64,000 bases of DNA, taken from NCBI RefSeq assembly GCF_023347275.1, contig NZ_CP094468.1, forward strand, positions 1,488,001 through 1,552,000, written 5' to 3'. The translations under genes were made by a program, and so were the position numbers. The notes under the pieces are model-generated. The model ran no database searches. It worked only from the letters and a program-made list of their open reading frames with translations, and had not been told where the DNA came from. Below are positions 1 through 64,000 of the stretch, in pieces; the first letter of the stretch is position 1; each line of letters opens with the position of its first letter. The stretch is from Faecalibacterium sp. I3-3-89. Lineage in GTDB: Bacteria; Bacillota; Clostridia; Oscillospirales; Ruminococcaceae.

Positions 1-71
1 TAAGCGAGGCCCACCCTTTTGCGTAAAATTACACTTTCAGCGGGCAGTTCAGAGTGGCCCGGCTCGCCAGT

Positions 72-256
72 GGCTCCCCCTTTGGGGGAGCTGGCGCGGA
101 GCGCCTGAGAGGGCAAGGACGCTGACAAGACAGCTCCACACAGCGATCGTATTGCTCTGACAAAAAGGCCGCCTATCGCTGCGCAGCAGCTCTGTCGTAA
201 CTGGCTTGCCCTCTCCGTCTGCTTCGCAGACACCTCTCCCAAAGGGAGAGGCTTTT
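72..256 (+). repeat. Interspersed repeat, copy A
   Basis: A non-coding element bounded by short hairpins: GGCTCCCCCTTTGGGGGAGC on the left and CTCTCCCAAAGGGAGAG on the right. It contains the family core GAGAGGGCAAGGACGCTG near the left end and GGCTTGCCCTCTCCGTC near the right end. Near-copies lie at 21631-21819 (same orientation) and 47661-47852 (inverted). It occupies nearly the whole gene-free stretch after the rsgA stop, and its end hairpin may help end the long leftward operon. No open reading frame here looks real. Positions 1-71 hold nothing I can name. Confidence 0.75.
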
Positions 257-276
257 GCTCACGGGAAGGCTTTGCC

Positions 277-1158
277 TTACACTCCCCTCGGCCTCTGCCA
301 TTCCTTCACGTCCTTGACCTCGTCGTACATGGCGCAGTAGCTGTCGTAGCGGGTCTGGGAGAGCTTGCCCTCGGCCAGCGCGGCCCGGACGGCGCAGCCC
401 TTCTCCGAGCGGTGGGAGCAGCCGGTGAACTGGCACTCGCCGAGGTAGGGGCCGAACTCCGGGAAAGCGTGCTCCAGGTTCTCCTTGGGGATGAAGCCCG
501 CCCGGCTGGCCTCGAGGCTGGCAAAGCCCGGGGTGTCGGCGATTCGCCCGCCAAAGGCTTCAAAGATCGTCACCTCGCGGGTGGTGTGGCGGCCCCGGCC
601 CAGCTTCTGGCTGATGGCAGCGGTCTCCCGCTCCACATCGGGCAGCAGGGCGTTCAGGAGGGTGGATTTGCCCACGCCCGAGTTGCCGCAGAAGGCGCAG
701 AGACGGCCATTGATCCAGTTCCGGATCTCGTCGAGGCCCTCCCCCGTCCGGTGGTCGATGCGGATGAAGGGCAGCGTGGACTTCTCGTAGGCACTGCGCA
801 GGAACTCCGCCTCGGCGAGGTCGCCCTTGGTGCAGACGATGACGGGCTGGACGCCCTTGTCCACGGCGATGGCCGAGAGCTTGTCCAGCACGAGGGTGCT
901 GGGGGTGGGCTGGGTGGTGCTGGCCACGAGGAACAGCACGTCGAGGTTGGCCATCGGCGGGCGGACGAAGACGTTCCGCCGGGGCGCGATGGACGCGATG
1001 ACCGCCGCGCCGTTTTCCGTTTCCAGCGTCACCACATCGCCCGCCACGGGGGTGAGCTTCTGCTTGCGGAAGATGCCCCGGGGCTTGCACTCCACGATGC
1101 CTTCCGACGTTTTGACGTAATAAAATCCGCCGATGCCTTTTGTGATATAACCTGTCAT
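277..1158 (-). CDS. rsgA: Ribosome small-subunit-dependent GTPase A (RsgA)
   Basis: Circularly permuted GTPase that binds the maturing 30S subunit and checks late 16S rRNA folding; cytoplasmic. The 293-aa product has the usual length. An N-terminal OB-like part (roughly residues 1-75) precedes the GTPase domain. The Walker A motif GNSGVGKST lies near residue 160 and G3 is DTPGF. A C-terminal zinc knuckle is visible in CQFTGCSHRSEKGC. An AGGGAGAG Shine-Dalgarno sits just before the ATG. It is the last gene of the long leftward operon and starts 10 bp after the PrkC stop. B. subtilis also has this GTPase (CpgA) beside prkC and prpC. Confidence 0.96.
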   Translation of the reverse strand: MTGYITKGIGGFYYVKTSEGIVECKPRGIFRKQKLTPVAGDVVTLETENGAAVIASIAPRRNVFVRPPMANLDVLFLVASTTQPTPSTLVLDKLSAIAVDKGVQPVIVCTKGDLAEAEFLRSAYEKSTLPFIRIDHRTGEGLDEIRNWINGRLCAFCGNSGVGKSTLLNALLPDVERETAAISQKLGRGRHTTREVTIFEAFGGRIADTPGFASLEASRAGFIPKENLEHAFPEFGPYLGECQFTGCSHRSEKGCAVRAALAEGKLSQTRYDSYCAMYDEVKDVKEWQRPRGV

Positions 1159-1168
1159 AGTCTCTCCC

Positions 1169-3067
1169 TTACCCCAGCCACGACGTCCACCAGTCGCCGA
1201 GGCCGCCGCCGGTGCTCCCGGAGGAGGCGCTGCTGCTCTCGCTGGCGGCAGTGCTGGACGAGGACGAGCTGCCGCTGCCGAACAGGCCGCTCCACCAGCC
1301 GCCGCCGGAGCTGCTGGTGCTCTCGCTGGGGGCTTCCGGTTCCGGTGCAGGCTCCGGCCCTGCGCTGACCACCACGCTGACGCGGGTGTTGAGCTTGGCC
1401 GATGCGCCCTCGCCGGGCGACTGGCTGATGATGGTGCCCACGGGCTGGTCGCTGTACTGCTCGGTCTGGCCGCCGAGGCCCAGCTTCTTCTGCACCAGCA
1501 GGGTGCGGGCGTCGTTCACGCTCATGCCGATGAGGCTGGGCACCTTGGTGGTGGTGGCCACCTGCGGGCGGCTGACGTAGATGACGACGGTGGTGCCTGC
1601 GGCCACCTGACTGCCTGCGGCGGGATCGGTGCGGATGATGGAGCCTGCGGCCACCGATTCATCCACGGCCTGCGTCACCAGCACCGAGACGCCCAGATCC
1701 TTGAGCTGCTGTTCGCCGTCGGCCTGCACATAGTTGGTCAGGTCGGGGACGGTGACGTAATGGACGCCGAGGCTGACGGTGAGGGTCACGCTCTGGCCCT
1801 CGCGGACGGTGCGGCCCGCCACCGGCGACTGCTTGTAGACATGACCGGCGGCGTAGTCGTTGCTGTACTCCTGCTCCCAGTTGACGACCACCTGCCCGGA
1901 GGCCACCTGCGGGGAGGCGTTCACCTCGTCCTGCGTCATGCCGCTGAAATCGCTCAGCACGATGTCGGCTTTCTTGTTCATGATGTTGCTCGAGTCGCTC
2001 AGGATGACCCAGCACAGGGCCGCGCAGGCCAGCGCAAAGGCCGCCGTGATGCCCAGCAGCACCGGCATAAAGGCGCCGGGCTTCTTCTTTTTCGCCTTGG
2101 TGCGCGTTTTCTGCGCCTCGGGCGGTCTGCGGATGGTCCGCTTTTCTGCCATAGGTTCATTCACCGCCTTTTCGGGGACTTCCTCTTTTACATACTGATA
2201 GTCGAACGTGATGGACGGGTCGCGCACATAGGCGTCCAGCGCTTCCAGCATCTCGGCGGCGCTGGCGTACCGGTTCACCGGCAGCTTTGCCATGGCGCGC
2301 TCTGTGATCTGGACGAGGCCCAGCGGCACCTCGGGGGCCAGCTCGGCCAGCGGCTTCGGGTCGTCCGTGATCTGCTTGCGGGCCACCTCCACCATGTCGT
2401 CTGCGTCGAAGGGGAGCTTGCCCGAGAGCATCTCGTACATCATGACGCCCACCGAGTACAGGTCGCTCTTGGGGTCGGTCTCGTCTCCCCTCGCCTGTTC
2501 GGGGCTGATATAGTGGACGCTGCCCATCGCCTTCCGGCCGTTCTGGATCTGGTTCTCCGCCCGGGAGATGCGGGCGATGCCGAAGTCCATCATCCGCAGC
2601 TGGCCGTTGTCCAGCAGCATGATGTTCTGGGGCTTGATGTCCCGGTGGACGACGCCGTTGCGGTGGGCGTGGTCGAGGGCGCGGAGGATCTGGCCGATGA
2701 AGTGGACGGTCTCGCGGCTGGTGATCTTACCGCCCCGCTCGTTGAGGTACTCCCGGAGGGTCATGCCCTCCACACACTCCATGACGATATACTGTAAGTT
2801 CTCGCTGACGGAAACGTCATACACCTTCACGATGTTGGGGTGGTTGAGCAGGGAGATGGCCTTGGATTCGTTCTTGAAGCGGCGGACAAGGTCGGCGTCG
2901 TGCATCAGCTCCTGCCGCAGCACCTTGACGGCCACGACCGTCCCCTCCGGCACAGGCCCGCCGGGGGCCGTCACCACAGCCTTATAGACGTTGGCCATCC
3001 CACCGGTGCCGATCAGCTCCCGGATGGTGTAAAGCCCATCCAGCGTCTTCCCGATGAGATTATCCAT
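1169..3067 (-). CDS. prkC: PASTA-domain serine/threonine protein kinase (PrkC/Stk1)
   Basis: Membrane sensor kinase for muropeptides or peptidoglycan status. The kinase domain spans roughly residues 1-270 and looks active: VAVK lysine, HRDIKPQN catalytic loop and DFG are all intact. A basic linker and one membrane segment near residues 335-355 follow, then three extracellular PASTA repeats (about 370-570). The extreme C-terminus is rich in Ser and Gly and of low complexity. The start overlaps the 3' end of the PP2C phosphatase gene by 8 bp, so the kinase and its antagonist are translationally coupled. Compare the second, apparently inactive PASTA kinase at 21959-23662. Confidence 0.96.
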   Translation of the reverse strand: MDNLIGKTLDGLYTIRELIGTGGMANVYKAVVTAPGGPVPEGTVVAVKVLRQELMHDADLVRRFKNESKAISLLNHPNIVKVYDVSVSENLQYIVMECVEGMTLREYLNERGGKITSRETVHFIGQILRALDHAHRNGVVHRDIKPQNIMLLDNGQLRMMDFGIARISRAENQIQNGRKAMGSVHYISPEQARGDETDPKSDLYSVGVMMYEMLSGKLPFDADDMVEVARKQITDDPKPLAELAPEVPLGLVQITERAMAKLPVNRYASAAEMLEALDAYVRDPSITFDYQYVKEEVPEKAVNEPMAEKRTIRRPPEAQKTRTKAKKKKPGAFMPVLLGITAAFALACAALCWVILSDSSNIMNKKADIVLSDFSGMTQDEVNASPQVASGQVVVNWEQEYSNDYAAGHVYKQSPVAGRTVREGQSVTLTVSLGVHYVTVPDLTNYVQADGEQQLKDLGVSVLVTQAVDESVAAGSIIRTDPAAGSQVAAGTTVVIYVSRPQVATTTKVPSLIGMSVNDARTLLVQKKLGLGGQTEQYSDQPVGTIISQSPGEGASAKLNTRVSVVVSAGPEPAPEPEAPSESTSSSGGGWWSGLFGSGSSSSSSTAASESSSASSGSTGGGLGDWWTSWLG

Positions 3068-3809
3068 GCTTCACCTCCAGCGGCTCCACACCCAGCAGCA
3101 GCGCGGTGATGTTGTCGGGGCCTCCGCCCGCGTTGGCGGCGTCCACCAGCCGGTCGGGGATGTCGTAGAACCCGCCTTTGGTCAGCAGCTCCTCCATCTT
3201 GTCCTTGGGCAGGACGTTGGTGAGGCCGTCGGTGCAGAGCAGCAGCAGGTCGCCCTGCTGGACGGGGCAGCTGGTGAACTCCGGCTCAAGGCGGTAGTCC
3301 ACGCCCAGCGCCCGGGTGATGATGTTCTTCTGGGGGTGATGCTCGGCCTCCTCGGGGGTGATGGTGCCGCAGTCCACCAGCTCCTGCACATAGGAGTGGT
3401 CGTGGGTCAGCTGGGTGAGCTTCCCCTCCCGGCAGAGGTAGGCGCGGGAGTCGCCCGCGTGGCAGAGGTAGGCCGTCCCGCCCCGCACGAGGGCGCAGAC
3501 CGCCGTGGTGCCCATCCCCGCAAGCTCCTCCACCCGGGAGGCTTTCTGGAAGACGAAGCGGTTGGCGCTGATGAGCGCCCGCTTCAGGAAGCTCTCCTCG
3601 TCGCCGGGCAGACACTGGGCGTACTGTTCAAGGAAGCAGTGCTCGATGACATCGCAGGCGCTCAGCGAGGCCTCACGGCCTCCTCTTGCGCCGCCCATGC
3701 CGTCGCACACAAGCCCCCATGCCGCGCCGCCGGGCAGCTCCCCCGCCCGGTAGTCGTCCTGATTCTCCTGCCGGACGCTGCCGACGTCTGTTTTTCCTGC
3801 AAGTTTCAT
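3060..3809 (-). CDS. prpC: PP2C-family serine/threonine phosphatase (Stp1/PrpC)
   Basis: Metal-dependent protein phosphatase that reverses PrkC phosphorylation; cytoplasmic. The 249-aa protein shows PP2C signatures: the N-terminal acidic DVGSVRQENQDD, CDGMGG, HAGDSRAYL, and the C-terminal GGGPDNITALLL. All carry the Asp residues expected to hold two Mn/Mg ions. Its gene overlaps prkC by 8 bp and follows rlmN by 13 bp, the common Firmicutes order rlmN-prpC-prkC-rsgA. Confidence 0.95.
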   Translation of the reverse strand: MKLAGKTDVGSVRQENQDDYRAGELPGGAAWGLVCDGMGGARGGREASLSACDVIEHCFLEQYAQCLPGDEESFLKRALISANRFVFQKASRVEELAGMGTTAVCALVRGGTAYLCHAGDSRAYLCREGKLTQLTHDHSYVQELVDCGTITPEEAEHHPQKNIITRALGVDYRLEPEFTSCPVQQGDLLLLCTDGLTNVLPKDKMEELLTKGGFYDIPDRLVDAANAGGGPDNITALLLGVEPLEVKHG

Positions 3810-3822
3810 AGGCTTCTCCTTT

Positions 3823-4863
3823 TTAGGCTTTGCCGTTCATCTCGTCGCGGCGGAGCTGGCCGCACGCGGCGCTGATCTCGCTGCCCAGACGGCGGCGGAC
3901 GGTGGCGTTGACGCCGAGGCTCTCCAGCTTCTGCTGGAAGCGCCGGACGTTGGCCGCGTCGGTGGCCGAGTAGGGGCTGCCGTCCACCGGGTTGATGGGG
4001 ATGAGGTTGACGTGGGCGCCCATGCCCCGGATGAGGTCGGCCAGCTGCTTGGCGCAGGCGTCCGAGTCGTTGACCCCCCGTACCATCGAGTATTCGAAGC
4101 TCACCCGCCGGCCCGTGGTGTCCTGATAGCGGCGCACCGCCTGCATCAGCACCTCCACCGGGTAGGCATCGTTGACGGGCATCATGCCGCTGCGGATGTC
4201 GTTGTTGGGGGCGTGGAGGGAGACGGAGAGGGTCAGCTGCAATTTCTTCTCCGCCAGCTGGTCGATCTTCGGCACGAGGCCGCAGGTGGAGAGGCTGATG
4301 TTCCGCATCCCGATGTTGACGCCCTCGGGGGAAGAGATGTTCTCAAGAAAGCGCATCACTTCGTCAAAATTGTCCAGCGGCTCGCCAATGCCCATCAGCA
4401 CGATGTGAGAGATGCGCTCTCCGATGTCCTTCTGGGCGGTATAGATCTCGGAACAGATCTCGCCCGCCTCGAGGTTGCGGACGCGGCCCGCCTGCGTGGA
4501 CGCGCAGAAGCGGCAGCCCATCCGGCAGCCCACCTGCGTGGACACGCAGACCGTGTTGCCGTAGTGGTAGCGCATCACGACCGTCTCGATGCAGTTGCCG
4601 TCGGCCATCCGCAGCAGGTATTTCACCGTGCCGTCCTTGGCCTCCTGCCGCCGCTCGATGATGGGCGCGGCGATGTAAAAGGCCTCTTCCAGCTTTGCCA
4701 GCAGGGTCTTGGGCTGGTCGGTCATGGCCGAAAAGTCGGTCACGAGCTTCTGGTGCACCCAGTGAAAGATCTGCTTGGCCCGGAAGCCGGGCTGGCCCAT
4801 CGCTTTCAGCTCCGCCGTCAGCTGTTCCAGCGTCAGGGAGGATATACAGCGTTTTGTATCCAT
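3823..4863 (-). CDS. rlmN: 23S rRNA (A2503-C2)/tRNA (A37-C2) methyltransferase RlmN
   Basis: Radical-SAM enzyme that methylates C2 of A2503 in 23S rRNA, and A37 in some tRNAs. The cluster-binding CxxxCxxC is seen as CRMGCRFC near residue 115. The catalytic C-terminal Cys sits in ISAACGQL near residue 336. At 346 aa it has the usual length. RBS AGGAG lies before the ATG. It lies between rsmB and the phosphatase gene in the long leftward operon. Cfr, the resistance paralogue, is less likely because the context is the housekeeping locus. Confidence 0.96.
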   Translation of the reverse strand: MDTKRCISSLTLEQLTAELKAMGQPGFRAKQIFHWVHQKLVTDFSAMTDQPKTLLAKLEEAFYIAAPIIERRQEAKDGTVKYLLRMADGNCIETVVMRYHYGNTVCVSTQVGCRMGCRFCASTQAGRVRNLEAGEICSEIYTAQKDIGERISHIVLMGIGEPLDNFDEVMRFLENISSPEGVNIGMRNISLSTCGLVPKIDQLAEKKLQLTLSVSLHAPNNDIRSGMMPVNDAYPVEVLMQAVRRYQDTTGRRVSFEYSMVRGVNDSDACAKQLADLIRGMGAHVNLIPINPVDGSPYSATDAANVRRFQQKLESLGVNATVRRRLGSEISAACGQLRRDEMNGKA

Positions 4864-4878
4864 TGGAATCTCCTTTTA

Positions 4879-6204
4879 TCAGGGAACTTTCTGCATCGCG
4901 CAGAGGAAAAAGCCGTCCATGCCGGTGCGGGTGGGCACCGAGAGCGCGCCCCAGTCCCCCACCGTCATCCCGGAGGGGAAGGCCACCTCCGGCGTCACCA
5001 CCCGGAACTCCGGGTGACGGCCCACAAAGGCCCTCACCTGCTCCTCGTTCTCGGAGGGGTCGATGGTGCAGGTCGAGTAGACCAGCCGCCCGCCGGGCTT
5101 GAGATGGGCGGCGGCTGTATCCAGAATGGCCGACTGGGTGGCCAATAATTCATCGTGACGCGCTTTTTCGAGGGTCTTGTACCGGATGTCCGGCTTCTTG
5201 GCAAGGATGCCGAGGCCGCTGCACGGGGCGTCCACAAGGATGCGGTCGGCCATGGGCAGGTCTGCGTCCGGCTTGGTGCCGTCCGAGACCCGCGGCTCCA
5301 CATGGGCAAAGCCCATCCGCTCCACGGCCTTCCGGATGAGCTGGACGCGGTTCTCGCTGACGTCGCAGCTCACCAGCCGCCCCTCGTCCTCCATCTCCTC
5401 GATGAGGAGCAGGCTCTTGCCGCCGGGGGCGGCGCAGAGGTCGAGGACGGTGTCGCCGGGCTTTGCCTCCACGCAGAGGGCGGCAAGCTGGCTGGCCTGC
5501 CCCTCGACGTGGAAGTATCCCTCCCGGAACAGCCCGCTCTCTGCCGGGCTGCCCTCGAAGCGGGCCAGAACGCTGCCCGGCACGAGGCCCGGCGCGGCGG
5601 TCTTCGCCCCCGATGCCAGCAGTTTTTCGCAGAGGGCCTCCGGCGTCCCTTTCAGGGGGTTGGCCCGCAGGCTGGTCAGGCCGCCGTCTGCGGTGTGGGT
5701 CAGGATGTCCAGCGCCTCGTCGGGGTAGCTGGCGTGGAGGAAGGCGGCCACATCCCGGCCCGCCGACCCCAGCACCATCAGCCGCTCCACCGCGTCGGCA
5801 AAGACGGCGGTGTCGAGGTCGTAGGCGATGGCACGGCGCAGCACGGCGTTCACGAGGCCGGAGGCGCTGGCCTTCTTGAAGGTGCGGGTCAGCTTGACCG
5901 CCTCATTGACCGCCGCCGAAGCGGGCACCTGCATATACCGCGCCTGTGCCAGCGCGGCGCGGAGAATCTCCCGCACCTGCGGGTCGAGCTTGGCCAGACC
6001 CTTGGGCAGGAACTGCCCGAGGATATAGTCCAGCGTCCCCCGGTGCTCGAGGACGGTGTAGAAGATCGCGCTGGCGAAGGCCTTATCCCGGCCCTCCAGC
6101 TTCTGGCGGCGCAGCTCTGCGTCGAGGATGAGGTTGGAAAAGCCGTCCTGCTCCTGCCGCACCAGCGCCGCCACCGCCGCCGCGCGGGGGTTCGGGCCGC
6201 TCAC
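4879..6204 (-). CDS. rsmB: 16S rRNA (cytosine-967-C5) methyltransferase RsmB
   Basis: SAM-dependent m5C methyltransferase for C967 of 16S rRNA. An N-terminal NusB-like RNA-binding domain (about 1-140) precedes the Rossmann methyltransferase domain. Motif I reads LDLCAAPGGKS. Both catalytic Cys regions are present: DAPCSGLG (motif IV) and YSTCTIDPSENE (motif VI). At 441 aa it has full family length. The start overlaps the fmt stop by 4 bp (ATGA), which indicates coupled translation of fmt and rsmB. Confidence 0.96.
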   Translation of the reverse strand: MSGPNPRAAAVAALVRQEQDGFSNLILDAELRRQKLEGRDKAFASAIFYTVLEHRGTLDYILGQFLPKGLAKLDPQVREILRAALAQARYMQVPASAAVNEAVKLTRTFKKASASGLVNAVLRRAIAYDLDTAVFADAVERLMVLGSAGRDVAAFLHASYPDEALDILTHTADGGLTSLRANPLKGTPEALCEKLLASGAKTAAPGLVPGSVLARFEGSPAESGLFREGYFHVEGQASQLAALCVEAKPGDTVLDLCAAPGGKSLLLIEEMEDEGRLVSCDVSENRVQLIRKAVERMGFAHVEPRVSDGTKPDADLPMADRILVDAPCSGLGILAKKPDIRYKTLEKARHDELLATQSAILDTAAAHLKPGGRLVYSTCTIDPSENEEQVRAFVGRHPEFRVVTPEVAFPSGMTVGDWGALSVPTRTGMDGFFLCAMQKVP

Positions 6205-7121
6205 AGGGTATCCCCCGCCTTGAGGCGGAGACCAGCCGCGAAGGAAGTGCCGTCCATGGGCTTCTTGCCCTCCGGCACGACATGGAGCAGCTGGATGGCA
6301 CCCTCACCGCAGGCCACGGTCAGGGGCTTGGTCGCCAGCACCGTGCCGGGGGCCTCCCCGTGGCTGTCTGCCACGCGGCACTCCGTCACCTTGAGCTTTT
6401 TGCCGCCGGAGGTGACGAACCATGCGCCGGGCCACGGATTCATCCCCCGCACCCAGTTGTGGATGTGGACGGCGCTCTCGGTCAGGTGGAACTCGGCCAT
6501 CTCCTTGCTCAGCATGGGGGCCGCAGAGGCGTTCTCGTGGGCCTGCGGCACAGCCTTCAGCGTACCCGCCGCAATGGCGGGCACCGTCTCACAGAGGACG
6601 CGGGCACCCACAGCCGTCACCCGGTCGAACAGCTCTCCGCTGGTCTCCTCGGGGTCGATGGCGATCTTCTCGCAGGCCAGCACATCGCCGGTGTCGAGGC
6701 CCTCGTCCATCTGCATGATGGAGACGCCCGTCTCGGCGTCGCCATTCAGCACGGCCCACTGCACCGGGGCGCTGCCGCGGTACTTGGGCAGCAGAGAGAC
6801 GTGGAGGTTGATGCAGCCATATTTCGGGGCTTCCAGCACCGACTTGGGCAGGATGCAGCCATAGGCCACCACCACGATGAGCTCCGGAGCCAGTGCGCGG
6901 ATGTTCTCGTCCTCGCCGCCGTCCCGCAGGGTGCGGGGCTGAAAGACGGGGGTGCCGTGGGCCAGCGCCACCTCCTTCACCGGGGGCTCGGTGAGCACCT
7001 GCTTGCGGCCCACGGGCTTGTCGCGCCGGGTGTAGACCGCGCAGATGTCGTGGCCCGCCTCATACAGGGCCTTCAGGCAGTCCGCCGCGATGTCGGGCGT
7101 GCCCATGAACAGAATGCGCAT
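6201..7121 (-). CDS. fmt: Methionyl-tRNA formyltransferase
   Basis: Formylates initiator Met-tRNA with 10-formyl-THF. The N-terminal formyltransferase fold shows the family signature NLHVSLLPKYRGSAPVQW around residues 110-130. A C-terminal OB-like tRNA-binding domain follows; total 306 aa is normal. Its ATG shares one base with the def stop codon (TGATG), and its stop overlaps the rsmB start. The order def-fmt-rsmB is the classic arrangement for N-terminal processing of nascent proteins. Confidence 0.96.
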   Translation of the reverse strand: MRILFMGTPDIAADCLKALYEAGHDICAVYTRRDKPVGRKQVLTEPPVKEVALAHGTPVFQPRTLRDGGEDENIRALAPELIVVVAYGCILPKSVLEAPKYGCINLHVSLLPKYRGSAPVQWAVLNGDAETGVSIMQMDEGLDTGDVLACEKIAIDPEETSGELFDRVTAVGARVLCETVPAIAAGTLKAVPQAHENASAAPMLSKEMAEFHLTESAVHIHNWVRGMNPWPGAWFVTSGGKKLKVTECRVADSHGEAPGTVLATKPLTVACGEGAIQLLHVVPEGKKPMDGTSFAAGLRLKAGDTL

Positions 7122-7657
7122 CAGTCGTTCTCCTTCTTCTTGGCGGCAGCGGCGCGGCCCTCCTCGGTGTCCTCATAGAAGAACTCGCTGGACTCCATGA
7201 TGGTGATGCCGTCCAGATGGTCGTTCTCGTGCTGGATGCAGCGGGCCAGCAGGTCCTCGGCCTCCAGCTCGAACCACTCCCCGTGACGGTCCTGTGCACG
7301 CACCTTGACAGCCACCGGGCGGGTGACCGCGCCGTTGTGGCCCGGGAAGGACAGGCAGCCCTCGTAGGCAGTCTCCTCGTCCTCGGACACGGCCAGGATC
7401 TCAGGGTTCACGAAGTCGATGAACTTGTACTCGTAGTTCTCGGGGATCTCCTCGGGGGCGTCGGTGGTGTCCCACACCACGAAGACGCGGCGCAGCATCC
7501 CCACCTGCGGGCCTGCGAGGCCCACGCCGTCGGCGGCGATCATCGTCTCGCGCATATCGTCCAGCAGGGTGGCCAGACGGTCGTCGAAGTTGGTCACAGG
7601 GCGGCAGACCTTATTCAGGATGGGGTCGCCCTCTTTCACAATGTTGCGGATAGCCAT
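7121..7657 (-). CDS. def: Peptide deformylase
   Basis: Metalloenzyme that removes the formyl group from nascent N-termini. All three motifs are present: GVGLAGPQ (Gly in place of the more usual second Ala), EGCLSFPG with the metal-binding Cys, and QHENDHLDG with HExxH-type spacing. I chose the ATG at 7657, giving MAIRNIV and 178 aa, because a GGAGG lies 8 nt upstream. A longer in-frame TTG start five codons earlier would place the Shine-Dalgarno inside the gene. It precedes fmt with a one-base overlap. Confidence 0.95.
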   Translation of the reverse strand: MAIRNIVKEGDPILNKVCRPVTNFDDRLATLLDDMRETMIAADGVGLAGPQVGMLRRVFVVWDTTDAPEEIPENYEYKFIDFVNPEILAVSEDEETAYEGCLSFPGHNGAVTRPVAVKVRAQDRHGEWFELEAEDLLARCIQHENDHLDGITIMESSEFFYEDTEEGRAAAAKKKEND

Positions 7658-7684
7658 GAAGTATACCTCCAAATCATTCTTATC

Positions 7685-9946
7685 TCAAATATCACCGTCC
7701 GAGTGCATATCCACGGCCACAGTAGCCTTAGCGGGCAGTTTTTCCTGCTCGTAGAGGCCGAGGGTCTGGCGGACAAGGTCGCGGAAGCGCCTGTCCGCCC
7801 GGCACTTGATGGTGAGCTTGTAGCGGTAGTTCTCGTTGATCTTTTCGATGTTGCCGGGGGTGGGGCCGAGCACCCGCAGGGGCAGGTCGGGCTGCTGCGC
7901 GGCCTGACGGCCCAGCAGCGCCGCAAAGCGGGCTGCGGCCCGGGCCACCTCGATCTCCTTCGGCCCGGAGAAGCCCACGACGCAGAGGCCGCAGAAGGGC
8001 GGGTAAAGTCCTAACCTGCGGTAGGCGATCTCCTGCTCGAAAAAGGCGTCATAGTCCTGCGCAGCGGCGAGGTTCAGGACGGGGTTGTCAGGGTCGGTGG
8101 TCTGGATGATGGCAAAGCCCGGGTCCTTGGCCCGGCCGGAGCGGCCCACCACCTGCGTGATGAGGCTGAACACCGTCTCGTAGGCCCGGAAACCCTGCGC
8201 GAAGAGGAGCGAGTCGATGCCCAGCACCCCCACAAGGGTCACATCCTCAAAGTCGAGGCCCTTGGCCACCATCTGGGTACCCACCATGATGTCGTACTCG
8301 TGCCGGGCGAACTTCGCCAGCAGCTTTTCGTGGGCGTCCTTAGCGGCGGTGGAGTCCTGATCCATCCGCAGCACCCGGGCCTCGGGGAACAGCTCCGCCA
8401 ATTCCTCCTCGGCCTTCTGGGTGCCGAAGCCCCGGTAGAGCAGCTTTCCGCCGCAGGCGGGGCAGGTCTTGGGGGGCGGGTCCAGCTGGGTGCCGCAGTA
8501 GTGGCAGAGCAGCTTGTGGCCCGCCTTGTGGTAGACCATGGGGACGCTGCACTTGGGGCACTTGAGCACCTCGCGGCAGTCGTCGCACTGAGCCATGGTC
8601 TGATAGCCCCGCCGGTTGAGCAGCAGGATGGTCTGCTTGCCCGCGTCGAGGTTGCGCCGGATGGCGTCCTCCATCGCAAGGCTGATCTCCCGGGGGTTGC
8701 CCGCCGCCAGCTCAGCCCGCATATCCACGATCTTCACGCTGGGCAGCGGGTTGCCGCCGTAGCGCTGGGTGAGCCGGACGAGCTGGGTGCGGCCCTGCCG
8801 GGCCGCGTAGAAGCTCTCGGTGCTGGGGGTGGCGCTGGCGAGGAGGAGGAGCGCCCCATTCTCCGCCGCACGCTGCCGGGCCACCTCGTGGGCGGCATAG
8901 CGGGGCGACGACTCGGAGCGGTAGGTGTGCTCCTGCTCCTCGTCGATGATGATGAGACCGATGTTTTCCAGCGGCGCGAAGATGGCGCTGCGGGTCCCCA
9001 CCACGATGTCTGCACCGCCGTCCTGTATCATCTGCCATTGCAGCAGCCGCTCGGTGTGGTTCAGCGCCGAGTGCTGGACAGCCACCCGCCGCCCGAACTG
9101 GCCCTTCAGCCGGAGGATCATCTGGGGCGTCAGGCTGATCTCCGGCACCAGCACGAGGGCGCGCCGCCCCAGCGCCAGACACCGCTCGATGAGCTTCAGA
9201 AAGACCAGCGTCTTGCCGCTGCCGGTGACACCGTAGAGCAGCGCCGAGTGGGGCGCGGCATCCTCAAGGCCGGGCAGCAGGGCGTCGAAGGCTGCCTGCT
9301 GCTCTGCCGTCAGGCGGATGGGTTCGTTTTTCAGCGGGATAGACGAATACAGGTCGATGGATTTGTTCACCTTGCTGCATTCGACGACGCCCTTGGCGCA
9401 GAGGTTGTCGAGCACTGCCCGGCTGATGCCGTGGGCCTCCATCTCGTTCTGGGTGCGCTCTCCCCCGCCCAGCAGAGCCACCGCCGCCAGCTGCTTGGCC
9501 GTGGGCTTGGGTTTTTGCTGCAAGGTCCCCACCAGCTTATAGCAGTTCTCGGTGTGGCGGGTCAGCTGCTTCTGGAGCACCGGCGTCACGCCGTCCGCCG
9601 CAAGGGCGGGCTTGTACTGTGCGCCGTAGGGGATGACGGCCTTGACGGCCTCGTAGTAGGTGCAGAAGGTGCGCTCTTTCAAAAAATGCACCAGCCGCAG
9701 CAGCTCCGGCGTCAGACAGGCCGAGGCAGGGGCCACGTCGAAGAGGTATTTGAGCTTTGCGTGCTCCGGCTCCTCGTCGCAGGCCAGCACGACCCCCATC
9801 CGGGCCTTGCTGCCCCGCCCGAAGGGGACGAGGACCATGCTGCCGAGGCGGACGGCCTCCTGCTGGTCGGGCATGACGGCGTAAGTGTAGAGTTTGTCGA
9901 AGTGAAAGGTCGCGTTGCTCACGGCAACGCCTACCGTTTTTGGCAT
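7685..9946 (-). CDS. priA: Primosomal protein N' (PriA helicase)
   Basis: Superfamily 2 DNA helicase that restarts stalled replication forks. The 753-aa protein has an N-terminal DNA-binding region (1-about 200) and Walker A GVTGSGKT. The DEAH-like box reads DEEQEH. A cysteine-rich zinc region follows, with CDDCREVLKCPKC and later CHYCG and CPACGG pairs. The C-terminal helicase lobe contains the GTQMVAKGLDFEDVTLV motif. It follows gmk by 18 bp in the housekeeping operon, the order found in many Firmicutes. Confidence 0.96.
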   Translation of the reverse strand: MPKTVGVAVSNATFHFDKLYTYAVMPDQQEAVRLGSMVLVPFGRGSKARMGVVLACDEEPEHAKLKYLFDVAPASACLTPELLRLVHFLKERTFCTYYEAVKAVIPYGAQYKPALAADGVTPVLQKQLTRHTENCYKLVGTLQQKPKPTAKQLAAVALLGGGERTQNEMEAHGISRAVLDNLCAKGVVECSKVNKSIDLYSSIPLKNEPIRLTAEQQAAFDALLPGLEDAAPHSALLYGVTGSGKTLVFLKLIERCLALGRRALVLVPEISLTPQMILRLKGQFGRRVAVQHSALNHTERLLQWQMIQDGGADIVVGTRSAIFAPLENIGLIIIDEEQEHTYRSESSPRYAAHEVARQRAAENGALLLLASATPSTESFYAARQGRTQLVRLTQRYGGNPLPSVKIVDMRAELAAGNPREISLAMEDAIRRNLDAGKQTILLLNRRGYQTMAQCDDCREVLKCPKCSVPMVYHKAGHKLLCHYCGTQLDPPPKTCPACGGKLLYRGFGTQKAEEELAELFPEARVLRMDQDSTAAKDAHEKLLAKFARHEYDIMVGTQMVAKGLDFEDVTLVGVLGIDSLLFAQGFRAYETVFSLITQVVGRSGRAKDPGFAIIQTTDPDNPVLNLAAAQDYDAFFEQEIAYRRLGLYPPFCGLCVVGFSGPKEIEVARAAARFAALLGRQAAQQPDLPLRVLGPTPGNIEKINENYRYKLTIKCRADRRFRDLVRQTLGLYEQEKLPAKATVAVDMHSDGDI

Positions 9947-9964
9947 TCGCGGCTCCTTGAATTG

Positions 9965-10537
9965 TTATTTGTCGAGGCCTGCCCGCTCCCGGATGATGCC
10001 GTAGAGCTTCTCGGCGCAGGCATCCACCTCGTCGTTCACGAGGGTGAGGGTGAACTTATCCTGCTCTGCCAGCTCTTTTTTCGCCGTGTCGAGGCGCTCG
10101 AGGATGCTTGCCTCCGTCTCGGTGCCGCGGCCCCGCAGACGGCGCTCCAGCTCCTCCACAGACGGCGGCAGCAGGAAGATGGTGGTCGCGCCCGGGAACA
10201 TCCGGCGGATGTTGGCCGCGCCGTGGACGTCGATGACCAGCACCACCAGCTTGCCCGCCTCGAGGCGCTTATCCACCTCTTCGCGGAGGGTGCCGTAGTA
10301 GTTGCCGTTGTAGAAGTTGTGCTCCACCACCTGATCGGTGTCGATGAGCTGCCGGAACTGCTCTACGCTGCGGTAGTAGTAGTCCACGCCCTCCTGCTCC
10401 CCGGGGCGGGGTGCACGGGTGGTGGCGGAAACGGTCTTTTCGATCTCGGGGTGGGCCGTGCGCAGGGCTTTGACCACACTGTCCTTGCCCGTGCCGGCGG
10501 CACCGGAGACGACAAACAGGTACTTTTCGTTTTCCAT
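9965..10537 (-). CDS. gmk: Guanylate kinase
   Basis: Converts GMP to GDP with ATP. The P-loop SGAAGTGKDSVV lies at residues 11-22. The GMP-binding region TTRAPRPGEQEGVDYYYRS is typical, as is VIDVHGA further on. At 190 aa it is standard length. It begins 3 bp after the remA-like stop, as in the yicC-remA-gmk cluster of many Gram-positives. Confidence 0.96.
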   Translation of the reverse strand: MENEKYLFVVSGAAGTGKDSVVKALRTAHPEIEKTVSATTRAPRPGEQEGVDYYYRSVEQFRQLIDTDQVVEHNFYNGNYYGTLREEVDKRLEAGKLVVLVIDVHGAANIRRMFPGATTIFLLPPSVEELERRLRGRGTETEASILERLDTAKKELAEQDKFTLTLVNDEVDACAEKLYGIIRERAGLDK

Positions 10538-10540
10538 TTT

Positions 10541-10807
10541 TTACTGCTCCTCTTCTGTCGTTTTCCCTTCCGGCTGGCCCGCTGCGCGGCCTGCCACCGT
10601 CTCGGGCGTCAGGGCCGAAAGGACTACATGGTCGGAGTCCATGACGAGCACGGCCCGGGTGCTGCGGCCATAGGATGCATCAATGAGCATCCCCCGCTCC
10701 CGCGCCTCCTTCACCAGACGCTTGACCGGCGCGGAGTCGGGGCTGACCACAGCCACCACCCGCCCGGCACTGACCAGATTGCCAAAGCCGATGTTGATGA
10801 GCTTCAT
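10541..10807 (-). CDS. remA: RemA-family extracellular matrix regulator (DUF370)
   Basis: Small DNA-binding protein family. RemA of B. subtilis activates matrix and osmoprotection genes. The product begins [12 protein letters not shown] and has the [13 protein letters not shown] stretch that is near-invariant in the family. At 88 aa it has the normal size. It lies between yicC and gmk, its conserved location. Matrix control itself is not shown for this organism, so the name rests on family and context. Confidence 0.9.
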
Positions 10808-10828
10808 CTGAACTCCTCCGTATTCTGG

Positions 10829-11707
10829 TTACTCCAGATTCTGGATCTGTTCGCGGATCTTTTCGATCTCCGCCTTCATATCCACCACGATGCGGGTGAT
10901 GTCGAGATCCTGACACTTGGAGCCGATGGTGTTGGTCTCACGGTTCAGCTCCTGCGTCAGGAAGTCCAGCTTCCGGCCCACCGGCTCGTCCAGCTCCAGA
11001 ATGGAGCGGTACTGGGCGATGTGGCTGCGCAGCCGGACGGTCTCCTCGTCCACGGCGGTCTTGTCGCCAAAGATGGCGGCCTCGGTCAGGACGCGGGCGT
11101 CGTCGATGTTCCGGTCCTCCAGAATGGTCTTGAGCTTCTCGTAAAGGCGGTTGGTGTAGGCCTCCACCCGGCCTGCGCTCAGGGTCTCCACCTTCCCCAC
11201 GCACTCCTCGAGGAAGCTAAGGCGGCTCTCCACATCGGCCTTCATCTTTGCGCCCTCGGCGGCACGCATGGCGATGAAATTGTCTAGTGCCTGCGCCGTC
11301 ACGGCGGAGACATCCGCCCAGAGCTGCTCCTCGTCCACGTCGGCGTGGCGGGTGGCCAGCACGTCAGGGAAGCGGGCCAAGCCCGAGGTCGTGATGTCGT
11401 TTTTGATGCGCAGCTCTTCCGAAATACTGCGCAGGGCCTGCTGATAGCTGCGGGCCAGCTCCATGTTCACGGTGACGACGGCGTCGGCAGCCTCCACGTT
11501 CTGGACGGTCATGCTCAGCTCGACCTTGCCGCGGGAGACCCGCTCGTTGAGCTGCTTTTTCAGGCGGCTGTCCATGTAGTTGCAGCTGCGGGGAATGCGG
11601 GAAGAATACTCGAAATACCGGGAGTTGACGCTGCGCAGCTCGACCGCGATCTCGCGGCCATTGCACACAGCAGTCCCCCGGCCAAAACCGGTCATGCTCA
11701 GGATCAT
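10829..11707 (-). CDS. yicC: YicC-family endoribonuclease/stress-induced protein
   Basis: Conserved RNase family; E. coli YicC takes part in RNA turnover. The N-terminus MILSMTGFGRG matches the family signature, and the C-terminal part (DUF1732) ends in GSKCQDLDITRIVVDMKAEI. At 292 aa it is full length. It is the first gene of the eleven-gene leftward operon. A sigma-A type promoter lies at 11812-11840 and an inverted repeat lies in the leader. A weak GAGGGA lies about 11 nt before the ATG. Confidence 0.93.
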   Translation of the reverse strand: MILSMTGFGRGTAVCNGREIAVELRSVNSRYFEYSSRIPRSCNYMDSRLKKQLNERVSRGKVELSMTVQNVEAADAVVTVNMELARSYQQALRSISEELRIKNDITTSGLARFPDVLATRHADVDEEQLWADVSAVTAQALDNFIAMRAAEGAKMKADVESRLSFLEECVGKVETLSAGRVEAYTNRLYEKLKTILEDRNIDDARVLTEAAIFGDKTAVDEETVRLRSHIAQYRSILELDEPVGRKLDFLTQELNRETNTIGSKCQDLDITRIVVDMKAEIEKIREQIQNLE

Positions 11708-11759
11708 ATGCGGTACGTTCCCTCTCTTTTTATGGGTGGATATGCGGACAGATCACGGT

Positions 11760-11805
11760 ATATGTATCCGCGTTTGGGTACACAAGCCCATGTTACGATA
11801 CATAT
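11760..11805. repeat. Inverted repeat in yicC leader
   Basis: Arms ATATGTATC (11760-11768) and GATACATAT (11797-11805) are perfect 9-bp complements. Inside them TGGG (11775-11778) can pair with CCCA (11787-11790). It lies between the promoter at 11812-11840 and the yicC start, so it would form a hairpin in the mRNA leader or a protein site just downstream of +1. No U-run follows, so it is not a simple terminator. Confidence 0.6.
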
Positions 11806-11811
11806 GTTATT

Positions 11812-11840
11812 ATTCTACTCTGATAGCCGCTTTTTTGCAA
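11812..11840 (-). promoter_or_regulatory. Sigma-A-type promoter for yicC-...-rsgA operon
   Basis: On the minus strand, TTGCAA (11835-11840) and TAGAAT (11812-11817) are separated by exactly 17 nt. It points at yicC, about 105 nt downstream, and no other promoter of similar quality was seen within the operon. Confidence 0.65.
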
Positions 11841-11865
11841 GCCGGGAAGATAAAAAAGTGGACGC

Positions 11866-11897
11866 AAAAAGCCCCCCGCAGCACTGCGAGGGGCTTG
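11866..11897 (-). terminator. Rho-independent terminator after the 5S-like subunit gene
   Basis: Minus-strand hairpin AGCCCCTCGCAGTGCTGCGGGGGGCT followed by a T-run, about 20 nt after the stop at 11916. It closes the three-gene biotin operon and separates it from the yicC promoter. Confidence 0.8.
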
Positions 11898-11915
11898 GGT
11901 GCTTATGCTGTTTTA

Positions 11916-13328
11916 TCAGACGGGATGAGACTTATTTGCAAAATCTGCATGGTCTGCATCCACGCCCTGTGCCTTGGCATTGCGCTTCTCAAAGAACTTG
12001 GGAGCGACCTGCGGGAACATGGCGTAGGTCAGTACGTCCTCTTCCTGCGTAGCCCACTTTGCAGCCTCAGCCTTCAGCTTGTCCATCTCAGGTGCGAGGG
12101 TGTCAGCAAAGCGGCAGGTGATGGGCTTCTCGTCGCCGAGGATCTTCTTGGTGAACTCGGGGCTGATGGGAGCCGGAGTCTTGCCGTAGTCGCCGTGGAC
12201 GAGGCCCTTGAACTCCTTGGTGACCATCTTGTAGCGCTCGCCGAGGATGACGTTGAAGACAGCCTGCGTGCCGACGATCTGGCTGGTGGGAGTGACCAGC
12301 GGAGGATAGCCTGCATCCTCGCGGACGCGGGGGATCTCAGCCAGCACTTCGTCCAGCTTGTCTTCCTTGCCGGCATCCTTCAGCTGCTTGAGCATGTTGG
12401 AGAACATACCGCCCGGCACCTGATACAGCAGGGTGTTTGCGTCCACGCCCAGAGACTTGGGGCTGATCTGGCCGTTGGCGATGTACTTCTCGCGCAGCTT
12501 TGCGAAATATGCACGGACGACATTCAGCTGCTTGAGGTCGAGGCCGGTGTCATAATCGGTGCCCTGCAGGGCGGCGACGAGGCTCTCGGTGGCCATGTGG
12601 CTGGTGCCGCCGCTCAGGGGGCTCATGGCGGTATCCACGATGTCCGCGCCTGCCTCGATGCCCTTCAGCAGGGACATGGAAGCCAGACCGGCGGTGTAGT
12701 GGCTGTGGATGTCCACAGGGATGGACAGGGTGTTTTTCAGCTCCTTGACCAGCTCATAGCTGGTGTAGGGGGTCAGCAGACCGGCCATATCCTTGATGCA
12801 GATGGAGTTTGCGCCCATCTCCTCGAGGGTCTTGGCGTACTTGACGTAGTACTCGTTGTTGTGGACGGGGCTGAGGGTGTAGCTGATGCAGCCCTGAACG
12901 TGTGCGCCCTCGTTGTTGGCGGCCTTGATGGCAGTCTGCAGGTTGCGGGCATCGTTCAGTGCATCGAAGATGCGGATGACGTCGATGCCGTTTGCGACGG
13001 ACTTCTTGACGAAGTACTCGACGGCGTCGTCCGCGTAGGGGCGGTAGCCCAGCATATTCTGGCCGCGGAACAGCATCTGCAGCTTCTGGTGGGGCAGCTC
13101 CTTGCGCAGGATGCGCAGACGCTCCCACGGATCCTCATCGAGGAAGCGGATGCAGCTGTCGAAGGTCGCACCGCCCCAGCACTCGACGGAGAAGTAAGGG
13201 ATCTTGTCCATTTCGGGCAGGATGGGACGCATCTCGTCCATCGTCATACGGGTGGCCAGCAGAGACTGGTGGGCATCGCGCAGGACGACTTCCGTGATCT
13301 TGATGGGCTTTTTAGCCATTGTTGTCAC
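11916..13328 (-). CDS. Biotin-dependent carboxyltransferase, oxaloacetate decarboxylase alpha / transcarboxylase 5S type
   Basis: TIM-barrel carboxyltransferase of the OadA / pyruvate carboxylase B / transcarboxylase 5S family. It moves CO2 between biotin and pyruvate/oxaloacetate. The 470-aa protein starts ITEVVLRDAHQSLLATRM, the family active-site entry with the metal-binding Asp. It also has VECWGGATFD near residue 60 and the metal-binding HSHYT near residue 210. Like 5S, it ends after the conserved C-terminal domain and lacks a fused biotin domain; biotin is on the separate protein encoded just upstream. No oadB/oadG pump gene or biotin carboxylase gene is nearby. Confidence 0.9.
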   Translation of the reverse strand: MTTMAKKPIKITEVVLRDAHQSLLATRMTMDEMRPILPEMDKIPYFSVECWGGATFDSCIRFLDEDPWERLRILRKELPHQKLQMLFRGQNMLGYRPYADDAVEYFVKKSVANGIDVIRIFDALNDARNLQTAIKAANNEGAHVQGCISYTLSPVHNNEYYVKYAKTLEEMGANSICIKDMAGLLTPYTSYELVKELKNTLSIPVDIHSHYTAGLASMSLLKGIEAGADIVDTAMSPLSGGTSHMATESLVAALQGTDYDTGLDLKQLNVVRAYFAKLREKYIANGQISPKSLGVDANTLLYQVPGGMFSNMLKQLKDAGKEDKLDEVLAEIPRVREDAGYPPLVTPTSQIVGTQAVFNVILGERYKMVTKEFKGLVHGDYGKTPAPISPEFTKKILGDEKPITCRFADTLAPEMDKLKAEAAKWATQEEDVLTYAMFPQVAPKFFEKRNAKAQGVDADHADFANKSHPV

Positions 13329-13335
13329 CTCTCTC

Positions 13336-13719
13336 TTAGTTCATGGAAACCAGAGTGTCACCGGAGTTGACGGTGTCGCCCTTATGCACGTTGATGGAAG
13401 CAACGGTGCCATCCTGAGGAGCAACGATCTCGTTCTCCATCTTCATGGCCTCGAGGATGACCAGCACATCGCCAGCCTTGACGGAAGCGCCGGCAGCGAC
13501 CTTGACGTCCAGAATGTTGCCGGGCATCGGAGCCTTGACCTCAACAGCGCCTGCGGCAGCAGGAGCAGCGGGTGCGGCGGGAGCAGCAGCGGCGGCAGGA
13601 GCCGGAGCGGCCTTGGGTGCGGGTGCAGCAGCAGGAGCCACGGGAGCAGCGCCGGCAGCGGTCTCCTCGACAGAGACGCTGTAAGCAACGCCATTGACGG
13701 AAATGTTGTAGTACTTCAT
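13336..13719 (-). CDS. Biotin carboxyl carrier protein (1.3S-like)
   Basis: Swinging-arm biotin protein of 127 aa. The N-terminus KYYNISVNGVAYSVSVEE resembles the 1.3S and OadA tail start. An Ala/Pro-rich flexible linker follows (about residues 22-60), then a lipoyl/biotinyl domain with the biotinylation motif EAMKMENE; the central Lys is modified. The gene lies 7 bp upstream of the 5S-like gene and 50 bp downstream of the 12S-like gene, so it very likely serves both. Confidence 0.93.
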   Translation of the reverse strand: MKYYNISVNGVAYSVSVEETAAGAAPVAPAAAPAPKAAPAPAAAAAPAAPAAPAAAGAVEVKAPMPGNILDVKVAAGASVKAGDVLVILEAMKMENEIVAPQDGTVASINVHKGDTVNSGDTLVSMN

Positions 13720-13769
13720 GGAAGAATCCTCCTGAAAAATCCAAATCGATTCGTTAGATGTACGTTTTC

Positions 13770-15089
13770 TTACAGAGCCATGTTGCCGTGCTTCTTGGGC
13801 AGACGGGCAGCACGCTTGGTGCTCAGCAGCTCGAAAGCAGCCACGACGCTTGCGCGGGCGTTGGCGGCCTCGCAGGTCATGTCAGCAGCGCCTGCGGCCA
13901 CAGCAGCGTCTGCGCTGCAGACCTCAGCCACATAGGCAGCAGCCTTGGCCTTGGTGGCGGCGACGATGTTGTCGGAGGCGTCGATCTCGTCCTTGTACAG
14001 CACGGAGACGGCTGCGGAAGGCTCGAGGGCGCTGACGGTGCAGCCCTTGACGGCGATCTTCAGGTCGGCTGCGGCCAGTGCGGTGTACACAGGGCCGACG
14101 GCCTTACCGGCGATCAGCGCGACCTTGGCGGTGGTAGCATCGGCATAGGTCGCAGCCAGACGGGCAGCCTCACGGATGCCGCCGGCGATGTCATCGGTGG
14201 TGCTGGGCACGAAGCCCTCCGTGTTCACGATGGTCAGCACCGGGACGCTGAATGCGTCGCACAGGCGGACAAAACGGGAAGCCTTGGCCACGCAGTTGTG
14301 GCACAGCTGCTTGCCGGTGGACACGACGCCCACAGCGTTGCCGCCGATGGTGGCAAAGGCGGTGTAGACGCTCTTGCCGAAGCCGGCGTACATCTCCACA
14401 GCGCTGTCCTTATCGATGAGGGCAGCAGCGGCCTTTGCAGGCTCGGCATTTGCAGCCAGAACAGCGGTAGGCTGCTCGAACTCGAAGATGGCGGGGCCGG
14501 TCAGGTTGTTGGCAGGCAGCAGACCCACGATGTGGGCGGCCTTCTCCGCAGCCTCAGCAGCGTCAGCGGCCACGATGGCGGCCACGCCTGCCTTTGCGGC
14601 AGCAGCAGCAGAGCCGGCATCAGCCACCTTGTCACCCTTGGCAGCGGCGGTGAAGGGAGCGGTGAAGAACAGCTCTGCGCCCTCTGCCATGATGCAGACG
14701 TCTGCGTTGGCAGCGCTCAGGGCGCTGGTGCCGCCGCAAACGCCCAGAACGACGGCCACCTGAGGCACGACGCCGGACACCTTGGCGATGGTGGCGTTGA
14801 GCTTGGCGGAAGCGTTCAGAACGTCCAGACCCTCAGCCAGCTTTGCGCCGACGGAGTCGTAGAAGGTGACGACCGGGCAGCCCGTCTGGGCAGCCAGCTC
14901 AAGGACCTTGATGTTCTTTTCAACGTCCTTGACCGAAACAGCCTCGCCGTTCTGGAAGACGGCGTAAGCCTGCTGACCTGCAGCATAGCCGCTGGCAGCG
15001 CTCACCGCGCCGTCCGCAAACAGAGCGGTGTATTCCCCGTCATCAAAAAACTTGGCGAGGATTTCTCCTTTGGTACTCTTTGAAGCCAT
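13770..15089 (-). CDS. Divergent acyl-CoA carboxyltransferase (transcarboxylase 12S / MmdA / PccB-like)
   Basis: Crotonase-fold carboxyltransferase with two repeated domains. The N-terminal half shows TGCPVVTFYDSVGAKLAEG and SGVVPQVAVVLGVCGG; the C-terminal half shows SRFVRLCDAFSVPVLTIVN. These align by eye with PccB/12S, but the protein is short (439 aa against about 510-520), very Ala-rich, and lacks the usual N-terminal region. The substrate CoA ester cannot be told from sequence. It is first in the operon, behind a promoter at 15134-15162 and with an AGGAGGT Shine-Dalgarno. Confidence 0.78.
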   Translation of the reverse strand: MASKSTKGEILAKFFDDGEYTALFADGAVSAASGYAAGQQAYAVFQNGEAVSVKDVEKNIKVLELAAQTGCPVVTFYDSVGAKLAEGLDVLNASAKLNATIAKVSGVVPQVAVVLGVCGGTSALSAANADVCIMAEGAELFFTAPFTAAAKGDKVADAGSAAAAAKAGVAAIVAADAAEAAEKAAHIVGLLPANNLTGPAIFEFEQPTAVLAANAEPAKAAAALIDKDSAVEMYAGFGKSVYTAFATIGGNAVGVVSTGKQLCHNCVAKASRFVRLCDAFSVPVLTIVNTEGFVPSTTDDIAGGIREAARLAATYADATTAKVALIAGKAVGPVYTALAAADLKIAVKGCTVSALEPSAAVSVLYKDEIDASDNIVAATKAKAAAYVAEVCSADAAVAAGAADMTCEAANARASVVAAFELLSTKRAARLPKKHGNMAL

Positions 15090-15133
15090 GGTAAGACCTC
15101 CTGCTTATCTGTGTGAGTTTCAAAATTAGGTAT

Positions 15134-15162
15134 ATTATACCCGATTTCCCCAAGATTCTCAA
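15134..15162 (-). promoter_or_regulatory. Sigma-A-type promoter for the transcarboxylase-like operon
   Basis: Minus-strand TTGAGA (15157-15162) and TATAAT (15134-15139) with a 17-nt spacer, about 45 nt before the 12S-like start. Consensus -10, so strong constitutive expression is plausible. Confidence 0.8.
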
Positions 15163-15247
15163 GCCTTGTTCCATTCCTTTTTTTCAGAGAATGTCACAAG
15201 TTTGGCAAAAAGAGAGGAAATATCGGACACATTGCCCAGAAGCCGCT

Positions 15248-16084
15248 TTACTTGCGCTTTTTGCCGACGGCGGCTTTGTTCCCGCCCACCGGGCCGCAGG
15301 GGCGGCGGGCCGCTGCCTTGGACTGCAGCGCTGCCGAGCGGGTCTGTGCACGGCCCTTGGCCGCAGCGGCACGCAGGCCGTTCACCTCTGCCTTGGTCAG
15401 CTCACGGTACTTGCCGGGCTGAAGCATCCCCAGCTTGACGACGCCCTCGGCGTTCCGCTTCAGGCGGATGACCTCGAGGCCCACTGCCTCGCACATCCGG
15501 CGGATCTCGCGGTTCTTGCCCTCTTTCAGGGTCATCTCCATGACGGTGCGCCCCGGCTCGTCGGTGACGACATTGATGGCGCAGGGCATGGTCTTGGTGC
15601 CGTCATCCAGCACGACGCCGGAGCTGAGCTTCAGGATCTGGCTCTCGTCGGCCCGGGGCTGGACGGTGACGCGGTACAGCTTGGAGATGCCGCCCGACGG
15701 ATGGGTGACGGCCTGTGCGAATGCGCCGTCGTTGGTCATCAGCAGCAGGCCCTCGCTGTCCTTGTCGAGACGGCCCACGGGGTACAGGCGGGCCGGGATG
15801 TCCGTCACGAGGTCCATGACCGTCTTGCGGCCCAGCTCGTCGCTGGCGGTGGTGACATAGCCGCGGGGCTTGTACAGGGCCAGATAGTACATCTGCTGGT
15901 TCTTCTGGATATAAATGCGCTCGTCGTCCACGTGGAGGACGTCGCGGTTGGGGTCCATCTTGTCGCCCACCTTCACGGGGTGGCCGTTGACCTTTACGCG
16001 GCCCTCCGCAATGATCTGCTCGGCGGCGCGGCGGGAGCACAGGCCCTGCTCACTCATGATCTTCTGGATGCGTTCTTCTGCCAT
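15248..16084 (-). CDS. rluB: 23S rRNA pseudouridine synthase, RluB/RsuA family
   Basis: Isomerises uridine to pseudouridine in rRNA. An N-terminal S4 RNA-binding domain begins RIQKIMSEQGLCSRRAAE. The catalytic Asp lies in YPVGRLDKDSEGLLLMTND near residue 105. The C-terminal tail is basic and rich in Ala/Arg/Lys. At 278 aa it fits the family. It sits in the scpA-scpB-ytfJ-rluB type cluster, where rluB usually appears in Firmicutes. RluB versus RsuA specificity is assigned from this context. Confidence 0.92.
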   Translation of the reverse strand: MAEERIQKIMSEQGLCSRRAAEQIIAEGRVKVNGHPVKVGDKMDPNRDVLHVDDERIYIQKNQQMYYLALYKPRGYVTTASDELGRKTVMDLVTDIPARLYPVGRLDKDSEGLLLMTNDGAFAQAVTHPSGGISKLYRVTVQPRADESQILKLSSGVVLDDGTKTMPCAINVVTDEPGRTVMEMTLKEGKNREIRRMCEAVGLEVIRLKRNAEGVVKLGMLQPGKYRELTKAEVNGLRAAAAKGRAQTRSAALQSKAAARRPCGPVGGNKAAVGKKRK

Positions 16085-16189
16085 AATAAAATCTCCTTGT
16101 GCGCCTCCCGGCGCTCAAATAGGGCTGCTTGGGCAGCCTCAGTTCAGTCACTGCGGCCCGGGCGGGCCGCAGGTACGGCGTAGATGGGT

Positions 16190-16597
16190 TTATTCCTCCG
16201 CTTTCGGAGCGGCAGTCCCCTGCTTCTCCTCTTTTTTCAGCAGAGCGCTGACCTTGTCCACCAGCTCGGGCAGCATGGTCAGGGCGCGGTCGATGGTGTT
16301 GGAGCCGTCGGACAGCTGGATGGTGCGCACGCAGCCGTCCTTCACCACCAGAAAAGCCACCGGCTGGATGTTGACGCCCGCACCGCTGCCGCCGCCGAAC
16401 AGGTCCTTGTTGGCGGCGTTCTTGCCGTCAAAGTCGGTGCCTGCGGACGCAAAGCCGAAGGAGATGCGGGACACCGGCAGGATGGTGGTGCCGTCGTCGG
16501 TCTTGATGGGCTTGCCGATGATGGTGTTGGAGTCTGCCATTTGGCGGATCTTGTCCATTGTGACGTTCATTAAACCTTGAATCGGATGCTCAGCCAT
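16190..16597 (-). CDS. ytfJ: YtfJ/GerW-family sporulation-associated protein
   Basis: The 135-aa protein has the family layout: N-terminal HPIQGLMNVTMDKIRQM, then SNTIIGKPI, and a glycine-rich segment FGGGSGAGVNIQP. GerW/YtfJ is needed for germination in B. subtilis, but homologues occur in many bacteria that do not form spores. AGGAGG lies before the start. Its upstream gap (16598-16682) contains TACAATAAACTCGTAT, which is repeated exactly upstream of the site-2 protease gene. Confidence 0.9.
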   Translation of the reverse strand: MAEHPIQGLMNVTMDKIRQMADSNTIIGKPIKTDDGTTILPVSRISFGFASAGTDFDGKNAANKDLFGGGSGAGVNIQPVAFLVVKDGCVRTIQLSDGSNTIDRALTMLPELVDKVSALLKKEEKQGTAAPKAEE

Positions 16598-16659
16598 AAA
16601 ATCGGCCTCCTCTTATTATTTTCCGGGAAACCCGCAGGCTCCCTTTTCAAAGGATAACC

Positions 16660-16675
16660 ATACGAGTTTATTGTA
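16660..16675 (-). promoter_or_regulatory. Candidate -10 region with shared 16-mer, upstream of ytfJ
   Basis: Minus-strand TACAATAAACTCGTAT lies about 63 nt before ytfJ. The same 16 bases occur at 19378-19393, where TACAAT is a good -10 box. A -35 here is weak (TGGACG with 18-nt spacing). Confidence 0.35.
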
Positions 16676-16682
16676 ACACATT

Positions 16683-17411
16683 TTATAGGAAGACGTCCAG
16701 CACTTTTTCGCGCCAGAACTCGTACAGGACCCGCACCGCCGCTGCGACGATGAACAGCAGCCGGGCGCTGAGGCGGAACGAGACGCGGTCGGCCACCGTC
16801 GGCTCGGCAGAGCCGAAGTCCGGCAGGATGCGCAGCTCCTCGAAGTCGAGGTAGACGAAGCGGTCGATGACGCCGAGAGACGGGTAGAGCCACGCATTCA
16901 GCCTGCCGTAGGCGCGGGCGGCTTCGGCGGGGTCCTCGCCCCGGACGCCGAGGCAGACCCGGATCTTCGTGACCCGCAGGGAGCCGAAGACGGCTTTCGT
17001 CAGCCGCCCTGCCCCCCGCAGGATGGTCACGAGGATGTTGAGGGTGAGCTTCGCTTTCTTGCGGGGCGGCGTCTCTTTTTTGGGCTTCTTCGCCTCTTTC
17101 GCGGCCCGTTCGGCGGCTTTTTTCCGCCGCCGCTCCGCGCGGCTGGCCCGGAGCTTCGCCTTCAGCTTCCCGAAAAAGCCCTTCGGCTCCTCCGGTCCCG
17201 CAGGCGGCGGGGCGGGCCACCGGAACACCGGCAGGGTGATGCCCGGCACACCGGCCCGGATCGTCACGACGCCGTTCTCCCAGCAAAAGTCGGCGCAGAA
17301 CGGGCAGAGCAGGGCGAGGGCCAGCAGCACCAATACGATAAGGAGCAGGATGCCCACGATCTTCAGCAGGGTCAGCAGCAGCCAGCCCAGCGCCCCCAGC
17401 ACCGCCATCAT
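16683..17411 (-). CDS. DUF2953 membrane protein
   Basis: Protein of unknown function that in Firmicutes is often found beside ytfJ. I place the start at the ATG at 17411, because its ATGA overlaps the scpB stop; this gives 242 aa beginning MMAVLGALGW. A strong membrane segment covers about residues 6-32. A basic Lys/Arg-rich region follows (about 75-110), then a C-terminal region resembling the DUF2953 domain, with a second hydrophobic stretch near the end. A longer upstream start would add a poorly conserved Gly/Pro/Arg-rich tail inside scpB. Confidence 0.82.
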   Translation of the reverse strand: MMAVLGALGWLLLTLLKIVGILLLIVLVLLALALLCPFCADFCWENGVVTIRAGVPGITLPVFRWPAPPPAGPEEPKGFFGKLKAKLRASRAERRRKKAAERAAKEAKKPKKETPPRKKAKLTLNILVTILRGAGRLTKAVFGSLRVTKIRVCLGVRGEDPAEAARAYGRLNAWLYPSLGVIDRFVYLDFEELRILPDFGSAEPTVADRVSFRLSARLLFIVAAAVRVLYEFWREKVLDVFL

Positions 17412-17950
17412 CGGACCGCCTCCCCTTCCGCTCCCTCGTTCTGGCCCCGCACGGGCGGCAGGTCCGCCAGCGAGGAAAGGCCGAAGCACCGCAGGAAAAC
17501 GTCCGTTGTCCGGAAGCTCACCGGGTGGCCGGGCAGATCGAGGCGGCCCGCCTCCTCAATGAGCCCCTTCTGCAAAAGGCTGCTGACGCTGGACGAGGAA
17601 TCCACGCCGCGCACCTGCTCGATGAAGGCGCGGGAGACGGGCTGATTGTAGGCGATGACCGTCAGCGTCTCCATCGCCGCCGGGCCGAGGGGCACCGAGC
17701 GCCTCGCGTCCAGCAGGCGGCGGACGCAGTCGGCCCACTCGGTCTTGGTCGCCAGCTGCCAGCGGGTGTCCAGATGGAGCAGGCAGAGGCCCGAATCCTC
17801 CCGGGCATAGCGGGCGCGCAGGTCCTCCAGCGCAGTCTCCACTGCGGTCTGGGGCAGCTGGACGGCGGCGGCGAGCTTATCGGCGCTTACCGGGTCGCCC
17901 GCCGCAAAAAGCATCGCCTCGACGGCGGCTTTGGTCTGTTTCTGGTTCAT
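17408..17950 (-). CDS. scpB: Segregation and condensation protein B
   Basis: Winged-helix subunit of the SMC-ScpA-ScpB condensin that compacts and separates chromosomes. The 180-aa product has two winged-helix domains, with the typical LTVIAYNQPVSRAFIEQVRG near residues 95-115. It overlaps scpA by 4 bp and the DUF2953 gene by 4 bp, so all three appear translationally coupled. Confidence 0.95.
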   Translation of the reverse strand: MNQKQTKAAVEAMLFAAGDPVSADKLAAAVQLPQTAVETALEDLRARYAREDSGLCLLHLDTRWQLATKTEWADCVRRLLDARRSVPLGPAAMETLTVIAYNQPVSRAFIEQVRGVDSSSSVSSLLQKGLIEEAGRLDLPGHPVSFRTTDVFLRCFGLSSLADLPPVRGQNEGAEGEAVR

Positions 17951-18678
17951 TCTTCCTCCTTTGCCTTTTCACGGGGCAGGCGTCCCCGCTGCATGGCCAG
18001 CTCCCCCTTCGGGCCGAGGGTGACGCGCCCGCCGCGCACCAGCTCCAGCAGCGCCAGAAAGGTGGCCACGTTGGTGCTGCGGCTCTGGCTGCGGGCGAAG
18101 AGCTGGCTCATCCGGGCCGCGCCGCCCGCGATGAGGCGGCGCAGGATGTACACCACCCGGCTGCTCACCGACACCTGCGGGGCGGCCACCAGCGGCTCAA
18201 AGACCGCCTGTGTCGGGACGCGCCGGGCGGGCGTGCGGCCCATCAGCCCCTCCCAGCAGTCGGCCAGCACCTGCGGCAGATGGTTGAGAGCGTAAGTCTC
18301 GTCCCGTTCCAGCCGCAGCGGCGGGCGGACGAAGGTGGGCGACGCCTCGGCGGCGGCGCGGAGCGCGGCCGACATCCGGCGGCACTGGTCGTACTCGATG
18401 AGCTGGCCGGTCAGCTCCTGCTTCATCCGCTCACCCTCGGTGCTGCGGGGCAGCAGCAGGTAGCTCTTCATCTCCACGAGATGGGCCGCCATCTCGATAA
18501 AGGAGCTGGAAACGTCAGGGTCCACGGCCTGTGCGGCCTCCACGGTGCGGGTGTACTGGTCGATCAGCGCAAGGATGGGGATGTTGTGCAGGTCCATCTT
18601 GTGCTTCGTTACCAGCGCCAGAAGCAGCTCCAGCGGCCCCTCGAACTCCTCCAGATGAAAGGTAAGCTCCTCCGCCAT
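17947..18678 (-). CDS. scpA: Segregation and condensation protein A
   Basis: Kleisin subunit of the SMC complex. The N-terminal motif FEGPLELLLALVTKHKMDL binds the SMC neck; the C-terminal winged helix binds the SMC head. I set the start at 18678 (MAEELTFHL, 243 aa), because this ATG overlaps the site-2 protease stop as ATGA. The longer reading frame to 18762 would put 28 unrelated residues inside that gene. Its stop overlaps scpB by 4 bp. Confidence 0.95.
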   Translation of the reverse strand: MAEELTFHLEEFEGPLELLLALVTKHKMDLHNIPILALIDQYTRTVEAAQAVDPDVSSSFIEMAAHLVEMKSYLLLPRSTEGERMKQELTGQLIEYDQCRRMSAALRAAAEASPTFVRPPLRLERDETYALNHLPQVLADCWEGLMGRTPARRVPTQAVFEPLVAAPQVSVSSRVVYILRRLIAGGAARMSQLFARSQSRSTNVATFLALLELVRGGRVTLGPKGELAMQRGRLPREKAKEEE

Positions 18679-19352
18679 CAGATCACCGCCCCCAGAGATG
18701 CGTAGTAGGCCGAATAGGCGATGCTGTCGATGTACTGGGTGCCTGCGTCCAGCAGGTCCCACACCACGCTGTTCATCACGCTCAACGGGCCGTCCAGAAC
18801 GCCGCTCCAGACCGCCGCGAGCATCACCACAAGGATGACCTTTTCATACTTCATCATCCCGAAGTAGATGCGCTCGGGCAGCACCGCCAGCAGCACCCGG
18901 CTGCCGTCCAGCGGGGGCACGGGGATGAGGTTGAACACCGCGAGGCTCACGTCCATGTACACTAAGTATTGCAGGAAGAGCGCCAAAAAAATCGTCGCTT
19001 CGTTGACGGGTGCCCAATAATAGAGCAGCTTCCAGACCACCATCGACAGGTAGGCCAAAATCAGGTTCGCCACCGGGCCGGCCAGCGCGGTGAGGGCCAT
19101 GCCCTGCTTGGGGTTTTTAAAGTTGCGGGGGTCGGTGGAGACAGGCTTTGCCCAGCCCACGCCCGCAAACACCATGCACAGCGTGCCCAGCAGGTCGAAA
19201 TGGCGGAAAGGGTTCAGCGACAGCCGCCCCTGCTGCTTGGCCGTGGGGTCGCCCAGCAGCCATGCAGCCAGCGCGTGGCCTGCCTCGTGGAAGGGGATGA
19301 CGGTCAGAGCGGCCAGCACCCGTGCGAGGGTATAAAACATTCTTGGGGTCAT
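18678..19352 (-). CDS. Site-2 protease family (M50) membrane metallopeptidase
   Basis: Intramembrane zinc protease of the short, PDZ-less S2P type. The HEAGH zinc motif lies at residues 22-26 in the first hydrophobic segment. The third ligand region reads PVPPLDGSRV near residue 143. About five to six membrane segments are visible in 224 aa. It overlaps scpA by 4 bp and heads the scpA-scpB operon. Its natural substrate is unknown; a role in regulated proteolysis is inferred only from the family. Confidence 0.9.
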   Translation of the reverse strand: MTPRMFYTLARVLAALTVIPFHEAGHALAAWLLGDPTAKQQGRLSLNPFRHFDLLGTLCMVFAGVGWAKPVSTDPRNFKNPKQGMALTALAGPVANLILAYLSMVVWKLLYYWAPVNEATIFLALFLQYLVYMDVSLAVFNLIPVPPLDGSRVLLAVLPERIYFGMMKYEKVILVVMLAAVWSGVLDGPLSVMNSVVWDLLDAGTQYIDSIAYSAYYASLGAVI

Positions 19353-19387
19353 GGTGTTCTCCTATTTTCTATAAGATATACGAGTTT

Positions 19388-19416
19388 ATTGTACTATTTT
19401 TTTCGTGTTTAGACAA
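19388..19416 (-). promoter_or_regulatory. Promoter for the S2P-scpA-scpB operon
   Basis: Minus-strand TTGTCT (19411-19416), 17-nt spacer, TACAAT (19388-19393). The -10 and the following ten bases (19378-19393) are identical to the region upstream of ytfJ. Confidence 0.6.
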
Positions 19417-19465
19417 GCGTTTGGCCCTCAGACGAAAAAAAGCCGCAAAAAAATTGAAAAGGGGG

Positions 19466-19494
19466 TTGCTTTTTGGCGGCTGTTCTGGTAAAAT
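19466..19494 (+). promoter_or_regulatory. Promoter for rpmB
   Basis: TTGCTT (19466-19471), 17-nt spacer, TAAAAT (19489-19494), about 54 nt before the rpmB ATG. It faces away from the S2P promoter, so 19353-19547 is a divergent control region. Confidence 0.65.
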
Positions 19495-19547
19495 AGTCAA
19501 GCTGATTATTTTGATTCCATAACTTCACTGTAGGAGGTGCAAGTACC

Positions 19548-19736
19548 ATGGCTAAGTGTGAATGCTGCGGCAAGGGTGTTACCTTCGGTATCAAGGTCTC
19601 TCACTCTCATCGCCGTTCCAACCGTACCTGGAAGCCGAATGTCCGTCGTGTCAAGGCGGTCGTGGAGGGTTCTCCCAAGTATATCTACGCATGCTCCCGC
19701 TGCCTGCGCGCTGGCAAAGTCACCCGCGCTGTCTAA
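19548..19736 (+). CDS. rpmB: 50S ribosomal protein L28
   Basis: The 62-aa protein is a clear L28: MAKCECCGKGVTFGIKVSHS, then the RSNRTWKPNVRRV core. It carries a zinc-ribbon type Cys set (CECC near the N-terminus, CSRC near the C-terminus), i.e. the zinc-binding C+ form. An AGGAGGTG lies 8 nt before the ATG. It has its own promoter and terminator. In B. subtilis rpmB neighbours yloU-yloV; here that pair is 31 kb away. Confidence 0.97.
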   Translation: MAKCECCGKGVTFGIKVSHSHRRSNRTWKPNVRRVKAVVEGSPKYIYACSRCLRAGKVTRAV

Positions 19737-19749
19737 GCTGATGCGTATT

Positions 19750-19780
19750 GCCGGTCACTTTGTCGAGTGGCCGGCTTTTT
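19750..19780 (+). terminator. Terminator after rpmB
   Basis: Perfect 10-bp stem GCCGGTCACT / AGTGGCCGGC with a TTGTCG loop, followed by TTTTT, 13 nt after the rpmB stop. Confidence 0.85.
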
Positions 19781-19812
19781 ATTTTATCACCGGACTTTGG
19801 GAGGAAACTGAG

Positions 19813-19989
19813 ATGGCACTGCCGAGCGACCCGATCATGCTGCTGAGCGTGGTCAACCTCAAGCTGCGCGACTTCTACCCCAGCCTCGACGCCCTCTGCG
19901 ACGACATGGACGCAGACAGGGACGCCCTGTGCAAGACGCTTTCCGCCGTGGGCTACGCCTACGACGCAGCACGCAATCAATTCATCTGA
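19813..19989 (+). CDS. DUF4250 domain-containing small protein
   Basis: A 58-aa protein, MALPSDPIMLLSVVNLKLRD at its start, which matches my memory of the DUF4250 family in clostridia. The family is small, acidic and of unknown function. It looks like a compact helical fold (LDALCDDMDADRDAL) ending in YDAARNQFI. GGGAGGA precedes the ATG. It starts 33 nt after the L28 terminator and is followed 19 nt later by the COG4947-type gene, so it may be co-transcribed with it. Confidence 0.85.
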   Translation: MALPSDPIMLLSVVNLKLRDFYPSLDALCDDMDADRDALCKTLSAVGYAYDAARNQFI

Positions 19990-20008
19990 CAGGAAGGAGC
20001 TTTTCAGG

Positions 20009-20764
20009 ATGGAAGGCACTTATTACAAAGAGTGGAGCGCGGTGCTCGACCGCGCGATGGAGTTCAAGGTCTACGGCCACGGCGGCGTGCCGGTGCTGGC
20101 ACTGCCCGCCCGGGGCGGCCGTTTCTACGACTGGGAGAACAACGGGATGCCCGAGGCCGCAGCACGGCTGCTGCACGAGGGAAAGATGCAGCTCTTCTGC
20201 GCCGACAGCATCGACGCCGAGAGCCTGCTGGCGGGCCACGAGACGCCCCGCCGCCGGGCCGAGATGCAGGAAAAGTATTTCGTCTACCTGACTGCCGAGC
20301 TTGCCCCCCGCATCGCCGCGCTGAACGCCCCGGAGGCCAAAAAGCCTCCCCTCATCTGGTGCGCTGGCGTGGACACCGGCGCCTATCAGGCCGTCCAGTG
20401 CCGCCTGCGCCGCCCCGGGGTCTTTGCGGGCGCGGTGGGTCTGTCGGGCCTGTACGACATGAGCCGCTTCCTCGGCGGCTGTGAGGACGACCTTGTCCTC
20501 CGCAGCAGCCCCCTCGCCGCCCTGCGGAAGAACGGCATCTGCAACAAAAACCTGCTGGCCAAGGCCGAGGAGAACACCCTCCTGCTCTGCGTGGGTCAGG
20601 GCGGCTACGAGGGCGACGCCCTCGCCGACACGCAGGCGCTGGCCGACACCCTGAAGGAGACCGGCCTGCCCTGCCACCTCGAAGTCTGGGGCGGCGACGT
20701 CTCCCACGACTGGTACTGGTGGGGCAAGGAGTTCGGGATGTTTGCCGAGCGTCTGTTCGGCTGA
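20009..20764 (+). CDS. COG4947-like alpha/beta-hydrolase fold protein, catalytic Ser replaced
   Basis: The 251-aa protein matches the COG4947 esterase family over its length: GRFYDWENNGM, LFCADSIDAES, FAGAVGLSGLYDM, and a terminal SHDWYWW with the expected catalytic His. The nucleophile elbow, normally of the form GCSxGA, reads GVDTGAY (codons GGC GTG GAC ACC GGC), so the serine is Asp. Unless another residue substitutes, serine-esterase activity is unlikely. It is followed 18 nt later by the sugar isomerase-like gene with an AAGGAGG, so they form one unit. Confidence 0.82.
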   Translation: MEGTYYKEWSAVLDRAMEFKVYGHGGVPVLALPARGGRFYDWENNGMPEAAARLLHEGKMQLFCADSIDAESLLAGHETPRRRAEMQEKYFVYLTAELAPRIAALNAPEAKKPPLIWCAGVDTGAYQAVQCRLRRPGVFAGAVGLSGLYDMSRFLGGCEDDLVLRSSPLAALRKNGICNKNLLAKAEENTLLLCVGQGGYEGDALADTQALADTLKETGLPCHLEVWGGDVSHDWYWWGKEFGMFAERLFG

Positions 20765-20782
20765 GCGTAAGGAGGATGCGGG

Positions 20783-21616
20783 ATGTCTGAATTTATCGTC
20801 GGCGCACGAGGCCATGATTTTGGCCGTCACGGCGTGGAAGAGCTGCTCTGCTCCATCGGAGACGCAGGCTTTCGCTGCACCCAGCTGGCCTACACCAAGG
20901 CCGTGGAGGGGGTCAAGAGCTATGCAGACGTGACCCCTGCGCTGGTGGACGCCACCAACGCCGCCGTCCAGAAGAGCGGCGTGTCCATCGCCGTAGACGG
21001 CACCTACGTCGAGCTGGGCTATGCAGACGAGGACAAGCGCCGCGCCGAGGTGGCGAAGGCCCTGAGTCAGGTGCCGGTGGCAAAGGCTCTCCGGGCCGGC
21101 TGCATGGGCAGCGAGACCACCAACATGGCAAAGCAGCCCACCGTGAGCCGCAAAGAGGCGCAGGAGGCCCTGCTTCGCAGCCTCGGCGAGATCATCCCCA
21201 TCTGCGAAGAGCAGGGCGTGCTCTTCGCGGTGGAGTGCGTCTATTACCATTCCATGAACACCCCCGAGGCCGTCCGGATGGTGCTGGACACCATCGCCAG
21301 CCCCAACCTCCGGGTCATCTGCGACCTTGCGAATTACGTCGGCCCCGAGAACGCCTCGGTGGACGCCCAGCGCCGCATCTGGGACAAGGTCGGCAGCTGG
21401 TACGGCGATAAGATCGTGGCCGTCCACTTCAAGGGCCAGAACTTCCAGCCCGACGGCACCCTCTACTCCACCAGCCTCGAGGATTCCTGCGTGGACTACA
21501 AAGGCGGCTTCGAGATGCTGCGCGCCCTGCCCCAGCCCGTCCTCCCCGTCCTGCGGGAGGAGGCTGTCCCGGCCCGCGCCGCCAGCGATATTGCGTTCAT
21601 GAAGAGCTTTTTCTGA
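20783..21616 (+). CDS. Sugar phosphate isomerase/epimerase (xylose isomerase-like TIM barrel)
   Basis: A 277-aa AP-endonuclease-2/xylose-isomerase-like TIM barrel. Metal-binding candidates are visible in the expected strands: FAVECVYYHSMN (Glu/His), VICDLANYV (Asp), VAVHFKGQNF (His) and the late EAVPARAA region (Glu). Family members isomerise or epimerise sugars, keto acids or cyclitols. The substrate cannot be assigned. No transporter or kinase gene is alongside to suggest one. The repeat copy at 21631 begins 15 nt after its stop. Confidence 0.8.
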   Translation: MSEFIVGARGHDFGRHGVEELLCSIGDAGFRCTQLAYTKAVEGVKSYADVTPALVDATNAAVQKSGVSIAVDGTYVELGYADEDKRRAEVAKALSQVPVAKALRAGCMGSETTNMAKQPTVSRKEAQEALLRSLGEIIPICEEQGVLFAVECVYYHSMNTPEAVRMVLDTIASPNLRVICDLANYVGPENASVDAQRRIWDKVGSWYGDKIVAVHFKGQNFQPDGTLYSTSLEDSCVDYKGGFEMLRALPQPVLPVLREEAVPARAASDIAFMKSFF

Positions 21617-21630
21617 AGCCCCGCCCACGA

Positions 21631-21819
21631 AAGGCTCTCCCTTTGGGAGAGCTGGCGCGCAAGCGCCTGAGAGGGCAAGGACGCTGCCAAACAGCTCTTA
21701 CACTGCGATATATCGCTCCGACAAAGGACCTGCTTATCGCTGTGCAGCGGCTCTTTCGTGCCGGGCTTGCCCTCTCCGTCATCGCAAGCGATGACACCTC
21801 TCCCAAAGGGAGAGGCTTT
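21631..21819 (+). repeat. Interspersed repeat, copy B
   Basis: Same structure as copy A: hairpin GGCTCTCCCTTTGGGAGAGC, the core GAGAGGGCAAGGACGCTG, an interior with ATCGCTGTGCAGCGGC, then GGCTTGCCCTCTCCGTC and the end hairpin CTCTCCCAAAGGGAGAG. A further partial end (GCTCCCAAAGGGAGAGGC) follows at about 21867-21886, separated by unrelated sequence. Together these fill the 342-nt gene-free stretch between the isomerase and the pseudokinase. The first hairpin may serve as terminator for the upstream operon. Confidence 0.8.
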
Positions 21820-21866
21820 GGCATTCCGCAGCGCTTCGTTTGCGTCTTGCTGGCGGCGGTCGTCGC

Positions 21867-21894
21867 CGTTGCTCCCAAAGGGAGAGGCTTTTCA
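21867..21894 (+). repeat. Solo end of the interspersed repeat
   Basis: GCTCCCAAAGGGAGAGGCTTTT repeats the right end of copy B about 70 nt further on, without the rest of the element. It suggests a nested insertion or a duplicated end. Confidence 0.55.
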
Positions 21895-21958
21895 TAAAAC
21901 CGAAAACATCTGCAACACTTCTTCGATTCCCGAAGACCGTATTGCAGATGTTTTTTGT

Positions 21959-23662
21959 TTAATCCGTATCGTATTCAATGCCATCCTGCACGGCGTCACC
22001 GCCGACGGCGGGGCCTTCGGTGTCAGGCGGCGTTTCGGTACTGCCGGGGGCGCTGGCGGCATCGCCCGCGATATAGAGCACCACCGTGGTGCCCACCTCC
22101 ACCATCGTCCCGGCGTCCTCGCTGGCCGAGACGACACAGCCTGCGGCCTCCGAGCCGTCGTTGACCACCGTGAAGCAGGTGGCGTTCAGCCCCTTGGCGG
22201 CAAGCTCCTGCACGGCGCTGTCCTGCGTCTGGCCGATGATGTCGGGCATCTCCATCATCTGGGGGCCTCGGCTGACCACGAGGCTGATGGTGTCCCCCTT
22301 CTGGATGACCTCGCCCGCCTCCGGCGTCTGCCGGATGATGCGGCCCTTCTCCACCGTGTTGCTGTATTCCAGCGTAACATAGAAGAGGTAGTCGTTGATA
22401 TAGCTGCGGTTGTTCCGCACCTCCGCGTCATAGTCGCGGCCCACGAGATCTGGCGTCAGGGCGACGGTTTCGTTTACCGGCTCGCTGGCGGCCTCGCTGA
22501 CGGAGTCCGGCTCCGAGGGCGCGGGGCGGGCGTCGTTCTGGCGGCTCAGAAGCCCCCAGAGGATCAGCACAATGAGGACGCTCAGCAGGATGAGGATGCC
22601 GGCCAGCAGGTTGCGGACGCTGAGCAGCTCGGCCTTTGCGGGCGCTCTCGTCTCCTGCGGGGCGGGAGACGTCCGGGGGGCCAGACTCCCGGCCAGCTCC
22701 TCGGCATACTCCCGCTCCGAGAGGGCGCGGAAGAGCTGCTGGACGGTCTGGATGCGCTCCACCGGCTTGAGGCGGAGGCCCAGATACAGCGTCTCCGAGA
22801 CGTAGGGCGGCACAGCCGAGGAGACGGTGCGGGCCCTGGGGTTGGAGTCGGAGACGAGGCGCTGGGCCGCCGGGACGGGGCTTACCCCGCAGACCATCCG
22901 GTAGAACACCGCCGCAAGGCTGTATTCGTCGGTGTAGCGGCCCTCGAACTCCGCTGTGGAATACTGCTCCGGGGCCGAGTAGCCCTCGTACAGCTGCTCG
23001 TGGAGGCCGCTGCCCGCCGTCCGCAGGCCCACCGTCGCATAGCCCGTCAGCCGGGCGCGGCCATTGTCCAGAATGCGGATGTTGGCCGGGCAGATGCCCC
23101 GGTGCACAAGCCCCACCTGATGCATGGCCTCCACCCCCCGGAACACCGGCTCGAGCATCGCGCAGGCCTGCTGCGGCGTCACAGTGCCGTGCTCTTCGAG
23201 CCACTTCTGGAGCGGACAGCCGCCGGGGTTCTCCATGACGGCGTAGACCGTGTTGTTCTCTTCAAAGACGTCCAGCACCGCCTCGAGGCCGTTGGCCGGG
23301 GTGATGCGCTGGATGAAGCGGTAGAGGTCGGCAAAGTCCATCCGGGTGGTCTTGAACAGCACCTCGCTGCCGGGCTTCGGGCGGAGGATGCAGTCCTTCC
23401 CCCGCTCTGCGGCCAGCGTCAGGGGCATATACTCCTTGATGGTCACGCGGAAAAGCCCGGTATTCTCGACGCCCCGGTAGAGGATGCCCTCGCCGTCCAC
23501 GCTCTTGATGTCCCCCACCGTATACCGGCCCGCCAGCACCGTGCCCGCGGGGAGACTGCCCGCCGGGTTGCGCCCTGCAAGCTCCCGGCCGCAGTGGGGA
23601 CACTGTGCCCTCCCCTCTTCCAGCTCCTGCATACAGTATGGACAAATGCGCTTTCGCTCCAT
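21959..23662 (-). CDS. Zinc-ribbon PASTA pseudokinase
   Basis: A 567-aa protein with an N-terminal zinc ribbon (C7PYC10 ... C21PHC24), a kinase-like domain (about 45-305), one membrane segment (about 365-390) and two or more C-terminal PASTA repeats. A likely VAIK-type Lys remains (VTIKEYMP). However, the HRD loop reads LVHRGICPANI, with the catalytic Asp as Gly, and the DFG position reads LTGYA, so it should not phosphorylate. It may sense the wall or scaffold PrkC partners. I use the ATG at 23662, preceded by GGGAGGGG, rather than an upstream alternative. Confidence 0.85.
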   Translation of the reverse strand: MERKRICPYCMQELEEGRAQCPHCGRELAGRNPAGSLPAGTVLAGRYTVGDIKSVDGEGILYRGVENTGLFRVTIKEYMPLTLAAERGKDCILRPKPGSEVLFKTTRMDFADLYRFIQRITPANGLEAVLDVFEENNTVYAVMENPGGCPLQKWLEEHGTVTPQQACAMLEPVFRGVEAMHQVGLVHRGICPANIRILDNGRARLTGYATVGLRTAGSGLHEQLYEGYSAPEQYSTAEFEGRYTDEYSLAAVFYRMVCGVSPVPAAQRLVSDSNPRARTVSSAVPPYVSETLYLGLRLKPVERIQTVQQLFRALSEREYAEELAGSLAPRTSPAPQETRAPAKAELLSVRNLLAGILILLSVLIVLILWGLLSRQNDARPAPSEPDSVSEAASEPVNETVALTPDLVGRDYDAEVRNNRSYINDYLFYVTLEYSNTVEKGRIIRQTPEAGEVIQKGDTISLVVSRGPQMMEMPDIIGQTQDSAVQELAAKGLNATCFTVVNDGSEAAGCVVSASEDAGTMVEVGTTVVLYIAGDAASAPGSTETPPDTEGPAVGGDAVQDGIEYDTD

Positions 23663-23695
23663 GTCGGCCCCTCCCCATCCTCTTGTTTCCTTTTT

Positions 23696-23704
23696 ATTAT
23701 AGCA
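23696..23704 (-). promoter_or_regulatory. Extended -10 promoter for the pseudokinase gene
   Basis: Minus-strand TGCTATAAT, an extended -10, lies about 35 nt upstream of the chosen start. The -35 is weak. Confidence 0.5.
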
Positions 23705-23774
23705 TAGCCTGCGCAAAAATGGTATCGCCCTTTCTTAACTGCCCCAAAAAGCCCCCTCTTCTTTCCGCAAACGC

Positions 23775-23822
23775 AAAAAGACCCCCGGCCCGTGCAGAAA
23801 GCACGAAGCCGTGGGCCTTTTC
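23775..23822 (-). terminator. Likely terminator after the small secreted protein
   Basis: An imperfect long hairpin (GGCCCACGGCTTCGTGC against GCACGGGCCGGGGGTC) followed by TTTTTG on the minus strand, about 90 nt after the stop at 23912. It would end the capsule-type operon. Confidence 0.6.
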
Positions 23823-23911
23823 ATTCGGTTGGGTCTTTCCCATCCCTCAGAGCCGTTTCGGGCCGGAGATAAACGCCCCCTCCTGCCCGGAATGCTGCTC
23901 AGGAGTCCATT

Positions 23912-24400
23912 TTAGATAGACAGGATGACGACGGTGGTGGGGTAAGGCACGCTGAAGATGACGCGGCCATTCACAACGCGAGCGGTAGTGACCACCCAGT
24001 TGCCGTTGCTGTCCAGATACATGATGACTGCAACATTGCCGATCCCATTGACGCTGACCGAGACTTCGCCTTCCACCAGCACATCACCGATGGCACGGAC
24101 GGACAGGTCATTTGCAGACTTGACGCCTGCTGCTGCTGCGGCGTCAGCCGTAGCCTTGCCGCCTGCAAGGGCAGTCAGCTTATCGGCAACGCTGCCCTCG
24201 GTAGAAGCGAGGGTATTATAAGCAGCATTGGCCGTTGCGCTGGCCTCAGCGTTAGACTGAGGAACAAAAATTTCGCTGGCAGGGCCGGTGGCGTCGCCGG
24301 TGATGCTGGGCACCTTCACGTCGTCGGCTGCGAAAGCAGAAACGCTCATGACAGCTGCCATCACCACAGCGGCGACTGCTACTACGAATTTCTTTTTCAT
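23912..24400 (-). CDS. Small secreted protein of unknown function in capsule-type operon
   Basis: A 162-aa protein that I do not recognise. MKKKFVVAVAAVVMAAVMSV starts a clear signal peptide, with cleavage probable at AFA/ADD. The mature part is Ala/Ser/Thr-rich (about residues 30-90), then forms a likely beta-strand domain (LVEGEVSVSVNGIGNVAVIM, then NGRVIFSVPYPTTVVILSI). No LPxTG and no membrane anchor. The start at 24400 is chosen because GGAGG precedes it. It lies 17 nt after the tyrosine-kinase stop, so it is the last gene of that operon. Confidence 0.75.
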   Translation of the reverse strand: MKKKFVVAVAAVVMAAVMSVSAFAADDVKVPSITGDATGPASEIFVPQSNAEASATANAAYNTLASTEGSVADKLTALAGGKATADAAAAAGVKSANDLSVRAIGDVLVEGEVSVSVNGIGNVAVIMYLDSNGNWVVTTARVVNGRVIFSVPYPTTVVILSI

Positions 24401-24417
24401 AACGATTACCTCCATAT

Positions 24418-25146
24418 TTATTTCTGGACAGGCTGCGATTTCTCGCTGCCGTATCCCTTATAATAGTAGCCGGACTTGTAGTAGCGTTTATAATACAGGC
24501 TCGACTTACTATTCATTTCTGCACGGTCCAGCACGACACCCAGAAGCGGCACTCCGGTGCGCTTGAGCTGCTGGACCGAATCGCCCACGACCTTGCGGGG
24601 CGTCTCACCGCCGCGCACCACCAGAACGGTGCCGTCGCAGTGGGTGGCGATGTTCATGGCGTCGGCCACGCTGCCGAGGGGCGGCGTATCGATGAGCACG
24701 ACACCGAAACGCTGGCGGCAATGCTCGATCATCTGCGCAAAGCGCTCGCTTTCCAGCAGGATGGTGGGGTTGGTCACGGTCTTTGCCACCGGGATGATAT
24801 ACCCGTTGGGGACGTTGGTCTCATAGATGACGTCATCCAGCTCGGCCTTGCCCGCCAGATAATGGACGCCGCCGATGAGCTGGCCGGAGGTGGACATCCC
24901 GTACTTGCTGCGCATCTCCGACTTGCGGAAGTCGCAGTCGATGAGGACGGCGGGCGTGCCCAGCTCGGCGATCATCCGCCACAGCTGCATGGTCACGAAG
25001 CTCTTGCCCTCATTGGGCGTGCTGCTGGTGATCATGATGGTCTTGACATCGCTGCCGCAGAAGCTCAGATTGATGCGCAGCTGGTTGATGGCCTCGCTCA
25101 CCTCGAAGGGGAGCTGCGGCATCTTGCCGATTTGAAGCTTATTCAT
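24418..25146 (-). CDS. cpsD: CpsD/CapB-family tyrosine-protein kinase (BY-kinase)
   Basis: Cytoplasmic bacterial tyrosine kinase that controls polysaccharide polymerisation. The P-loop-type ATPase motifs are complete: Walker A SSTPNEGKS, A' VLIDCDFRKS and B VVLIDTPPL. The C-terminus carries a tyrosine cluster (LYYKRYYKSGYYYKGYG) that is the usual autophosphorylation site. At 242 aa it is full length. Its membrane activator is encoded 16 bp upstream. Confidence 0.95.
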   Translation of the reverse strand: MNKLQIGKMPQLPFEVSEAINQLRINLSFCGSDVKTIMITSSTPNEGKSFVTMQLWRMIAELGTPAVLIDCDFRKSEMRSKYGMSTSGQLIGGVHYLAGKAELDDVIYETNVPNGYIIPVAKTVTNPTILLESERFAQMIEHCRQRFGVVLIDTPPLGSVADAMNIATHCDGTVLVVRGGETPRKVVGDSVQQLKRTGVPLLGVVLDRAEMNSKSSLYYKRYYKSGYYYKGYGSEKSQPVQK

Positions 25147-25162
25147 GGTCGTTCTCCCCCTC

Positions 25163-25948
25163 TTATCTGCTCATCACGTCGTTCCAGCGGAAGGCGCTCT
25201 TCTTCTTGGTGTCATTGTGGTTGAAGCTGCCCAGATCGACCTCCGGGATGGTAGCCAGCGGCTGGACGCCCAGATACTTGGCCACATCGTCCGGCGTATC
25301 GAAGCTGTCCTTCATCAGGTACTGCACCAGCAGCACGCCGCAGCAGAGCACAGCGCCCAGCAGTGCGCCCAGCACCGTATTCTTGGCGTAGCTGGGGCTG
25401 GACTTCTGGGTGGGCACCACAGCGTCCTCCACCACGTTGGGCGTCTCCGTCTCCATGATCTCGGGCAGGTAGATGCGGGCCTGCTTGATCAGCTCGTTGG
25501 CGATGTCTGCCGCCCGCTCGGGGTCGCTGTCGGTGACGGTCACTTTGAGGATGCGGGTGTCATTGGTGTTGGTGATGCTGACCTGCCCTGCAAGGCTGCG
25601 GTAGTTGGTGTCGAGGTCCAGATTTTTGATGACATCCTGCAGCAGCGGACGGCTGAGCATCAGCTCCTGATAGTCCGCCGTCAGCTGAGAGCCGATCTGC
25701 AGGTCGGTCAGGTTGACGATGGAGTTGTTGGAGGCAGACACGATGTAGATGCTGGCCGAGGCCTGATACATCGGCGTCACGAAGAAATACGTAAAGCCGA
25801 ACGCCAGCAGTGCGCCCGCCAGAAAGCAGGCGATGATCTGCAGGATGTGCCCCCACAGCAGGTAGAATACCTCTACGAGATCGATCTCTTCTTCTGTCTC
25901 TGCGCCGTTGATGGCCGCCGGATTGAGTGCCTGTTGTTCCTTGCCCAC
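25163..25948 (-). CDS. cpsC: Wzz/YveK-type chain-length and kinase-activator membrane protein
   Basis: The 261-aa protein has an N-terminal cytoplasmic tail, a first membrane segment (IIACFLAGALLAFGFTYFFV, about residues 37-56), a Wzz extracellular domain and a second membrane segment near 210-230. The C-terminal cytoplasmic tail normally activates the tyrosine kinase. The proline-rich region before the second segment includes VPTQKSSPSY. It lies between the LCP and kinase genes. Confidence 0.93.
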   Translation of the reverse strand: MGKEQQALNPAAINGAETEEEIDLVEVFYLLWGHILQIIACFLAGALLAFGFTYFFVTPMYQASASIYIVSASNNSIVNLTDLQIGSQLTADYQELMLSRPLLQDVIKNLDLDTNYRSLAGQVSITNTNDTRILKVTVTDSDPERAADIANELIKQARIYLPEIMETETPNVVEDAVVPTQKSSPSYAKNTVLGALLGAVLCCGVLLVQYLMKDSFDTPDDVAKYLGVQPLATIPEVDLGSFNHNDTKKKSAFRWNDVMSR

Positions 25949-25981
25949 TGATTGATCCTACCTTTCCAGTTTCCTATTCCC

Positions 25982-27001
25982 TTATCGTACTTTTTCATAA
26001 AACAGCTGTAAGACGGTCGCCTCCCGGCTGGACTCGTCCAGATGGTAGGCCCAGTAGCCGTTCTCGATGACGTTCTCGCCGTCGATGGTCAGGGTGTCGA
26101 GCTGTTTGTACTGCTTGAGCTTTTCGCCGATCTTTGCGGCCGTGCCGCTGGCGATGTCCGTCACCATGTAGTCCTCCAGCGCCGTATAGGCTTCGGCTGC
26201 GAACTGGCTGTCCTGCTGCCGGAGCTTTTCTTCCAGCGCGGCGAGGAACTGCCGCTGACGGGCCATGCGGGCGATGTTGGTCTGGTCGTCGATGTGGTGG
26301 CGGCTGCGCACATAGGTCAGCGCCTTCTCGCCGTCCAGCGTCACCTCTTCGCCCTGCACCAGCGTGGGGTCGATCTCGGAGAAATCCGAGGTGACGGTCA
26401 GGGTCACACCCCCCACAAGGTCGGTGACGATGCCCACGGCGTCCATGTTCAATGCAAAATATCCGTCGATGGGCTGGTCGTCCAGCAGCATCGAGACGGC
26501 AAGCGCGGTGTTCTCGCAGCTGTTCTCCCGGCCATTGCCGTAATAATGGGCCAGCGCGATCTGCTCGTCGGCATACGCCGCCACCCCGCCCAGAACATCC
26601 AGCACCGGCACCTTCGTGATGGTGTCGCGGTTGATCTGCAGCACCTGCCACGTCTTGTTGGCGTCGTCCACCACCAGCACCATCTGGACGTCGGCCTGTC
26701 CGCCGCCCTCGTAGCTGTCCACGGCCACGGCCTTGCCCTTGACGTCGATGCCCATGATCAGGTACGTCTCAAGGCCGGAGCGCTGACGATAGGTGCTGCC
26801 GTCGTAGGTGATCTCCTTCTGCTCCTCCGGGGCCGCGATGACGGCGCTGCCCACCTCGTCGGAGCCGGTCGCATAGCGGTCGTTCTCCCAGAAATGGAGG
26901 GCCGCTGCGCCGCCGGCCAGCAGTGCCAGCGCCACTGCCGCCGCCACGCCCGCCTTGAGGACGTCCTTCCGGCGGAGTCGTTTTTCCTCTCGGAACCTCA
27001 C
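25982..27001 (-). CDS. LytR-CpsA-Psr (LCP) family ligase/transcriptional attenuator
   Basis: Membrane-anchored enzyme that transfers polymers such as teichoic acid or capsule from lipid carrier to peptidoglycan. A cytoplasmic basic start is followed by a membrane segment (about 17-36) and an LCP domain. The domain shows INRDTITKV (metal-binding Asp), YVRSRHHIDDQTNIARMARQ and downstream features. At 339 aa it is typical. The gene starts ATG at 27001, overlapping the phosphatase stop by 4 bp. Confidence 0.92.
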   Translation of the reverse strand: MRFREEKRLRRKDVLKAGVAAAVALALLAGGAAALHFWENDRYATGSDEVGSAVIAAPEEQKEITYDGSTYRQRSGLETYLIMGIDVKGKAVAVDSYEGGGQADVQMVLVVDDANKTWQVLQINRDTITKVPVLDVLGGVAAYADEQIALAHYYGNGRENSCENTALAVSMLLDDQPIDGYFALNMDAVGIVTDLVGGVTLTVTSDFSEIDPTLVQGEEVTLDGEKALTYVRSRHHIDDQTNIARMARQRQFLAALEEKLRQQDSQFAAEAYTALEDYMVTDIASGTAAKIGEKLKQYKQLDTLTIDGENVIENGYWAYHLDESSREATVLQLFYEKVR

Positions 27002-27726
27002 ACTTGCGCGAGAGTCGGTGCCGTCAGCCGACGGGCGTTCTCATCCATCTGTGCAAGGAACGCTTCGCCCAGCTTGCGCCGCACCATCTCTCTTCCCCCT
27101 TTCAGATTTGGCGGTCTTTTTGTCATGTCGTGGCAGTCGCTGCCCAGCAGCGGCGTCGCCGTCAGCTCCAGAAGCTCAAGCCCCTGCCGACGGGTCCCCC
27201 AGCGGAGCAGGGTATCCGCGTTCACCTGAAGGGCCAGCGGCAGCTTGGCCAGCTCTTCCAGCCGACGGCGGTTACTCGAGCTGAAGCAGAACCGCTCGGG
27301 ATGGACGAGCACGACATTGAAATGTAAATCCAGCGACAGCACCGCCACCGTCTCCACCTGCTGGTCGGTCCACTCCGAAAAGGGCATCTCCAGCATCAGG
27401 GTGCGGGTGTTCTCGATGCAGAGCCGCTCCGGGTGATGTTCTTCCATCCCCCGGAAATAGGCTGCTTCCGCCGCCGGAAGGATGCGGGGCAGGCTGCTCC
27501 CTGCCGGGATAGCGCTGTGCAGCGCGTTCAGGGCCGCCGCCCGCCGCGCCAGATACATGGTGACGCTGTTCTCCCGGGTGTAGTAGTGGGAGGTCGCACA
27601 GACCGTCCCGACCCCCATCCCGGCCAGCGCCTGAAGCATCGCCAGCGACATCTCCACGCTCTCGCTTCCGTCGTCCATCTGCGGAAGGATATGGGCGTGC
27701 AGTTCGATCAGCGCTCCCGACTCCAT
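26998..27726 (-). CDS. cpsB: CpsB/CapC-type tyrosine phosphatase (PHP domain)
   Basis: Mn-dependent PHP phosphatase that dephosphorylates the BY-kinase. Metal-binding motifs are visible: ELHAHILPQMDDG (His, His, Asp), ATSHYY, VLVHPERF and the final LLGSDCHDM. At 242 aa it is full length. It is first in the cassette, behind the promoter at 27781-27809, and overlaps the LCP gene by 4 bp. No glycosyltransferase or flippase gene follows in the window. Confidence 0.93.
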   Translation of the reverse strand: MESGALIELHAHILPQMDDGSESVEMSLAMLQALAGMGVGTVCATSHYYTRENSVTMYLARRAAALNALHSAIPAGSSLPRILPAAEAAYFRGMEEHHPERLCIENTRTLMLEMPFSEWTDQQVETVAVLSLDLHFNVVLVHPERFCFSSSNRRRLEELAKLPLALQVNADTLLRWGTRRQGLELLELTATPLLGSDCHDMTKRPPNLKGGREMVRRKLGEAFLAQMDENARRLTAPTLAQV

Positions 27727-27780
27727 ACCGCATCACCGCCTTTCCGCATTTTTATGGATTTCTCTTCCTCACTTTCTCAC

Positions 27781-27809
27781 ATTCTAGCATAGAAAAATCT
27801 AGGATGCAA
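27781..27809 (-). promoter_or_regulatory. Promoter for the capsule-type phosphoregulation operon
   Basis: Minus-strand TTGCAT (27804-27809), 17-nt spacer, TAGAAT (27781-27786) with an extended TGC. It is 55 nt before the phosphatase gene. Confidence 0.7.
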
Positions 27810-27897
27810 CAGGCAATTCCGCGGAAATGCTTCTCTACGGCATTTTTTATCGCAATTTTCAAAAATAGTGCCTATCAAAATAGCATATTTGCGATAT

Positions 27898-27939
27898 GCA
27901 GTTTGCGGATGTTGCTTGTGCATTAAATACGCAAACTGC
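27898..27939. repeat. Inverted repeat upstream of the capsule-type promoter
   Basis: Perfect 10-bp arms GCAGTTTGCG (27898-27907) and CGCAAACTGC (27930-27939), with a 22-nt AT-rich loop. It lies about 90 nt upstream of the -35. It could bind a regulator or be a structured 3' end of yebC RNA. The rest of the 322-nt gene-free gap (27727-28048) holds the promoter and the yebC terminator. Confidence 0.55.
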
Positions 27940-27977
27940 TATATTTGACTGCTCCCGATTTTTGGCCTTCGTAAGCC

Positions 27978-28019
27978 AAAAAGCCGCTTTCTGTGCTTCG
28001 CAGTACAAAAAACGGCTTC
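27978..28019 (-). terminator. Terminator after yebC
   Basis: Minus-strand stem AAGCCG / CGGCTT with an inner GTACTGCGAAGCAC hairpin, followed by TTTTTGG, about 30 nt after the yebC stop. A second hairpin (TTTTTGGC...GCCAAAAA) follows at once. Confidence 0.65.
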
Positions 28020-28048
28020 GAATCAGCATTCCTCCGGCCTGCGGAAGT

Positions 28049-28786
28049 TTATTCCGGCAGATCCTCTTCGTTCTCGAGGCTGTGCCAGACGTTCTGGACG
28101 TCGTCGTTGTCCTCGAGGGCATCCAGCAGTTTGCCCATCAGCTTGAGCTGGTCGGGGTCGGTCAGGCGGGTGGTGGTCATGGGGACCATGGCCAGATCGT
28201 CGGAGAGGATCTCGTAGCCCTTCTCCTCCAGAGCCTTGACGACAGCGGAGTAGTTCTCGGGGTCGGTGGTGATCTCCGCAGCCTCTTCGCCTGCGTCGAA
28301 GTCCTCTGCACCGGCATCCAGAGCGTCCATCATGGCCTCGTCGGCGTCCTTGTCCTCCAGAGAGATGTCGATGACGCCCTTCTGGCTGAACAGGAAGCCC
28401 ACGCAGCCCATGGCGCCCAGATTGCCGCCGTTCTTGTCGAAGTAGTGGCGCAGGTCGGCAGCGGTACGGTTGCGGTTGTCGGTCAGGGTCTCCACCATGA
28501 CAGCGACGCCGCCGGGGCCGTAGCCCTCGTAGGTGATTGCCTCGTACTCGGTCTTATCGCCGCCCTCGGCCTTCTTGATGATGCGCTGGATGTTATCGTT
28601 CGGCACGCTCATACGCTTTGCCTTGGCGATCAGGTCTGCCAGCTTGCTGTTGGAAGCGGGGTTGGGGCCGCCGGTGCGGACGGCGACGCTGATCTCGCGG
28701 CCGATCTTGGTAAAGACCTTTGCCTTCGCGCCGTCGGTCTTTTCCTTCTTGCGCTTGATGTTGTTCCATTTGCTATGTCCAGACAT
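28049..28786 (-). CDS. yebC: YebC/PmpR/TACO1-family protein
   Basis: Conserved protein described as a transcriptional regulator and, more recently, as a translation factor for difficult sequences. I use the ATG at 28786 (MSGHSKWNNIKRKKEKTDG, 245 aa), because this is the invariant family N-terminus and AGGAGG precedes it. The longer reading frame is not conserved. Other signatures: FTKIGREISVAV and DNRNRTAADLRHYF. It has its own promoter at 28884-28912. Confidence 0.95.
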   Translation of the reverse strand: MSGHSKWNNIKRKKEKTDGAKAKVFTKIGREISVAVRTGGPNPASNSKLADLIAKAKRMSVPNDNIQRIIKKAEGGDKTEYEAITYEGYGPGGVAVMVETLTDNRNRTAADLRHYFDKNGGNLGAMGCVGFLFSQKGVIDISLEDKDADEAMMDALDAGAEDFDAGEEAAEITTDPENYSAVVKALEEKGYEILSDDLAMVPMTTTRLTDPDQLKLMGKLLDALEDNDDVQNVWHSLENEEDLPE

Positions 28787-28883
28787 GGGAAAGAGCCTCC
28801 TGTATTTTATCAGTGATCTCCGCCTGCGGGCAGACGGGCTGTGGTCGCCCGCATTGTGGCAGCACACAAAATCTAACTCTATT

Positions 28884-28912
28884 ATTCTATCACAACAGCC
28901 ATCGGCGTTCAA
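28884..28912 (-). promoter_or_regulatory. Promoter for yebC
   Basis: Minus-strand TTGAAC (28907-28912), 17-nt spacer, TAGAAT (28884-28889) with an extended TGA, about 98 nt before yebC. Confidence 0.65.
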
Positions 28913-28958
28913 GCCTTGTGCTGCTGGTTTTCGGGCCTATTCTGCCAAAAACTGCGTT

Positions 28959-30503
28959 TTACAGCAGCCGGAGCGCCTTGGGGTAGTGGTTTTTGACCCT
29001 GCCGCCGGACACTTTTCCGCCGCCCAGCGGCCAGCCGTCCACCGTCACGCAGCACCAGCCGTCGGCGGCGGTGCGGGCTTCGGCCTCCCGGCCGGAGAGA
29101 TATTCCACGGTCCGCGGGTCGGCGAGGGTCAGCTCCTCGCGGTTCTTGCAGAGCGCGCCGAAGGCCGTGAACAGATGGTGCTCCGGCACGAAGCGGCCCT
29201 TCTGCACGCTGCCCACAAAGACGCCCGCCCGCAGGACGTGGAGATTCGTCTGGGGGAAGGCCGCCGGAAGCAGGACGCCTCCGCCATGCACCACGGCGGG
29301 CCGTCCGGCCAGCTCCGGGAAATATTCCTCCGCGAACTCCCGCCACGCGGCGAGGCTCTGGGCGGGCGTTGCCTCCCCTGCCCCGCCGTCCCGGCTGCGG
29401 ACGCTGCGGCCCTGCGCGGCCTCCCGGCAGGCGCGGCTGTTCTCCCGCCGTGCGCTGCGGGCATCGGCGGGTCGGCCGCCTTTCTGGGGCTTGCCGCCCT
29501 TGGCCTTTCGGCCTGCCTCGGCGGCAGCGGCCAGCCAGAGCTGTTCTTCCGGCGTGTACCCGCCGGGGGCAGGCAGGGCGCGGGGCGTGCCCGCCTTGAC
29601 CAGCCGGGCCATGAAGTGGCCCTCGCCGCCCTGACAGGGCCAGATACGGCGCACCTTGCTCACATCCAGCGGCAGTCCGCCGGTGCGGTTGGCCTCGCCC
29701 TCGCTGCCGAAGGTGTAGTCCACATGGCCCAGCACGTCGGCCAGCGCGAACTCCGGGTGGCGCTGTAAGAACGCTGCCACCTGCCCCTCATCCTCCTCGG
29801 GTGCGAAGGTGCAGGTGGAGTAGACCAGCTCCCCGCCCGGTGCAAGGGCCGCGGCGGCGCTGTCGAGGATGTCTGCGCCAAGCTCCGCGCACTGCTTCAC
29901 CAGCGCCTCACAGTGCTGGGCCAGCGCGGCAGGCTCTTTGCGGAACATCCCCTCGCCGGAGCAGGGCGCATCCACCAGCACCCGGTCAAAAAACTCCGGC
30001 AGAGCCGCCGCGATGCGGGCGGGCGTCTCGTTGAGCACCACAGCATTGGGCACACCCATCCGCTCGAGGTTGCTTTTCAGGATCTCCGCCCGGGCCGCGA
30101 CGTATTCGTTGCTGACCAGAAGCCCCTGCCCCCGCAGGGCGGCGGCGAGCTGGCTGCTCTTACCGCCGGGGGCGGCGCACAGGTCCAGCACCCGCATCCC
30201 GGGCCGGACGCCCAGCAGCGGCGCGGCGGACGAGGCCGACGGCTCCTGCGAGTAAAAGACGCCTGCGTGATGATAGGGGTGGCGTCCCGGCTTGAAGTCG
30301 GGACACTCCACCACGAACGCCGCCTTGCAGAAGGGCGAGGGCCGGAGCGGGAAGTCTGCCCGGGCCGCAAACTCCTCCGGGGTCGTGCGGAGTGCGGAGA
30401 CGGTCACGCCCCGGGCCGCCGTCTCCTGCGGGGCGGCGTAGAGCCGCTCGTACCGTTCGCCCAGCAGGGCGCGCTCCCGGGCTTCAAAATATTCGGCAGG
30501 CAT
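28959..30503 (-). CDS. rsmF: RsmF/RsmB-type 16S rRNA m5C methyltransferase (NOL1/NOP2/Sun)
   Basis: SAM-dependent m5C rRNA methyltransferase of 514 aa. Motif I is LDLCAAPGGKSSQ, motif IV DAPCSGEGMFRKEP and motif VI YSTCTFAPEEDE, so both cysteines are present. The C-terminal part has an RsmF-like tail ending in GWPLGGGKVSGGRVKNHYPK, which suits a PUA-like RNA-binding domain. A Lys/Arg/Ala-rich linker (about 345-390) joins the two. AAGGAGG precedes the ATG. It stands alone between yebC and the small Asn-rich gene. Confidence 0.92.
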   Translation of the reverse strand: MPAEYFEARERALLGERYERLYAAPQETAARGVTVSALRTTPEEFAARADFPLRPSPFCKAAFVVECPDFKPGRHPYHHAGVFYSQEPSASSAAPLLGVRPGMRVLDLCAAPGGKSSQLAAALRGQGLLVSNEYVAARAEILKSNLERMGVPNAVVLNETPARIAAALPEFFDRVLVDAPCSGEGMFRKEPAALAQHCEALVKQCAELGADILDSAAAALAPGGELVYSTCTFAPEEDEGQVAAFLQRHPEFALADVLGHVDYTFGSEGEANRTGGLPLDVSKVRRIWPCQGGEGHFMARLVKAGTPRALPAPGGYTPEEQLWLAAAAEAGRKAKGGKPQKGGRPADARSARRENSRACREAAQGRSVRSRDGGAGEATPAQSLAAWREFAEEYFPELAGRPAVVHGGGVLLPAAFPQTNLHVLRAGVFVGSVQKGRFVPEHHLFTAFGALCKNREELTLADPRTVEYLSGREAEARTAADGWCCVTVDGWPLGGGKVSGGRVKNHYPKALRLL

Positions 30504-30610
30504 TTTTGCAAAACCTCCTTCGGGCTGCGGTGCATAAAGCCGCCGCAGCCGGTCAAACTATGGGCAGGGAGCGCAAAGCGCCTCCCGAAATCGAAAGGAG
30601 CGACGATACG

Positions 30611-30808
30611 ATGGAAAATCGCAGCGAGAACCGCAGCACCAACTGCAAGAACCAGAACCGCACCACCAATCAGACGAACAGCCGCACCACCAGTTCCAGC
30701 CAGAACTCTGCCACCAACGAGCACAAGCACCCCAACCAGTACACCAAGGGTGCCGACGATGAGGGCGGCAAGAACTCGGCCCACAACTCCGCCCGCAACA
30801 GCCGATAA
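30611..30808 (+). CDS. Small Asn/Ser/Thr-rich hydrophilic protein, unknown
   Basis: A 65-aa protein that I do not recognise. It begins MENRSENRSTNCKNQNRTTN and is about one-fifth Asn and nearly half Asn/Ser/Thr, with no hydrophobic segment, so it should be disordered. The ATG follows AAAGGAG at a good distance. It is the only rightward gene among leftward ones, and a strong terminator follows 15 nt after the stop. A hairpin GGCTGCGG/CCGCAGCC lies upstream (about 30520-30550). It resembles small polar clostridial proteins of unknown role. Confidence 0.7.
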   Translation: MENRSENRSTNCKNQNRTTNQTNSRTTSSSQNSATNEHKHPNQYTKGADDEGGKNSAHNSARNSR

Positions 30809-30822
30809 GGCGGAGTGACCCC

Positions 30823-30887
30823 AAAAAGCCCACTGCTCTCCTTGCACTGTTCCCCAGTGCAGAAAGCAGTGGGCTTTCGCGTTTTTT
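30823..30887. terminator. Bidirectional terminator between small gene and mrnC
   Basis: Long stem AAAGCCCACTGCT / AGCAGTGGGCTTT with an inner GCACTG/CAGTGC stem. T-runs lie on both sides (AAAAAG on the left, GTTTTTT on the right), so it can serve the rightward small gene and the leftward mrnC. Confidence 0.85.
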
Positions 30888-30888
30888 C

Positions 30889-31293
30889 TTACTTCTCGTT
30901 GGGGTCGAAGGACTGCCACAGCGTCTCGAACAGCTCCTGCACCCGGCCCAGCTGGCCGTTCAGATACAGCCAGCCCAGCAGGCACTCGAAGCCGGTAGAG
31001 GCACGATATTCCTCCGGGGAGGCGTGCTTGGCGACGCTGGCTTTGCTGGCATTGCGGCCCCGCTTGAAGACGGCAAGCTCGTCCTCTGTGAAGAGCGGCT
31101 CCAACAGCTGCTCCTCCCGGAACTGCGCCCGGGCCGAGACGTACTTGACCTTTTCGGCGTTGAGCTTTCCCGCCGACAGCCGGTGGTGCTCCACCAGCCG
31201 CTGCCGCACCAGAAGCTCCAGCACACTGTCGCCCACAAAGGCCAGCGCCAGCGGACTCAGCTCCCGGGGGTCGATCTTTTCGGGTTCGTTCAT
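30889..31293 (-). CDS. mrnC: Mini-ribonuclease III
   Basis: RNase III catalytic domain without a dsRNA-binding domain. In B. subtilis it matures 23S rRNA ends. The signature LALAFVGDSVLELLVRQRL carries the catalytic Asp. It is 134 aa from the ATG at 31293 (MNEPEKIDP), 10 bp after obgE. The longer reading frame upstream lies inside obgE and is a shadow. Confidence 0.92.
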   Translation of the reverse strand: MNEPEKIDPRELSPLALAFVGDSVLELLVRQRLVEHHRLSAGKLNAEKVKYVSARAQFREEQLLEPLFTEDELAVFKRGRNASKASVAKHASPEEYRASTGFECLLGWLYLNGQLGRVQELFETLWQSFDPNEK

Positions 31294-31303
31294 AGGATAC
31301 CTC

Positions 31304-32587
31304 TTAGAAGATATAATCGAACTGATACTCGCCGATGAGGATGGTGTCGTTCTCCTGCACGCCCTTCTGGACCAGAGCGTCCAGAATACCGCTCTCACCC
31401 AGCTGACGCTGGAAATACTGCAGGCTCTCGTAGTCGTCCACATTGCTGCCGGCAAGGATATACTCCAGCCACGGCGCATCCACGCTCCAGACATGAGCCT
31501 CCATCCGCTTGATGGTGAACTCGCGGCTGCCAGCCTTTGCCTCCGGCTTCTTGTACTCGGGGGTGAACACGGGGATGGCGGGGATGTCCTTCAGGCGGTT
31601 GTAGACCAGACCCGGAAGCTCCCTCACGCCCTGCATGGTGGCGGCGGAGATGGGCACGAAGGTCAGGCCCTTCTCCTCCACATACCTGCGGAAGGTGTCG
31701 ATCTGTTCCTCGGTGGCGAGGTCACACTTGTTGCCCACCACGATCTGGGGACGCTCGGCCAGCGCAGGGCTGAACTTTGCCAGCTCCTCGTTGATCTTCT
31801 CGAAGTCCTCGATGGGGTCGCGGCACTCGCTGCCGGAGACATCCACGACGTGGAGCAGCAGGCGGCAGCGCTCCACATGGCGGAGGAAGTCATGGCCCAG
31901 ACCGATGCCCTCGCTGGCACCCTCGATGAGGCCGGGGATGTCGGCGCAGACAAAGCTTGCGCCCTCCCCCACCGACACGACGCCCAGCGTGGGCACCAGC
32001 GTGGTAAAGTGGTAGTTGGCGATCTTCGGCTTGGCGGCGCTGATGGTGGAGATGAGGGTGGACTTGCCCACATTGGGGAAGCCGATGAGGCCCACATCTG
32101 CGATCAGCTTCAGCTCCAGCGTCACCTGAATGTCCTCGCCGGGCATACCGGGCTTTGCGAACTTGGGGATCTGGCGGGTGGGGGTGGCGAAATGGGCATT
32201 GCCATAGCCGCCCCGGCCTCCCTTGGCCACGGTCACGGGGGTGTGGTCGGACAAATCGGCGATGACAAGGCCGCTCTCGGCGTCCTTGATGACGGTGCCC
32301 AGCGGCACCTTGATGACAAGGTTCTCGGCGTTCTTGCCGTGGCAGAGGCTCGCGCCGCCCTTGCCGCCCTCGTCAGCGGTGTACTTGCGCTTGTAGCGGA
32401 AATCCATCAGGGTGGTGAGGTGGTCGTCCACAACGAAGATGATGTCGCCGCCCCGTCCGCCGTCGCCGCCGTCCGGGCCGCCAGCGGCCACGAACTTTTC
32501 ACGATGGAAGCTCACAGCGCCGTCGCCGCCCTTGCCCGCATGGAGCCAGATGGTGGCGATGTCGATAAAATTGGTTTGTGCTGCCAT
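31304..32587 (-). CDS. obgE: GTPase Obg
   Basis: Ribosome-assembly and stress GTPase. The 427-aa protein has the glycine-rich N-terminal Obg fold (GGDGAVSFHREKFVAAGG, GGRGGDIIFV), a G domain with GFPNVGKSTL, DIPGLIEGA and NKCD, and a C-terminal OCT domain ending in EYQFDYIF. It is downstream of rplU-rpmA, the usual order, but here a terminator and a repeat fragment lie in the 197-nt gap before it. Confidence 0.97.
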   Translation of the reverse strand: MAAQTNFIDIATIWLHAGKGGDGAVSFHREKFVAAGGPDGGDGGRGGDIIFVVDDHLTTLMDFRYKRKYTADEGGKGGASLCHGKNAENLVIKVPLGTVIKDAESGLVIADLSDHTPVTVAKGGRGGYGNAHFATPTRQIPKFAKPGMPGEDIQVTLELKLIADVGLIGFPNVGKSTLISTISAAKPKIANYHFTTLVPTLGVVSVGEGASFVCADIPGLIEGASEGIGLGHDFLRHVERCRLLLHVVDVSGSECRDPIEDFEKINEELAKFSPALAERPQIVVGNKCDLATEEQIDTFRRYVEEKGLTFVPISAATMQGVRELPGLVYNRLKDIPAIPVFTPEYKKPEAKAGSREFTIKRMEAHVWSVDAPWLEYILAGSNVDDYESLQYFQRQLGESGILDALVQKGVQENDTILIGEYQFDYIF

Positions 32588-32660
32588 ACAGGCCCTCCTG
32601 TTCTCAGAAAAGATTCTTCTCAGCGCTTATTCTTTGCGCTTTTATTGGAAAATAACCTCT

Positions 32661-32712
32661 CAGTCCGCGCTTTGGCGCGGCCAGCTCCCCCAGCGAGGGG
32701 AGCCAGATCAAG
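32661..32712 (-). repeat. Solo end fragment of the interspersed repeat
   Basis: The minus strand reads GGCTCCCCTCGCTGGGGGAGC, then CTGGCCGCGCCAAAGCGCGG and CTGAGAGG. This parallels the left end of copy A (GGCTCCCC...GGGGGAGCTGGCGCGG...CTGAGAGG). The rest of the element is absent. It lies between the rpmA terminator and obgE. Confidence 0.55.
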
Positions 32713-32728
32713 GAAGAAGAAATTCATC

Positions 32729-32759
32729 AAAAAGAGCCGGGCCACGAGGGTCCGGCTCT
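32729..32759 (-). terminator. Terminator between rpmA and obgE
   Basis: Minus-strand stem AGAGCCGG / CCGGCTCT with loop ACCCTCGTGGC, then TTTTTGATG, about 25 nt after the rpmA stop. obgE expression would need read-through or its own promoter. Confidence 0.8.
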
Positions 32760-32784
32760 CTGTGTTGCAGATTTTAGGAAGAAG

Positions 32785-33036
32785 TTACTGCTTGACGCTG
32801 CACTTCTTGCCGCTCTTGCCCACGCGCTCGAAACGAACGGTGCCATCGACCAGAGCAAACAGGGTATCATCGCTGCCCTTGCCGACATTCTCACCCGGCT
32901 GGATGTGAGTGCCGCGCTGGCGAACGAGGATGTTGCCGGCCAGAACGAACTGACCATCTGCACGCTTGGTGCCCAGACGCTGAGCCGCAGAATCACGGCC
33001 ATTCTTGGTGCTGCCTACGCCCTTTTTATGTGCCAT
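32785..33036 (-). CDS. rpmA: 50S ribosomal protein L27
   Basis: The 83-aa L27 has the usual core SKNGRDS-type region ([17 protein letters not shown]), [16 protein letters not shown] and a basic end. It begins [13 protein letters not shown] directly after AGGAGGT, so it lacks the N-terminal extension that Prp protease cleaves in most Firmicutes. No prp gene separates it from rplU (17-bp gap). Confidence 0.96.
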
Positions 33037-33053
33037 TGTAATATACCTCCTAC

Positions 33054-33365
33054 TTAGCCGTTGATCGCAGTGATCTCAACCTTGGTGAAGGGCTGACGAT
33101 GGCCCATGCGGCGAGCACTGTGCTTCTTTGCGCGATAGGTGATGATGTTCAGCTTCTTGCCCTTGCCATTCTTGATGACCTTAGCAGAAACGGAAGCGCC
33201 CTCAACAACAGGAGCGCCAACCTTGACCGAACCCTCCTCGCCGACAGCGAGAACCTGATCAAACTTCACTTCGGAGTCGGCCTCAACGTCCAGCTTCTCG
33301 ATGTAGACGATGTCGCCCTGCTCCACGCGGTACTGCTTACCGCCGGTAACAATGATTGCGTACAT
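33054..33365 (-). CDS. rplU: 50S ribosomal protein L21
   Basis: The 103-aa L21 begins [18 protein letters not shown] and has the C-terminal [20 protein letters not shown] use the ATG at 33365 with AAAGGA upstream. An ATG three codons earlier (33374) is a poorer match to the family. The leader 33366-33454 is GC-rich and contains GGCCCCTGTGAGGGCC, a hairpin that could be an autoregulatory L21 leader. I could not confirm that family by eye. Confidence 0.96.
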
Positions 33366-33454
33366 TTTGTTCATTCCTTTTCGTTGTACTCGCTGGTCGT
33401 AAAGGCAGGCCCTCACAGGGGCCATTTGAGGCGCCCACACCAAGCGGCTAGAAT

Positions 33455-33483
33455 AGTATAGCAAAAAAGCGTGCGGATTTCAA
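33455..33483 (-). promoter_or_regulatory. Promoter for rplU-rpmA
   Basis: Minus-strand TTGAAA (33478-33483), 17-nt spacer, TATACT (33455-33460) with an extended TGC. It is 90 nt before rplU. Confidence 0.8.
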
Positions 33484-33513
33484 GAGGAAAATCCCGCTTT
33501 TTCGGAAATATTT

Positions 33514-34557
33514 TCAGTTTTTCTCCGCCAGCTTCTCCTTCAGCATCTGCTTCACCTGCTCGTTATATGCGTTGGTGCGCTCGATGAAAAGCTTGCGGGG
33601 GCTGGACGCCACCAGCTGCTCCTGCTCAAGGACAAGCTCCGGCTGCGCTTTGTGCACCTTCGCCAGAAGGGTGCGGTTCTCCGCCGTCAGGGCCAACGTC
33701 ACCATGAGCGGCTTGCCTTTATACTTCCGGGTCAGGAAGATCTCCAGCGCCACGCCGCCCACGACGGCCGCTGCCGCCACTAGCTGGGAGGCGCGCAGGC
33801 CCAGCGACGGCACCAGCAGCAGGCTGTCGGTGCGGAGGCCCTCGATCCAGAAGCGGCCTGCGCCGTACCAGATGAGATAGCGCAGGGCGATGTCGCCGTT
33901 GAACTTCCGCTTCTTGATGTACGCCGTCAGCAGGGCCAGACCCACGAAGCACCAGATGCTTTCGTAGAGGAAGGTGGGGTGGACGGGCATCGCGGGGTCG
34001 ATGGTGACGCCCTTGGGCACCGTAACGGTGCTGCCCATCAGGTATTCCTCCGTCGCCTCGCTGAACATCCCCCACGGCAGGGTGGTGTTGCAGCCGAAGG
34101 CCTCCTGATTGAAGAAGTTGCCCCAGCGGCCGCAGCCCTGTCCGATGAGGAATCCCATGCCGGCGAGGTCGAACATGGGCAGCACCGGCACACCCCGCCA
34201 CTTGCAGGCCAGACCACCGAACACGAAAGCGCCGATGATGCCGCCGTAGATGGCCAGACCGCCATCCCGGACAGCCAGCACATCCCAGATGGTATCATAA
34301 TTATAGGGTGCCATCGCCACATAATACAGGCGGGCGCTGGCGATGCCCAGCACCACACCGACGAGGATGACGTCCACCATCGCGTCGGCGTCGATGCCGA
34401 ACTCGGTGCAGCGGCGGAACGCGAACACCAGCGCAAGGCAGAGGCCGAAGGCGATGCAGACGCCATACCAATAAATATCGGCCCCGCCGATGCTGAAGGC
34501 CACACGGTCCAGCTCAAAGCTGAGGCCAAGGCCCGGGAACTGTACCAGATTCGTCAT
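33514..34557 (-). CDS. lgt: Prolipoprotein diacylglyceryl transferase
   Basis: Membrane enzyme that lipidates lipobox cysteines with diacylglycerol from phosphatidylglycerol. The Lgt signature GQGCGRWGNFFNQEAFG is present near residue 140, and seven or so membrane segments are visible. At 347 aa it is longer than the usual 260-300 aa, because of a C-terminal cytoplasmic tail (about 275-347) rich in Lys/Glu. The start overlaps the M16 peptidase stop by 4 bp. Confidence 0.93.
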   Translation of the reverse strand: MTNLVQFPGLGLSFELDRVAFSIGGADIYWYGVCIAFGLCLALVFAFRRCTEFGIDADAMVDVILVGVVLGIASARLYYVAMAPYNYDTIWDVLAVRDGGLAIYGGIIGAFVFGGLACKWRGVPVLPMFDLAGMGFLIGQGCGRWGNFFNQEAFGCNTTLPWGMFSEATEEYLMGSTVTVPKGVTIDPAMPVHPTFLYESIWCFVGLALLTAYIKKRKFNGDIALRYLIWYGAGRFWIEGLRTDSLLLVPSLGLRASQLVAAAAVVGGVALEIFLTRKYKGKPLMVTLALTAENRTLLAKVHKAQPELVLEQEQLVASSPRKLFIERTNAYNEQVKQMLKEKLAEKN

Positions 34558-35864
34558 TCTTCTGTCTCCTCTTCTTCCTCATCGCCGACCGTGCCGTCCG
34601 GCTCGATGCGCATCATGGCCATCCGCTCCGGGCGGAGGATGTGCTGCAGGGCCGCGTCGGCATCCTCTGCCGTCAGGCCTGCCAGCATGGTGATCTGCTG
34701 GGCCACGGTCTGGCCTGCCAGCGCGAAATCCGCCATCTGGCTGGCCGAATCCTCGACATTTTCCAGATTTTCGATGAGCTGGCCGTATTTTTCGTTTTTG
34801 CAGAGGGTGAAGATCTCCCGGTCAACCCCCTCGCGCCGCACCCGCTCGATCTCGTCCAGCAGAAGCTGGCGGACGGTGTCGGGGGCGTCGCTCTCGCCGG
34901 TGAAGAGGATGCAGCAGCACCCCTCCACCCGCAGCACCTCGCCGCCGAAGCCCGGGTTGGTCAGGCCCTCGTCGTAGAGGCGGCGGTAGAGCGGCGACAT
35001 CCCGCCGCAGATGCAGCAGAGGATAAGCTCGTACAGCATCTCGCTGCGCAGGTCGCCGAAGGGCAGCGGCTCTTCCTTGAAGCCCAGACCGAAGCAGGGT
35101 TTGGCGATGGGCATGGCGATGGTCTTTTCCGCCGCCGCCAGCGTCATGGGTTCGGGGCGGAGCAGCCGCTCCACCTTTTCCGCCGGGCGCTCGTCCATCA
35201 GGCCGTGGCGGGCACAGGCCGCGAGGATCTGCTCCATGCTGGTGTTGCCCGCTGCGGCCAGCACCATATTGCCCGGGGCATAGAAAGCCCTGCAGCAGTC
35301 GTAGAGCATCCCGGGGGTTATCTCGGCAATGCTCTCCACCGTGCCCGCAATGTCGCTGCGGATGGGGTGGCTGTGGTACAGGCACTCGCACAGGCCAGTG
35401 ATGAGCCGCCAGTCAGGGCTGTCATCGTACATCTTGATCTCCTGCCCGATGATGCCCTGCTCCTTGGCGATGGTCTGCTCGGTAAAGTAGGGGCGTCCCA
35501 CCATGCCCAGCAGCACGTCAAGGCTCTCGTCCAGCTGTTCTGTGGCCGTAAAGAGATAGCAGGTGCGGTCGAAAGCGGTGAAGGCATTGGCGTTGGCGCC
35601 GGTCTTGGCAAACTTTGCAAAGGCGTCGCCGTCCTCATCCTCAAACATCTTGTGCTCGAGGAAATGGGCCACACCGGCGGGCAGATGTACCTCCCGCTCC
35701 CCCAGCCGGAAGTCCCGGTCGATGGAGCCGAAGCGGGTTGCATAGATGACATGGGTGCCGGAGTAGCCCGGCATGGGGCGGACGAGGACAGTCAGCCCCG
35801 AGGGCAGGGTCTGCCACTGGTCTGCGGCGGTGCGTTCCAGCACGCTCCGGGTGTTCTCAGCCAT
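34554..35864 (-). CDS. M16-family zinc metallopeptidase, active partner (YmfH-like)
   Basis: Insulinase/pitrilysin family protein of 436 aa. The inverted zinc motif is intact as HFLEH near residue 67 and is followed by the downstream Glu in AKEQGIIGQEIKMYDDSP. It pairs with the inactive M16 protein encoded upstream, the genes overlapping by 8 bp, like YmfF/YmfH or other two-subunit M16 enzymes. Substrates of such clostridial pairs are unknown; a role in peptide processing or a cyclic-peptide maturation system is possible but not supported by neighbours here. Confidence 0.88.
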   Translation of the reverse strand: MAENTRSVLERTAADQWQTLPSGLTVLVRPMPGYSGTHVIYATRFGSIDRDFRLGEREVHLPAGVAHFLEHKMFEDEDGDAFAKFAKTGANANAFTAFDRTCYLFTATEQLDESLDVLLGMVGRPYFTEQTIAKEQGIIGQEIKMYDDSPDWRLITGLCECLYHSHPIRSDIAGTVESIAEITPGMLYDCCRAFYAPGNMVLAAAGNTSMEQILAACARHGLMDERPAEKVERLLRPEPMTLAAAEKTIAMPIAKPCFGLGFKEEPLPFGDLRSEMLYELILCCICGGMSPLYRRLYDEGLTNPGFGGEVLRVEGCCCILFTGESDAPDTVRQLLLDEIERVRREGVDREIFTLCKNEKYGQLIENLENVEDSASQMADFALAGQTVAQQITMLAGLTAEDADAALQHILRPERMAMMRIEPDGTVGDEEEEETEE

Positions 35865-37140
35865 TCTCGTCTCCCTCCTCTCTCGTCAGCAGGCAGCTCA
35901 CCGACAGGGTGAACTGCCGGAGGATGTCCCGCACCTCTTCCTTGGTCACGGCCAGCAGGGCGCGGCGGGCGTCGTCCGGCGTCTGCACCGGGCCGCCCCG
36001 CAGCACCTCCATATAGTACCACGTCTCGATGCCGCCCAGCGTATCTTCGAGGCCGTTCATCCCGGCCAGCAGGCCCCGGCGGCAGTCTTCCAGCTCCTCG
36101 TCGGTGATGGGGCCGTCGCAGAGGTCTTTCAGCTCTTTGAGCACGGCTGCCTCGGCCCGGGCCGCGTCCGCGTGCTCGACTCCGCTGTTGACGGCCATGC
36201 TGCCCGTAAAGCTCTGGAAAGAGGACGAGCAGTAATAGCACAGATGGTCCCGCTCCCGGACGTTCAGGAAGAGGCGGCTGGTGACGCTGCCGCCGTAGAG
36301 AGCCATCGCCAGCCGGACTGCGGCCAGCTGGCCGGGCTGCATGGGCTGGCCCAGCGTGAAGAGCATACAGAGCTTGGCCTGCGTGGTGTCGAAGTGCTCC
36401 ACTCGGCGCACCGGCTCCCGCCGGGGCATGGCGATGTTCTCCGCCCGGGGCAGCGGGACGCGGTCGAGGGCCGAAAGCTCGGCCAGCAGGGCATCCTGCA
36501 CAGCGGCGGTGCTGGCCTCGTCACAGCCCAGCACGATCAGCTCGATGTTCGCCGTCCGGAGCATCTCGTCATAAGCCTCGGTCAGCATCTCAGGCGTCAG
36601 GCTGTCTACCTCTTCCAGATAGCCCTCCTGCCGGACACCGGCGGGGCTGTCGCCGAAAAATTCCCGGTTGGCCTGCCGCTGGCAGTAGAGCCGCTTGTCG
36701 TTCACTTCGTCTTCCAGCGCCTTTTTCAGCATCTGTTTCTCGATGCCCACGGCCTCAGGGTCGAAGGTTCCGCCCACGAAATAGGGGTGGAAGGCTGTGC
36801 CCAGCGCCAGTGCGGCGTACTCCTGCGTCAGCTTCTCCCCTTCCAGCGCGAACTGGTCCTTGATGCCGGTGATGCTGACGCAGAGGTTGTGGCTGCATCC
36901 CATCGGGCGGGCGTCCACCGTCAGGTCGGCACCATAGAGGCGGGCCAGCTTCTTGGTCAGCTGGGTCATATCGGGGCAGTCGGCATAGCCCCGCTCCATC
37001 ACCAGCGGCAGCAGTGCGTGGGCCGTGGCCGTTTCGCGGCGGGCCGGGAACGCAAAGTGGATGCTGATGCGGCAGCGATTGAATTTCTGCGCGGCGTCAT
37101 ACGAGAGATGGACGCCGGGCGCGATCTGGGTTCGTTTCAA
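35857..37140 (-). CDS. M16-family peptidase-like protein, inactive partner (YmfF-like)
   Basis: A 427-aa M16 homologue. The position of the HxxEH motif reads HALLPLVMERG, so zinc ligands are missing, as is normal for the non-catalytic subunit of M16 pairs. The C-terminal domain carries LFLNVRERDHLCYYC, the R/Y region that helps substrate binding in partners. I choose a TTG start at 37140 (KRTQIAPGVHLSY) with AAAGGA upstream. The extended frame to 37344 is not conserved-looking and overlaps the VanY-like gene. The gene overlaps its active partner by 8 bp. Confidence 0.85.
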   Translation of the reverse strand: MKRTQIAPGVHLSYDAAQKFNRCRISIHFAFPARRETATAHALLPLVMERGYADCPDMTQLTKKLARLYGADLTVDARPMGCSHNLCVSITGIKDQFALEGEKLTQEYAALALGTAFHPYFVGGTFDPEAVGIEKQMLKKALEDEVNDKRLYCQRQANREFFGDSPAGVRQEGYLEEVDSLTPEMLTEAYDEMLRTANIELIVLGCDEASTAAVQDALLAELSALDRVPLPRAENIAMPRREPVRRVEHFDTTQAKLCMLFTLGQPMQPGQLAAVRLAMALYGGSVTSRLFLNVRERDHLCYYCSSSFQSFTGSMAVNSGVEHADAARAEAAVLKELKDLCDGPITDEELEDCRRGLLAGMNGLEDTLGGIETWYYMEVLRGGPVQTPDDARRALLAVTKEEVRDILRQFTLSVSCLLTREEGDENG

Positions 37141-37160
37141 TGTTCTATCGTCCTTTTGTG

Positions 37161-37967
37161 TTATTTCGTTTGTTCCAGCGCCAGATACTCTTCCAGCGAG
37201 AGGCCCGAGGCACGGATGGCGAGGGCGTTGTCCCTGCCCACATACCGCCAGTGCCACGGCTCGAACACCATGCCGGTGGCGGCCTGACGCTCCTGCGGCC
37301 AACGCAGGATGAAGCCGTACTCGGCCGCATAGGCCTCCAGCCACTCGTAGGCGCGGGTGTCGGCGAAGCCGGTGTTCTCCTCAAGGCTGTCCGCTGCGAG
37401 GATGTCGGCGGCGTAGCCGGTGGCGTACTCGCTGGCCTCCGGCGCGGGCTGGACGGTGGCGGCCTTGGCGGCAGCGGCCTCTTCCTTGCTTCCGGCCTCC
37501 CGGTAGCTCTGGACTGCGGCCTCATAGGCGCTCTGGCGGGCGGCGGCGTCCTGATGGCCCGCCGTCAGCACCAGCTCGATCCCATCCTGCCGCGCAGCCT
37601 CCGCCATCTGGCGGTAAGCTGCGGCGGCCTCGGCCTCCAGCGAAACGCCGGTGGCCTCGTCGGCCACGGCAAGCTCCGGCGTCGGCTCTTCCGCCAGGGG
37701 CAGGTTCCCATTCACCAGCACAAGACGGGCGTCGGAGAGGTCTGTCTCTGCGCCGCCCGTATACTCCCGGGCCTCGAAAGCCGTCGGCGGCGCGATGAGG
37801 GCGTAGGCCTTCGGCAGCAGCCAGAGGATGCCGCCGGTCATCACGGCCATCATCGCGCCGCAGCTGAGCAGAAAGACCGTCCAGTTGCGCACGAGGCGGA
37901 TGCGGTGTCTCCGGCGGCGCTGGGCCGGCGGCAGCGTGCGGCGGGGTTCGGGTCGATTTTGCTCCAT
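37161..37967 (-). CDS. VanY-like M15B D,D-carboxypeptidase homologue with altered zinc site
   Basis: A 268-aa membrane-anchored protein: basic tail, TM at about 26-50, an Ala-rich linker, then an M15B domain (about 150-260). The last zinc motif is intact (FEPWHWRYVG). The first motif, normally SEHxTGxAxD, reads SEYATGYAAD: His is Tyr, a single CAC-to-TAC change, although the Asp remains. The upstream SGYRS-like motif reads TAGHQDAAARQ. It may therefore bind rather than cut peptidoglycan. It has its own promoter at 38024-38052 and heads the M16-lgt operon. Confidence 0.85.
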   Translation of the reverse strand: MEQNRPEPRRTLPPAQRRRRHRIRLVRNWTVFLLSCGAMMAVMTGGILWLLPKAYALIAPPTAFEAREYTGGAETDLSDARLVLVNGNLPLAEEPTPELAVADEATGVSLEAEAAAAYRQMAEAARQDGIELVLTAGHQDAAARQSAYEAAVQSYREAGSKEEAAAAKAATVQPAPEASEYATGYAADILAADSLEENTGFADTRAYEWLEAYAAEYGFILRWPQERQAATGMVFEPWHWRYVGRDNALAIRASGLSLEEYLALEQTK

Positions 37968-38023
37968 GATGCAGCTTCCTTCCTCTTGTTCGGCGTTCGC
38001 CCGGGGTGCAGGCAGATAGTTAC

Positions 38024-38052
38024 ATTATACACCCCTTTTCTCCGGGTGTAAA
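38024..38052 (-). promoter_or_regulatory. Promoter with embedded inverted repeat for VanY-like-M16-lgt operon
   Basis: Minus-strand TTTACA (38047-38052), 17-nt spacer, TATAAT (38024-38029). The perfect inverted repeat TACACCC (38044-38050, minus strand) / GGGTGTA (38028-38034) fills the spacer and touches both hexamers, as an operator would. Confidence 0.7.
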
Positions 38053-38082
38053 CGGCAGGCCCTGTAAAAAAATTGTGTACGC

Positions 38083-38126
38083 AAAAAAGCCGCCGCACCG
38101 GCGCAGAGCGCACGGCACGGCGGCTT
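38083..38126 (-). terminator. Terminator after lysC
   Basis: Minus-strand stem AAGCCGCCGTGCC / GGTGCGGCGGCTT followed by TTTTTT, 13 nt after the lysC stop. It ends the threonine operon. Confidence 0.85.
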
Positions 38127-38138
38127 CTATAGCCTTTT

Positions 38139-39338
38139 TTACTCGAACAGCATATCGTGGATGGCGCTGACTGCCTTATCGGCGTCCTCGCGGTCGATGA
38201 TGCAGGAGATCTTGATCTCGCTGGTGGAGATCATCTTGATGTTGATGTTGTTGTTGGACATGGCCTCGAACATCTTGGAGGCCACGCCGCTGTGGCTCTG
38301 CATACCGGCACCCACGATGGACACCTTGGCGCAGGTCTCGTCGCAGGTGATCTGATCGAAGTGTGCGCCCTCGCGCAGGGCGCGCATGGCAGTCTCCGCC
38401 TCGCTCTCAGCGCAGGTGAAGCTGATGTCCTTCTTGCCGTCGCGGCCGGTGGACTGCAGGATGATGTCCACATTGATGTTCTTCTGGGCCAGCAGGCCGA
38501 AGATCTTGAAGCTGGTGCCCGGCTCATCGGGAACATTCAGGATAGTGATAACAGCAACATCGGTGTCCTTTGCGACACCCTTGATCAGCATACCTTCCAC
38601 GTCTTTTACAACCTCCTTGACGACCGTGCCGGGCACGGGGTTCAGGCTGGAGAGGACCTCCAGCTCCACATTATACTTCTTGGCCAGCTCCACGCTGCGG
38701 TTGTTGAGCACCTGTGCGCCGAGAGAGGCCAGCTCCAGCATCTCGTCAAAGGTGATCTCGTCCAGCTTGCGGGTGTTGCGCACCTTGCGGGGGTCGGCCG
38801 TGTAAACGCCCTCCACATCCGTGAAGATCTGGCAGCGGTCGGCGTGCAGGGCTGCCGCGATGGCGACGGCGCTGGTGTCCGAGCCGCCACGGCCCAGCGT
38901 GGTGATGTCGTCCAGCTTGTTCAGGCCCTGGAAGCCTGCCACGACGACGACGCGGTTGCGCTCCAGCTCCGAAGAGATGCGCTCGGTCTCCAGCTTGGTG
39001 ATGCGGGCCTTGGTGTAGGCACGGTCGGTGCGGAAACCCGCCTGCCAGCCGGTCAGGCTGGTGGCGTGGCAGCCCAGTTCGTTCAGGGCCATGGCCAGCA
39101 GGGAGATGCTGATCTCTTCGCCTGCGGCCAGCAGCATATCCATCTCACGGGCAGAAGGGTTGTGGGTGATCTCTGCTGCCTTTGCGATAAGGTCATCGGT
39201 GGTGTCGCCCTGTGCGGACACCACCACGACCACGTCATTTCCCGCGTTGTGGGTGTTGGCCACGATGCGGGCCACGTTGAAGATACGGTCCCGGTCCTTC
39301 ACCGAAGAACCGCCGAACTTCTGTACGATCAACGCCAT
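38139..39338 (-). CDS. lysC: Aspartate kinase
   Basis: First enzyme of the aspartate pathway: phosphorylates L-aspartate. The 399-aa protein has the amino-acid kinase signature VQKFGGSSVKD at its start and RGGSDTSAVAIAAAL near residue 155. Two C-terminal ACT domains follow (about 260-399), which usually mean feedback control by lysine and/or threonine. It is last in the ACT-hom-thrB-lysC operon, with a GGAGAG Shine-Dalgarno. Confidence 0.96.
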   Translation of the reverse strand: MALIVQKFGGSSVKDRDRIFNVARIVANTHNAGNDVVVVVSAQGDTTDDLIAKAAEITHNPSAREMDMLLAAGEEISISLLAMALNELGCHATSLTGWQAGFRTDRAYTKARITKLETERISSELERNRVVVVAGFQGLNKLDDITTLGRGGSDTSAVAIAAALHADRCQIFTDVEGVYTADPRKVRNTRKLDEITFDEMLELASLGAQVLNNRSVELAKKYNVELEVLSSLNPVPGTVVKEVVKDVEGMLIKGVAKDTDVAVITILNVPDEPGTSFKIFGLLAQKNINVDIILQSTGRDGKKDISFTCAESEAETAMRALREGAHFDQITCDETCAKVSIVGAGMQSHSGVASKMFEAMSNNNINIKMISTSEIKISCIIDREDADKAVSAIHDMLFE

Positions 39339-39423
39339 ATCTTGTCACTCTCCTCTTTTTGCTCCCTCAGTGTCTGAGGGGTACACCGGGCGGAAGCGGT
39401 CTTGCACTTCCTCTCCCTGTCTA

Positions 39424-40329
39424 TCATTCCACTGTCGCACCGGTGTTGTCGGCATCCAGCCGCAGCAGTGTAAATGCTTCACATCCGTCCAAGCCCTCCA
39501 GCAGCTCGAGGCCTTTTTCCAGCTTGGAGTAGAATTTTTCGGCGCTGGCCTTCTCTGCCACCGCCATCACGGTGCTGCCCGCGCCCGAGACGTATACCGC
39601 CTTTGCGCCGCAGAGCCGCGCCATGTCGAAGACTTCCTTCGAGCCGGGCATCAGGGGCATCCGGTAGGGCTGGTGGAGCTTATCTTCGGTGGCGATGGCC
39701 AGCAGGTCGTGGCGTCCCTCACAGAACGCCGCCGGGATGAGGGCTGCACGGGACAGGTTATACACCGCATCCTTGTGAGTGACCTCTTTCGGCAGGGCCG
39801 CACGGGCGGCCTCGGTCAGCAGCTTGTAGTCGGGCACGATGGCCGCGAAGCAGAGGCTCTCGTCCACGTCCCGCTTGACGGAGTAGACCACGCCGTCCTC
39901 GAAGACGCTGCTGGTCAGGCCGCCCAGAAGGGCCGGTGCCACGTTATCGGGGTGGCCCTCGATGGAGGTGGCCAGCGTCAGCAGCTCCTGCGTGTTGAGC
40001 ACATCGCCCAGCATCCGGTTCGCGCCCAGCAGGCCCGCGATGATGCAGGCCGAGGACGAGCCGAGGCCCCGGGCCATGGGGATGGCGTTGGTCTGGACGA
40101 GCTTGAGGGGCGGCATGGTCTTGCCCACCTTGTCGAACAGGCCCTTGGCCGAGCGATAGACCAGATTGCTCTCGCCCCGGGGGATACGGGTGCCGTCCGC
40201 CGCCGAGATGTCCAGATGGTCGCTCTCTTCAAATGTCACCGTGTTGTACAGCGTCACCGCGAGGCCCAGTGCATCGAAGCCGGAGCCGATATTGGCGCTG
40301 GTCGCCGGGACGGAAACTTTGATCTTCAT
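39424..40329 (-). CDS. thrB: Homoserine kinase
   Basis: GHMP kinase that phosphorylates homoserine on the way to threonine. The ATP loop PMARGLGSSSACIIAG (residues about 86-101) is intact, as are KVSVPATSANIGSGFDALG at the N-terminus and the GAGSTVMA C-terminal motif. At 301 aa it is normal. It sits between hom and lysC. An 85-nt gap before lysC includes a small hairpin CCCCTCAGACACTGAGGG (39364-39381). Confidence 0.96.
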   Translation of the reverse strand: MKIKVSVPATSANIGSGFDALGLAVTLYNTVTFEESDHLDISAADGTRIPRGESNLVYRSAKGLFDKVGKTMPPLKLVQTNAIPMARGLGSSSACIIAGLLGANRMLGDVLNTQELLTLATSIEGHPDNVAPALLGGLTSSVFEDGVVYSVKRDVDESLCFAAIVPDYKLLTEAARAALPKEVTHKDAVYNLSRAALIPAAFCEGRHDLLAIATEDKLHQPYRMPLMPGSKEVFDMARLCGAKAVYVSGAGSTVMAVAEKASAEKFYSKLEKGLELLEGLDGCEAFTLLRLDADNTGATVE

Positions 40330-40352
40330 AGCTGTTCCCTCTCCTCTTCCGC

Positions 40353-41588
40353 TCAGACTTCCTCGGGCAGACGGCGGAGCACCAGCTTCACGCTGCCGCC
40401 CACGGCCTCCACCTTCCGGGCCGCTTCGGCCAGAGCCTTGCCGTCGGCGCTGTCCACGAAGTAGGCACAGCCGTCGAAGTGCTCATCCACCACATGGCCC
40501 TTGCCATAGATGGCCTCGGCCACGGCCGGGGCGATGCCCTCCACACGCACATAGTATGCGGCAGGCGCGGGGTCGGTGAGCATCCCTTCCACCGGCTCGG
40601 CGGGCTGCCAAAACAGGCTGTCGTGGACCTTGGAGCCGTTCTTGAGGGCGTCCACCACGTCGGCCACCACGGCGCTGGCGGTGGGAAGCTTGCCTGCGCC
40701 CTTGCCGTAAAAGACCACATCGCCCAGCATATCGCCCTTCACGAGGACGGCGTTGAAGACGTCGTCCACGCCGGCCAGCTGGTTCACCTTCGGCACGAGG
40801 CAGGGCTCGACGCCCGCAGCCACGCTGCCGTCCTCGCCCCGCTTCATCCATGCGATGAGCTTGATGACGCAGCCCAGCTTTTCCGCTGCCGCCACATCGC
40901 CCGCCGTGATGTCCCGGATGCCGCGGGTGGGGATGTTCTGGGGGTAGATCTGATGGCCGCAGACCAGCGAGGACAGGATGGCGATCTTGCGGCAGGCGTC
41001 GCGGCCGTCCACATCATCGCCGGGGTCCTTCGTCTCGGCGTAACCCAGCTCCTGCGCGATCTTCAGTGCCTCGTCAAAGCCCAAATTCTCCCGCACCATC
41101 TTGGTGAGCATGAAATTGGTGGTGCCGTTGACGATGCCCTCCACCTCAGTGATGACATTGGCCGCGAGGCACTGATGCATCGGGGTGATGATGGGGGTGC
41201 CGCCGCCCACAGAGGCCTCGAAGAGGAAGGCGCAGCCGTGGGCCTTGGCCAGAGCCAGCAGCTCTGCGCCGTAGGTGGCCACCATCTCCTTGTTGGAGGT
41301 GCAGACGCTCCGGCCGCTCTCGAGGCAGGCCTTGACGTAGGGGTAGGCGAAGCGGGTGCCGCCGATGGTCTCGACGACGACCTTCACCTCCGGGTCTTCC
41401 AGAATGGTATCGAAGTTCTTGATGAACAGCTGTGCGGCCGGATGAGCCGAGAAATCCTTGGGGTCAAGGATGTACTTGACCTCCACCGGCTCGCCTGCGC
41501 GGCGGGAGACGCCTGCGGCGTTGCGGCAGAGCACCTCGTACACGCCGCTGCCCACCGTGCCAAAGCCCAAGATCGCGATTTTTGCCAT
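40353..41588 (-). CDS. hom: Homoserine dehydrogenase
   Basis: Reduces aspartate semialdehyde to homoserine with NAD(P)H. The N-terminal Rossmann motif is ILGFGTVGSGVYEV. The catalytic core has VEGIVNGTTNFMLTKM and the AETKDPGDDVDGRDACRK signature. A C-terminal ACT domain is present at about residues 335-411. I use the ATG at 41588 (MAKIAILG, 411 aa) with a GGAACGAGG upstream; the 10-residue longer form is not typical. Confidence 0.95.
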   Translation of the reverse strand: MAKIAILGFGTVGSGVYEVLCRNAAGVSRRAGEPVEVKYILDPKDFSAHPAAQLFIKNFDTILEDPEVKVVVETIGGTRFAYPYVKACLESGRSVCTSNKEMVATYGAELLALAKAHGCAFLFEASVGGGTPIITPMHQCLAANVITEVEGIVNGTTNFMLTKMVRENLGFDEALKIAQELGYAETKDPGDDVDGRDACRKIAILSSLVCGHQIYPQNIPTRGIRDITAGDVAAAEKLGCVIKLIAWMKRGEDGSVAAGVEPCLVPKVNQLAGVDDVFNAVLVKGDMLGDVVFYGKGAGKLPTASAVVADVVDALKNGSKVHDSLFWQPAEPVEGMLTDPAPAAYYVRVEGIAPAVAEAIYGKGHVVDEHFDGCAYFVDSADGKALAEAARKVEAVGGSVKLVLRRLPEEV

Positions 41589-41625
41589 GATACAGCCCTC
41601 GTTCCTGTTTTCTATCAATATACTC

Positions 41626-42057
41626 TCACAGATTGTATCCGCAGTGTACGCCCACGACCATCCGCTGACGCGAAAGCTTTTCGGTCAGCTCCTCGGGGGT
41701 CATCTGCATGGTGTCGGTGCGGATGGTGACAGCCACCAGCGCCGCACCGTTCTCCGGGGTAGACTGGTTGATGGTCACGATGCTAGCACCGGCGGCGCTG
41801 ATGCCGGCCAGAAGGCTCTGCAGCGCGCCCGTCTCATCCCGCAGGGTCGCCATAACGGTGATGACCTCGCGGCCATTCTCCGAGTCGAAGATGCAGTCCT
41901 TATATTTATAAAATGCGCTGCGCGACAGGTCCACGCTGCGGGTCGCAGCCGAGATGCTGCGCGCCTCCCCGCTGGCCAGAAGCTCCTTGGCGCGGACGAC
42001 TTTGAGAAAGACTTCCGGCAGCACCTGCGCGTCCACCAGATAAAAACGGCGTTCCAA
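41626..42057 (-). CDS. ACT-domain protein (PheB/YpbA-like)
   Basis: A 143-aa protein with an N-terminal helix-turn-helix-like segment (AATRSVDLSRSAFYKYKD) and a C-terminal ACT domain (VITVMATLRDETGALQSLL). It resembles the ACT proteins placed before hom or pheA in many Firmicutes and probably senses an amino acid. I favour the TTG start at 42057 (KLERRFYLVDAQ), because GAGGTGA lies 6-7 nt upstream. It is the first gene of the threonine operon. Confidence 0.85.
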   Translation of the reverse strand: MERRFYLVDAQVLPEVFLKVVRAKELLASGEARSISAATRSVDLSRSAFYKYKDCIFDSENGREVITVMATLRDETGALQSLLAGISAAGASIVTINQSTPENGAALVAVTIRTDTMQMTPEELTEKLSRQRMVVGVHCGYNL

Positions 42058-42096
42058 CTTGTTCACCTCACAAACACAAGTGTTCTTGCAGAAAAT

Positions 42097-42125
42097 ATAA
42101 TAGCATCCGACTCCCCGCATTGCAA
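42097..42125 (-). promoter_or_regulatory. Threonine-operon promoter inside an inverted repeat
   Basis: Minus-strand TTGCAA (42120-42125), 17-nt spacer, TATTAT (42097-42102) with an extended TGC. The -10 overlaps one arm, and the -35 lies in the loop, of the 13-bp perfect inverted repeat at 42099-42141. Confidence 0.6.
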
Positions 42126-42147
42126 GGGGTCGGATGCTATTTTGGCA
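42099..42147 (-). terminator. Hairpin after the PBP1A gene (also carries the thr promoter)
   Basis: Arms AATAGCATCCGAC (42129-42141, minus-strand reading) and GTCGGATGCTATT (42099-42111) are perfect 13-bp complements, and the following minus-strand sequence ATATTTTC is T-rich. It is about 90 nt after the PBP1A stop, and no other terminator lies in that gap. Confidence 0.6.
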
Positions 42148-42230
42148 GATTATCCAGTTTTGTGCCGTGAAGTGCCCTCTCAGCGCACCGGAATTGCTAT
42201 CCGATGCCGCAAAAGTATGAGTTTTTTCGC

Positions 42231-44525
42231 TCAGTCGGTGTCGAGGTTGGTGGTATCCGGCTCCGACGTGAGGGGGGCGCTGGACACAGCGGCCTGACCG
42301 TGGGAGTAGTTGCAGACATCGGGCAGGTCGTCGGCGCGGTAGTAGCCCACTGCGGTGCTGGGGCAGGAGCCGCTGGCCAGCAGTCCGCTCTGGGTGCAGT
42401 AGCTGCGCTCCACGACGCCGCCTGCCGCCGGGAATGCCTTATAGGGCAGGTCTGCCTGCACCTGCTCCATCAGGGCCTTCCATGCCATGACACAGGTGCG
42501 GGTCTTAGCCTGCTGCTTGCCGAGGGTCTTGGTCATGTCGTAAGGCGCATCATAGCCCCACCACACGGCGGTGACGTAGTAGGGCGTGCCGCCCACGAAC
42601 CACAGGTCCTTCTCGTCGCTGGCCGTACCGGTCTTGCCGAAGGCCTCCATACCATTGGAGTTGGGGTAGCGGCCGCTGGCCGTGCCGACGCTGGAGAACA
42701 GGACGTTCTTGAGCAGGCGGTTCATGACATAAGCCGTCTGGGGGGTCAGGGCCTGATAGCTGGTGTCGTTGCTCTCCATATAGATGTTGCCGTCGCGGTC
42801 GAGGACGCGGGTGTAGAGATGGGGTGTGGTGTACTCGCCGTCATAGAAGATCTGGAACGCCGCCGCCAGCGCCATCGGGGTGACGCCGTGGGTCTGGCTG
42901 CCCATGACCATCTGCGCAAGGCCCACGTCGTTGACCGGGTCCAGCGTATTGAGCTGCAAGGTATTGTAGACGAAGTTGAAGATGTTGCTTGCGCCCACGA
43001 GGTCGCCCACCCGGATGGCGATGGTGTTCAGCGAGCGGGCAAGGCCGTTCCAGAGCGGCAGGTCGGAGTTGTCGCCGTAGTTGCCGCCGTAGTTGCGGGG
43101 CCAGCTGCGCCATGCGTTGGGATAGGCTTTCAGCTGCTTGTCGGTCAGGCCCATCAGGCCGTTCTTCCGGCAGTAGTCCTCGTCGCGGATGACCATATCC
43201 TGTTTGAGGTAGAGAGGCGAGTTGTTGAGCATGGTGGACCAGTTGACCAGACCATACTCGATGCCCAGCGCATACGCACCGATGGGCTTGATGGTGGAGC
43301 CGGTCTGCCGGGTGACGCCGTAGGCGCGGTTCAGGGAGAGGCTCTTGGTCTTTTCGCCCAGACCGCCCACCATGGCCAGCACATTGCCGTCGTAGTCCAG
43401 CGTGACCATCGCGGCCTGTGTGCGGACGTTGCGGTAGTAGTAGACCGTGCCGTCCTCGCCGGTGCGGGTCTTGGGGGTGCCGTCCTCGTTGTACACCTGC
43501 ACATCGTCGTCCGAGATGCTGGTCACTTCTTCCTCATGCCAGCCGGCCGGGAAGTAGGCGTCGTCGGCGTTGAGCATCAGATTCTCCATCGCGGTCTGGA
43601 GCTTGGGGTTCACGGTGGCCTCGATGGTGTAGCCGCCGGTGTAGAGCATACTCTGGGCGGTGGACTCGTCCACGCCCTCCTTGGCCATGATGTCTTTCAC
43701 CACCTCGTTGAAGAGGGCGTCGGTGAAGTAGGAGGTGGTGGAGCTGCTCTTCTTGCTGCCATCCTCCTCCGCCAGCATCAGCGGCTGCGCCGCTGCGTTG
43801 CGGTAATCATCCTCCGAGATGACGCCCTGCTGCCACATATTGTAGAGCAGGAAGTTGCGGCGGTGGATGAGGTTTTCGGGGTTGGTGTAGGGGTTGTAGT
43901 TGGTCGGATTCTTGGTGATGGAAGCGATGGACGCGCACTCCCAGAGGGTCAGCTGGCTGACATCCTTGTTGAAGTACTCATTGGCCGCCGTCTGGACGCC
44001 CTGAATGGTGCCCGTGAAGCTGATGGTGTTGAGATACGCTTCCAGAATGGTCTCCTTGGAATAGCTGCGGCTCAGGATGAGGGCGCGGTAGATCTCGCGC
44101 AGCTTGCGCAGTGCACCCTCGATGCCGCTGGCGCTCTTGTCGCTGGTCAGGTTCTTGATGAGCTGCTGCTCCAGCGTGGAAGCGCCCTGCTTGGAGCTGT
44201 AGATGGGCAGCAGGTACTCGTTGATCATCGCGCCGATGGTGCGCTTGAAGTTGACGCCCGGCTCAGTGTAGAAGTCCTTATCCTCGGTGCAGATGAATGC
44301 ATACTGTAGGTTGGTCGGGATCTGCTCGAGGTCGGCCCAGACGCGGTGGCTGTTCGAGGAGCGCAGGGTGGCGTACTCCACCTGTGCACCGGTGTCCGGG
44401 TCGGTGGCCACCACAAGGCTCGACTGGCTCAGCTCGATGTTGTCGAGGTCCAGCAGGTCGCCGTCGTTGGCCGTGGCCTGCACCACATAGTAGACTGCGC
44501 CCACCGCCGCCAGACTGCCTGCCAT
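42231..44525 (-). CDS. Class A penicillin-binding protein (PBP1A-type)
   Basis: Bifunctional peptidoglycan glycosyltransferase/transpeptidase. GT51 motifs: EDKDFYTEPG (the usual His of this motif is Glu-Pro here), GASTLEQQL, and LEAYLNT. Transpeptidase motifs: STIK, SLN and KTGT, so it looks active. The first ATG (44525) gives 764 aa and cuts the membrane segment in half. The same frame stays open upstream to 44699 (about 822 aa), restoring a basic cytoplasmic tail and a complete TM. The codon at 44697-44699, spaced 6 nt after AGGAGGGG, is ATC, and an in-frame TAG lies five codons further up. Confidence 0.9.
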   Translation of the reverse strand: MAGSLAAVGAVYYVVQATANDGDLLDLDNIELSQSSLVVATDPDTGAQVEYATLRSSNSHRVWADLEQIPTNLQYAFICTEDKDFYTEPGVNFKRTIGAMINEYLLPIYSSKQGASTLEQQLIKNLTSDKSASGIEGALRKLREIYRALILSRSYSKETILEAYLNTISFTGTIQGVQTAANEYFNKDVSQLTLWECASIASITKNPTNYNPYTNPENLIHRRNFLLYNMWQQGVISEDDYRNAAAQPLMLAEEDGSKKSSSTTSYFTDALFNEVVKDIMAKEGVDESTAQSMLYTGGYTIEATVNPKLQTAMENLMLNADDAYFPAGWHEEEVTSISDDDVQVYNEDGTPKTRTGEDGTVYYYRNVRTQAAMVTLDYDGNVLAMVGGLGEKTKSLSLNRAYGVTRQTGSTIKPIGAYALGIEYGLVNWSTMLNNSPLYLKQDMVIRDEDYCRKNGLMGLTDKQLKAYPNAWRSWPRNYGGNYGDNSDLPLWNGLARSLNTIAIRVGDLVGASNIFNFVYNTLQLNTLDPVNDVGLAQMVMGSQTHGVTPMALAAAFQIFYDGEYTTPHLYTRVLDRDGNIYMESNDTSYQALTPQTAYVMNRLLKNVLFSSVGTASGRYPNSNGMEAFGKTGTASDEKDLWFVGGTPYYVTAVWWGYDAPYDMTKTLGKQQAKTRTCVMAWKALMEQVQADLPYKAFPAAGGVVERSYCTQSGLLASGSCPSTAVGYYRADDLPDVCNYSHGQAAVSSAPLTSEPDTTNLDTD

Positions 44526-44802
44526 GATGCCCAGACAGACGAGGGTGACGAGGGTGCGGCCCAGAAACCGCAGGACGGGGTGGCCGCTCTTTTCCTCCGG
44601 CTCCCGCGGCGCACGGCTGCGGCGGGGCGTCTCCTCGGCGGGGCGTCTCTCCCGGAGAGCACCGTTGCTGCGGATCTTTCGTCTTTCGTTGTTTGAGATA
44701 AGGATCCCCTCCTATCGCAATTTTCGCATCAAAGCACCGCCGAAGGGTGCTGTTCGCTGTTCATCCTGCTGCGGACGAGTCCGCCCGCAGCCATAATAAT
44801 AC

Positions 44803-44831
44803 ATTATAGTCCTCGCCATCCTCTTCTGCAA
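44803..44831 (-). promoter_or_regulatory. Promoter for the PBP1A gene
   Basis: Minus-strand TTGCAG (44826-44831), 17-nt spacer, TATAAT (44803-44808). The leader between it and the gene holds two hairpins (around 44768-44790 and 44731-44750). Another extended -10 (TGCTATACT) lies further up near 44858. Confidence 0.7.
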
Positions 44832-44987
44832 GGGGCAAATCGACCGGATACGATATTAGTATAGCACATCTGCCCCGCCAAAGTACAGCACCCGGGTGTG
44901 AAAATTCTGCGCTTCTGTCTGAGGCTGTTGTTTTTTGCACATACTACCGTCTGAAACATCATTCTGCCCCGAAAGGAGTCCACTGCC

Positions 44988-45356
44988 ATGCGCAAGGTCT
45001 GGCTCTGCGTTTTTTATGCCGTCTGCATCTTCACCATCGTGTTCAGCCTGTTCTGGATGGCCCTGCCCAAGCTCCCCTTCCCTGCCGACTCAGGCACAGA
45101 AACGCCCGCCTCCGAGCCGGGGCTGGCTGCACAGGGCCGCGCCGGGCAGAGCAGCACGGATTTTTACCTCTGCGACGAGGGCGGACGGGTGGTGGTCTAC
45201 ACCTGCACGGAGAATGGCCTGCCCGACAAGCGCCTCCTGCGCACCGGCATCTACGTCAACCTCCTGCCCGAGGCCGACGCCATCCGGCTCAAGCAGGGCT
45301 TCTACGTCTCCGGGGAGACCGCCCTGCGGGCGCAGCTGGAGGACCTCGGCGGATAA
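44988..45356 (+). CDS. Small membrane-anchored protein with BofC-like C-terminal domain
   Basis: A 122-aa protein. A membrane segment covers about residues 4-26, followed by a Ser/Ala/Gly-rich linker. The C-terminal region (YLCDEGGRVVVYTC through LLPEADAIRLKQGFYV and ALRAQLEDL) looks like the BofC C-terminal domain seen in several clostridial anchored proteins. BofC controls SpoIVB in B. subtilis, but the match is only by eye and the function here is open. GAAAGGAG lies before the ATG. It faces away from the PBP1A gene and ends at a strong terminator. Confidence 0.72.
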   Translation: MRKVWLCVFYAVCIFTIVFSLFWMALPKLPFPADSGTETPASEPGLAAQGRAGQSSTDFYLCDEGGRVVVYTCTENGLPDKRLLRTGIYVNLLPEADAIRLKQGFYVSGETALRAQLEDLGG

Positions 45357-45396
45357 GCAAAAAGCCTGACCGCTTGCGGACGGTCAGGCTTTTTGC
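45357..45396. terminator. Bidirectional terminator
   Basis: Near-perfect palindrome GCAAAAAGCCTGACCG / CGGTCAGGCTTTTTGC with loop CTTGCGGA between the convergent BofC-like gene and the Na/Pi gene. Confidence 0.9.
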
Positions 45397-45404
45397 GTCT
45401 TTCA

Positions 45405-47183
45405 TCAGGCTTCGAGCTGTTCCAGCGGGATGAGATAATCCTTGCGGCACTGCTCGTAGTTGAGCATATATTCCTTCGTGGGGTTGTGGTGCATCATATT
45501 CTTGAGGGTGTGGGAGTCGTAGTCCTCGCCTGCCTCCATGCCCACCAGACGGGCGGCAATGTTGGAGCAGTGGTCGGAGATACGCTCGGCGTTGTTCAGC
45601 ACATCGAGGAAGACGACACCGGTATCGATGGAGCAGATGCCGTCTTTCAGGCGCTTGATGTGCTGGGCGCGGAGCTTCTCCACAAGGATGTCGATGACCT
45701 GCTCCAGCGGCTCCACCTGACTGGCCATCCGGCCATCGTCCGCCTCGAATGCATCCGCCGTAAGGGTCAGGATCTTTTCCAGCGCCTTGTCCAGAAGCTT
45801 CAGCTCCTGCTGGGCCATCTCGCTGAAGGTAACTTCCTTATCGGCCAGTTCCTGTGCCTTTTCCTTGATGTTCACGGCGTAGTCGCCGATGCGCTCACAC
45901 TCGGTGACGAAGTTGAGCAGCTCTGTCACCTCGTGGCTCTCCGCGTCGCCCAGCTCCTGATCCGCCAGCTTGATGAGGTAGTTTGAGATCTCGACCTCCA
46001 TCCGGTCGATGAGGTTCTCGCGGACATCAATGGCGCTCACCACGTCCTCGTCCATCTTGAGCAGCAGCGGGGTGGAAAGACCGACGTTGCGGGCCGCACG
46101 GCGGGACATCTTGACGACGGCATTCTTGGCCTGCTGCAAAGCCACGGCCGGGCTCTTGAACAGACGCTCATCCAGCACAGGCATACTCATCTCCTGCGCC
46201 TCCTCGGCGCTGCTGGGCACGGTCATCATGGCCAGCTTGGACAGCACACCGCTGCAGGGCAGGAAGAACAGCATCGCAATGACGCTGGTCATGGTGTGGA
46301 TGTTTGCGATGCTGCTCTTGTTCATCACATCGCCCCACATGGGGATGCCGATGGTGAACTGGAGCGCATAGACCAGCGCCAGCAGGATGACGCTGCCGAT
46401 GATGTTGAAGTACAGGTGGATGAGGGCGGCGCGCTTGCCGTCCTTGGAGGAGCCGCCGATGGTCAGCAGCGGGGTGAACGCGGTGCCGATGTGGGCACCC
46501 AGCACGATGGGGATGGCCGAACTGAAGGTGACGAGGCCGGTGCTGGACAGAGCCTGCAGGATACCCACCGACGCCGAGGACGACTGGATGATGACCGTGA
46601 CCACCACACCCACGAGAACGCCGAGGATGGGGTTGGTCATGGTGACGAACAGCTCCTGAAACATGGCGCTCTCCCGCAGGGGGGACACGCCGGTGTCCAT
46701 CAGGCTCATGCCTGTGAACAGGATGCCGAAGCCCAGCATGATCTGGCCGATGTTCTTCTTTTTCGCGCTGCGGATAAAGACATAAAAAATGCAGCCGATA
46801 AACGCCACCACCGGCGCAAACGTCTTGGGCTGGATGAGGGTCAGGATGAGGCTGTCGCCCGAAATATCCGCCATGCGGATGAGCTGGCCCGTGACCGTCG
46901 TACCAATGTTTGCACCCATGATAACGCCTACCGACTGCGTAAGGGTCATGATGCCGGAGTTGACAAGGCCGACACAGATGACGACCGTACCGGCGGACGA
47001 CTGGATCACGCCGGTGATGAGCGTACCGAAAATAACGCCCTTGATGGTGGAGGAGGTCAGCTTCTGTAATACGCCCTGCATCTTGCCGCCGGCCAGCTTT
47101 TCGAGGCCGGCGCCCATGATCGACATACCATACAGGAACAGCGCAATACCGCCCAGCAGAGAGGTGATGTGTGTAATGTCCAT
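45405..47183 (-). CDS. Na/Pi cotransporter family protein with PhoU domain
   Basis: Sodium-dependent phosphate transporter of the NptA type. Two inverted repeats of the transport core are marked by GVIQSSAGTVV and IIQSSSASVGI, with about eight membrane segments in residues 1-310. The C-terminal third is a PhoU-like helical domain (about 350-560). Total 592 aa is normal for this fusion. The gene has an upstream promoter with an unusual G7 tract in its spacer (47270-47296). Confidence 0.93.
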   Translation of the reverse strand: MDITHITSLLGGIALFLYGMSIMGAGLEKLAGGKMQGVLQKLTSSTIKGVIFGTLITGVIQSSAGTVVICVGLVNSGIMTLTQSVGVIMGANIGTTVTGQLIRMADISGDSLILTLIQPKTFAPVVAFIGCIFYVFIRSAKKKNIGQIMLGFGILFTGMSLMDTGVSPLRESAMFQELFVTMTNPILGVLVGVVVTVIIQSSSASVGILQALSSTGLVTFSSAIPIVLGAHIGTAFTPLLTIGGSSKDGKRAALIHLYFNIIGSVILLALVYALQFTIGIPMWGDVMNKSSIANIHTMTSVIAMLFFLPCSGVLSKLAMMTVPSSAEEAQEMSMPVLDERLFKSPAVALQQAKNAVVKMSRRAARNVGLSTPLLLKMDEDVVSAIDVRENLIDRMEVEISNYLIKLADQELGDAESHEVTELLNFVTECERIGDYAVNIKEKAQELADKEVTFSEMAQQELKLLDKALEKILTLTADAFEADDGRMASQVEPLEQVIDILVEKLRAQHIKRLKDGICSIDTGVVFLDVLNNAERISDHCSNIAARLVGMEAGEDYDSHTLKNMMHHNPTKEYMLNYEQCRKDYLIPLEQLEA

Positions 47184-47269
47184 AAAACAATGCTCCTAAA
47201 ATCTTCCTATTGCTCCATTGCACAAGACGGCTTCGCCCAGCTCTCCGTATGCAAAACGCCGTCCTTTTT

Positions 47270-47296
47270 ATTATATCATCGACCCCCCCGGCTCAA
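47270..47296 (-). promoter_or_regulatory. Na/Pi gene promoter with G7 tract in the spacer
   Basis: Minus-strand TTGAGC (47291-47296), then a 15-nt spacer including GGGGGGG (47283-47289), then TATAAT (47270-47275) with an extended TGA. The spacer is two bases short of optimum, so tract length could tune expression. Confidence 0.55.
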
Positions 47297-47438
47297 CAAG
47301 CATTATTTTACAGGAAAATCACCTTTTTGACTGGAATTTTAAAATTCCCGCCCTCTTTTGCACTGTTCTTTTCTTTGATTTTACTTCGATTTTACGTTAG
47401 TGTTTTCTAACCCGCCGTCCGGTATTCCCGGGAATGCG

Positions 47439-47558
47439 TCAGGCAACGTCCAGCTCTTCCATCGCCTCCCGCAGGGTGTCCGCCGAGAACAGGAACGCCC
47501 CCGCCTCCGTGTATACTTCCACATGACCGCCCACATATCGCAGCTCTACGTCTTTCAT
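47439..47558 (-). CDS. Conserved-looking 39-aa small protein
   Basis: MKDVELRYVGGHVEVYTEAG begins a 39-residue protein ending in EAMEELDVA. AGGAGGG lies 7 nt before the ATG at 47558. The pattern E-RYV-GH-EVY...FLFSADT resembles short clostridial proteins of unknown function I have seen in annotations. Only 255 nt separate it from the Na/Pi gene on the same strand. The longer frame to 47714 runs into the repeat element and is not credible. Confidence 0.65.
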   Translation of the reverse strand: MKDVELRYVGGHVEVYTEAGAFLFSADTLREAMEELDVA

Positions 47559-47660
47559 TCCTCTTCCCTCCTGTGTCTTTTTGTTCTGACAGGAGTATAG
47601 CAGAATAAAAGTCCAATAAAATGTATCTTCAGGAAGTTTTTTGAGCAAAAAGGCGCAGAA

Positions 47661-47852
47661 AAGCCTCTCCCTTTGGGAGAGGTGGCATCGCGCAAGCGAT
47701 GACGGAGAGGGCAAGCCCGTCTCCCGAGAGCCGCTACGCAGCGATAAGCAGGTTCTTTGACAGAGCGATGCTATCGCTGCGCCTGTTCCTCTCCGTCAGC
47801 GTCCTTGCCCTCTCAGTCACCTTCGGTGCCAGCTCTCCCAAAGGGAGAGCCT
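47661..47852 (-). repeat. Interspersed repeat, copy C (inverted)
   Basis: Opposite orientation to copies A and B. It begins GCCTCTCCCTTTGGGAGAGG, then has GGAGAGGGCAAGCCCG, an interior with GCAGCGATAAGCAGG, then CAGCGTCCTTGCCCTCTCA and the end hairpin GCTCTCCCAAAGGGAGAGCC. A short direct duplication of AAAGGGAGAGCC follows. It fills most of the 456-nt gene-free stretch before the frame-shifted secreted protein. Confidence 0.8.
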
Positions 47853-47922
47853 AAAGGGAGAGCCAAAATCTGTCCGAACTCCTTCGTTCACGCAGGAAAC
47901 AGGGCGATTCGCGCAGGTTTTC

Positions 47923-47952
47923 TTGATTTTTCCCCCGCAGATGTGGTACATT
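47923..47952 (+). promoter_or_regulatory. Candidate promoter for the secreted repeat protein
   Basis: TTGATT (47923-47928), 18-nt spacer, TACATT (47947-47952), about 62 nt before the ATG at 48015. Confidence 0.45.
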
Positions 47953-48067
47953 CAGAATAATCAGATGTTCCCCGTTTTTACCATTTATTTTCACCATTCA
48001 AAGGAGGTTTTTGTATGCTGTCTTATCGTAAGCTTGCGATGCGTGTTCTGGGTCGGCCTCTCCATAC

Positions 48068-48075
48068 GGGGGGGG
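48068..48075 (+). repeat. G8 homopolymer tract that breaks the reading frame
   Basis: Eight G residues lie 54 nt after the ATG at 48015, which follows AAGGAGG. With G8 the frame stops at TGA 48123-48125. With G9 (or G6) it runs into the main frame and gives a complete signal peptide. It is therefore a candidate phase-variation switch. Confidence 0.75.
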
Positions 48076-48133
48076 TAACGATTCACCCCGTCCGGCCTCT
48101 CAGCGGGCAGCGGCGCTTATCCTGACTGCCGCA

Positions 48134-49675
48134 ATGCTCACTACCCTTACCGCCCCGGCCTTTGCAAAGGAATGGTACATCGAAGAAGGTGACATCACCG
48201 TGAGAGCAGGTGAGACCGAAGGGACGAACAAGGTCTCACAAGGGGAGAATCCGGAGGTGGAAGACACCAACACCGTTATCACAAATAGTGACAAGGACAA
48301 AGCTTCTTCCAACACCGTGACCATCGAGGCCAAAGATAAGGACGATAAGGTAGAGGTCACACTCAAGGATGTGAACATCGACACCAGCAGCCGGAGCGAA
48401 GCCGCCGTGAGCGTGACTGGCGAGGGCAATACCAATATCGAGCTGGATGGCGACAACGCGCTGAAGAGCGACATCTACAGCAGCGGCATCTCCAGCAGCG
48501 GCAGCCTCACCATCTCCGGCGGCGAAAATGACAGCCTGACGGCCCAAGGCGGCAGCGGCGCAGACGGCATCTATAGCAGCGGCAGCCTCACCATCTCCGG
48601 CGGTACGGTCACTGCCAACGGCGGCAGCGGCGGCGGCGGCGACGGCGGCGACGGCATCTGGAGCAGCGGCGGCGTCACCATCTCCGGCGGTAGTACGGTC
48701 ACTGCCAACGGCGGCGACGGCAAAGACGACTACGGCGGCGACGGCATCCGCAGCGACAGCGGCGACGTCACCATTTCCGGCGGTAGTACGGTCACTGCCA
48801 ACGGCGGCAACGGCGGCAATGTGAGCGGCGACGGCATCCGCAGCGACAGCGGCGACGTCACCATTTCCGGCGGTACGGTCAAAGCCGCTGGCGGCGACAG
48901 CAAAGACGGCTACGGCGGCGACGGCATCCGCAGCGGCGGCGTCACCATCTCCGGCGGTACGGTCAACGCCGCTGGCGGCAACGGCGGCAAAGTCGGCGGC
49001 TACGGCATCTGCAGCTTCGCCCGTGTCGCCATCTCCGGCGGTACGGTCAACGCCGCTGGCGGTAACGGCAAAAACAGCAACGGCGGCAGCGACGGCATCA
49101 TCAGCAACGATATCGATCTGTCGGGCAGCCTCGAGCTGACCGCCAAGGCCGGTAGGCCCAACGGCAAGGCCATCTCGTGGGCCGGCCATGAGCTTGACCT
49201 CGACACCATCAAGGACAAGCTGGGCCCGGGCGCAAAAGTCACCGCCACCGACGCTAATGGCGAAACCAAGCAGGTCTCTAGCCCCATCCCCCGTCCTGTG
49301 GAGCCGGAAGAGCCTGAGCCTGTTATCCCCGAGGAGTCTTCTTCCTCTTCTGACGGCGGCTCTGCCACCCCGTCCGCACCCGCCTCTCCCCTCCCCGGCC
49401 TGACTGTCACCGACAAGGACGGCCAGCGCATCTCCTACACGAGCACCCAGAGCGGCAATACTCTCACCGTCTGCGTCGGACGGCTCACAGCCTCCCTCCG
49501 GGCCTCGCTGGCCACCCTGCGTCAGCTGCGGGCTGAGGGCATCGACACCATCACCTTCCAGACCATCCTCTGCTCCACCACCCTCTCGGTGGACGAGCTG
49601 CTGGCGATGGGCGGCGAGGATGCCGAGGCTGTCCTGACCCACCGGTTCACCGATTCCAGCCTCACCGTGGGCTGA
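48134..49675 (+). CDS. Secreted beta-helix-like repeat protein, phase-variable start
   Basis: A 513-aa frame. The true start is probably ATG 48015 with AAGGAGG; one extra G in the G8 tract would add MLSYRKLAMRVLGRPLHT and restore the signal peptide that ends LTAPAFA. About seven repeats of 25-31 residues (48490-49110) share ISGGTVTANGG and GGDGIRS patterns, as in right-handed beta-helix carbohydrate-binding proteins (Cthe_2159-like). A Pro/Glu/Ser linker and a C-terminal domain follow. No LPxTG is seen. Repeat DNA at 48735-48880 is nearly identical between units, so unit number may also vary. Confidence 0.8.
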   Translation: MLTTLTAPAFAKEWYIEEGDITVRAGETEGTNKVSQGENPEVEDTNTVITNSDKDKASSNTVTIEAKDKDDKVEVTLKDVNIDTSSRSEAAVSVTGEGNTNIELDGDNALKSDIYSSGISSSGSLTISGGENDSLTAQGGSGADGIYSSGSLTISGGTVTANGGSGGGGDGGDGIWSSGGVTISGGSTVTANGGDGKDDYGGDGIRSDSGDVTISGGSTVTANGGNGGNVSGDGIRSDSGDVTISGGTVKAAGGDSKDGYGGDGIRSGGVTISGGTVNAAGGNGGKVGGYGICSFARVAISGGTVNAAGGNGKNSNGGSDGIISNDIDLSGSLELTAKAGRPNGKAISWAGHELDLDTIKDKLGPGAKVTATDANGETKQVSSPIPRPVEPEEPEPVIPEESSSSSDGGSATPSAPASPLPGLTVTDKDGQRISYTSTQSGNTLTVCVGRLTASLRASLATLRQLRAEGIDTITFQTILCSTTLSVDELLAMGGEDAEAVLTHRFTDSSLTVG

Positions 49676-49705
49676 AGCGCCACTCTCCTCTTCCCACAGG
49701 CATAG

Positions 49706-49753
49706 AAAGGCCCCGCTGCCCTGCACATTTCATGCAGAGCGGCGGGGCCTTTT
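49706..49753. terminator. Bidirectional terminator
   Basis: Long stem AAAGGCCCCGCTGC / GCGGCGGGGCCTTTT with an inner CTGCA/TGCAG stem, between the convergent repeat protein and CBS genes. Confidence 0.85.
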
Positions 49754-49759
49754 CCCGTT

Positions 49760-50224
49760 TTACCGCACCCCAGCCGCAGCCGGGACACGCTTTTCGGGCT
49801 TTCTGCGCTGCTCTGAGGCGGCAGCGCGGGAGCGGTCGTAGCAATAGCGGATGATGGCCTGACGGCGGACGATGCCGATGAACATCCCCCGGTCGTCCAC
49901 CACGGGGACGAAGTTCTGGTTCATGGCCGCCTCGATGAGCTGGTCCATGCTCGTCGTGACGGTGACGGCCTTGTAGTCCCGTTTATGGGCGAAGTCCCGG
50001 ATGGGCACATCCTCCGCCGCCTCAAGGTCAAGGCCATGGAACTTCTTCAGCCCCCACAGGATGTCCCCCTCCGTCAGGGTACCCACATACTCGCCCTTGC
50101 GGTTGAGCACCGGGATGGATGCGTAGCGGTTGTTCTCCCATTTTTCCAGCGTCTGGCGAAGGGTGAAGTCATCGTACACATACATCAGGTCCTGCTTGGG
50201 GGAAAGGAAAAACAGAATATTCAT
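49760..50224 (-). CDS. CBS-domain pair protein
   Basis: A 154-aa protein made of two CBS motifs (about 10-60 and 80-135): ASIPVLNRKGEYVGTLTEGD and NFVPVVDDRGMFIGIVRR. Such pairs bind adenosyl nucleotides and act as energy or ligand sensors. There is no fused transporter or enzyme, so its partner is unknown. AGGAG lies 8 nt before the ATG. It is transcribed away from the Asp23-YloV pair. Confidence 0.88.
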   Translation of the reverse strand: MNILFFLSPKQDLMYVYDDFTLRQTLEKWENNRYASIPVLNRKGEYVGTLTEGDILWGLKKFHGLDLEAAEDVPIRDFAHKRDYKAVTVTTSMDQLIEAAMNQNFVPVVDDRGMFIGIVRRQAIIRYCYDRSRAAASEQRRKPEKRVPAAAGVR

Positions 50225-50617
50225 GAAAACAACTCCTATTATGAACTTTTTCCGCCGCCGGGGCCGCAGCTCCTGTGCAGCCGCAGCAAATTCCTGTCTT
50301 CATCACCTTGATCAAATATTCCTGCATCCTGCGCCGGATACAGTCCTACTCTTTCCACTTTAGATTTTAGCACTTTTTCATAGTAAGATAAAGATGCCTG
50401 CGCCATGTTTTATATTTTATTCACAATCACCTTTTGTTCCGTCGGATAAATATTCACGAAATGGATGCACAGCGAAGGATTTTGTGCTATACTAACACTA
50501 GGAATACGGCCCTTGGCGGCTTCGTCTGTCTTCCAGTATACCGGCTCGCGGTGTCGAAACAGGCCGAAGCCGGCGATCCGTGCCAGACTTTTCCCCTTTG
50601 CGTCTGCAATTATGTGC

Positions 50618-50646
50618 TGTACAGCTTCCGAAGAAAGTTGTATAAT
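50618..50646 (+). promoter_or_regulatory. Candidate promoter for the asp23-yloV operon
   Basis: TGTACA (50618-50623), 17-nt spacer, TATAAT (50641-50646), about 90 nt before the Asp23 gene. The 511-nt gene-free region 50225-50735 also has an extended -10 TGCTATACT at 50485-50493. I see no RNA gene or riboswitch I can name in it. Confidence 0.5.
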
Positions 50647-50735
50647 AAGAGCGGTACGCCGCCCTTTGGGCCTGCGCGCCGCCCCGCCGCCGTGCGGACA
50701 GGGGTACAATCATGAATAAAAGGAGCAGAGCGACT

Positions 50736-51086
50736 ATGATCACTTCCCGTTTTCCGCTGGGAGATGTCAGCTTCTCAGCCGAGTATTTTTCCACGCTCGT
50801 GGGCGAAGCAACCAAACAATGCTACGGCGTGGCCGCAATGGCCCCCCGTGATCTGACCGACCGTGTCCGCTGCGCCGTGCGCGGCGTGGACGACTCGGCC
50901 AAGGGCGTCCGTGTCACACAGGAAGAGGGCCGTCTCGTGATCGAGCTGCACATTGCCGTCAGCTACGGGCTGAACATCTCCACCGCCGCGCGTGCCATCT
51001 CGCACCGCGTGAAGGACGAGGTGGAGCAGGCCACCGGCCTGAAGGTCGCCCGCGTGGTCGTATCGGTCGATGACGTGGTTGCCTGA
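50736..51086 (+). CDS. yloU: Asp23/Gls24 family protein (YloU-like)
   Basis: A 116-aa protein with the Asp23 fold pattern: FSAEYFSTLVGEATKQCYGV, then RLVIELHIAVSYGLNI and KVARVVVSVDDVV. The family is linked to envelope stress and lies beside yloV in Firmicutes. I use the ATG at 50736 with AAAAGGAG before it; an upstream ATG at 50712 would put that site inside the gene. It is 52 nt before yloV. Confidence 0.9.
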   Translation: MITSRFPLGDVSFSAEYFSTLVGEATKQCYGVAAMAPRDLTDRVRCAVRGVDDSAKGVRVTQEEGRLVIELHIAVSYGLNISTAARAISHRVKDEVEQATGLKVARVVVSVDDVVA

Positions 51087-51138
51087 CGAGACAAAGCCCG
51101 CCCGGGGGATACCGGGAAGATATAAGGAGTAAAAAGCA

Positions 51139-52833
51139 ATGATTTCTGGTAAGATCCTGCGCGACGCCATCATTTCCGGCGCAAACAACATCAACAATCA
51201 GCGCTCCCGCGTGGACGAGCTGAATGTCTTCCCTGTCCCCGATGGCGACACCGGCACCAACATGGGCATGACCGTCGGCGCAGCCGTCCGTGAGCTGCAG
51301 GCCATGGACGACAGCTGCACCGTGGGCGAGGCCGCAAAGACCGCCGCCTCCGCCATGCTGCGCGGCGCCCGCGGCAACTCCGGTGTCATCACCAGCCTGC
51401 TGTTCCGCGGCTTCTCCAAGGCTCTGGAGGGCAAGAAGGAGGCCGACGCCGCCGACATCGTCTCTGCGCTCAAGAAGGGCGTCGAGGGCGCTTACAAGGC
51501 CGTCATGAAGCCCACCGAGGGCACCATCCTGACCGTGGCCCGCGTGGCTTCGGAGGAAGCTGCCGCCTGCGGCAAGGAGGATGTGGCCGAGCTGTGGGAC
51601 GTCGTCCTCGCTGCGGGCCAGAAGGCTCTGGAGGACACCCCCAACCTGCTGCCCGTCCTGAAAAAAGCCGGTGTCGTGGATGCCGGCGGTCAGGGCATCA
51701 TGATCATCTTTGAGGGCATGGGCAAGGTCTTCCACGGGGAGGACATCGTGGCCGGCGGCGAGGCTGCCCCCAACAAGGCCAAGCTCTCCACCGCGAACGC
51801 GGGCAAGGGCGTCTTTACCGATGACCTGATGAAGGTCGAGGACATCAAGAACGGCTACTGCACCCAGTTCCTCATCAACAAGAACGAGGGCGCAAGCGCT
51901 GCAAAGATGCGTGCCTTCGCCGAGTCCAACGGCGACAGCGTGGTCTGCATCGAGGACGACGACGTCATCAACCTCCACGTCCACACCGCCGACCCCGGCA
52001 AGATCCTGAGCGAGGCCATCAAGTACGGCTACCTCACCAACTTCAAGATCGAGAATATGCACGAGCAGTTCCTTGCCCGCCAGAAGCAGGGCAAGAGCCT
52101 CGAGAAGCAGGCTTCTGCCGAGAAGAAGCCCGACCCGGCCAGCGAGTTCATCTACGCTGCCGTCGATCCCAGCCGCGACTACGGCTTTGTTGCCGTCGCC
52201 GCCGGCGAGGGCCTGAAGGCCGTCTTTACTGACCTGTCCGCTGACGCGGTCGTCTCCGGCGGTCAGACCATGAACCCCGCCACCGAGGACATCCTCGCCG
52301 CCGTCCAGAGTGTCCCGGCCAAGACCGTCTTCGTCCTGCCCAACAACAAGAACATCATCATGGCTGCCGAGCAGGCCCAAAAGCTGGCCGACCGTCAGGT
52401 GGTCGTCCTGCCCACCCGCACCGTCCCCATGGGCATCACGGCTCTGCTGAACTTTGACCCCTCCGCCACCGTCGAGGCCAACACCATCAACATGATGTCC
52501 GCCGCCGACAAGGTATCCACCGGCCTCATCACCTACGCCGCCCGCGACAGCGAGTACGACGGCAAGCGCATCCGGAAGGGCGAGATCATGGCGCTGGAGA
52601 ACGGCAAGATCGTCTCCACCTCCAACGACATCACCAAGGCCACCTATCGTCTGGCCCGCGGTATGTGCAAGAAGGATTCCAGCTTCGTCACCATCATCTC
52701 CGGCTGCGACGTCTCCGACGAGGATGCCGAGAAGGTGACCGAGATCGTCAAGGCCAAGTGCCCCAACCACGTCGAGGTCAGCCACATCCGCGGCGGCCAG
52801 CCGGTCTACTATTATATGATCAGCGTGGAGTAA
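51139..52833 (+). CDS. yloV: DAK2-domain fatty-acid-kinase-like protein (YloV/FakA)
   Basis: Putative fatty acid kinase component. The N-terminal DAK2 domain has NVFPVPDGDTGTNM (metal and nucleotide binding) and RGARGNSGVI; a central domain and a DegV-like C-terminal domain follow, for 564 aa. FakA works with separate FakB fatty-acid-binding proteins; none is encoded here. TAAGGAG lies before the ATG. It converges with polC across a terminator. Confidence 0.92.
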   Translation: MISGKILRDAIISGANNINNQRSRVDELNVFPVPDGDTGTNMGMTVGAAVRELQAMDDSCTVGEAAKTAASAMLRGARGNSGVITSLLFRGFSKALEGKKEADAADIVSALKKGVEGAYKAVMKPTEGTILTVARVASEEAAACGKEDVAELWDVVLAAGQKALEDTPNLLPVLKKAGVVDAGGQGIMIIFEGMGKVFHGEDIVAGGEAAPNKAKLSTANAGKGVFTDDLMKVEDIKNGYCTQFLINKNEGASAAKMRAFAESNGDSVVCIEDDDVINLHVHTADPGKILSEAIKYGYLTNFKIENMHEQFLARQKQGKSLEKQASAEKKPDPASEFIYAAVDPSRDYGFVAVAAGEGLKAVFTDLSADAVVSGGQTMNPATEDILAAVQSVPAKTVFVLPNNKNIIMAAEQAQKLADRQVVVLPTRTVPMGITALLNFDPSATVEANTINMMSAADKVSTGLITYAARDSEYDGKRIRKGEIMALENGKIVSTSNDITKATYRLARGMCKKDSSFVTIISGCDVSDEDAEKVTEIVKAKCPNHVEVSHIRGGQPVYYYMISVE

Positions 52834-52867
52834 GCCTCTCCCCTGTTCAAAGCAATACCCGCAACAC

Positions 52868-52912
52868 AAAACGACCTCTGCTTCCGGTCATCCGGTCGCA
52901 GAGGTCGTTTTT
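52868..52912. terminator. Bidirectional terminator between yloV and polC
   Basis: AAAACGACCTCTGC / GCAGAGGTCGTTTT stem with an inner CCGG/CCGG loop and T-runs on both strands. Confidence 0.88.
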
Positions 52913-52923
52913 GTTGTACTATT

Positions 52924-55900
52924 TCAGAAGAAGCTCACCTGACTGCTCTCGGGCAGGTCGCCCAGAGCGCCCACCTGACGCAGGCGGTCGATGATGCTGC
53001 TGCCGACGCCGGAGGCCTGCTGCAGCTCCTCGATGGAGAGGTATTCTTCGCCGTGGATGGTCACATTTTCCAGCGCATCGGCGGCGGCACCGCCCAGACC
53101 CTTCAGGGAGCAGAAGGGCAGGCGCACCTTGCCGTCCTCCACCACATACTTCGAGCCGCGGCTCTTGCCCAGCTCGATGGGCAGGAACTCGTAGCCCCGC
53201 ACCAGCATTTCGTTGACCAGCTGGAGCGAGACGAGGACGTCCTCGTCCTTGGCATTTTTCTCCTCCTTCAGGCGGCGCTTGACCTCGTTCATGTGGGCGC
53301 GGGCCACCGCCGCACCGCCCACGGCGGCTTCGTAGTCGATGTCATCGCCGCGGACAGTGAAATAGACCGCATAGAATGCCTGCGGATGGTAGAGCTTGAA
53401 CCACATGAGGCGGATGGCCGACATCAGGTAGGCCACGGCATGGGCTTTCGGGAACATATACTTGATCTTGCGGCAGCTCTCGATATACCAGTCCGGCACC
53501 TCGTGCTCCCGCATGGCCTCCTCCCAGCCGGGCGCGAAGCCGCCCTTGGCCACCTTGCCCTTACGGACGGCCTCCATGATGTCGAAGGCCATCTTCGGCT
53601 CGAGGCCCTTGCGCAGCAGGTAGAGCATAATGCTGTCGCGGCAGCCGATGACCTCCGCGATGGTGCAGGTGCCGCTGCGGATGAGTTCGTCAGCGTTGCC
53701 CGTCCAGACGTCGGTGCCGTGAGACAGGCCCGAGATCTGGATCAGCTCGGAGAAGTTCTTGGGCCGGGCCTCCACAAGCATCCCGCGCACGAAGTTCGTG
53801 CCCATCTCGGGAATGCCGAAGGTGCCAGTCTGGCTGTCGATCTGCTCCGGCGTGACGCCCAGCTCCTCCGGGCTGGTGAGCAGGCTGTAGACCTTGGGGT
53901 CGTTCATGGGGATGCTGTCCACCGGGATGCCGGTATATTCCTCGAAATACTTGTAGAAGGTGGGCATATCGTGGCCCAGCTCATCCAGCTTGAGCAGGGT
54001 GTCGTGAAGGTATTTGAACTCGAAGTGGGTGGTCAGCAGACCGCCCGCCACGTCATCCGCCGGGTGCTGGATGGGGCAGAAGTCGTAGATCTCGTAGGTG
54101 TCGGGCACGACGACCATGCCGCCGGGGTGCTGGCCGGTGGTGCGCTTGACGCCGGTGCAGCCCAGCGTCAGGCGGTTCTCCTCGGCGTGGTTGACCGTTC
54201 TCCCCCGCTCATCCAGATATTTTTTGACGTAGCCATAGGCTGTTTTGTCCTGAATGCCGGAGACCGTGCCCGCCTTGAAGACGTTGGCCTTGCCGAACAG
54301 CTCCTCGGTGTAGCGGTGGACGTTGGACTGATATTCGCCCGAGAAATTCAGGTCAATATCCGGCTCCTTGTCGCCGTAGAAGCCGAGGAAGGTCTCGAAG
54401 GGGATGTCGTGGCCGTCCACCAGCATCCGGGTGCCGCACGCGGGGCAGTTCTTGTCGGGCAGGTCGAAGCCGTCCTCCACGCTGCCGTCGGTGATGAACT
54501 CGCTGTGCCTGCACTTGGGGCAGCGGTAATGGGGCGGCAGACTGTTGACCTCCGAGATGCCGGAGAAGTGGGCCACAGCCGACGAGCCGACCGAGCCGCG
54601 GCTGCCCACCTGATAGCCGCCCGCGTTGGAGTAGGCCACCAGCTTGACCGCGATGACATACAGGACGGCGTAGCCGTGGCCGCAGATGGAGTCCAGCTCT
54701 TTTTGCAGCCGCTTCTCCACGATCTCGGGCAGCGGGTCGCCGTAATCCCGCTTGGCGTGCGCCCATGTGGCGTCCCGGAGCTGCTGCTCTGCGCCCTCGA
54801 TGCTGGGCGGATAGGTGCCGCGCGGGATAGCGCGAACGCTGCCGTCGATGCTGGCCGCGATCTTGCGGGGGTTGGTCACGACGATCTCGTAGGCCTTCTC
54901 CTTGGGCAGATAGCGGAACTGGTCCAGCATATCCTCCGTCGTGCGGTAGAACAGGGGCGGCTGATTGTCCGCGTCCTTGAAGCCGTTGCCCGCCTGTAAA
55001 ACAGAGCGGTAGATGGCGTCCTCCGGCTCGGTGAAGTGGACGTCGCCGGTGGCGATGACGGGCTTGTGGAGGTCTTCGCCCAGCTGGATAACGGTGCGGT
55101 TGAAGTCCTTGATGACCTCTTCGCTCTCCACCTTGCCGTCCCGCACCATATAGGCGTTGTTGCCCAGCGGCTGGACTTCCAGAACATCGTAATAGGAGGC
55201 GATCTTCTTCAGCTCCTCGTAGGAGCGGCCCTCCACGATGGCGCGGTACAGCTCACCCGCCTCGCAGGCCGAGGTCAAAATCAGGCCGTCGCGGTACTTG
55301 TTGAGGAGACTGCGGGGCACGCGGGGCTTCTTGAAGAAGTAGTTGACATGGGCCTCGCTGACGATCTTGTAGAGGTTCTTCAGGCCCATCTGGTTGCGCA
55401 CGAGGATGATGAGGTGGTAATACTTCTTTTTCAGCACCTCACGGTTGCCGCCGAGTCCGGTGTTGATGCCGCTGACGGCTGTGACCTGCTTTTCCTCCAG
55501 ATCCTTGAGCATGACGCAGAAGATGCGGCCCAGCGCGGCAGAGTCCTCGCAGGCGCGATGGGCTTCGTAGGCGGGCAGCTCGAGATGTTTGTTGATAGTC
55601 CCCTGCTTGTAGTTGTGGAGTCCGGGGTACATGGCCTGCGCCATGGTCAGGGTGTCGATATAGGTCGGCTCGAACTCGATGCCGCTCCGCTTGGCGGCAG
55701 CGCGAAGGAACCGGATGTCGAAGGAGTGGGCGTTGTGGGCCACGAGGATGCGGCCATCCACGAATTTGAGAAAGGCTTCCAGCGCCTCGGCCTCGCCGGG
55801 GGCATTGGCCACCATCTCGTTGGTGATGCCGGTCAGCTCCGTGATCTTGGGCGTGATGGGCTTGCCGGGCTTGACGAAGGTGTCGAACTCCTCCACCACC

Positions 55901-57213
55901 TCGCCGTCCCGCACGATGACTGCACCGATCTCGGTCAGGTACTCCACGCCCGGATCGAGGCCCGTCGTCTCGGTGTCGAAGACGCAGAACTCGCCGTTCA
56001 GCGGCTCGTCCTTCACGCCGTAGACGCAGGGGATCATGTCATCGACGAAGTAGGCCTCACAGCCGTAGATGAGCTTGAAGTCCGGGTCGGTCTTGTGGAT
56101 GGCGTCCGCCGCCAGCATGGCTTCGGGATAGCCCTGACAGACGCCGTGGTCAGTGATGGCGATGGCCGGGTGGCCCATCCGATGGGCCAGCTTGACGATG
56201 CCGCCGGGGTCGCAGAAGGCGTCCATGCTGGACAGCTTGGTATGCAGATGCAGCTCCACCCGCTTGACGGGGGCATTGTCCTCCCGCTTTTTGCGCTCGA
56301 CGAAGAGGACATCGTAGGGCCAGACGATATAGTCATGCTCATACTTGTCGTAGGAGCAGTCGCCCCGCACCACGACCGTCGTGCCCTTGGGGATGGACTC
56401 CCACTTGGAGCAGTCCTCCCCTTCCTGCGCACGGATCTTCAGGTTGATGGAGCCGGTGTAGTCGGTGATGGAGACGGTATAGATCTTACGGAAGCTGCCC
56501 TTCACCTCGGTGAAGAAAACATCGCCCCAGATCATGCACTTTCCGCCCTCGCCGCCCAAGTCCTTGAGGGGGGTGAGGTTCTTGGGGGAGAACATCTTGC
56601 CGTGGAAGATGGTAACAGGCTTGTCCGTGAGGTCGAGGCCCTCCACCTTGATGGAGGGCGCCGTATTCTTCCGCTCGAATTTGACGACAGGAGGAGCAAT
56701 TTTGCGCTCCAGCTTTTCTTCCATCTGGCGCTGCTCGGCCTCGCCCACGCTGCTTTCCAGCGTCACCTTGGGCTTCACGCCGGTGTGGGCGGCGATACGC
56801 TCCGCCAGCAGCCGCTCGAACTGCATCTCCTGCAAGAACTTCGTGCCATGGCAGACGCCGATGGTGATGTTCTGGCCGGTGATGGTGATGCGGCAGCGGT
56901 CGAGGAAGCCGTTGATGGGCACGCCGTCCCGCTTCATCTCCTCCATCAGCTCCCGCAGTCCGCTCTCGTCCAGCGCGGCGTAGCCGAAGAGGTTGTGGAT
57001 GCGAAGCTCAAAGCCCTCATAGTCGGGCGCGAGGGAGGCCAGCAGCCGTGCGCACAGCCCCTTGTCCAGCGGGGCAGAACTGCGCAGCGTGAAAATGACC
57101 TGCCGCTCCTGCCGCAGCATCTGGGCGTGCTCGACGACCACACGGCCAAAACAGGCCGCAAAGTCCGGGTCCGCCATAAACTGCGGCCATAGCTGGGAAA
57201 CAAGTGGTGTCAC
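52924..57213 (-). CDS. polC: DNA polymerase III PolC-type alpha subunit
   Basis: Replicative polymerase of low-GC Gram-positives. The product has about 1429 aa. Domain order: N-terminal domain, OB fold (about 210-310), PHP domain beginning HLHTKLSSMDAF, an inserted DEDD proofreading exonuclease (VFDTETTGLDPGVEY, near 415), then the PolC palm and fingers including a zinc site (CPKCRHSEF...CPACG) and GYQVGSRGSVGSS. I use the GTG at 57213 (TPLVSQLWPQ) with AAAGGAG upstream, not the earlier frame to 57249. ispG ends 80 nt upstream, so it is likely co-transcribed. Confidence 0.96.
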   Translation of the reverse strand: MTPLVSQLWPQFMADPDFAACFGRVVVEHAQMLRQERQVIFTLRSSAPLDKGLCARLLASLAPDYEGFELRIHNLFGYAALDESGLRELMEEMKRDGVPINGFLDRCRITITGQNITIGVCHGTKFLQEMQFERLLAERIAAHTGVKPKVTLESSVGEAEQRQMEEKLERKIAPPVVKFERKNTAPSIKVEGLDLTDKPVTIFHGKMFSPKNLTPLKDLGGEGGKCMIWGDVFFTEVKGSFRKIYTVSITDYTGSINLKIRAQEGEDCSKWESIPKGTTVVVRGDCSYDKYEHDYIVWPYDVLFVERKKREDNAPVKRVELHLHTKLSSMDAFCDPGGIVKLAHRMGHPAIAITDHGVCQGYPEAMLAADAIHKTDPDFKLIYGCEAYFVDDMIPCVYGVKDEPLNGEFCVFDTETTGLDPGVEYLTEIGAVIVRDGEVVEEFDTFVKPGKPITPKITELTGITNEMVANAPGEAEALEAFLKFVDGRILVAHNAHSFDIRFLRAAAKRSGIEFEPTYIDTLTMAQAMYPGLHNYKQGTINKHLELPAYEAHRACEDSAALGRIFCVMLKDLEEKQVTAVSGINTGLGGNREVLKKKYYHLIILVRNQMGLKNLYKIVSEAHVNYFFKKPRVPRSLLNKYRDGLILTSACEAGELYRAIVEGRSYEELKKIASYYDVLEVQPLGNNAYMVRDGKVESEEVIKDFNRTVIQLGEDLHKPVIATGDVHFTEPEDAIYRSVLQAGNGFKDADNQPPLFYRTTEDMLDQFRYLPKEKAYEIVVTNPRKIAASIDGSVRAIPRGTYPPSIEGAEQQLRDATWAHAKRDYGDPLPEIVEKRLQKELDSICGHGYAVLYVIAVKLVAYSNAGGYQVGSRGSVGSSAVAHFSGISEVNSLPPHYRCPKCRHSEFITDGSVEDGFDLPDKNCPACGTRMLVDGHDIPFETFLGFYGDKEPDIDLNFSGEYQSNVHRYTEELFGKANVFKAGTVSGIQDKTAYGYVKKYLDERGRTVNHAEENRLTLGCTGVKRTTGQHPGGMVVVPDTYEIYDFCPIQHPADDVAGGLLTTHFEFKYLHDTLLKLDELGHDMPTFYKYFEEYTGIPVDSIPMNDPKVYSLLTSPEELGVTPEQIDSQTGTFGIPEMGTNFVRGMLVEARPKNFSELIQISGLSHGTDVWTGNADELIRSGTCTIAEVIGCRDSIMLYLLRKGLEPKMAFDIMEAVRKGKVAKGGFAPGWEEAMREHEVPDWYIESCRKIKYMFPKAHAVAYLMSAIRLMWFKLYHPQAFYAVYFTVRGDDIDYEAAVGGAAVARAHMNEVKRRLKEEKNAKDEDVLVSLQLVNEMLVRGYEFLPIELGKSRGSKYVVEDGKVRLPFCSLKGLGGAAADALENVTIHGEEYLSIEELQQASGVGSSIIDRLRQVGALGDLPESSQVSFF

Positions 57214-57293
57214 AGTGGTACTCCTTTTTTCTATCAGATAACAGCACAAACTGCCGCGCCCGGGATGGGCGTGGCAGTAAGTTGATCTTGCGC

Positions 57294-58340
57294 TTACAGT
57301 TTATAAATCTCCTCCATGAACTGGTCGAGGATATTTTCTCCCGTCAGCTTCCGGACAGGTTCGCCGTGGACGAAAAGCACCGCCTCACCCTTGCCGCCGG
57401 CGATGCCGATGTCGGCCTCCCGGGCCTCGCCGGGGCCGTTGACGACACAGCCCATGACGGCCACCTTGATGGACTTCTTGCAGCCCTGAAGCCGCCGCTC
57501 CACCTCGTTTGCGATCTCGGTGCAGGGGTACTGGGTGCGGCCGCAGGTCGGGCAGGTGATGACCTCCGGGCCGGCCACCGGGAAGCCGACGGCGCGCAGG
57601 ATGTTGTAGCCCGCTTCCACTTCCTTCTCGGGGTCGGCCGCCAGCGAGACGCGGATGGTGTCGCCGATGCCCTCCAGCAGCATCCCGCCGATGCCCATGC
57701 CGCTCTTGAGCAAGCCCATCTGGTAGGTGCCCGCCTCAGTGACGCCCACATGGAGCGGGTAGTCCGTCACGGCGCTGAGCTGGCGGTAGGCCTCCATCAT
57801 GCGGGGGACGTTGGAGTTCTTGATGGAGATCACGATGTTGTTGAAATCGAACTTTTCCAGCAGGCGGACGTGGTACAGCGCGCTCTCCACCATCGCTTCG
57901 GGCACAGGCGCACCATATTTGGCAAGGATGTGCTTTTCCAGACTGCCGCCGTTGACGCCGATGCGGATGGGGATGTTCTTCTGCTGGCAGGCGTCCACCA
58001 CCGCCTTCACCCGGTCGTCGTCGCCGATGTTGCCCGGATTGATGCGGATCTTGTCCACGCCCACGTCGGCGCAGGCGAGAGCCGCCTTGTAGTCGAAGTG
58101 AATGTCTGCCACGATGGGGATATTGACGGCGTTCTTGACGGCCTCGATGCACTTGGCATCCGCCGCGCTGGGGCAGGTCACCCGCAGGATCTGACAGCCC
58201 GCCGCCTCGCAGCGCTTGGCCTGTGCCACATTGCCCTCGATGTCCTCCACCGGGACGTTCAGCATGGTCTGCACGGCGATGGGATTCTTGCCGCCGATGG
58301 TCACATTTCCGATCTTGACTTCACGCTTCAGCTGCCGCAT
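57294..58340 (-). CDS. ispG: 4-hydroxy-3-methylbut-2-en-1-yl diphosphate synthase (IspG/GcpE)
   Basis: [4Fe-4S] enzyme of the MEP isoprenoid pathway. It begins RQLKREVKIGNVTIGG and keeps the family core NPGNIGDDD and the cluster ligands in CPTCGRTQYPC plus GCVVNGPGEA. At 348 aa it is the short bacterial form. It lies between rseP and polC, the Firmicutes order dxr-rseP-ispG-polC. RBS GGGGAAG. Confidence 0.96.
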   Translation of the reverse strand: MRQLKREVKIGNVTIGGKNPIAVQTMLNVPVEDIEGNVAQAKRCEAAGCQILRVTCPSAADAKCIEAVKNAVNIPIVADIHFDYKAALACADVGVDKIRINPGNIGDDDRVKAVVDACQQKNIPIRIGVNGGSLEKHILAKYGAPVPEAMVESALYHVRLLEKFDFNNIVISIKNSNVPRMMEAYRQLSAVTDYPLHVGVTEAGTYQMGLLKSGMGIGGMLLEGIGDTIRVSLAADPEKEVEAGYNILRAVGFPVAGPEVITCPTCGRTQYPCTEIANEVERRLQGCKKSIKVAVMGCVVNGPGEAREADIGIAGGKGEAVLFVHGEPVRKLTGENILDQFMEEIYKL

Positions 58341-58353
58341 GGTACTTCCCCTT

Positions 58354-59466
58354 TCAGATCACTCCGGTCACGAGCCGGACGATGTCATTGTACGTTGCAA
58401 AGAGCATCAGGCCGAACAGCAGCGCGAAGGCGGCGACGGTCAGACTGCCCTGAATTTTTTCCGGCACAGCATGGCCGGTGACTGCCTCGATGAGCAGGAA
58501 GACGATTTTGCCGCCGTCCAGCGCCGGGAACGGCAGCAGATTGAAGACGCCGAGGTTGATGGTGATGAGCACCAGCAGCTCGAAAACATCCTCCCAGCCG
58601 TAGCTGGCGGCCTGCCCGATGGCGGTCACGATGCCCACCGGGCCGGACAGGTCGTTGATGCTCTCGCGGCCCCGCAGCAGGTCGGCCAGCGAGGTGTAGA
58701 TGATCCGGCCATAGTAGATGACGCTGTTGGCCGCTTCTTTCAAGACGTTCTTCGGTGTTTTTTTGAGTCCGTAGACCGTGAAGCCCAGCGTCATGTGGGT
58801 CTGGCTCTGTGCATCCTGCCATGTGTCGAACTGGACATCGGGCAGCTCCACCAGCTTCCCGTCCCGGCGGACGGTGAAGGCCGCACGGTAGCTCTCGGTG
58901 CGCATCAGCTCGTAGAGCATATCGTTGGCCACGAAGCAGTGCCGCCCGTTGACGGCCACGATCTCGTCCCCGGCCTGCAGGCCGGTCTGACCGCAGAGGG
59001 CATTGTCCTCCACGGCATAGATGACCTTGCTGGTGATGGGTTCACTGCGCAGCGAGATGAGGAACAGCAGCACCACAAAGCCCAGCACGAAGTTCATCAC
59101 CGCGCCTGCTGCCATCACCAGCATCCGCTGCCAGACGGCGGCCTCGTTCAGAGGCTTGCCCGTCCGCTGTGCCAGCACCTCCGGCGGGATGGCCGGGGCG
59201 GCATCCTCTTCGTTCCCGCCCTCGGCCTGCGTGCTCTCGGGGCTTTCCTCCCCTTCCAGCGCCACGAAGCCGCCCACGGGCAGGAGCCTCAGGGTGTACT
59301 GGGTGCCCTTGCGGTAGGTCTTGATGAGGGCCGGCCCCATGCCGATGGAGAACTCGTTGACTTGGACGCCGCAGAGCTTTGCCATCGCAAAATGGCCGAA
59401 CTCATGGATGGCGATGACTGCGCCGAAGATGAGCAGCGCAGCCGCAAAGGTGATGAAAACTGACAT
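58354..59466 (-). CDS. rseP: Site-2 protease RseP/RasP
   Basis: Membrane zinc protease that cuts anti-sigma factors or signal-peptide remnants. HEFGH (residues 21-25) lies in the first membrane segment. A PDZ domain covers about 145-215 and the conserved LLPFPALDGGKIV is in the C-terminal membrane region. Residues 70-90 are an acidic Glu/Ala insertion. At 370 aa it is normal. It lies between dxr and ispG. Confidence 0.95.
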   Translation of the reverse strand: MSVFITFAAALLIFGAVIAIHEFGHFAMAKLCGVQVNEFSIGMGPALIKTYRKGTQYTLRLLPVGGFVALEGEESPESTQAEGGNEEDAAPAIPPEVLAQRTGKPLNEAAVWQRMLVMAAGAVMNFVLGFVVLLFLISLRSEPITSKVIYAVEDNALCGQTGLQAGDEIVAVNGRHCFVANDMLYELMRTESYRAAFTVRRDGKLVELPDVQFDTWQDAQSQTHMTLGFTVYGLKKTPKNVLKEAANSVIYYGRIIYTSLADLLRGRESINDLSGPVGIVTAIGQAASYGWEDVFELLVLITINLGVFNLLPFPALDGGKIVFLLIEAVTGHAVPEKIQGSLTVAAFALLFGLMLFATYNDIVRLVTGVI

Positions 59467-59479
59467 TCTTTCTCCTATC

Positions 59480-60631
59480 TCACAGGTGTGCTCTCACAAA
59501 GGCGCGGGCCATGCGGTCGCACTCGTACACATCCGCGAGGCTGTAGCTGCCGCCGAAGCTGTCGCTGTCCACGACGGCCTCCACCAGACGGCCGATGTCG
59601 AGGAAACCGATCTTGTCCTCAAGGAAGAGCCTGACGGCCTCCTCGTTGGCACCGTTGGCAGCGCAGGGGCCGAGACCGCCCTTCCTGATGGCCTTTTTGC
59701 AGGCGGCAAGGCAGCGGAAGGTCTCCTCGTCGGCCACATCGAAGGTCAGCAGCTTGAGGGTTGTGAAGTCCAGCTCCGGCACGACGCCCGGCACACGGGC
59801 CGGGTAGGTCAGCGCATACTGGATGGGGATGCGCATATCCGGCACGCCCAGCTGGGCGATGATGGAGTTGTCGCTGTACTGCACCGCCGAGTGGACGATG
59901 CTCTGGCGCTGGACGACGATCTGGATCTTCTCGGGGGGGAGGCCGAACAGCCACACTGCCTCGATCAGCTCAAGGCCCTTGTTCATCAGGGTGGCGCTGT
60001 CGATGGTGATCTTCGCGCCCATGTTCCAGTTGGGGTGCCGGAGGGCGTCGGCCTTGGTCTTGCCCCGCAGCTCCTCGGTCTTCATCCCGAAGAAGGGGCC
60101 GCCGGAGGCCGTCAGCAGGATCTTCGTCAGGCTCTTGGCGCTCTCCCTGTCCTGCAAGCACTGGAAGATGGCCGAGTGCTCGCTGTCCACCGGCAGCAGC
60201 TTGACGCCGTGCTTTGCCACCGCCTGCGTCACGAGATGTCCGCCGGTGACGAGACTCTCTTTGTTGGCGAGGGCGAGGTCATGGCCGCTCTCGATGGCGG
60301 CAAGGCTGGCGCCGAGGCCCGCGATGCCCACCACGCTGTTCAGCACCACGTCCGGGCCATCCATCGCGGCGAGGGTCTTCAGCCCCTCGGGGCCGGTCAG
60401 GAGCTTGGGCGCGTCGGCGCGGCCCGCCAGTGCAGCCGAGAGCTTCTCTGCCCCGGCCTCGCTGGTCATGCAGACATACTTGGGGTGGAACTCTTCGATC
60501 TGCTGTAAGAGTTTATCCGCCTGGCTGTGGGCCGACAGACCGAACACCTCATACCCTTGGGCGCGGATAACGTCGAGGCTCTGGGTGCCGATGGAGCCGG
60601 TGGAACCCAGCAGCGTGATTTTTTTAGCCAT
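59480..60631 (-). CDS. dxr: 1-deoxy-D-xylulose 5-phosphate reductoisomerase
   Basis: Second step of the MEP pathway; target of fosmidomycin. NADPH motif GSTGSIGTQSLDVI is at the N-terminus, and metal/substrate motifs VDSEHSAIFQCL and ASGGPFFGM follow, as does the C-terminal NGANEEAV. At 383 aa it is full length. It lies 13 bp before rseP and 22 bp after cdsA. Confidence 0.97.
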   Translation of the reverse strand: MAKKITLLGSTGSIGTQSLDVIRAQGYEVFGLSAHSQADKLLQQIEEFHPKYVCMTSEAGAEKLSAALAGRADAPKLLTGPEGLKTLAAMDGPDVVLNSVVGIAGLGASLAAIESGHDLALANKESLVTGGHLVTQAVAKHGVKLLPVDSEHSAIFQCLQDRESAKSLTKILLTASGGPFFGMKTEELRGKTKADALRHPNWNMGAKITIDSATLMNKGLELIEAVWLFGLPPEKIQIVVQRQSIVHSAVQYSDNSIIAQLGVPDMRIPIQYALTYPARVPGVVPELDFTTLKLLTFDVADEETFRCLAACKKAIRKGGLGPCAANGANEEAVRLFLEDKIGFLDIGRLVEAVVDSDSFGGSYSLADVYECDRMARAFVRAHL

Positions 60632-60653
60632 AAAGCGCTACCTCCTGTTCTTT

Positions 60654-61514
60654 TTAGTAGTAGAACACTGCGATGACCACCATCGTGACAAAGGGCGCGA
60701 TGAACATCACGCTGTCAAAGCGGTCGAGGATGCCGCCGTGCCCCGGGAAGATGGTGCCATAGTCCTTGATGCCGCACTGGCGCTTGACCACGCTGGCGAA
60801 CAGGTCGCCATAAATGCCCAGCACTGCGGCCACGCAGGCCAGCAGCGCGATGATGATATACATGGACACGCCGATGTTGGAGCGGGTGAACGCCTCCATC
60901 CGGTCTGCCGCCACCGAGTAGATGACCGTGACCAGTACGCCGAACACCATTGTGCCCAGCACGCCGCCCACAGCGCCCTCCACCGTCTTTTTGGGGCTGA
61001 CCACCGGGCAGAGCTTATGCTTGCCGAAGGCGCGGCCCGCAAAGTAGGCGCAGGTGTCGCCGCCCCATGCGAAGCAGAGGATGAGCAGGATGAAGAAGAT
61101 GGCGTCGTAGCCGAACTTCTCTACCGGCAGCAGCTCCTTGAGCCGGATGAAGGAGTAAAAGCAGAAGATGACGATGCCCGAAAACATTACAAGGCCGCTG
61201 GCTTTCTGGTAGCTGATGACGCCGTTGCGCACCACAAGATAGATGGCGTAGAACAGCACCACCAAGAAGGAGGCGGGCATCACCATCGCCCGGTAGATGC
61301 TGTAGCTCGACAGCATGACGAGCAGGGTGTAGGGCACCAGAATGCCCAGCAGCGGCCAGTCCTGTTTTTCGAAGCCCAGCGCAGAGTAGATCTCATGGAG
61401 GGCGATGAGGGTGATGGCCGCAATGACCAGATTGAACACCAGCGTATTGAAGGTGAACAGGACGCCCGCAAGGACGAACAGGCCCACCACAGCTGTGATG
61501 ATTCGTGTTTTCAT
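60654..61514 (-). CDS. cdsA: Phosphatidate cytidylyltransferase
   Basis: Makes CDP-diacylglycerol from phosphatidate and CTP. A 286-aa membrane protein with about eight hydrophobic segments. The CdsA signature is seen as SPKKTVEGAVGG and later KDYGTIFPGHGGILDRFDS. It lies between uppS and dxr. RBS AGGAG is 6 nt before the ATG. Confidence 0.95.
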   Translation of the reverse strand: MKTRIITAVVGLFVLAGVLFTFNTLVFNLVIAAITLIALHEIYSALGFEKQDWPLLGILVPYTLLVMLSSYSIYRAMVMPASFLVVLFYAIYLVVRNGVISYQKASGLVMFSGIVIFCFYSFIRLKELLPVEKFGYDAIFFILLILCFAWGGDTCAYFAGRAFGKHKLCPVVSPKKTVEGAVGGVLGTMVFGVLVTVIYSVAADRMEAFTRSNIGVSMYIIIALLACVAAVLGIYGDLFASVVKRQCGIKDYGTIFPGHGGILDRFDSVMFIAPFVTMVVIAVFYY

Positions 61515-61649
61515 AGTTTCATGTTCTCCTTTGTTTCGTCCGGGAGCCGCTCCCCTGCTGCGGCAGAGGCAGCGGCATCAGCGCCCGAGGAAATACCGGA
61601 CGCCCGCCGGGGGCCGCGCAGGCTGCGCGGCATCTGGGTGTGAAACGCC

Positions 61650-62363
61650 TTACAGGCCGCCGAAACGGCGGGAGCGCCGGTTGAACTCCGTGATGGCGGC
61701 GTCGAGGTCGCCGCGGGTGAAATCGGGCCACAGGACGTCCATTTCCACCAGCTCCGAATAGGCCGCCTGCCAGAGCATGAAGTTGGAGAGCCGCTTCTCC
61801 CCGCTGGGGCGGAGGATGAAGTCGGGGTCCTTCTGGCCGGCCGTGTACATCTGGGCCGAGAGGGCATCTTCCGTGATGTCCTCCGGCTTCAGCTCGCCCG
61901 CAGCCGCCTTGGCCGCGAGGCGCTGGGCTGCGCGGACAATCTCCGGCCGACCGCCGTAGTTGATGGCGATGTTGATGGTCAGGCCGGTCTTGCAGGCAGA
62001 GTCCCGCTCCAGCTTGTTCATCAGCTCCTGCAGCTTAGGCTCCAGCACCGTGCGGTCGCCCATGAAGCAGATGCGGACGTTCCGGTTCTCGTAGTCGAAG
62101 CCCTTGATGAGGTATTCGCCGAACAGCCGCATGATCGCGCCCACCTCTTCGGCGGGGCGCTTCCAGTTTTCGGTCGAGAATGCGTAAAAATACACCGACT
62201 CCACGCCCAGCTCATCGCAGTAGTCCGCAATGTCCTGAAAGACCTGTGCGCCCTTCTTGTGCCCGGCGGTGCGGGGCAGGCCCCGGCTCTTGGCCCAGCG
62301 GCCGTTGCCGTCCATGATGATGCCGATGGACAGTCCCTTTGCAAAATCCTTTGGATGTTCCAT
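61650..62363 (-). CDS. uppS: Undecaprenyl diphosphate synthase
   Basis: cis-Prenyltransferase that makes the C55 lipid carrier for wall synthesis. Signature GIIMDGNGRWAKSRGLPR at residues 14-31, with the catalytic Asp. C-terminal substrate region RPSGEKRLSNFMLWQ is intact. At 237 aa it is normal. The 135-nt gap to cdsA (61515-61649) holds no gene that I can support. It follows a terminator downstream of frr. Confidence 0.96.
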   Translation of the reverse strand: MEHPKDFAKGLSIGIIMDGNGRWAKSRGLPRTAGHKKGAQVFQDIADYCDELGVESVYFYAFSTENWKRPAEEVGAIMRLFGEYLIKGFDYENRNVRICFMGDRTVLEPKLQELMNKLERDSACKTGLTINIAINYGGRPEIVRAAQRLAAKAAAGELKPEDITEDALSAQMYTAGQKDPDFILRPSGEKRLSNFMLWQAAYSELVEMDVLWPDFTRGDLDAAITEFNRRSRRFGGL

Positions 62364-62391
62364 GCTCTTCTTCCTCTACGATTCGTCTGGC

Positions 62392-62428
62392 AAAAAGTGC
62401 CGCGCACCTTCTCTCAGCGCACGGCACC
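62392..62428 (-). terminator. Terminator between frr and uppS
   Basis: Minus-strand stem GTGCCGTGCGC / GTGCGCGGCAC with loop TGAGAGAAG, followed by TTTTT, about 25 nt after the frr stop. Read-through or a further promoter must drive the uppS-polC genes. Confidence 0.75.
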
Positions 62429-62450
62429 TTCCTGCTTACAGCGGTCAGGC

Positions 62451-63005
62451 TCAGACGGACATGATCTCCTTCTGCTTCTCTTCCACGGCAGCGTCGATGT
62501 TCTTCACATACTTGTCGGTCAGCTTCTGGACATCCTCTTCCATGGTCTTCTGGGTGTCCTCGGTCAGCTCACCGGCCTTCTTCATGGCCTTGGCTTTATC
62601 CATCGCGTCGCGGCGGACGTTGCGGACGGCGACCTTTGCCTCCTCACCCATCTTGGAGACTTCCTTTGCCAGCTGCTTGCGGCGCTCCTCGTTGGGGGCC
62701 GGGAAGTTCAGGCGGATGGTCTGGCCGTCGTCGATGGGGTTGATGCCCACATCGCTGGCGAGGATTGCCTTGCTGATGGCACGCAGAAGCGTGCGGTCCC
62801 ACGGGGTGATGGTCAGGGTGCGGGCCTCGCTGACAGCCACAGAAGCCACCTGCTGGATGGGGGTGGGAGAGCCGTAGTAATCCACGGTCACTTTGTCCAG
62901 AACGCCGGGGTTGGCACGGCCTGCGCGCACCGTCTTCAGCTCGCGCTCCAGATGCTCGACTGCGCTCTTCATCTTGTCTTCAAATGCCTTGGTGTTGCTG
63001 CTCAT
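62451..63005 (-). CDS. frr: Ribosome recycling factor
   Basis: Splits post-termination ribosomes with EF-G. The 184-aa product (from ATG 63005, MSSNTKAFEDKM) has the family pattern LKTVRAGRANPGVLDKV near residue 25 and a long helical C-terminal half. The longer frame adds an 11-residue non-conserved N-terminus, and AGGAG precedes the ATG used here. It lies downstream of pyrH, as usual. Confidence 0.96.
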   Translation of the reverse strand: MSSNTKAFEDKMKSAVEHLERELKTVRAGRANPGVLDKVTVDYYGSPTPIQQVASVAVSEARTLTITPWDRTLLRAISKAILASDVGINPIDDGQTIRLNFPAPNEERRKQLAKEVSKMGEEAKVAVRNVRRDAMDKAKAMKKAGELTEDTQKTMEEDVQKLTDKYVKNIDAAVEEKQKEIMSV

Positions 63006-63090
63006 TGTCCTAGTCTCCTGTTTGTTATCAATTTTCACCAGCCGCAGGACGCGTCTGGTTCATTCTATTGTCGGAAGCGGGGCGGTATGC

Positions 63091-63801
63091 TCAGCCCTCG
63101 TAGACCAGCGTGCCCACATTCTCGCCCTGCACGGCGCGGGCGATGTTGTCGGGGTCGGCCAGATCGAACACGAGGATGGGAAGCTTGTTGTCCCGGCAGA
63201 GGGTGGCTGCGGTGCCGTCCATGACTGCCAGACGGTCCTCCAGCACCTTGGTGAAGGTGAGGGTCTCGTACTTCTTGGCGTCGGGGTACTTGTGGGGGTC
63301 CTTGTCGTAGACGCCGTCCACCATCGTGGCCTTGAACATGATGTCGGCGCTGACCTCAACGGCGCGCAGGGCCGTAGTCGTGTCGGTGGAGAAGAAGGGG
63401 TTGCCGGTGCCGCCGCCAAAGATGGCGATCTTGCCCGCGTCCATCGCACGGAGCGCATCCTTGCGGGTGAAGGCCGGGGCCACCTGCGGCATGGTGATGG
63501 AGGTGAACACCTCCGTCGGCACGCCCAGCTGCTCCAGCTTGTCGGAGACGGCCAGTGCGTTCATCACCGTTGCCAGCATACCGATCTTATCGGCCAGCGT
63601 GCGCTCCATCTTGCCGCTGGAACGGCCGCGCCAGAAGTTGCCGCCGCCCACGACGATACCGATCTGGACGCCCAGCTCATGGGCCTTCTTCACGCCGCCG
63701 CAGATCGCGTCCATGGTCGGCTCGTCGAAGCCGGTGCCCTTCTCGCCGCCGAGTGCCTCGCCGCTGATCTTCAGAAGGATACGCTGATATTTCAATGCCA
63801 T
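63091..63801 (-). CDS. pyrH: UMP kinase
   Basis: Hexameric UMP kinase of pyrimidine synthesis. The N-terminus ALKYQRILLKISGEALGG is the family signature. GVVVGGGNFWRG-type glycine motif reads VVGGGNFWRGR near residue 53, and the C-terminal region has TAATLCRDNKLPILVFD. I choose the ATG at 63801, giving 236 aa, over an earlier GTG, because AGGTGG lies at a suitable distance. It has its own promoter at 63866-63894. Confidence 0.95.
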   Translation of the reverse strand: MALKYQRILLKISGEALGGEKGTGFDEPTMDAICGGVKKAHELGVQIGIVVGGGNFWRGRSSGKMERTLADKIGMLATVMNALAVSDKLEQLGVPTEVFTSITMPQVAPAFTRKDALRAMDAGKIAIFGGGTGNPFFSTDTTTALRAVEVSADIMFKATMVDGVYDKDPHKYPDAKKYETLTFTKVLEDRLAVMDGTAATLCRDNKLPILVFDLADPDNIARAVQGENVGTLVYEG

Positions 63802-63865
63802 AATAACATACACCACCTGTATCAGATTTGGCCGCGCTGTGCGCTGCCGTTTTTATCTCTTGTCT

Positions 63866-63894
63866 ATTTTACAATAAAACTGCTCCAAAGTAAA
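63866..63894 (-). promoter_or_regulatory. Promoter for pyrH-frr
   Basis: Minus-strand TTTACT (63889-63894), 17-nt spacer, TAAAAT (63866-63871), about 65 nt before pyrH. Confidence 0.6.
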
Positions 63895-63956
63895 CAGGCA
63901 AACGCCAGCTCTTCGGCAAAGGTTTCTCCCCCGGCCCTCTTTGCGCAAAAAAAGAC

Positions 63957-63985
63957 TGGACATTTGCCCCGGAACATGCTATAAT
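63957..63985 (+). promoter_or_regulatory. Strong rightward promoter leading out of the window
   Basis: TGGACA (63957-63962), 17-nt spacer, TATAAT (63980-63985) with an extended TGC. It faces away from the pyrH promoter and drives a gene beyond base 64000. Confidence 0.75.
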
Positions 63986-64000
63986 ACTGCTTGCATCCCG

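Follow-up and report, generated by a model that had tools for sequence, protein, structure and literature searches.

The locus lies on the forward strand of the window, by which we mean the whole 64-kb stretch of DNA analysed, and consists of a short leader frame, a run of eight G residues (G8) and a 513-codon frame, here called the body frame (Table 1). An earlier note on this DNA had described an AAGGAGG and an ATG at 48015 that open a frame running into the G8 tract and stopping at 48123, and all of these elements were re-read where it had placed them. In the closed state present in the window, the leader frame encodes a product of 36 residues. No run of G or C in the window is longer than this G8, which is followed in length by a single G7 and a single C7. 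The same note had held that the 513-codon frame lacks a full signal peptide, and this was borne out: the frame opens inside the signal-peptide core, and its first in-frame ATG (48134) leaves only an 11-residue signal remnant, MLTTLTAPAFA, in front of KEWYI, without a usable signal peptide. Between the last stop of the body frame and the G-run neither ATG, GTG nor TTG is present, which leaves the closed form no start codon immediately before the run. The part preceding the hydrophobic core is unusually long, amounting to 31 residues in the homologous protein P0020, with the core and its AFA site judged by eye.

Table 1. Features of the locus (window positions) and G-runs in promoter spacers (genome positions)
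Feature	Position	Strand	Remark
Candidate promoter	47923..47952	+	Consensus-like; TTGATT 47923-47928, 18-base spacer including C5, TACATT 47947-47952
Ribosome-binding site AAGGAGG	48001..48007	+	Also in the second copy and both F. longum loci
Leader frame, closed state	48015..48125	+	36 codons, then TGA; ATG 48015-48017, TGA 48123-48125
G8 run, proposed switch	48068..48075	+	Direct read; lengths vary in relatives
Putative signal-peptide hydrophobic core and AFA cleavage site, in the body frame	48107..48166	+	Translation, by eye
Body frame	48134..49675	+	513 codons; predicted mature start KEWYI at 48167
Tandem array	48556..49049	+	90-base unit, 5.6 copies (30-aa GGDGI/ISGGTV repeats)
Conserved C-terminal region (LTVTDKDGQRISYTS... 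to end)	49400..49672	+	Alignment A1
Promoter-spacer run, G12	719511
Promoter-spacer run, G10	753318
Promoter-spacer run, G8	1081733
Promoter-spacer run, G10	1744948
Promoter-spacer run, G9	1998019
Promoter-spacer run, G11	2170942
Promoter-spacer run, G10	2454807
Promoter-spacer run, G11	2630440
Promoter-spacer run, G9	2775586
Loci of the nine promoter-spacer runs			L042, L043, L045, L049, L051, L052, L053, L056, L057

That the gene encodes a beta-helix repeat protein, as proposed earlier, agrees with a match of the body to the Pfam family PF18889 (Beta_helix_3) above its cut-off; nothing besides PF18889 named the body in Pfam and NCBIfam. A profile of 25 sequences (alignment A1) gave a weak match in PDB to 4PEU (E = 0.0064). 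The entries 4PEU and 4PHB we take to be the beta-helix of Cthe_2159, the entry itself being labelled 'Uncharacterized protein', and the likeness between Cthe_2159 and the body in the window consists of this weak profile match. PF14262, the carbohydrate-binding family of Cthe_2159, was absent from the matches of three proteins at E values up to 1. Placement in the Cthe_2159 family was dropped, since the PDB match is too weak and PF14262 is unmatched; carbohydrate binding by the body would be a guess.

The genome, a single contig of 2.8 Mb, contains a second leader at 1476281-1476534, which is 95% identical over 255 bases. This second copy also carries a G8 run (1476461) and is also closed, ahead of a different beta-helix body. 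From the ATG through the G-run the two leaders differ at a single base, and the second copy has no ATG where the window gene has the one at 48134. Ordinary signal peptides, with no G-run in the leader, are seen in two further relatives between 1586931 and 1589256. Residues 423-513 of the body query also match a separate open frame of 220 aa at another place in the genome.

A back-translated SYRKLAMRVLG pattern found five exact matches in GTDB r220, a search from which records of the window's own genome were possibly omitted, and all five belong to named Faecalibacterium species: two loci in F. longum, two in F. hattorii and one in F. prausnitzii. The leader start M(L/I)SYRKLAMRVLG is conserved in these three other species, and the leader region is present in 4 of the 31 genomes of the genus, own genome counted. 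From these matches the bacterium of the window is taken to be a Faecalibacterium. At each of the five loci the leader start is joined in frame to the hydrophobic core and the AFA site, which answers the question raised earlier of whether the same N-terminus occurs in relatives in joined form. The leaders of F. hattorii and F. prausnitzii are joined without any G-run; therefore, the joined N-terminus is the working form. Upstream of the leader, the loci L098, L099 and L100 of these two species carry C9, C9 and C7, respectively, nine bases before TATAAT, and promoter switching of the gene family may occur in both species.

Tract length varies among the relatives as well. The present genome has G8 twice, one F. 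longum locus (L097) has G9 and the other (L096) has G7 followed by ATC; both F. longum loci are in frame, and G7 (then ATC), G8 and G9 are the only lengths seen as DNA. As the earlier note had proposed for the window, the leader of L097 is joined through G9 to the hydrophobic core and the AFA site. L096 is likely the counterpart of the window gene, because the locus at C24:22064 in genome G012, which we equate with L096, adjoins a match to the window's Na/Pi transporter gene (C24:21431).

These loci also bear on programmed ribosomal frameshifting or transcript slippage at the G-run, by which G8 genes would still yield protein. The leader frame does offer a slippery G GGG GGG, with the body in the -1 frame at G8. 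However, RNA structure around the run does not exceed chance (z = 1.03), the homologs of F. hattorii and F. prausnitzii require no frameshift, and several tract lengths occur. We consider frameshifting improbable and rejected it as the main reading for want of RNA structure beyond chance, although a low-level leak through ribosomal or transcript slippage is possible and would soften the OFF state.

The frame was followed in further homologs by two protein searches whose queries lacked the leader, which should keep frame from setting the ranking. The first query was the body frame of the window, which still includes the 11 residues that end the signal core, common to all frames; the second was the mature body of the second copy. 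Proteins were classed as open (leader joined to the core), as read in the third frame, or as starting internally. Among the best 120 of 7970 proteins in the first search, 105 were open, 6 were in the third frame and 9 had an internal start. The best 120 of 7986 in the second comprised 57 open proteins, 41 in the third frame and 22 with an internal or downstream start. The internal-start proteins (9 and 22) were put in the G8 class by exclusion alone. Tract lengths implied by the peptides, with their glycine codons taken as a G-run as in the DNA seen, were G6 (4 proteins), G9 (5) and G10 (6) among the best 120 of 7970, and G7 (2), G9 (28), G10 (29), G12 (3) and G13 (1) among the best 120 of 7986; the remaining 105 and 57 proteins, respectively, comprise internal starts along with other or interrupted tract forms. 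In a third search the joined leader was part of the query, which favours open forms by design: all 120 proteins listed were open and none of 11 identical-body sets was mixed, and it was left out of the proportions.

Proteins with the same body occur in different frames. Sets of identical bodies mixed frames in four of five cases in the first list and in seven of nine in the second, 11 of 14 together, where P0245, P0247 and P0273, which have no leader end, were excluded from the second-list sets and kept in the frame count. For example, an identical stretch of 586 aa is common to P0250 (internal start), P0251 (ON, G9 implied) and P0252 (third frame, G10 implied), and among nine proteins with the same 577 aa the peptides imply G7, G9, G10, G12 and G13. 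Length and frame are polymorphic among proteins that are otherwise identical. The two states named earlier as speaking against a switch, a frame that is always closed or G9 as the sole true form, are disfavoured by these identical bodies in different frames. For two of the first list's four mixed sets, the ON partners all carry another short leader allele (GGSG), and these partners may have arisen by recombination or in more than one step rather than by slippage. Removal of one 30-aa repeat from the mature protein of the window gives exactly P0020, which is open, its peptide implying G9. The block missing from it falls within the tandem array, and the array makes change in repeat number a second source of variation.

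The mixed sets also weigh on the suspicion that G8 is a sequencing or assembly error and that the real sequence is always in frame. Homopolymers are error-prone, both copies in the one assembly show the same closed length, and assembly or PCR error at the run may explain any single entry. Against this, third-frame proteins form another length class (6 and 41 among those listed in the first and second search), all three frame classes occur with identical bodies, and two other genes of the assembly, for an acyltransferase and a hexapeptide transferase, have in-frame G9 runs within them. Given identical bodies with mixed frames, we disfavour assembly error and regard it as extremely improbable.

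Among the 105 open proteins of the first list, 96 carry other, mostly short or interrupted forms of the tract; therefore, many strains look locked ON. The same observation could be read as if long runs were being lost, the closed forms representing decaying pseudogenes and the run merely a mutation hotspot. We judge this very improbable: closed alleles keep full-length bodies identical to open ones (a listing that favours intact bodies), long runs are found at each of the two loci and beyond a single species, and frame changes are scattered across the trees of the bodies. The first-list tree, built from 119 of the 120 proteins plus the window (P0104, in which no mature start was found, being left out), requires at least 13 frame changes, compared with a mean of 15.2 for shuffled states and as few in 21 of 500 shuffles. 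For the 120 proteins of the second list plus the second copy, at least 44 changes are needed (shuffled mean 49.4; as few in 11 of 200). Frame state is weakly tied to ancestry, with weak clustering on both trees. The many changes lend indirect support to reversible switching at a high rate within a clone.

It is highly probable, in our view, that slipped-strand contingency switching takes place at the G-run, within the N-terminal signal-peptide part of an exported beta-helix repeat protein. Two features by which contingency genes are recognized are found here: a simple repeat is sited between the start codon and the signal core, and length is polymorphic among close relatives, with several lengths implied for identical bodies. 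Translation would begin at ATG 48015. With G8, reading would continue out of frame to the stop after 36 codons, so the gene would be OFF, the state in the window. In runs that are multiples of three (G9 as DNA; G6, G9 and G12 from proteins), the leader would join the core and the AFA site, and the protein would be made and exported (ON); G7, G10 or G13 would be read in the third frame and again be OFF. Replication slippage would change the length of the run and thereby shift the join between leader and signal core. Very probably, the G8 run acts as a switch that turns the gene on and off reversibly. We infer slippage as the cause, reversibility at a high rate, export by ON cells and a role at the cell surface; that expression follows tract length is likewise inferred from the frame. 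The polymorphism of length and frame, the identical bodies and the joined leaders support the earlier suggestion that the G8 tract acts as a phase switch which is OFF in this sequence.

Strains of Faecalibacterium, a key beneficial gut commensal, attract study both as markers of health and as candidates for live products. If its surface proteins indeed flip at random, members of one clone would vary in how the immune system recognizes them and in their sensitivity to phages, and a reference genome would display one among many states.

Comparable switches have been described in other bacteria. The closest among the papers listed reports that a G-tract in Bifidobacterium breve UCC2003 switches a sortase-dependent pilus, as established by experiment and in mice (PMC9187656). 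Both cases appear to share an intragenic G-run in a beneficial gut commensal, a tract length that decides on a surface structure and a range of lengths in the population. They differ in that the genes there encode pilins, whereas the gene here encodes a beta-helix protein known from sequence alone; by eye, the window protein has no LPXTG-like end. In Neisseria and Campylobacter, poly-G contingency genes with repeat runs in reading frames are reported (PMC3786947, PMC6321876). There, as here, runs in frames would switch surface functions, with many such loci per genome; unlike the present case, those systems have a long experimental record, whereas here the run lies inside a signal-peptide leader of a commensal Firmicute. 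The inlA gene of L. monocytogenes is reported to have a 5′ poly(A) tract at which a frameshift truncates the product (PMC2831843). It resembles the window gene as a Firmicute surface-protein gene with a run near its 5′ end and truncation by frameshift, and differs in its poly(A) and its protein family. Among the open-access papers listed, judged by title and start of abstract, with preprints and most subscription journals lying outside this set, we found no description of slippage switching in Faecalibacterium. The locus represents an established type of switch, of which the literature searched gave no account for this bacterium.

The wider value lies in the set of G-runs rather than in the window run alone. 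On both strands of the whole genome (2.8 Mb), 62 overlapping matches merged into 19 G-runs of eight or more. Nine of the 19 sit between a TTGACA and a –10-like hexamer (Table 1) and are candidate promoter switches. At eight of these nine, the spacer is 16-23 bases long and a lipobox gene lies 40-86 bases downstream. At the ninth (1744948) the two elements are 30 bases apart; a sugar transferase gene (PF02397) lies ∼500 bases downstream of this run, with a 108-aa frame intervening. One promoter allowed two species to be compared: that at 753318 and its match in genome G012 (93% identical) have G10 versus G9, with a spacer of 16 in both.

We lean towards the view that Faecalibacterium runs a genome-wide poly-G phasome made up of G-runs in reading frames and G-runs in the spacers of lipoprotein promoters. 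The reading-frame kind would comprise the window leader (twice), the acyltransferase and the hexapeptide transferase. If so, which lipoproteins, repeat proteins and sugar-polymer enzymes a given cell shows would be left to chance. The candidate switched genes listed here for Faecalibacterium can be put to the test.

Further runs were seen in the same genome. Locus L048 has G9 in an Acyl_transf_3 gene and in the neighbouring hexapeptide transferase gene (1736199 and 1736869), both in an open frame. G23 follows T9 at L041 (genome 25948-25970), and G11 follows T9 at L054 (genome 2563457). On the minus strand of the window, a G7 (47283-47289) lies between TTGTTG and TATAAT upstream of the Na/Pi cotransporter gene. 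With a simple pattern, this run was recovered as G6, G5 and G4 in three of eight relatives' loci and not found in five, and on these grounds it was not counted as a switch.

Across the genus, the pattern TTGACA-N(4-16)-G7-TA gave 44 matches in 16 of the 31 genomes, and its reversed version gave none in the same 31. Nineteen of the 44 share one repeated sequence, TTGACACC followed by G9 or G10, and are not independent. This TTGACACC-G9/10-TA element occurs in G001, G003, G004, G006, G008, G010 and G016, with up to eight per genome, and 6 of the 19 matches lie within 150 bases of a contig start. Among 13 TTGACACC loci, five have more than 1000 bases after the motif; a lipobox gene follows in three by pattern and at L072 by eye.

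The same promoter design exists in further genera of the family, partly before exported proteins. TTGACA-N(6-16)-G7-TA matched 52 times in 20 of 297 genomes and 14 of 95 genera, own genome and genus counted, and a control pattern matched nowhere in the 297 genomes. Other genera account for 42 of the matches, of which 20 loci were read: by eye, seven (L101-L105, L108 and L119) are followed by a clear signal peptide or lipobox, and the other 13 are not or could not be judged. The genera g44 and g33 (G073, G147; G141, G261) have four to eight promoter-type G-runs per genome, and all five loci read in g44 precede signal-peptide proteins, again by eye.
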